The notes below the pieces were generated by a model that saw only the letters and a list, made by a program, of their open reading frames with translations, did not search any database and was not told the origin of the DNA. From Deltaproteobacteria bacterium (GTDB lineage Bacteria > Desulfobacterota > Desulfobacteria > Desulfobacterales > SURF-15), in assembly GCA_024644775.1 (NCBI GenBank), contig JAHEHB010000120.1, positions 1 through 10,150 on the forward strand: DNA of 10,150 nt, read 5' to 3'. The translations under genes were made by a program, and so were the position numbers. Below are positions 1 to 10,150 of the stretch, piece by piece. Every line of letters starts with the position of its first letter. The stretch's first letter is position 1.

Positions 1-314
1 GATTTTTCGGAAAATGCCTGACACTCGATAAACCATCTGGCATGGTAAAAATCATGAAGGTCCTGTTTTGAAAGTACCGCAATTTCTCGCCATTTTTCAT
101 TGGCCCCTTTTGCTTTGACAAAACCCCATCTTTCCAGTGTAATGAGCGCTTCTCGGACCGGAACACGGCTGACACCCAATCGATCTGCTACTTCTCTTTC
201 AACGATTCGATCACCGGGTTTGTATTTCCCGGAAAGAATCTCATCTTCAAGGATTTCTAAAACTGTCTCAGAAGCCTTCTTATAGGGCGGTGCGGTGGTG
301 TGGACGGGCGTCAT
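1..314 (-). CDS. GntR-family transcriptional regulator, N-terminal part (cut by left window edge)
   Basis: Translating the minus strand from the ATG at 312-314 gives 104 residues before the window ends. Residues about 15-75 form a GntR winged-helix DNA-binding domain: an ILEDEILSGKYKPGDRIVE stretch is followed by REVADRLGVSRVPVREAL, the classic recognition-helix signature, and then LERWGFV. After about residue 85 the text (QDLHDFYHARWFIEC) resembles the first helix of an FCD-type ligand-binding domain (FadR/VanR-like), which usually binds a small carboxylic acid. That domain mostly lies outside the window, so the ligand cannot be guessed. A GGAAG sequence precedes the ATG by 4 bases. The leader carries three TGGTATAC boxes at 383-410 that probably form its own operator. 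It is the last gene on this strand in the window. Whether it controls the hdr/met genes or a gene further left is unknown. Confidence 0.9.
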   Translation of the reverse strand, partial: MTPVHTTAPPYKKASETVLEILEDEILSGKYKPGDRIVEREVADRLGVSRVPVREALITLERWGFVKAKGANEKWREIAVLSKQDLHDFYHARWFIECQAFSEK

Positions 315-650
315 TTTCTTCCATTTCGATTTCTCCGATTAAAGCAATGGTTATGATTCAATGTGTTGTATAAGATAGACGCTGGTATACATTGGTATAC
401 CGTGGTATACTAAAATAATGTGCGCGTCAAGCATCTTTGCATCTTTATCGAATTCAAACTATCTTGTGTTTGTCAGTATGATGGACGTTATCCTGCCTCA
501 AGAGAAGATACTCCGCTGAAATCCGGAGGCGCTTGAATTTCTGATTATTCGGGGTAAAGATTAGGGACATCTTCAGAACGGAAGGTATCTCATACGAATT
601 TATTCTGGTTCTATTACCCTCATTTACGGGGCAATAATAATATTTTCATC
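315..650. other. Non-coding stretch between the antitoxin relic and the GntR gene
   Basis: I see no convincing gene in these 336 bases on either strand. The left part holds the leader and putative operator of the GntR gene (383-410). The right part, just after the stop codon of the antitoxin relic, starts with an ATG four bases downstream that reads MKILLLPR and then stops. That resembles the first residues of PIN-domain toxins and may be the stump of a lost toxin gene. A weak CTCCG/CGGAG pairing at 511-528 is too short to call a terminator. No tRNA or repeat array was recognised. Confidence 0.55.
383..410. promoter_or_regulatory. Three phased TGGTATAC boxes, probable GntR operator
   Basis: TGGTATAC occurs at 383-390, 393-400 and 403-410, so the unit repeats exactly every 10 bp, close to one helical turn. 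Each unit contains the perfect palindrome GTATAC, and the middle copy continues to GGTATACC. GntR regulators of the FadR/VanR (FCD) group are known to bind short palindromes of the T-G-T-n-n-A-C-A kind, often with a GTATAC core. The array lies 69-96 bases upstream of the start codon of the GntR gene. Autoregulation through cooperative binding on one DNA face is the natural inference. Confidence 0.6.
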
Positions 651-901
651 CTATTTCCGGATTGATTTCATTCTCTCTTCACGATGCTTGGCCAGCGCAT
701 CGTTAAGATCCTCCAGTGGAGTGCCCGAAAACACCAAAACGCCATCTTTCAAATGAAGATTTGGTTCCCCGTGCACAGGAATTAGGATAATAGCTTGTTC
801 ACTTTCTTCGATACGGATTGGAGTTCCTGCTTTTAGGTTGAAATCTTCTCGAATTTTTTCGGTATTACGATTCTACCGAATCTGTCTAACGACGTTTCCA
901 T
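651..901 (-). pseudogene. AbrB/SpoVT-type antitoxin, frameshifted
   Basis: From the ATG at 899-901 the minus strand reads METSLDRFGRIVIPKK, the typical N-terminus of the swapped-hairpin AbrB/MazE/VapB DNA-binding fold. That frame then hits a stop seven codons later. Moving by one base at the run of six A (plus-strand T at 854-859) restores the expected continuation: IREDFNLKAGTPIRI, then IILIPV, then a tail with LEDLNDALAKHREERM ending at TAG (651-653). The restored product would be about 83 residues, the normal length for this family. Seven A's instead of six would repair it, so the options are a true pseudogene, a sequencing error in a homopolymer, or slippage. Such antitoxins normally sit just upstream of a PIN-domain toxin, and no intact toxin follows. 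No clear ribosome binding site precedes the ATG. Confidence 0.75.
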
Positions 902-919
902 TTATAGTTGGCGCTATAA
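902..919. promoter_or_regulatory. Palindrome directly upstream of the antitoxin relic
   Basis: TTATAG (902-907) and CTATAA (914-919) form a perfect 6-bp inverted repeat around a 6-base centre. It sits in the 30 bases between the stop of the HdrB-like gene (932) and the ATG of the AbrB-type relic (901). Antitoxins of this fold bind palindromes in their own leader, so a former autoregulatory operator is plausible. A chance AT-rich palindrome cannot be excluded. Confidence 0.3.
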
Positions 920-931
920 CCGTCGGTCATT

Positions 932-1825
932 TTATATTGCAGTATGAGATGATACCTCTGGGGAGAAATTTACGATTCCGCTGATGTCCAGTTCATTGTC
1001 ATATATCCCGAGACTTTCTCCATCAATTCCCAGGCAGAGCCCCAAAAGCTGGGTATAGAGAATCGATGGTAGATGACGCGTTTCACTCCTTTTACTCAGA
1101 AATGTGTTTTGAACCCTGTCGAACTGAAGTTGGCAAAACGGGCAGACAACACATAGATAATCGGCATCGGAATCTAGTGCATCCTCTATTTTTCTTTGGG
1201 TTAAATCCATGGATAGATCGTCATTGATACCCCATAAAGGCGCGCCACAGCATTCACGTTGTTTTGGCCAATCGATGCTCTCGGCTCCTAATATCTCAAC
1301 GAGTTGATCGAATATGGAAGCCGCACCCGTATTTTCAAACCGAACCATTTTGTCGGGACGAATCAGGTGGCACCCGTAATGCGCGGCAATCCTAAGACCG
1401 TTAAAGGGCTTTACCAGAAGTTCTTTTATATGTTCAACACCGATATCTTCATAAAAGATTTCGAGAAGATGCTTCACTTTAATGCTGCCGTCGTATTTTA
1501 ATCCTTCTTTCGCCAGCTTCCTATTAATGTCTTTTCTTAAGGAAGCATCCTCTTTTAAGAGGTGGTCGATATGCGTCATGCTGCCATAGCAACAATTACA
1601 GAGGGTCGTGATATTCAGGTTTTTCTTTTCAGCCAGAGATAGATTTCTAGCCGACAATAGTGCATGAGCCTTAAAATCGACATTTTTCAAGGGATATCCA
1701 CAGCAGTTAAATTCTTTGATATCCACCAAATCCACCCCCAGCTTCCCTAGAACCGCATCTGTAGAGACTTCGTATTGTTTAAGGGAGGCAGCCGTAACGC
1801 AACATCGTAACAATGCAAATTCCAT
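932..1825 (-). CDS. hdrB: HdrB-like CCG-domain protein (heterodisulfide reductase subunit B family)
   Basis: This 297-residue soluble protein has the two cysteine-rich CCG domains of HdrB. Domain one: C9, C41-C42-G43, then C76 and C79, with spacings C-x31-CC-x33-C-x2-C. Domain two: C152 (HYGCHLIRP), C192-C193-G194 (ECCGAPLWG), then C228 and C231 (CPFC), with spacings C-x39-CC-x34-C-x2-C. In methanogen HdrB, each such motif holds one of two non-cubane [4Fe-4S] clusters where disulfide cleavage occurs. Here both motifs are complete, so an active site is likely, but the substrate is unknown; bacteria that make no CoM-S-S-CoB use these proteins with other thiols or purely as electron carriers. 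The last 35 or so residues are an unremarkable tail. The gene lies 107 bases downstream of the membrane HdrC fusion, its likely redox partner. The ribosome binding site is weak (GGAAAA). Confidence 0.88.
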   Translation of the reverse strand: MEFALLRCCVTAASLKQYEVSTDAVLGKLGVDLVDIKEFNCCGYPLKNVDFKAHALLSARNLSLAEKKNLNITTLCNCCYGSMTHIDHLLKEDASLRKDINRKLAKEGLKYDGSIKVKHLLEIFYEDIGVEHIKELLVKPFNGLRIAAHYGCHLIRPDKMVRFENTGAASIFDQLVEILGAESIDWPKQRECCGAPLWGINDDLSMDLTQRKIEDALDSDADYLCVVCPFCQLQFDRVQNTFLSKRSETRHLPSILYTQLLGLCLGIDGESLGIYDNELDISGIVNFSPEVSSHTAI

Positions 1826-1904
1826 AATCTTTTTCCAGTCTGTGGGTTCAACACTTCTTCCGAGAATTCGCTCATATAGCGAAGATAAAATAACTCATTT
1901 AACA

Positions 1905-1922
1905 TCGACAATTCATTGTCGA
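1905..1922. other. Short hairpin between the membrane HdrC gene and hdrB
   Basis: TCGACAA (1905-1911) pairs perfectly with TTGTCGA (1916-1922) across a four-base loop. It lies in the 107-base gap, just beyond the stop of the membrane HdrC fusion (TAG at 1933-1935). On the transcribed strand it is not followed by a T run, so a simple intrinsic terminator is unlikely. It could be an mRNA processing or 3'-end stabilising element that tunes the ratio of the two products. Confidence 0.35.
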
Positions 1923-1932
1923 CATGACATTG

Positions 1933-3720
1933 CTAAACACTTATGGCTTTTTCCCTTGCATTTGAGATTGCCAAGTTCTTTAGCTCATAAAACACATCTG
2001 CAACACACACCCCTTGAGGACAATTTTCCTGACATTCGTAGCAGCCAAGACAACTCCACAACATATTGGAATCGAATATTATATCACCCAGCCCAAAATT
2101 GGCGGCACGAATCATCTGATGCGGTAGCATCCCCAGAGCTTCCAAGGGGTTATTAAAATTTCTTACTACCGGGCAGACCGATGTGCAGGTTGTACAGGCA
2201 AAGCAATAGTTGGACGTTGGACCGGGCAATGATGCCGCCAATCGGTTTTTTAGCCCTTTGTCCATGGATGGTTCACTGATCGTATCGTGGATGCCGATTA
2301 ATTTACTCTCGTCAGCAACTGCCGTTCTGGCCTGCTTTATGGATTTTTGGTAATCCTGTTTTTCGATACGATCTTTCCTCAACCCTCGTTGATATGAAAG
2401 GGTTGAGAGTACCAGCGGCTCTGAATTCTCTTTTTTGAGTGATGCCTCCCTCACATCGAACCAAAGATCCTGAAGATTGATACCGGAAGGACAAACCGTG
2501 GTGCAGCGGTAGCAATTGGTACATAGATAGAGTCCCTCCTGAAGGCTTGTGAGTTCCTGTTTGCTGGGTCTATTTTCCGTTGAAAAAGCCTTTAGTGTGT
2601 CGATTTTAAGGGAGGGCAAGATATTCGGATTGGAAATTTCCTCATAGCTCACCGCAACGGAGCAGTTTAAACTGCATGTTCCGCATCGTGTGCAGGCATC
2701 CAGCTCCAACATTTGCCGGGTGGTAATATTGGAGGGATCGGGGCCTCGTTTATCCAAAGGGGGTTTATTCATAGCGGGTCTATCCATAACCGCGTTTACG
2801 AGAATGCTGATGGGAGTGGAAATGATGTGAAACAGTTTGCTGAACGGTAGATAGGCGAGACCGATAAAACATGCCAAGAAGTGGAGGTACCATAAGAAAG
2901 TGGGGAAATTCACCGTATCCAGTGTTAACGCGATGGGACTCAGAACTTTGGCTGTCAAAAATCCCCCAAAGGCCCAGTTGGGTGACGAATGGCAGCCGGC
3001 ACAACTCTCCTCGTGAATTTCCAGCCCCTGTTCGATAACGTCTTCAGCAAACGGACCGTTTACGTTTGGAGAGACCACAGCGAATTTCTGAACCCAGACA
3101 CTTTCCAGTGCCTTGAGTTCCTCTTCGTCATCCGTACCTGAATATTCCTCCACCATATCTTGATACGCCGAGTAAGATGAAATCTTTGTTCCCTCCAACA
3201 GCAGGCCTGAAAGCATAATTACTGCCAGGATGACGATGGCATAGGTATCCACGGGGTTGGTTTTCAAATGTGAGACATTCAGAATAAACCTTCGATATAT
3301 GGCAATCCCGATCCCTGCAAATACCATGGCACCGAAGAAATCCCTCAGGAAGAAAAAGGGATTCAGTGTGGAGTAATAATCCGAGAAAATCGATGCGGTA
3401 ATCGGTTCTTCCAGAGCATGCATTAACAGGAGCATCATAAATCCCGCAAATATGAGCATGTGCATCAACCAGCGGAGAAAATCTTCCTTGAGAATTCGAT
3501 ATTGAAGGATGACATCACATACAAAAACTTTCAAGAGGGTTCGGATTTTCGCGCTAAATACCGTTGACACCATCCCTTTGGCGGCAGCGGATATTCTCTT
3601 TGGGGAGGTGCTCTCTCCCCGGTCTATATCCAGGTCGTACCGGAACCAGGCTGACACCTTAATGAGAACACCGACTGCGAACACGATAAGGGAAATATAG
3701 AGGCTGATGGTGAAAAACAT
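1933..3720 (-). CDS. Membrane haem b / haem c anchor fused to two HdrC-like [4Fe-4S] modules
   Basis: This 595-residue protein has three parts. Residues 1-310 contain five probable membrane helices (about 5-25, 82-101, 125-147, 159-178, 274-300) as in NarI, DsrM and HdrE. Histidine pairs H87/H101 and H280/H298 are candidate axial ligands for two b haems; the 18-residue spacing of the second pair matches NarI. Residues 179-270 form a hydrophilic loop with one haem c motif, CAGCH (C240, C243, H244). Positive charges after helices 1 and 3 put that loop in the periplasm, as haem c attachment requires. Residues 343-410 form a HdrC-like pair of clusters (C343, C346, C349, C353; C400, C403, C406, C410). 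Residues 506-567 form a second pair (C506, C509, C512, C516; C557, C560, C563, C567). The cytoplasmic iron-sulfur tail probably hands electrons to the HdrB-like protein encoded next. Likely role: electron exchange between the quinone pool or periplasmic cytochromes and the cytoplasmic Hdr machinery. I know no established gene name for this architecture. Confidence 0.87.
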   Translation of the reverse strand: MFFTISLYISLIVFAVGVLIKVSAWFRYDLDIDRGESTSPKRISAAAKGMVSTVFSAKIRTLLKVFVCDVILQYRILKEDFLRWLMHMLIFAGFMMLLLMHALEEPITASIFSDYYSTLNPFFFLRDFFGAMVFAGIGIAIYRRFILNVSHLKTNPVDTYAIVILAVIMLSGLLLEGTKISSYSAYQDMVEEYSGTDDEEELKALESVWVQKFAVVSPNVNGPFAEDVIEQGLEIHEESCAGCHSSPNWAFGGFLTAKVLSPIALTLDTVNFPTFLWYLHFLACFIGLAYLPFSKLFHIISTPISILVNAVMDRPAMNKPPLDKRGPDPSNITTRQMLELDACTRCGTCSLNCSVAVSYEEISNPNILPSLKIDTLKAFSTENRPSKQELTSLQEGLYLCTNCYRCTTVCPSGINLQDLWFDVREASLKKENSEPLVLSTLSYQRGLRKDRIEKQDYQKSIKQARTAVADESKLIGIHDTISEPSMDKGLKNRLAASLPGPTSNYCFACTTCTSVCPVVRNFNNPLEALGMLPHQMIRAANFGLGDIIFDSNMLWSCLGCYECQENCPQGVCVADVFYELKNLAISNAREKAISV

Positions 3721-3743
3721 AATTAGTTCTTTCGTCTTTTTTA

Positions 3744-3802
3744 TTCACCACTAAGAACACGAAGATTCATCCATACCACTCTTCGTGAACTTTGTGGTAG
3801 AA
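3744..3802. repeat. Degenerate palindromic element of the CACGAAG / CTTCGTG type
   Basis: The left arm at 3744-3765 (TTCACCACTAAG, then AACACGAAGA) and the right arm at 3780-3802 (TCTTCGTGAAC, then TTTGTGGTAGAA) are imperfect reverse complements around a 14-base centre. The inner 8-9 bases match perfectly. Intergenic palindromes built on CACGAAG/CTTCGTG and CCAC/GTGG are a recurring dispersed repeat in many environmental and deltaproteobacterial genomes, as far as I recall. This copy is probably a worn member of such a family. It has no coding capacity. Confidence 0.55.
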
Positions 3803-3829
3803 TTTGTTTATGTGCAAACGGTTTAGTTT

Positions 3830-3921
3830 TTAGTGTTTTGTATTTAGTGTTTTGTTTAAAAAATATGTTGGTATATCATTTTGTTGGTTTACTAAACACC
3901 AAACACAAAAAACAAAACACT
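3830..3921. repeat. AT-rich inverted and direct repeat (TTAGTGTTTTGT units)
   Basis: TTAGTGTTTTGT occurs at 3830-3841 and again at 3845-3856. The second copy includes AGTGTTTTGTTT (3846-3857), which is the exact reverse complement of AAACAAAACACT at 3910-3921. A third, weaker set (ACTAAACACCAAACAC) lies between them near the right arm. The whole looks like a short non-autonomous repeat or a structured spacer with no coding capacity. Confidence 0.5.
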
Positions 3922-3956
3922 CTCGTAAAAAGGTCATTTTTCTGACTTTTTACGAG
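3922..3956 (-). terminator. Probable rho-independent terminator after the FrhB-like gene
   Basis: On the minus strand, 12 bases after the FrhB-like stop codon, CTCGTAAAAAGTCA pairs with TGACCTTTTTACGAG; the pairing is perfect except for one bulged base, around a six-base loop. The next bases read AGTGTTTTGTTTTTTG, a T-rich tail. The stem is A/T-rich apart from its CTCG base, so it is not a textbook strong terminator. It fits the position where the met/hdrA unit would end. Confidence 0.6.
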
Positions 3957-3968
3957 ATATTCATTGAA

Positions 3969-5090
3969 TTAGTCTTTGCCATTTGCCGGTTTTTTTACGA
4001 GCGTGTCCCGATTTATCACGGACTGTTCCCGTTTTTTCTTTGACCATTTCTGTACCTTAGCGGTTACTTCGCCGGCGAACCGGGGATTTTTTGCTAGTGG
4101 ATGGATTTCCACATCCCCCTCACCCCGTGCATGGGCAAAGGCGGCCCGCCCCAAAGGCGTTCGGGCGACGACTGTGGTCCAGCCTTCCTGGGCTGCGATA
4201 CCGCCAAAGGAGATGTCTGCAAATTCAGCGGAGTAGTCGTCACAGTACTGACAGGCGTAGCGACGCATGAATCCCAGTTGGCCCAGCGGGATGGTTCGGA
4301 TTTCACCGTTTTCTAAATGAATGTACAGTTCTTCTTTTATGTTTATTTTTTTTACATCTTCCCAGGAAAAGTCGCCTAGCTTTTCCAGCTCTTCCCTTTG
4401 GGTTTCACTAAAAAAGAAGTTTCCCGAACAGAAGAGGCCCAGGATATAGTTTATTGAGTCTGTCGGAACGATCCCCAAGGTTTCCATCTTCCGGATGGTT
4501 TTGATCTGGCAGGGCGTACCCACCAACGCCACGCGGCGCATTCCTCTGCGGGTCATCTGCCCCAGCATCTGAACGGAAGGCGAATAGGTGGAGTACTGCT
4601 CGCTGTAACGGCTCATGCCGTGGGACGAATCGAAAAAAAAACCGGCTGCCTCGATAATCTCTTGTCGAGAGGTGGCCAGCCACGGCTCACGTTTAAAAAG
4701 CCCGGTGCGGCGAGTGACGATGGCCCCGTCGATGCGACCGGCGTCGAACAGATGCAGAAGCAACGCGGTCACCACTCCGCCATCTGTGGCATGCTGCCGA
4801 ATGCTTTCATTTCCTGCCCGGGCTACGGTCGTTTCCAAAACGCGGCCCATGGGAGGGGCCCATCCGATTCGTTTGCGCGTTTCCTCGTCCAGTTCATCGA
4901 TTTCCGGGCATATCATATGGCAGATGCCGCACTCGATGCATTTTTCCACATCATCGTAGCAAGGTTTTCCCTCGCTATCCTGCTTGAGGGCTCCGAAATT
5001 GATAGCCGTGCAAAAGGTCACGCATCCCCCGCAGTGGTGGCACAACCCTGTTTCCTGAACTTCCTGTATAAGATTTGTAAAGGTTTTCAT
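3969..5090 (-). CDS. FrhB-family protein: coenzyme F420 hydrogenase/dehydrogenase beta subunit-like flavin/iron-sulfur subunit
   Basis: The 373-residue protein opens with two [4Fe-4S] ferredoxin motifs (C17, C20, C23, C27 and C51, C54, C57, C61). The FrhB/FdhB N- and C-terminal domains follow, recognisable from GTPCQIKTIRKM (191-202) and the late C280-x2-C283 motif with ADISFGG (291-297). Family members bind FAD and pass two-electron equivalents between a soluble carrier and iron-sulfur clusters. In methanogens the carrier is F420; bacterial homologues may use NAD(P)H, ferredoxin or another donor, and nothing here settles this. I chose the ATG at 5088-5090 because GGGAGG sits 5 bases upstream; an ATG 33 bases further up lacks this support and would touch the metF stop. 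The metF stop is 29 bases away, so the gene belongs to the metVF unit. It may give the MetVF/HdrA complex a second electron entry or exit. Confidence 0.9.
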   Translation of the reverse strand: MKTFTNLIQEVQETGLCHHCGGCVTFCTAINFGALKQDSEGKPCYDDVEKCIECGICHMICPEIDELDEETRKRIGWAPPMGRVLETTVARAGNESIRQHATDGGVVTALLLHLFDAGRIDGAIVTRRTGLFKREPWLATSRQEIIEAAGFFFDSSHGMSRYSEQYSTYSPSVQMLGQMTRRGMRRVALVGTPCQIKTIRKMETLGIVPTDSINYILGLFCSGNFFFSETQREELEKLGDFSWEDVKKINIKEELYIHLENGEIRTIPLGQLGFMRRYACQYCDDYSAEFADISFGGIAAQEGWTTVVARTPLGRAAFAHARGEGDVEIHPLAKNPRFAGEVTAKVQKWSKKKREQSVINRDTLVKKPANGKD

Positions 5091-5095
5091 GAATT

Positions 5096-5101
5096 CCTCC
5101 C
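5096..5101 (-). promoter_or_regulatory. Strong ribosome binding site deciding the FrhB-like start
   Basis: GGGAGG lies 5 bases before the ATG at 5088-5090. It makes this start preferable to the in-frame ATG at 5121-5123, which overlaps the metF stop codon. Confidence 0.8.
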
Positions 5102-5119
5102 GCCCGCTGAAAAGATGCC

Positions 5120-6052
5120 TCAAGAGATTTGCGGCCTGGGATAGAGGCCTGTTCGTTCAACGATTTCCGGCACCTTTTCCTCCCATTCGATGGCCATTAT
5201 ATGAAAGCCAGCGATACCCGGAACCGCTTTTAACCGTTCAATGGATTCCACGCAAATGTTGATGCCCTCTTCGGGTTGTTTCTCCTTGGGGGTTCCGGCC
5301 ATACGGGCAACGACCTCGTCGGGCACATCCATTCCGGGAACACGGTTTTTCATGTACTTTGCCATACCCGCGGACTTAAACGGTGTGAGTCCGGCCAGAA
5401 TGAAAACCTTTTCGGTGAGCCCCAGATCCCGCACCATCTCCATCCATTTTTCGAACCGATCCAGGTTATAAATACACTGGGTTTGAATGAACTCCACACC
5501 GGCGTTGACCTTTTTGGCCAATCGAAGTGCCCGGATGTGGAATGGATCGGCAAAAGGATTGGCTGCTGCCCCCACAAACATATTCGGCGGTCTTGCGATG
5601 TCGTCGCCTCCGATAAATTTTCCTTCGTCGCGCATATGGCGGACTGCTTGAATGAGCTGGATCGAATCCAGATCGTGAACGTTTTGCCCCTGGGGACAGT
5701 CGCCAAAGCTCTGATGATCGCCGGTAAGACACAGAATGTTATGAATGTCGAACGACGCGGCACCTAAAATGTCGCTTTGCAAACCGATACGGTTCCTGTC
5801 CCGGGTGACCATTTGCAGCACGGGCTCGACTCCCAAGAGCTTGAGTCGAATGCAAGCCGCCAAACTGCACAAGCGGGTAACCGACGTTTGGTTGTCGGTG
5901 ATGTTGATGGCGTCGACATGGTTTTGGATCATCTCTGCCTTTTCGGTGATGGGCTGCGGATCGCTCCCTCGCGGGGGGCCGCATTCGGAGGTGACCGCCA
6001 GATGACCTGCGGTAAGCATTTTTTCCAATTGACTCGGCGTTTTTACGTTCAT
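5120..6052 (-). CDS. metF: Methylenetetrahydrofolate reductase, short form (MetF)
   Basis: MetF is the TIM-barrel FAD enzyme that interconverts 5,10-methylene-THF and 5-methyl-THF in the methyl branch of the Wood-Ljungdahl pathway. The 310 residues match the usual bacterial length. Visible signatures are the N-terminal catalytic glutamate in TSECGPPRG (E23), DAINITDN (47-54), TRDRNR (83-88, flavin-contacting region), LCLTGDH (107-113), and FIQTQCIYNLDRFEKW (188-203), the folate-binding strand. The start ATG (6050-6052) overlaps the metV TGA as ATGA, so the two are translated together. As in the Moorella-type enzyme, the partner MetV and the neighbouring HdrA and MvhD suggest that electrons arrive through iron-sulfur proteins rather than directly from NAD(P)H. 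The reaction can run either way; in a sulfate reducer oxidising acetate or alkanes it would oxidise methyl-THF. Confidence 0.95.
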   Translation of the reverse strand: MNVKTPSQLEKMLTAGHLAVTSECGPPRGSDPQPITEKAEMIQNHVDAINITDNQTSVTRLCSLAACIRLKLLGVEPVLQMVTRDRNRIGLQSDILGAASFDIHNILCLTGDHQSFGDCPQGQNVHDLDSIQLIQAVRHMRDEGKFIGGDDIARPPNMFVGAAANPFADPFHIRALRLAKKVNAGVEFIQTQCIYNLDRFEKWMEMVRDLGLTEKVFILAGLTPFKSAGMAKYMKNRVPGMDVPDEVVARMAGTPKEKQPEEGINICVESIERLKAVPGIAGFHIMAIEWEEKVPEIVERTGLYPRPQIS

Positions 6053-6717
6053 GTTTCCAGATCCTCATGGAAAAGTTTTCGGGGGCCGCCATCCCGGCTT
6101 GTGGACCAGTCCTTTAACGGTACGACTTTTACGAAATCGTCCAGCTGTCCAAGCGCCTCTAAACGGTCGACGACCAGTTGCCAGGCGCAGTCGATTTCCT
6201 TGTTGATTTCGCATTTACCTTTGGTGGAACCGCCGCAGGGTCCATTGAGAAGCCTCTTGGCACAACGGGACATGACACAGATTCCGGCAGTGAGATCGAG
6301 GATGCATTTACCGCAGGCCTGGCAGCTCTCCGTAAACAGACCCGGTTTTTCAACATCCCCTAAAAAAGTGGTATCCAGTCCGGGATACACCCGCAGGGAG
6401 GCGTATCTTTTCACCATAAACTGAACACCTACGCCGCAGGCAATGCTCAATACGGCGTCAGCCCACTCGATATCTTTTTCGGCAGAATCGAAAAACTCAT
6501 GCTCACACTGCCGTTCGATGCCCGAGTTTCGGATGTCTATCGGAACCTTTTCTTGGGTAGCCCGCATCCGAAGAAGTGAAGCCAGTATTTCAGCCTCTTT
6601 GTTCCCTCCCTCGTGACAAACCGCCACACAGGTGTTACAGCCAAACACCAGGAGTTTTCCAAACCCTTTTACACTGTTCCAGATTTCGTCAAGGGGTTTT
6701 TGTTTACCCATGATCAT
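6049..6717 (-). CDS. metV: MetV, zinc/iron-sulfur partner of methylenetetrahydrofolate reductase
   Basis: MetV is the small subunit that contacts MetF and passes electrons to it. The 222 residues contain an N-terminal C27-x2-C30-x3-C34 cluster (VFGCNTCVAVCHEGG), C71, C94, and the highly typical C-terminal stretch with C132, C135, C138, then GICVMSRCAKRLLNGPCGG (C147, C152, C161). Later cysteines are C169 and C177. The C-terminal domain is the family's MTHFR C-terminal (MTHFR_C) domain. I chose the ATG at 6715-6717 because GGAGG lies 8 bases upstream; a GTG nine bases earlier overlaps that site. The gene overlaps the end of mvhD by 14 bases and metF by 4 bases, a tightly coupled set. Confidence 0.93.
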   Translation of the reverse strand: MIMGKQKPLDEIWNSVKGFGKLLVFGCNTCVAVCHEGGNKEAEILASLLRMRATQEKVPIDIRNSGIERQCEHEFFDSAEKDIEWADAVLSIACGVGVQFMVKRYASLRVYPGLDTTFLGDVEKPGLFTESCQACGKCILDLTAGICVMSRCAKRLLNGPCGGSTKGKCEINKEIDCAWQLVVDRLEALGQLDDFVKVVPLKDWSTSRDGGPRKLFHEDLET

Positions 6718-7228
6718 TTGAGCCACCTCCTTTTTTGCGCCATTCGCGCAAGGCCAGAAAAATCGGTGATGGTCCGAGTGTTCGGATCTTTTGTGTGAAA
6801 TCGGTACAGATATCCGCCCATTTGGGTCCTTCGGCTGCCGACAGGTTAAACATCTCGAGCCTATCCGCTTCTATGTTTACCGTTTGTAGCAGTTTTTTTA
6901 GTTTTTCCACTCTTTTGTTTGCGTGAACATTTCCTTCCAGGAAATGACATTCCCCATCCAGTCACCCAGCCACAAAAACGCCGTCTATGCCCTTCTCAAA
7001 TGCCCGCAGAACAGATAAATGATCGATTTTGCCACTGCACGGCAGGCGGATGATCCTCACATTCGGCGAATAGGCGAGCCGCATCACCCCAGCCAGGTCT
7101 GCCGCACCAAAGGCACAGAAGTGACAGGCAAAGGCGATGATTCTGGGTTCCCAATCCGATGGAATATCATGGGCCGTTTCCACTCGGGGCACGATCGGAG
7201 CGTCGGTTGCTTGGTTTTGCTGCTCCAT
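6704..7228 (-). CDS. mvhD: MvhD-type [2Fe-2S] electron-transfer subunit, probable selenoprotein (TGA at 6962-6964 read as Sec89)
   Basis: MvhD carries a [2Fe-2S] cluster and delivers electrons to HdrA. Taken at face value the gene stops at TGA 6962-6964 after ...GIDGVFVAG. Reading on in the same frame gives LDGECHFLEGN and a normal MvhD C-terminus (VEKLKKLLQTVN, then IRTLGPSPIF) to TAA at 6704-6706. The total is 174 residues. The TGA falls exactly where the family has cysteine, in its GCxxGxCH signature. The other expected cysteines are present: C35 and C38 (FACHFCAFGAADLAG), C64 (LPCSGKID) and C94. Selenocysteine versions of MvhD (VhuD) are known from methanococci, and bacterial ones have been reported. 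A hairpin downstream of the TGA supports recoding. The start has AGAGG 7 bases upstream. About 25 residues precede the conserved core. Automated annotation would probably split this into two pieces or call it broken. Confidence 0.9.
6726..6730 (-). promoter_or_regulatory. Ribosome binding site deciding the metV start
   Basis: GGAGG (plus strand CCTCC) lies inside the 3' end of mvhD, 8 bases before the ATG at 6715-6717. It overlaps the alternative GTG at 6724-6726, which is therefore unlikely to be the start. Confidence 0.75.
6928..6946 (-). ncRNA. Putative bacterial SECIS hairpin for mvhD
   Basis: The minus strand reads CATTTCCTGGAAGGAAATG: a perfect 7-bp stem (CATTTCC/GGAAATG), or 8 bp if the inner T-A pair forms, capped by a loop containing GGA. 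It begins 15 bases after the in-frame TGA. Bacterial SECIS elements lie inside the coding region within a few dozen bases of the UGA and present a G-rich (GG) apical loop to SelB. Position and loop both fit. The stem also encodes conserved MvhD residues (CHFLEGN), so structure and coding overlap. Confidence 0.7.
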
Positions 7229-7235
7229 ATTAAAA

Positions 7236-7240
7236 CCTCT
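7236..7240 (-). promoter_or_regulatory. Ribosome binding site of mvhD
   Basis: AGAGG lies 7 bases before the ATG at 7226-7228. It gives mvhD its own translation start after the 197-base repeat-bearing gap that separates it from hdrA. Confidence 0.65.
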
Positions 7241-7310
7241 TTTCTATTGCGATGGGTAGAAGTATTTTGAGTAATTCATTACTCCGTATAATCGAGCGGC
7301 ATCTTGTAAA

Positions 7311-7392
7311 ATCCCAAATCACAAGCACCAAATTACAAACAAATCTCAAATTCCAATTTTCAATGATCAAAACAGATTTGGAATTTAAAACA
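7311..7392. repeat. AATTTGG-type intergenic repeat between hdrA and mvhD
   Basis: On the minus strand the gap reads as a chain of related words: AAATTCCAAATCTG, TTGGAATTTGAGATTTG, GTAATTTGGTGCTTG, TGATTTGGGATTT. AAATTCCAA (7348-7356) and TTGGAATTT (7378-7386) are a perfect 9-bp inverted repeat. Strings of TTTGGAATTTG and GGTGCTTG are, as I recall, a dispersed intergenic repeat in many deltaproteobacterial and planctomycete genomes. It interrupts an otherwise compact operon and encodes nothing. Confidence 0.6.
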
Positions 7393-7425
7393 ATCCATCA
7401 CTCCAGGATTCCGGTATCCTTTTCT

Positions 7426-10150
7426 TCAAGCACCGTCCGCATAAGCATCCACCATGGCGATGATTTGATCATCCCGGGCGTTTTGAACCTGAAATGCCTT
7501 GGCCGGGCAGATGCCTGCGCAGATCCCGCACCCCGTGCATTTGACCTCGTTGTGGCTGACTCTGCCGTCCTCATCGACGTAAATGGCCCCAAAAGGGCAG
7601 GCGCGATAACACGCCAGACAGGACATACATAGATCCCTATCGTGTTTGGCGATGGTGCCGGGGAGTGTCAATGTGTTTTTCGAAAGCAATACACTCGCAC
7701 GACCGGCAGCGGCCAGTGCCTGAGCGATCGTCTCTTCGACGGGCTTGGGATAATGGCACAAACCGGCTGCAAAAATGCCGTCTGCACTCAAGTCCACAGG
7801 GCGGAGCTTTGGGTGGGCTTCGTTTAAAAAACCATCCGCGTTTATCCCGCACTTGTAAAGCTCCACCAGGTTTTGGTTATCCTGCCGCGCGACAAGGGCC
7901 GATGCTAAAACCAGATAATCCACCCGTATCTTTAATTGCCTTTGCAGGATGGGGTCTAACGTCTGCACAATGAGCTCACCGTCTTCAACAAAAACCTCGG
8001 GTTTACGATCAATGGAAAAGCGAATAAACATCACACCGATTTCCCGCGCCTGACGGTAAAGATCTTCGCGCTCGCCGTAGGTGCGTATGTCTCGATAGAA
8101 AATATACACATGACAATCAGGATTTTCTGTTTTTACTTCAATGGCGTTTTTAACCGAATGGGTGCAGCAAATCCGGCTGCAATAGGGTCTTTCGGAATCA
8201 CGCGAACCGACACATTGAATATAGGCGATCGCCCGACTATTTTTCGTTGACGATGTATTCGAAGGACTTGTAACCCAATCGTCAAACTCCAGGTGAGTCA
8301 TGACTCGATCATCTTCGCCGTACAGGTATTCAGATGGTCGGTATTCCAACGCGCCGGTGGCGATAATGGCGGCCCCGTGCTGTATTTCGTGAATGGTGCC
8401 GTTTGCATCGATCCTGCTAACGAAATTGCCGACAGAGCCGGACGCAGATTCCAAAACGGCTTTTTTGTAAACCGTGACATTCGGATGCTGTTCTACCCGA
8501 GAGACGATATCTGCGAGCATCGTCGGTATGGGCTCGCCCCGCCATGTGGTCTTCAGTTTTTGTGCATTGCCGCCCAGGTTGTCTTCCTGTTCGAGCAATA
8601 CCGTCTGAAAGCCTTGATCGGCAACACCCAAAGCCGCCGTCATGCCGGCGATACCCCCGCCGATGACCAAAGCGCTCTGGACCACATTGACGGTAATCTC
8701 GGGAAGGGCATCGGCCAACGTCACTTTGGCTAAGGCCATGCGAACCAGATCTTTTGCCTTTGCCGTGGCCGCTTCCGGTTCGGTCTGGTGAACCCAGGAA
8801 TCTTGGTTGCGAATATTGGCCATCTCTATAAGATAGCCGTTTATTCCGGATTCTTTTAATGTGTCCTGGAATAACGGTTCGTGGGTGCGGGGCGAGCATG
8901 CGGCGATCACGACCCGGTTGAGATTGTGTTCCTGGATCTTCTCTGTGATGAGATTTTGGGTGTCTGTGGAGCAGGTAAACATATTGTTTTCTGCATAAAC
9001 CACATGGGGCAGGGTCTCTGCGTATTCGGTGACGGCCGCAACATCCACCACACCGGCGATGTTGATGCCGCAGGAGCACACAAAAATACCCGCCCGGGGC
9101 TCTTGGCCTATCACGTCCCGCTCGTCAGGGTAATCCTTTTTCTTTGCAAGCGTTCCCCGGGCAGAAGCCAAGGCACCGGCCGAAACCGCTGCAGCGGCCG
9201 AGGCTTCCGTTACAGACTGGGGTATATCTTTAGGCCCGGACATGGCACCGGTAACGTAGATGCCTTGGCGATTTGACGACACCGGATCAAAACTGGTTGT
9301 TTCCAAAAAACGATACTTGTTTTGCTGCAATTCCAGCCGCTTTGAAATTTCTTCAGCGGTTCTGGGGGCCTCGAGCCCTATGGACAGGACGGCCATGTCG
9401 AATTCCTCATCCAACCGCTCTCCGGAATCCATTACGTAGCTCATGGAAACACCGGCGTGGTTTTTCCCGGCCAAAACGATGTGGGGCATGGTTCGCAGAA
9501 ATCGGACGCCGCTTTCCTTGGCCCTTTCGTAAAAACGCTCAAATTCCTTTCCGTGGCTGCGAATGTCCATAAAAAAGATCGTCATTTCCGGATGATCGGT
9601 TGTCAGGTGCTCGGCGGTTACCAGCGCTTGTTTGATGGCGTACATGCAGCATACCGCAGAACAGTAACCGTTGGTGCAGCGGTTGGTGTTTCTGGATCCC
9701 ACGCATTGAATCCAGGCGATTTTTTGCGGTTCTTTGTTGTCCGAGGGACGGACCAAATGTCCCATACAAGGACCATTGGCCGAAAGCAGTCGCTCGAATT
9801 CGAGTCCCGTAACAAGATCGGGGATTTTCGGATAGCCGAAATTATCTAGGGTTGACGGATCAAACGGAGAAAATCCCGAGGTCAGTATCACCGCACCCAC
9901 ATCGACCGTGATTTCTTTTTCGCTATCGTCAAAGTTGATGGCATTGGTGGGACAAAATTTTTCGCAGGCTTTGCACCGTCCTTTTTGAAGATAAATGCAA
10001 TTTTCCCCATCGATGACATACTTAAGGGGCACGGTCTGTCCGTATTTGATGTAAGCGACTTTTCTTTTACCCATGCCGGCGTTAAAAACATCGTCCACCT
10101 TTCGGGGACATTTGTCGGCGCATTGGCCGCAGGCGATACACTTTTCAGGA
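7426..10150 (-). CDS. hdrA: Double HdrA-type flavin/iron-sulfur protein, 5' end outside the window
   Basis: HdrA is the flavin protein at the centre of electron bifurcation or confurcation in Hdr complexes. The 907 codons visible (numbered from the right edge) contain two HdrA-like halves. Half one, residues 1 to about 350, begins inside the ferredoxin insert (C4, C7, C10, C14; C51, C59, C62, C66). It continues through the FAD-domain part with AVILTSGF and WIQCVGSR, then CSAVCCMYAIKQA, and has no C-terminal ferredoxin. Half two starts near residue 353 with AGIFVCSCGINIAG, the HdrA N-terminal cluster domain, including VVIAACSPRTHEP and MANIRNQDSWVH. Next come GGGIAGMTAA (497-506, FAD dinucleotide fold), a second YIQCVGSRD, and two C-terminal [4Fe-4S] motifs (C841, C844, C847, C851, and CTGCGICAGICP). 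It lacks the internal ferredoxin insert. The open frame continues past the right edge, so the GTG at 10096-10098 is not the start. Gene order places it first in the unit with mvhD and metVF. Confidence 0.92.
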   Translation of the reverse strand, partial: PEKCIACGQCADKCPRKVDDVFNAGMGKRKVAYIKYGQTVPLKYVIDGENCIYLQKGRCKACEKFCPTNAINFDDSEKEITVDVGAVILTSGFSPFDPSTLDNFGYPKIPDLVTGLEFERLLSANGPCMGHLVRPSDNKEPQKIAWIQCVGSRNTNRCTNGYCSAVCCMYAIKQALVTAEHLTTDHPEMTIFFMDIRSHGKEFERFYERAKESGVRFLRTMPHIVLAGKNHAGVSMSYVMDSGERLDEEFDMAVLSIGLEAPRTAEEISKRLELQQNKYRFLETTSFDPVSSNRQGIYVTGAMSGPKDIPQSVTEASAAAAVSAGALASARGTLAKKKDYPDERDVIGQEPRAGIFVCSCGINIAGVVDVAAVTEYAETLPHVVYAENNMFTCSTDTQNLITEKIQEHNLNRVVIAACSPRTHEPLFQDTLKESGINGYLIEMANIRNQDSWVHQTEPEAATAKAKDLVRMALAKVTLADALPEITVNVVQSALVIGGGIAGMTAALGVADQGFQTVLLEQEDNLGGNAQKLKTTWRGEPIPTMLADIVSRVEQHPNVTVYKKAVLESASGSVGNFVSRIDANGTIHEIQHGAAIIATGALEYRPSEYLYGEDDRVMTHLEFDDWVTSPSNTSSTKNSRAIAYIQCVGSRDSERPYCSRICCTHSVKNAIEVKTENPDCHVYIFYRDIRTYGEREDLYRQAREIGVMFIRFSIDRKPEVFVEDGELIVQTLDPILQRQLKIRVDYLVLASALVARQDNQNLVELYKCGINADGFLNEAHPKLRPVDLSADGIFAAGLCHYPKPVEETIAQALAAAGRASVLLSKNTLTLPGTIAKHDRDLCMSCLACYRACPFGAIYVDEDGRVSHNEVKCTGCGICAGICPAKAFQVQNARDDQIIAMVDAYADGA

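What the first reader, a model, noticed from the sequence alone, without database searches (positions are those of the whole stretch)
6704..7228. MvhD is interrupted by TGA exactly at a conserved cysteine: probable selenoprotein in a MetVF operon
Seen directly: the frame is open on both sides of TGA 6962-6964, and the codons after it give conserved MvhD sequence (ECHFLEGN). The TGA replaces the first Cys of the family's GCxxGxCH motif. Established: selenocysteine MvhD (VhuD) exists in Methanococcales and has been reported in some deltaproteobacteria. Inference: the ligand or near-ligand of the [2Fe-2S] site is Sec, which would change its potential or rate in a methylenetetrahydrofolate reductase complex. 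The usual GCHxGDCH is GULDGECH here, itself a divergent version. Automatic gene calling would miss the full gene.
Basis: partly seen in the sequence, partly recalled or inferred. Interest (0 to 1): 0.8.

Follow-up and report, generated by a model that had tools for sequence, protein, structure and literature searches.

The report
Selenocysteine MvhD in a MetVF operon
A small iron-sulfur electron-carrier protein in a folate-pathway (carbon-fixation type) gene cluster very probably carries the rare amino acid selenocysteine where relatives have cysteine; it is a well-supported new member of a selenoprotein family already known from sulfate reducers and methanogens.

Summary
The selenoprotein reading is strongly supported by comparison. 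TGA stands in that codon in 9 of 9 closest named-genome loci. In 39 distinct genes with TGA there (window included) a hairpin just downstream keeps at least 6 of 7 pairs in 39 and all 7 in 36; where residue 89 is Cys, 16 and 4 of 99. For the same encoded peptide, full stems are 35 of 36 against 1 of 12, and stem pairs change together. Each of 24 tested genomes with such a gene holds at least two of selA, selB and tRNA-Sec. TGA ends three other genes of the window. The window's own genome is not held, and its hairpin taken alone is unremarkable. The family is a known selenoprotein family, so this is a new member. Less expected: in 138 genes compared, selenocysteine stands at residue 38 (41) or residue 89 (39), each with its own hairpin, never at both, though one solved chain has non-standard residues at both.

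The parts
6704..7228 (-). mvhD-like gene (FlpD, PF02662), 174 aa with TGA read as Sec; ATG 7228, TAA 6706-6704
6962..6964 (-). in-frame TGA = residue 89, at the first Cys of GCxxGxCH
   Evidence: same codon TGA in 9 of 9 closest named-genome loci
6928..6946 (-). bacterial SECIS-like hairpin: arms 6946-6939 and 6935-6928, loop GGA 6938-6936, 15 nt between the TGA and the 5' arm
   Evidence: fold of the window alone -10.1 kcal/mol, z -0.66
7426..10149 (-). HdrA-like FAD/Fe-S protein, cut by the window edge; ends in TGA
6049..6726 (-). MetV-like protein (PF12225); likelier start ATG 6717, with GGAGG 6730-6726 inside the end of mvhD (read from the sequence); ends in TGA
5120..6052 (-). MetF, methylenetetrahydrofolate reductase (PF02219); ends in TGA
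3969..5123 (-). FrhB/FdhB-like subunit with 4Fe-4S motifs (PF04432, PF04422)
   Evidence: a homologue follows MetF in L009
1933..3720 (-). HdrD/HdrF-like protein: 4Fe-4S domains and a NarI-type match (PF02665, 24 bits); likely membrane-bound
932..1825 (-). HdrB-like CCG-domain protein (PF02754, two stretches)

Best explanation
The gene encodes a selenocysteine-containing MvhD (FlpD/FrhD/VhuD family). SelB with Sec-tRNA-Sec reads the hairpin at 6946-6928 just 3' of the UGA and inserts Sec at residue 89 (inferred from comparison, not measured). MvhD is a small [2Fe-2S] protein that wires HdrA to a partner oxidoreductase; here the partner is most likely MetVF, so the complex would move electrons between an HdrA flavin hub and methylene-/methyl-tetrahydrofolate in the Wood-Ljungdahl methyl branch (inferred from gene order and from Hdr-Mvh and Moorella-type complexes). 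Residue 89 follows a beta strand directly, as do Cys35 and Cys64 at the ends of theirs, so it probably lies at the cluster face as ligand or neighbour and tunes the cluster (inference).
For: One internal TGA in the seven genes examined, at a family Cys. TGA in the same codon in 9 of 9 closest named-genome loci, TGC/TGT in the 15 motif matches of L010-L022; L023-L025 gave no motif match. In the draw from the phylum of G003 the 19 best matches (58% identity or more) all hold TGA, at column 89 in all 19. Hairpin: 39 of 39 distinct Sec89 genes keep at least 6 of 7 pairs, 36 all 7; of 99 genes with Cys89, 16 keep at least 6 and 4 all 7; peptide-matched 35 of 36 against 1 of 12 full stems, Fisher 6e-9 (related genes are not independent). 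Pair 22-32 is A-T in 30 and T-A in 9, 3 changes on the tree; pair 25-29 flips to A-T in L009. Machinery in the 24 Sec89 genomes tested (of 38 in the census): selA 22, selB 21, tRNA-Sec at 64 bits or more 21; each of the 24 has at least two of the three. TGA is the stop of HdrA, MetV and MetF. MetV lies within 900 nt downstream in 42 of 44 Sec89 rows, duplicates included, one of them at 862 nt. A solved chain of the family, 9sfi_K, has X (a non-standard residue) in the same column.
Against: The window's own genome is not held. The window hairpin alone is ordinary, and 48 of 384 synonymous codings of HFLEGN make a full stem when G-U is allowed. Two Sec89 genes (L027, L084) lack the pair next to the loop and L068 the outermost counted pair. 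Close relatives with Cys89 exist in the same clade: in the tree with 30 database rows, the smallest starred set holding the window has 30 Sec89 genes and 26 database rows, at least 23 of them Cys, so Sec is not indispensable. Genomes with Cys-only loci also have Sec genes in part: selA 5 of 10, selB 4 of 10, tRNA-Sec at 69 bits or more in 2 of 5 (G010, G013). No protein evidence.
Confidence: 0.95

Rival explanations
1. The TGA is a real stop: the gene is a pseudogene or the base is a sequencing/assembly error, and an 88-aa fragment is made.
For: Plain ORF calling gives the 88-aa ORF; Cys versions of this clade exist.
Against: TGA at the same codon in 39 distinct genes, with the downstream frame and a dedicated hairpin kept; an error or decay would not recur at one codon.
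Confidence: 0.02
2. The organism reads TGA as an ordinary sense codon (Trp or Gly) throughout.
For: Two database relatives show W at this column.
Against: HdrA, MetV and MetF of the window end in TGA and the other six genes examined have no internal TGA. In the census the column is Cys or TGA.
Confidence: 0.01
3. Sec is inserted, but this MvhD does not serve MetVF; it wires HdrA to another partner, such as the FrhB-like subunit.
For: An FrhB-like gene follows MetF here and in L009; FdhB/ElpB-MvhD-Hdr arms are known in archaea (passages).
Against: MetV lies within 900 nt downstream of MvhD in 42 of 44 Sec89 rows, whereas L002-L007, which run on for kilobases past MetF, show no FrhB match after it at E 1e-10.
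Confidence: 0.15

Closest known systems
Bacterial Sec-containing FrhD/MvhD, e.g. Desulfobacterium autotrophicum HRM2 mvhD1/2/3/5, Desulfococcus multivorans mvhD, Syntrophobacter fumaroxidans FrhD
   Same: Same family with Sec in place of Cys (passages); mvhD beside hdrA or hdrL in HRM2; SECIS stated for D. multivorans
   Different: The passages do not say which Cys is replaced. A 2026 review gives the motif as CxxU, which fits column 38 here; the window has column 89
VhuD-type chain PDB 9sfi_K (probably of a methanogen; the call names no organism)
   Same: Same family; X in the same column as residue 89
   Different: It also has X in column 38 and shows ECAF where the window has ECHF. Archaeal SECIS elements are sought in 3' UTRs (passages), not beside the UGA
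HdrABC-MvhD-MetVF methylenetetrahydrofolate reductase of Moorella thermoacetica and relatives
   Same: hdrA and mvhD next to metV and metF
   Different: No HdrC was identified here, and FrhB-like, HdrD-like and HdrB-like genes follow MetF. Whether Moorella's MetVF-linked MvhD is the Sec FrhD listed for it in 2006 was not settled; Mock et al. 2014 is not held

Membership tests
Selenoproteins of the MvhD/FrhD/VhuD family | FlpD domain (PF02662) | tested here: met
   E 1.1e-47, profile 1-123 of 123
Selenoproteins of the MvhD/FrhD/VhuD family | In-frame UGA at a family Cys | tested here: met
Selenoproteins of the MvhD/FrhD/VhuD family | Bacterial SECIS hairpin directly 3' of the UGA | tested here: met
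   Met by comparison across genes; not significant on the window alone. bSECISearch was not available; Rfam gave no SECIS match
Selenoproteins of the MvhD/FrhD/VhuD family | selA, selB, tRNA-Sec in the same genome | not testable with these tools
   Own genome not held; present in relatives; selD not searched
Selenoproteins of the MvhD/FrhD/VhuD family | Sec found in the protein | not testable with these tools
   Needs mass spectrometry or 75Se
HdrABC-MvhD-MetVF complex | HdrA, MvhD, MetV, MetF adjacent and codirectional | tested here: met
HdrABC-MvhD-MetVF complex | HdrB and HdrC in the cluster | tested here: inconclusive
   HdrB-like gene at 932-1825; no separate HdrC identified; the window ends inside HdrA
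HdrABC-MvhD-MetVF complex | Physical complex and enzyme activity | not testable with these tools
   Needs purification
MvhD fold | Fold of solved MvhD chains | tested here: met

The most novel reading that the evidence does not exclude
Bacterial MvhD has two interchangeable Sec sites, residue 38 (CxxU) and residue 89 (GU), on the same cluster face. Each has its own in-gene hairpin, mostly built round the same core CCTGG(A/C)AGG; lineages carry one or the other but not both, so one Sec at either place is what the electron-transfer step rewards.
Probability: 0.4. Interest if true: 0.55.

Novelty: new member of a known kind. Interest (0 to 1): 0.4.

Why it matters
It adds to a known selenoprotein family a clade, present in Nitrospirota-like and Desulfobacterota-like genomes, in which the MvhD beside methylenetetrahydrofolate reductase has Sec at residue 89. 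Natural Sec38, Sec89 and Cys versions of one small protein make a ready test of what selenium does beside a [2Fe-2S] cluster. Plain ORF calling cuts this gene at residue 88, so such genes are easily lost from metagenome annotation.

Tried and rejected
Plus-strand reading: several stops. Rfam on the window: three matches, all far below gathering score, none a SECIS. Own-genome machinery: no genome held. Altered code and pseudogene: rejected. Other Sec genes in the window: none of the other six genes examined has an internal TGA; the cut GntR-like gene at 3-314 was not examined that way. Bulk folding energy of the 39 nt examined after the codon separates Sec89 genes modestly (mean z -1.40 against -0.26 and -0.32 at the same place in Sec38 and Cys genes) and hardly separates Sec38 genes at their site (-0.39 against -0.20 and -0.05); the fixed-stem count was then used. 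My motif pattern was wrong and printed no match; it was corrected. Cluster ligands of MvhD: not stated in the passages read, so ligand status stays an inference. No paper on 9SFI or 9T1S was listed, and 9sfi is not among the rows.

Papers: 15 were opened, all by 'find', so I saw passages only. In the searches and in those passages I did not see Sec at residue 89 alone described for bacterial MvhD, nor the one-of-two-sites pattern. Most subscription papers and supplements were out of reach, so this is weak evidence of novelty.

Limits of the census: L001-L025 come; L026-L055 are the best 30 rows; L056-L085 the best 30 rows; L086-L145 the next 60 rows in listing order. Later rows were not fetched. 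L024 and L025 gave no match; L023 (poor match) and five duplicates (L028, L031, L056, L057, L058) were dropped, leaving 138 genes with the window. The trees are quick ones on 132 columns with many open forks. With 30 database rows added, the least number of state changes rises from 8 to 18 (two W rows left out, one row with a gap at the column counted as Cys).

Full report
What is there. The feature lies on the minus strand. From ATG 7228 a frame runs to TAA 6706-6704 with one in-frame TGA at 6964-6962, residue 89. The read-through product has the whole FlpD domain (PF02662, E 1.1e-47, residues 30-152). In the same direction lie an HdrA-like protein (cut by the window edge), MetV, MetF, an FrhB-like protein, an HdrD-like protein and an HdrB-like protein. 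HdrA, MetV and MetF end in TGA, and none of the six other genes examined has an internal stop, so TGA works as a stop in this organism.

Is the TGA conserved? Of 25 loci that encode a relative in the named genome collection, the nine closest (L001-L009, titled Nitrospiraceae, Nitrospirae, Thermodesulfovibrionia, Deltaproteobacteria and one plain 'Bacterium') all have TGA in this codon; L010-L022 gave 15 motif matches, all TGC or TGT; L023-L025 gave none. In a draw of 295 genomes of the phylum of G003, 37 have a match at E 1e-35 or better; the 19 best matches (58% identity or more) all contain TGA, and the next rows have 47% identity or less. In a draw of 395 genomes of the phylum of G008, 337 have a match at E 1e-30 or better; of the 90 best rows of that call that I examined, 41 have TGA at column 38, 14 at column 89 and 35 at neither.

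Two sites. I mapped the codons of the five conserved Cys columns: 35, 38, 64 and 94 are invariant and 89 nearly invariant in an alignment of 23 of the 120 listed database relatives, window included. After dropping five duplicates and one poor match, 138 genes remain: 58 with five Cys, 41 with TGA at column 38 only, 39 with TGA at column 89 only (window included), none with both. No TGA falls on columns 35, 64 or 94. The first site fits the CxxU motif of a 2026 review (PMC13188914, passages). On a quick tree of 132 columns, the two site columns left out, the window lies in a set of 30 Sec89 genes (SH-aLRT 99); the three states need at least 8 changes, and the Sec89 label alone 3. L088 (Sec89) sits beside Sec38 genes (support 88) and L084 (Sec89) among Cys genes (99), so the site has probably arisen more than once. 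The loci are the window's nearest relatives, not a random sample, and related genes are not independent, so 'never both' rests on few independent lineages. The solved chain 9sfi_K has X at both columns, so both is possible.

Clade mates with Cys. The protein database gives many close relatives with Cys at 89. With its best 30 rows added to the tree, 26 of them fall with the 30 Sec89 genes in one starred set; at least 23 of the 26 have Cys (27 Cys, two W and one gap among the 30), and the least number of state changes rises to 18. Sec and Cys thus seem to exchange often within the clade. The database is probably biased against TGA genes, since gene callers stop there (inference).

Hairpin. Fifteen nucleotides after the UGA begins CATTTCCT-GGA-AGGAAATG (6946-6928). 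Of 39 distinct Sec89 genes, 39 keep at least six of seven counted pairs and 36 all seven; of 99 genes with Cys89, 16 keep at least six and 4 all seven. Among genes that encode the same HFLEGN or HYLEGN, 35 of 36 Sec89 genes and 1 of 12 Cys89 genes have the full stem (Fisher 6e-9). The F/Y change (TTC/TAC) comes with the matching silent GGA/GGT change: pair 22-32 is T-A in 9 and A-T in 30, with 3 changes on the tree; in L009 a Leu-to-Gln and a Glu-to-Asp change keep pair 25-29; in L027 and L084 that pair is lost, in L069 it is T-G, and L068 lacks the outermost counted pair. Sec38 genes have their own stem at their own site (GCGGACCTGGCAGGTTC): 41 of 41 keep at least six pairs (32 all seven), against 2 of 97 other genes and 1 of 33 peptide-matched genes with Cys38 (Fisher 4e-20). 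Crosswise, 0 of 39 Sec89 genes have six pairs at the 38 site and 1 of 41 Sec38 genes has the full stem at the 89 site. Most hairpins of both kinds share the core CCTGG(A/C)AGG. Against: the window hairpin alone does not stand out (z -0.66), 48 of 384 synonymous codings of HFLEGN give a full stem when G-U is allowed, and folding energy separates the groups only weakly.

Machinery. The window's genome is not held. I tested 24 of the 38 genomes with a Sec89 gene: selA over its cut-off in 22 (not G218, G113), selB over its cut-off in 21 (not G006, G293, G078), tRNA-Sec at 64 bits or more in 21 (G001 has a 50.5-bit match at a contig end, G008 46.6 bits, G002 41.3 bits; second matches in other genomes reach 52.9 bits, so values near 50 are unsure). 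Each of the 24 has at least two of the three. Ten genomes with Cys-only loci have selA in 5 and selB over the cut-off in 4, and two of five have tRNA-Sec at 69 bits or more, so machinery is not confined to Sec89 genomes. selD was not searched.

What is known. FrhD/MvhD is an old bacterial selenoprotein family: 19 sequences with three Sec-to-Cys and three Cys-to-Sec events in 2006, Moorella thermoacetica listed with Sec FrhD and HdrA (PMC1794560, passages); 131 in 53 organisms in 2016 (PMC5029168, passage); named in D. autotrophicum (PMC2702500, passages) and D. multivorans (PMC5109826, passages). The window gene is therefore a new member. Sec at residue 89 alone in bacteria, and the one-of-two-sites pattern, I did not see in the searches and passages listed under Tried and rejected; the library lacks most subscription papers.

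Noticed in passing
L044, L051-L055 and 35 of L086-L145 (41 genes): Many MetVF-linked MvhD genes of the phylum of G008 carry TGA at column 38 instead of 89, followed by a nearly frozen hairpin GCGGACCTGGCAGGTTC.
   Followed up: yes
P0002, P0011: Database proteins with Trp at the Sec column, presumably TGA read as Trp by an annotation pipeline.
   Followed up: partly
window 6704-6730, minus strand: The likely MetV start and ribosome-binding site lie inside the end of mvhD, so MetV translation may depend on passage through the UGA.
   Followed up: no
window 1933-3720, minus strand: HdrD/HdrF-like protein with a NarI-type match and a CxxCH motif (ESCAGCH), which could link the cluster to the quinone pool (the link is inferred).
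   Followed up: no
L084 (genome G572): TGA at column 89 in a distant MvhD (46% identity, no MetV found in the stretch held), among Cys relatives: likely a separate gain; its loop is GTC instead of GGA.
   Followed up: partly
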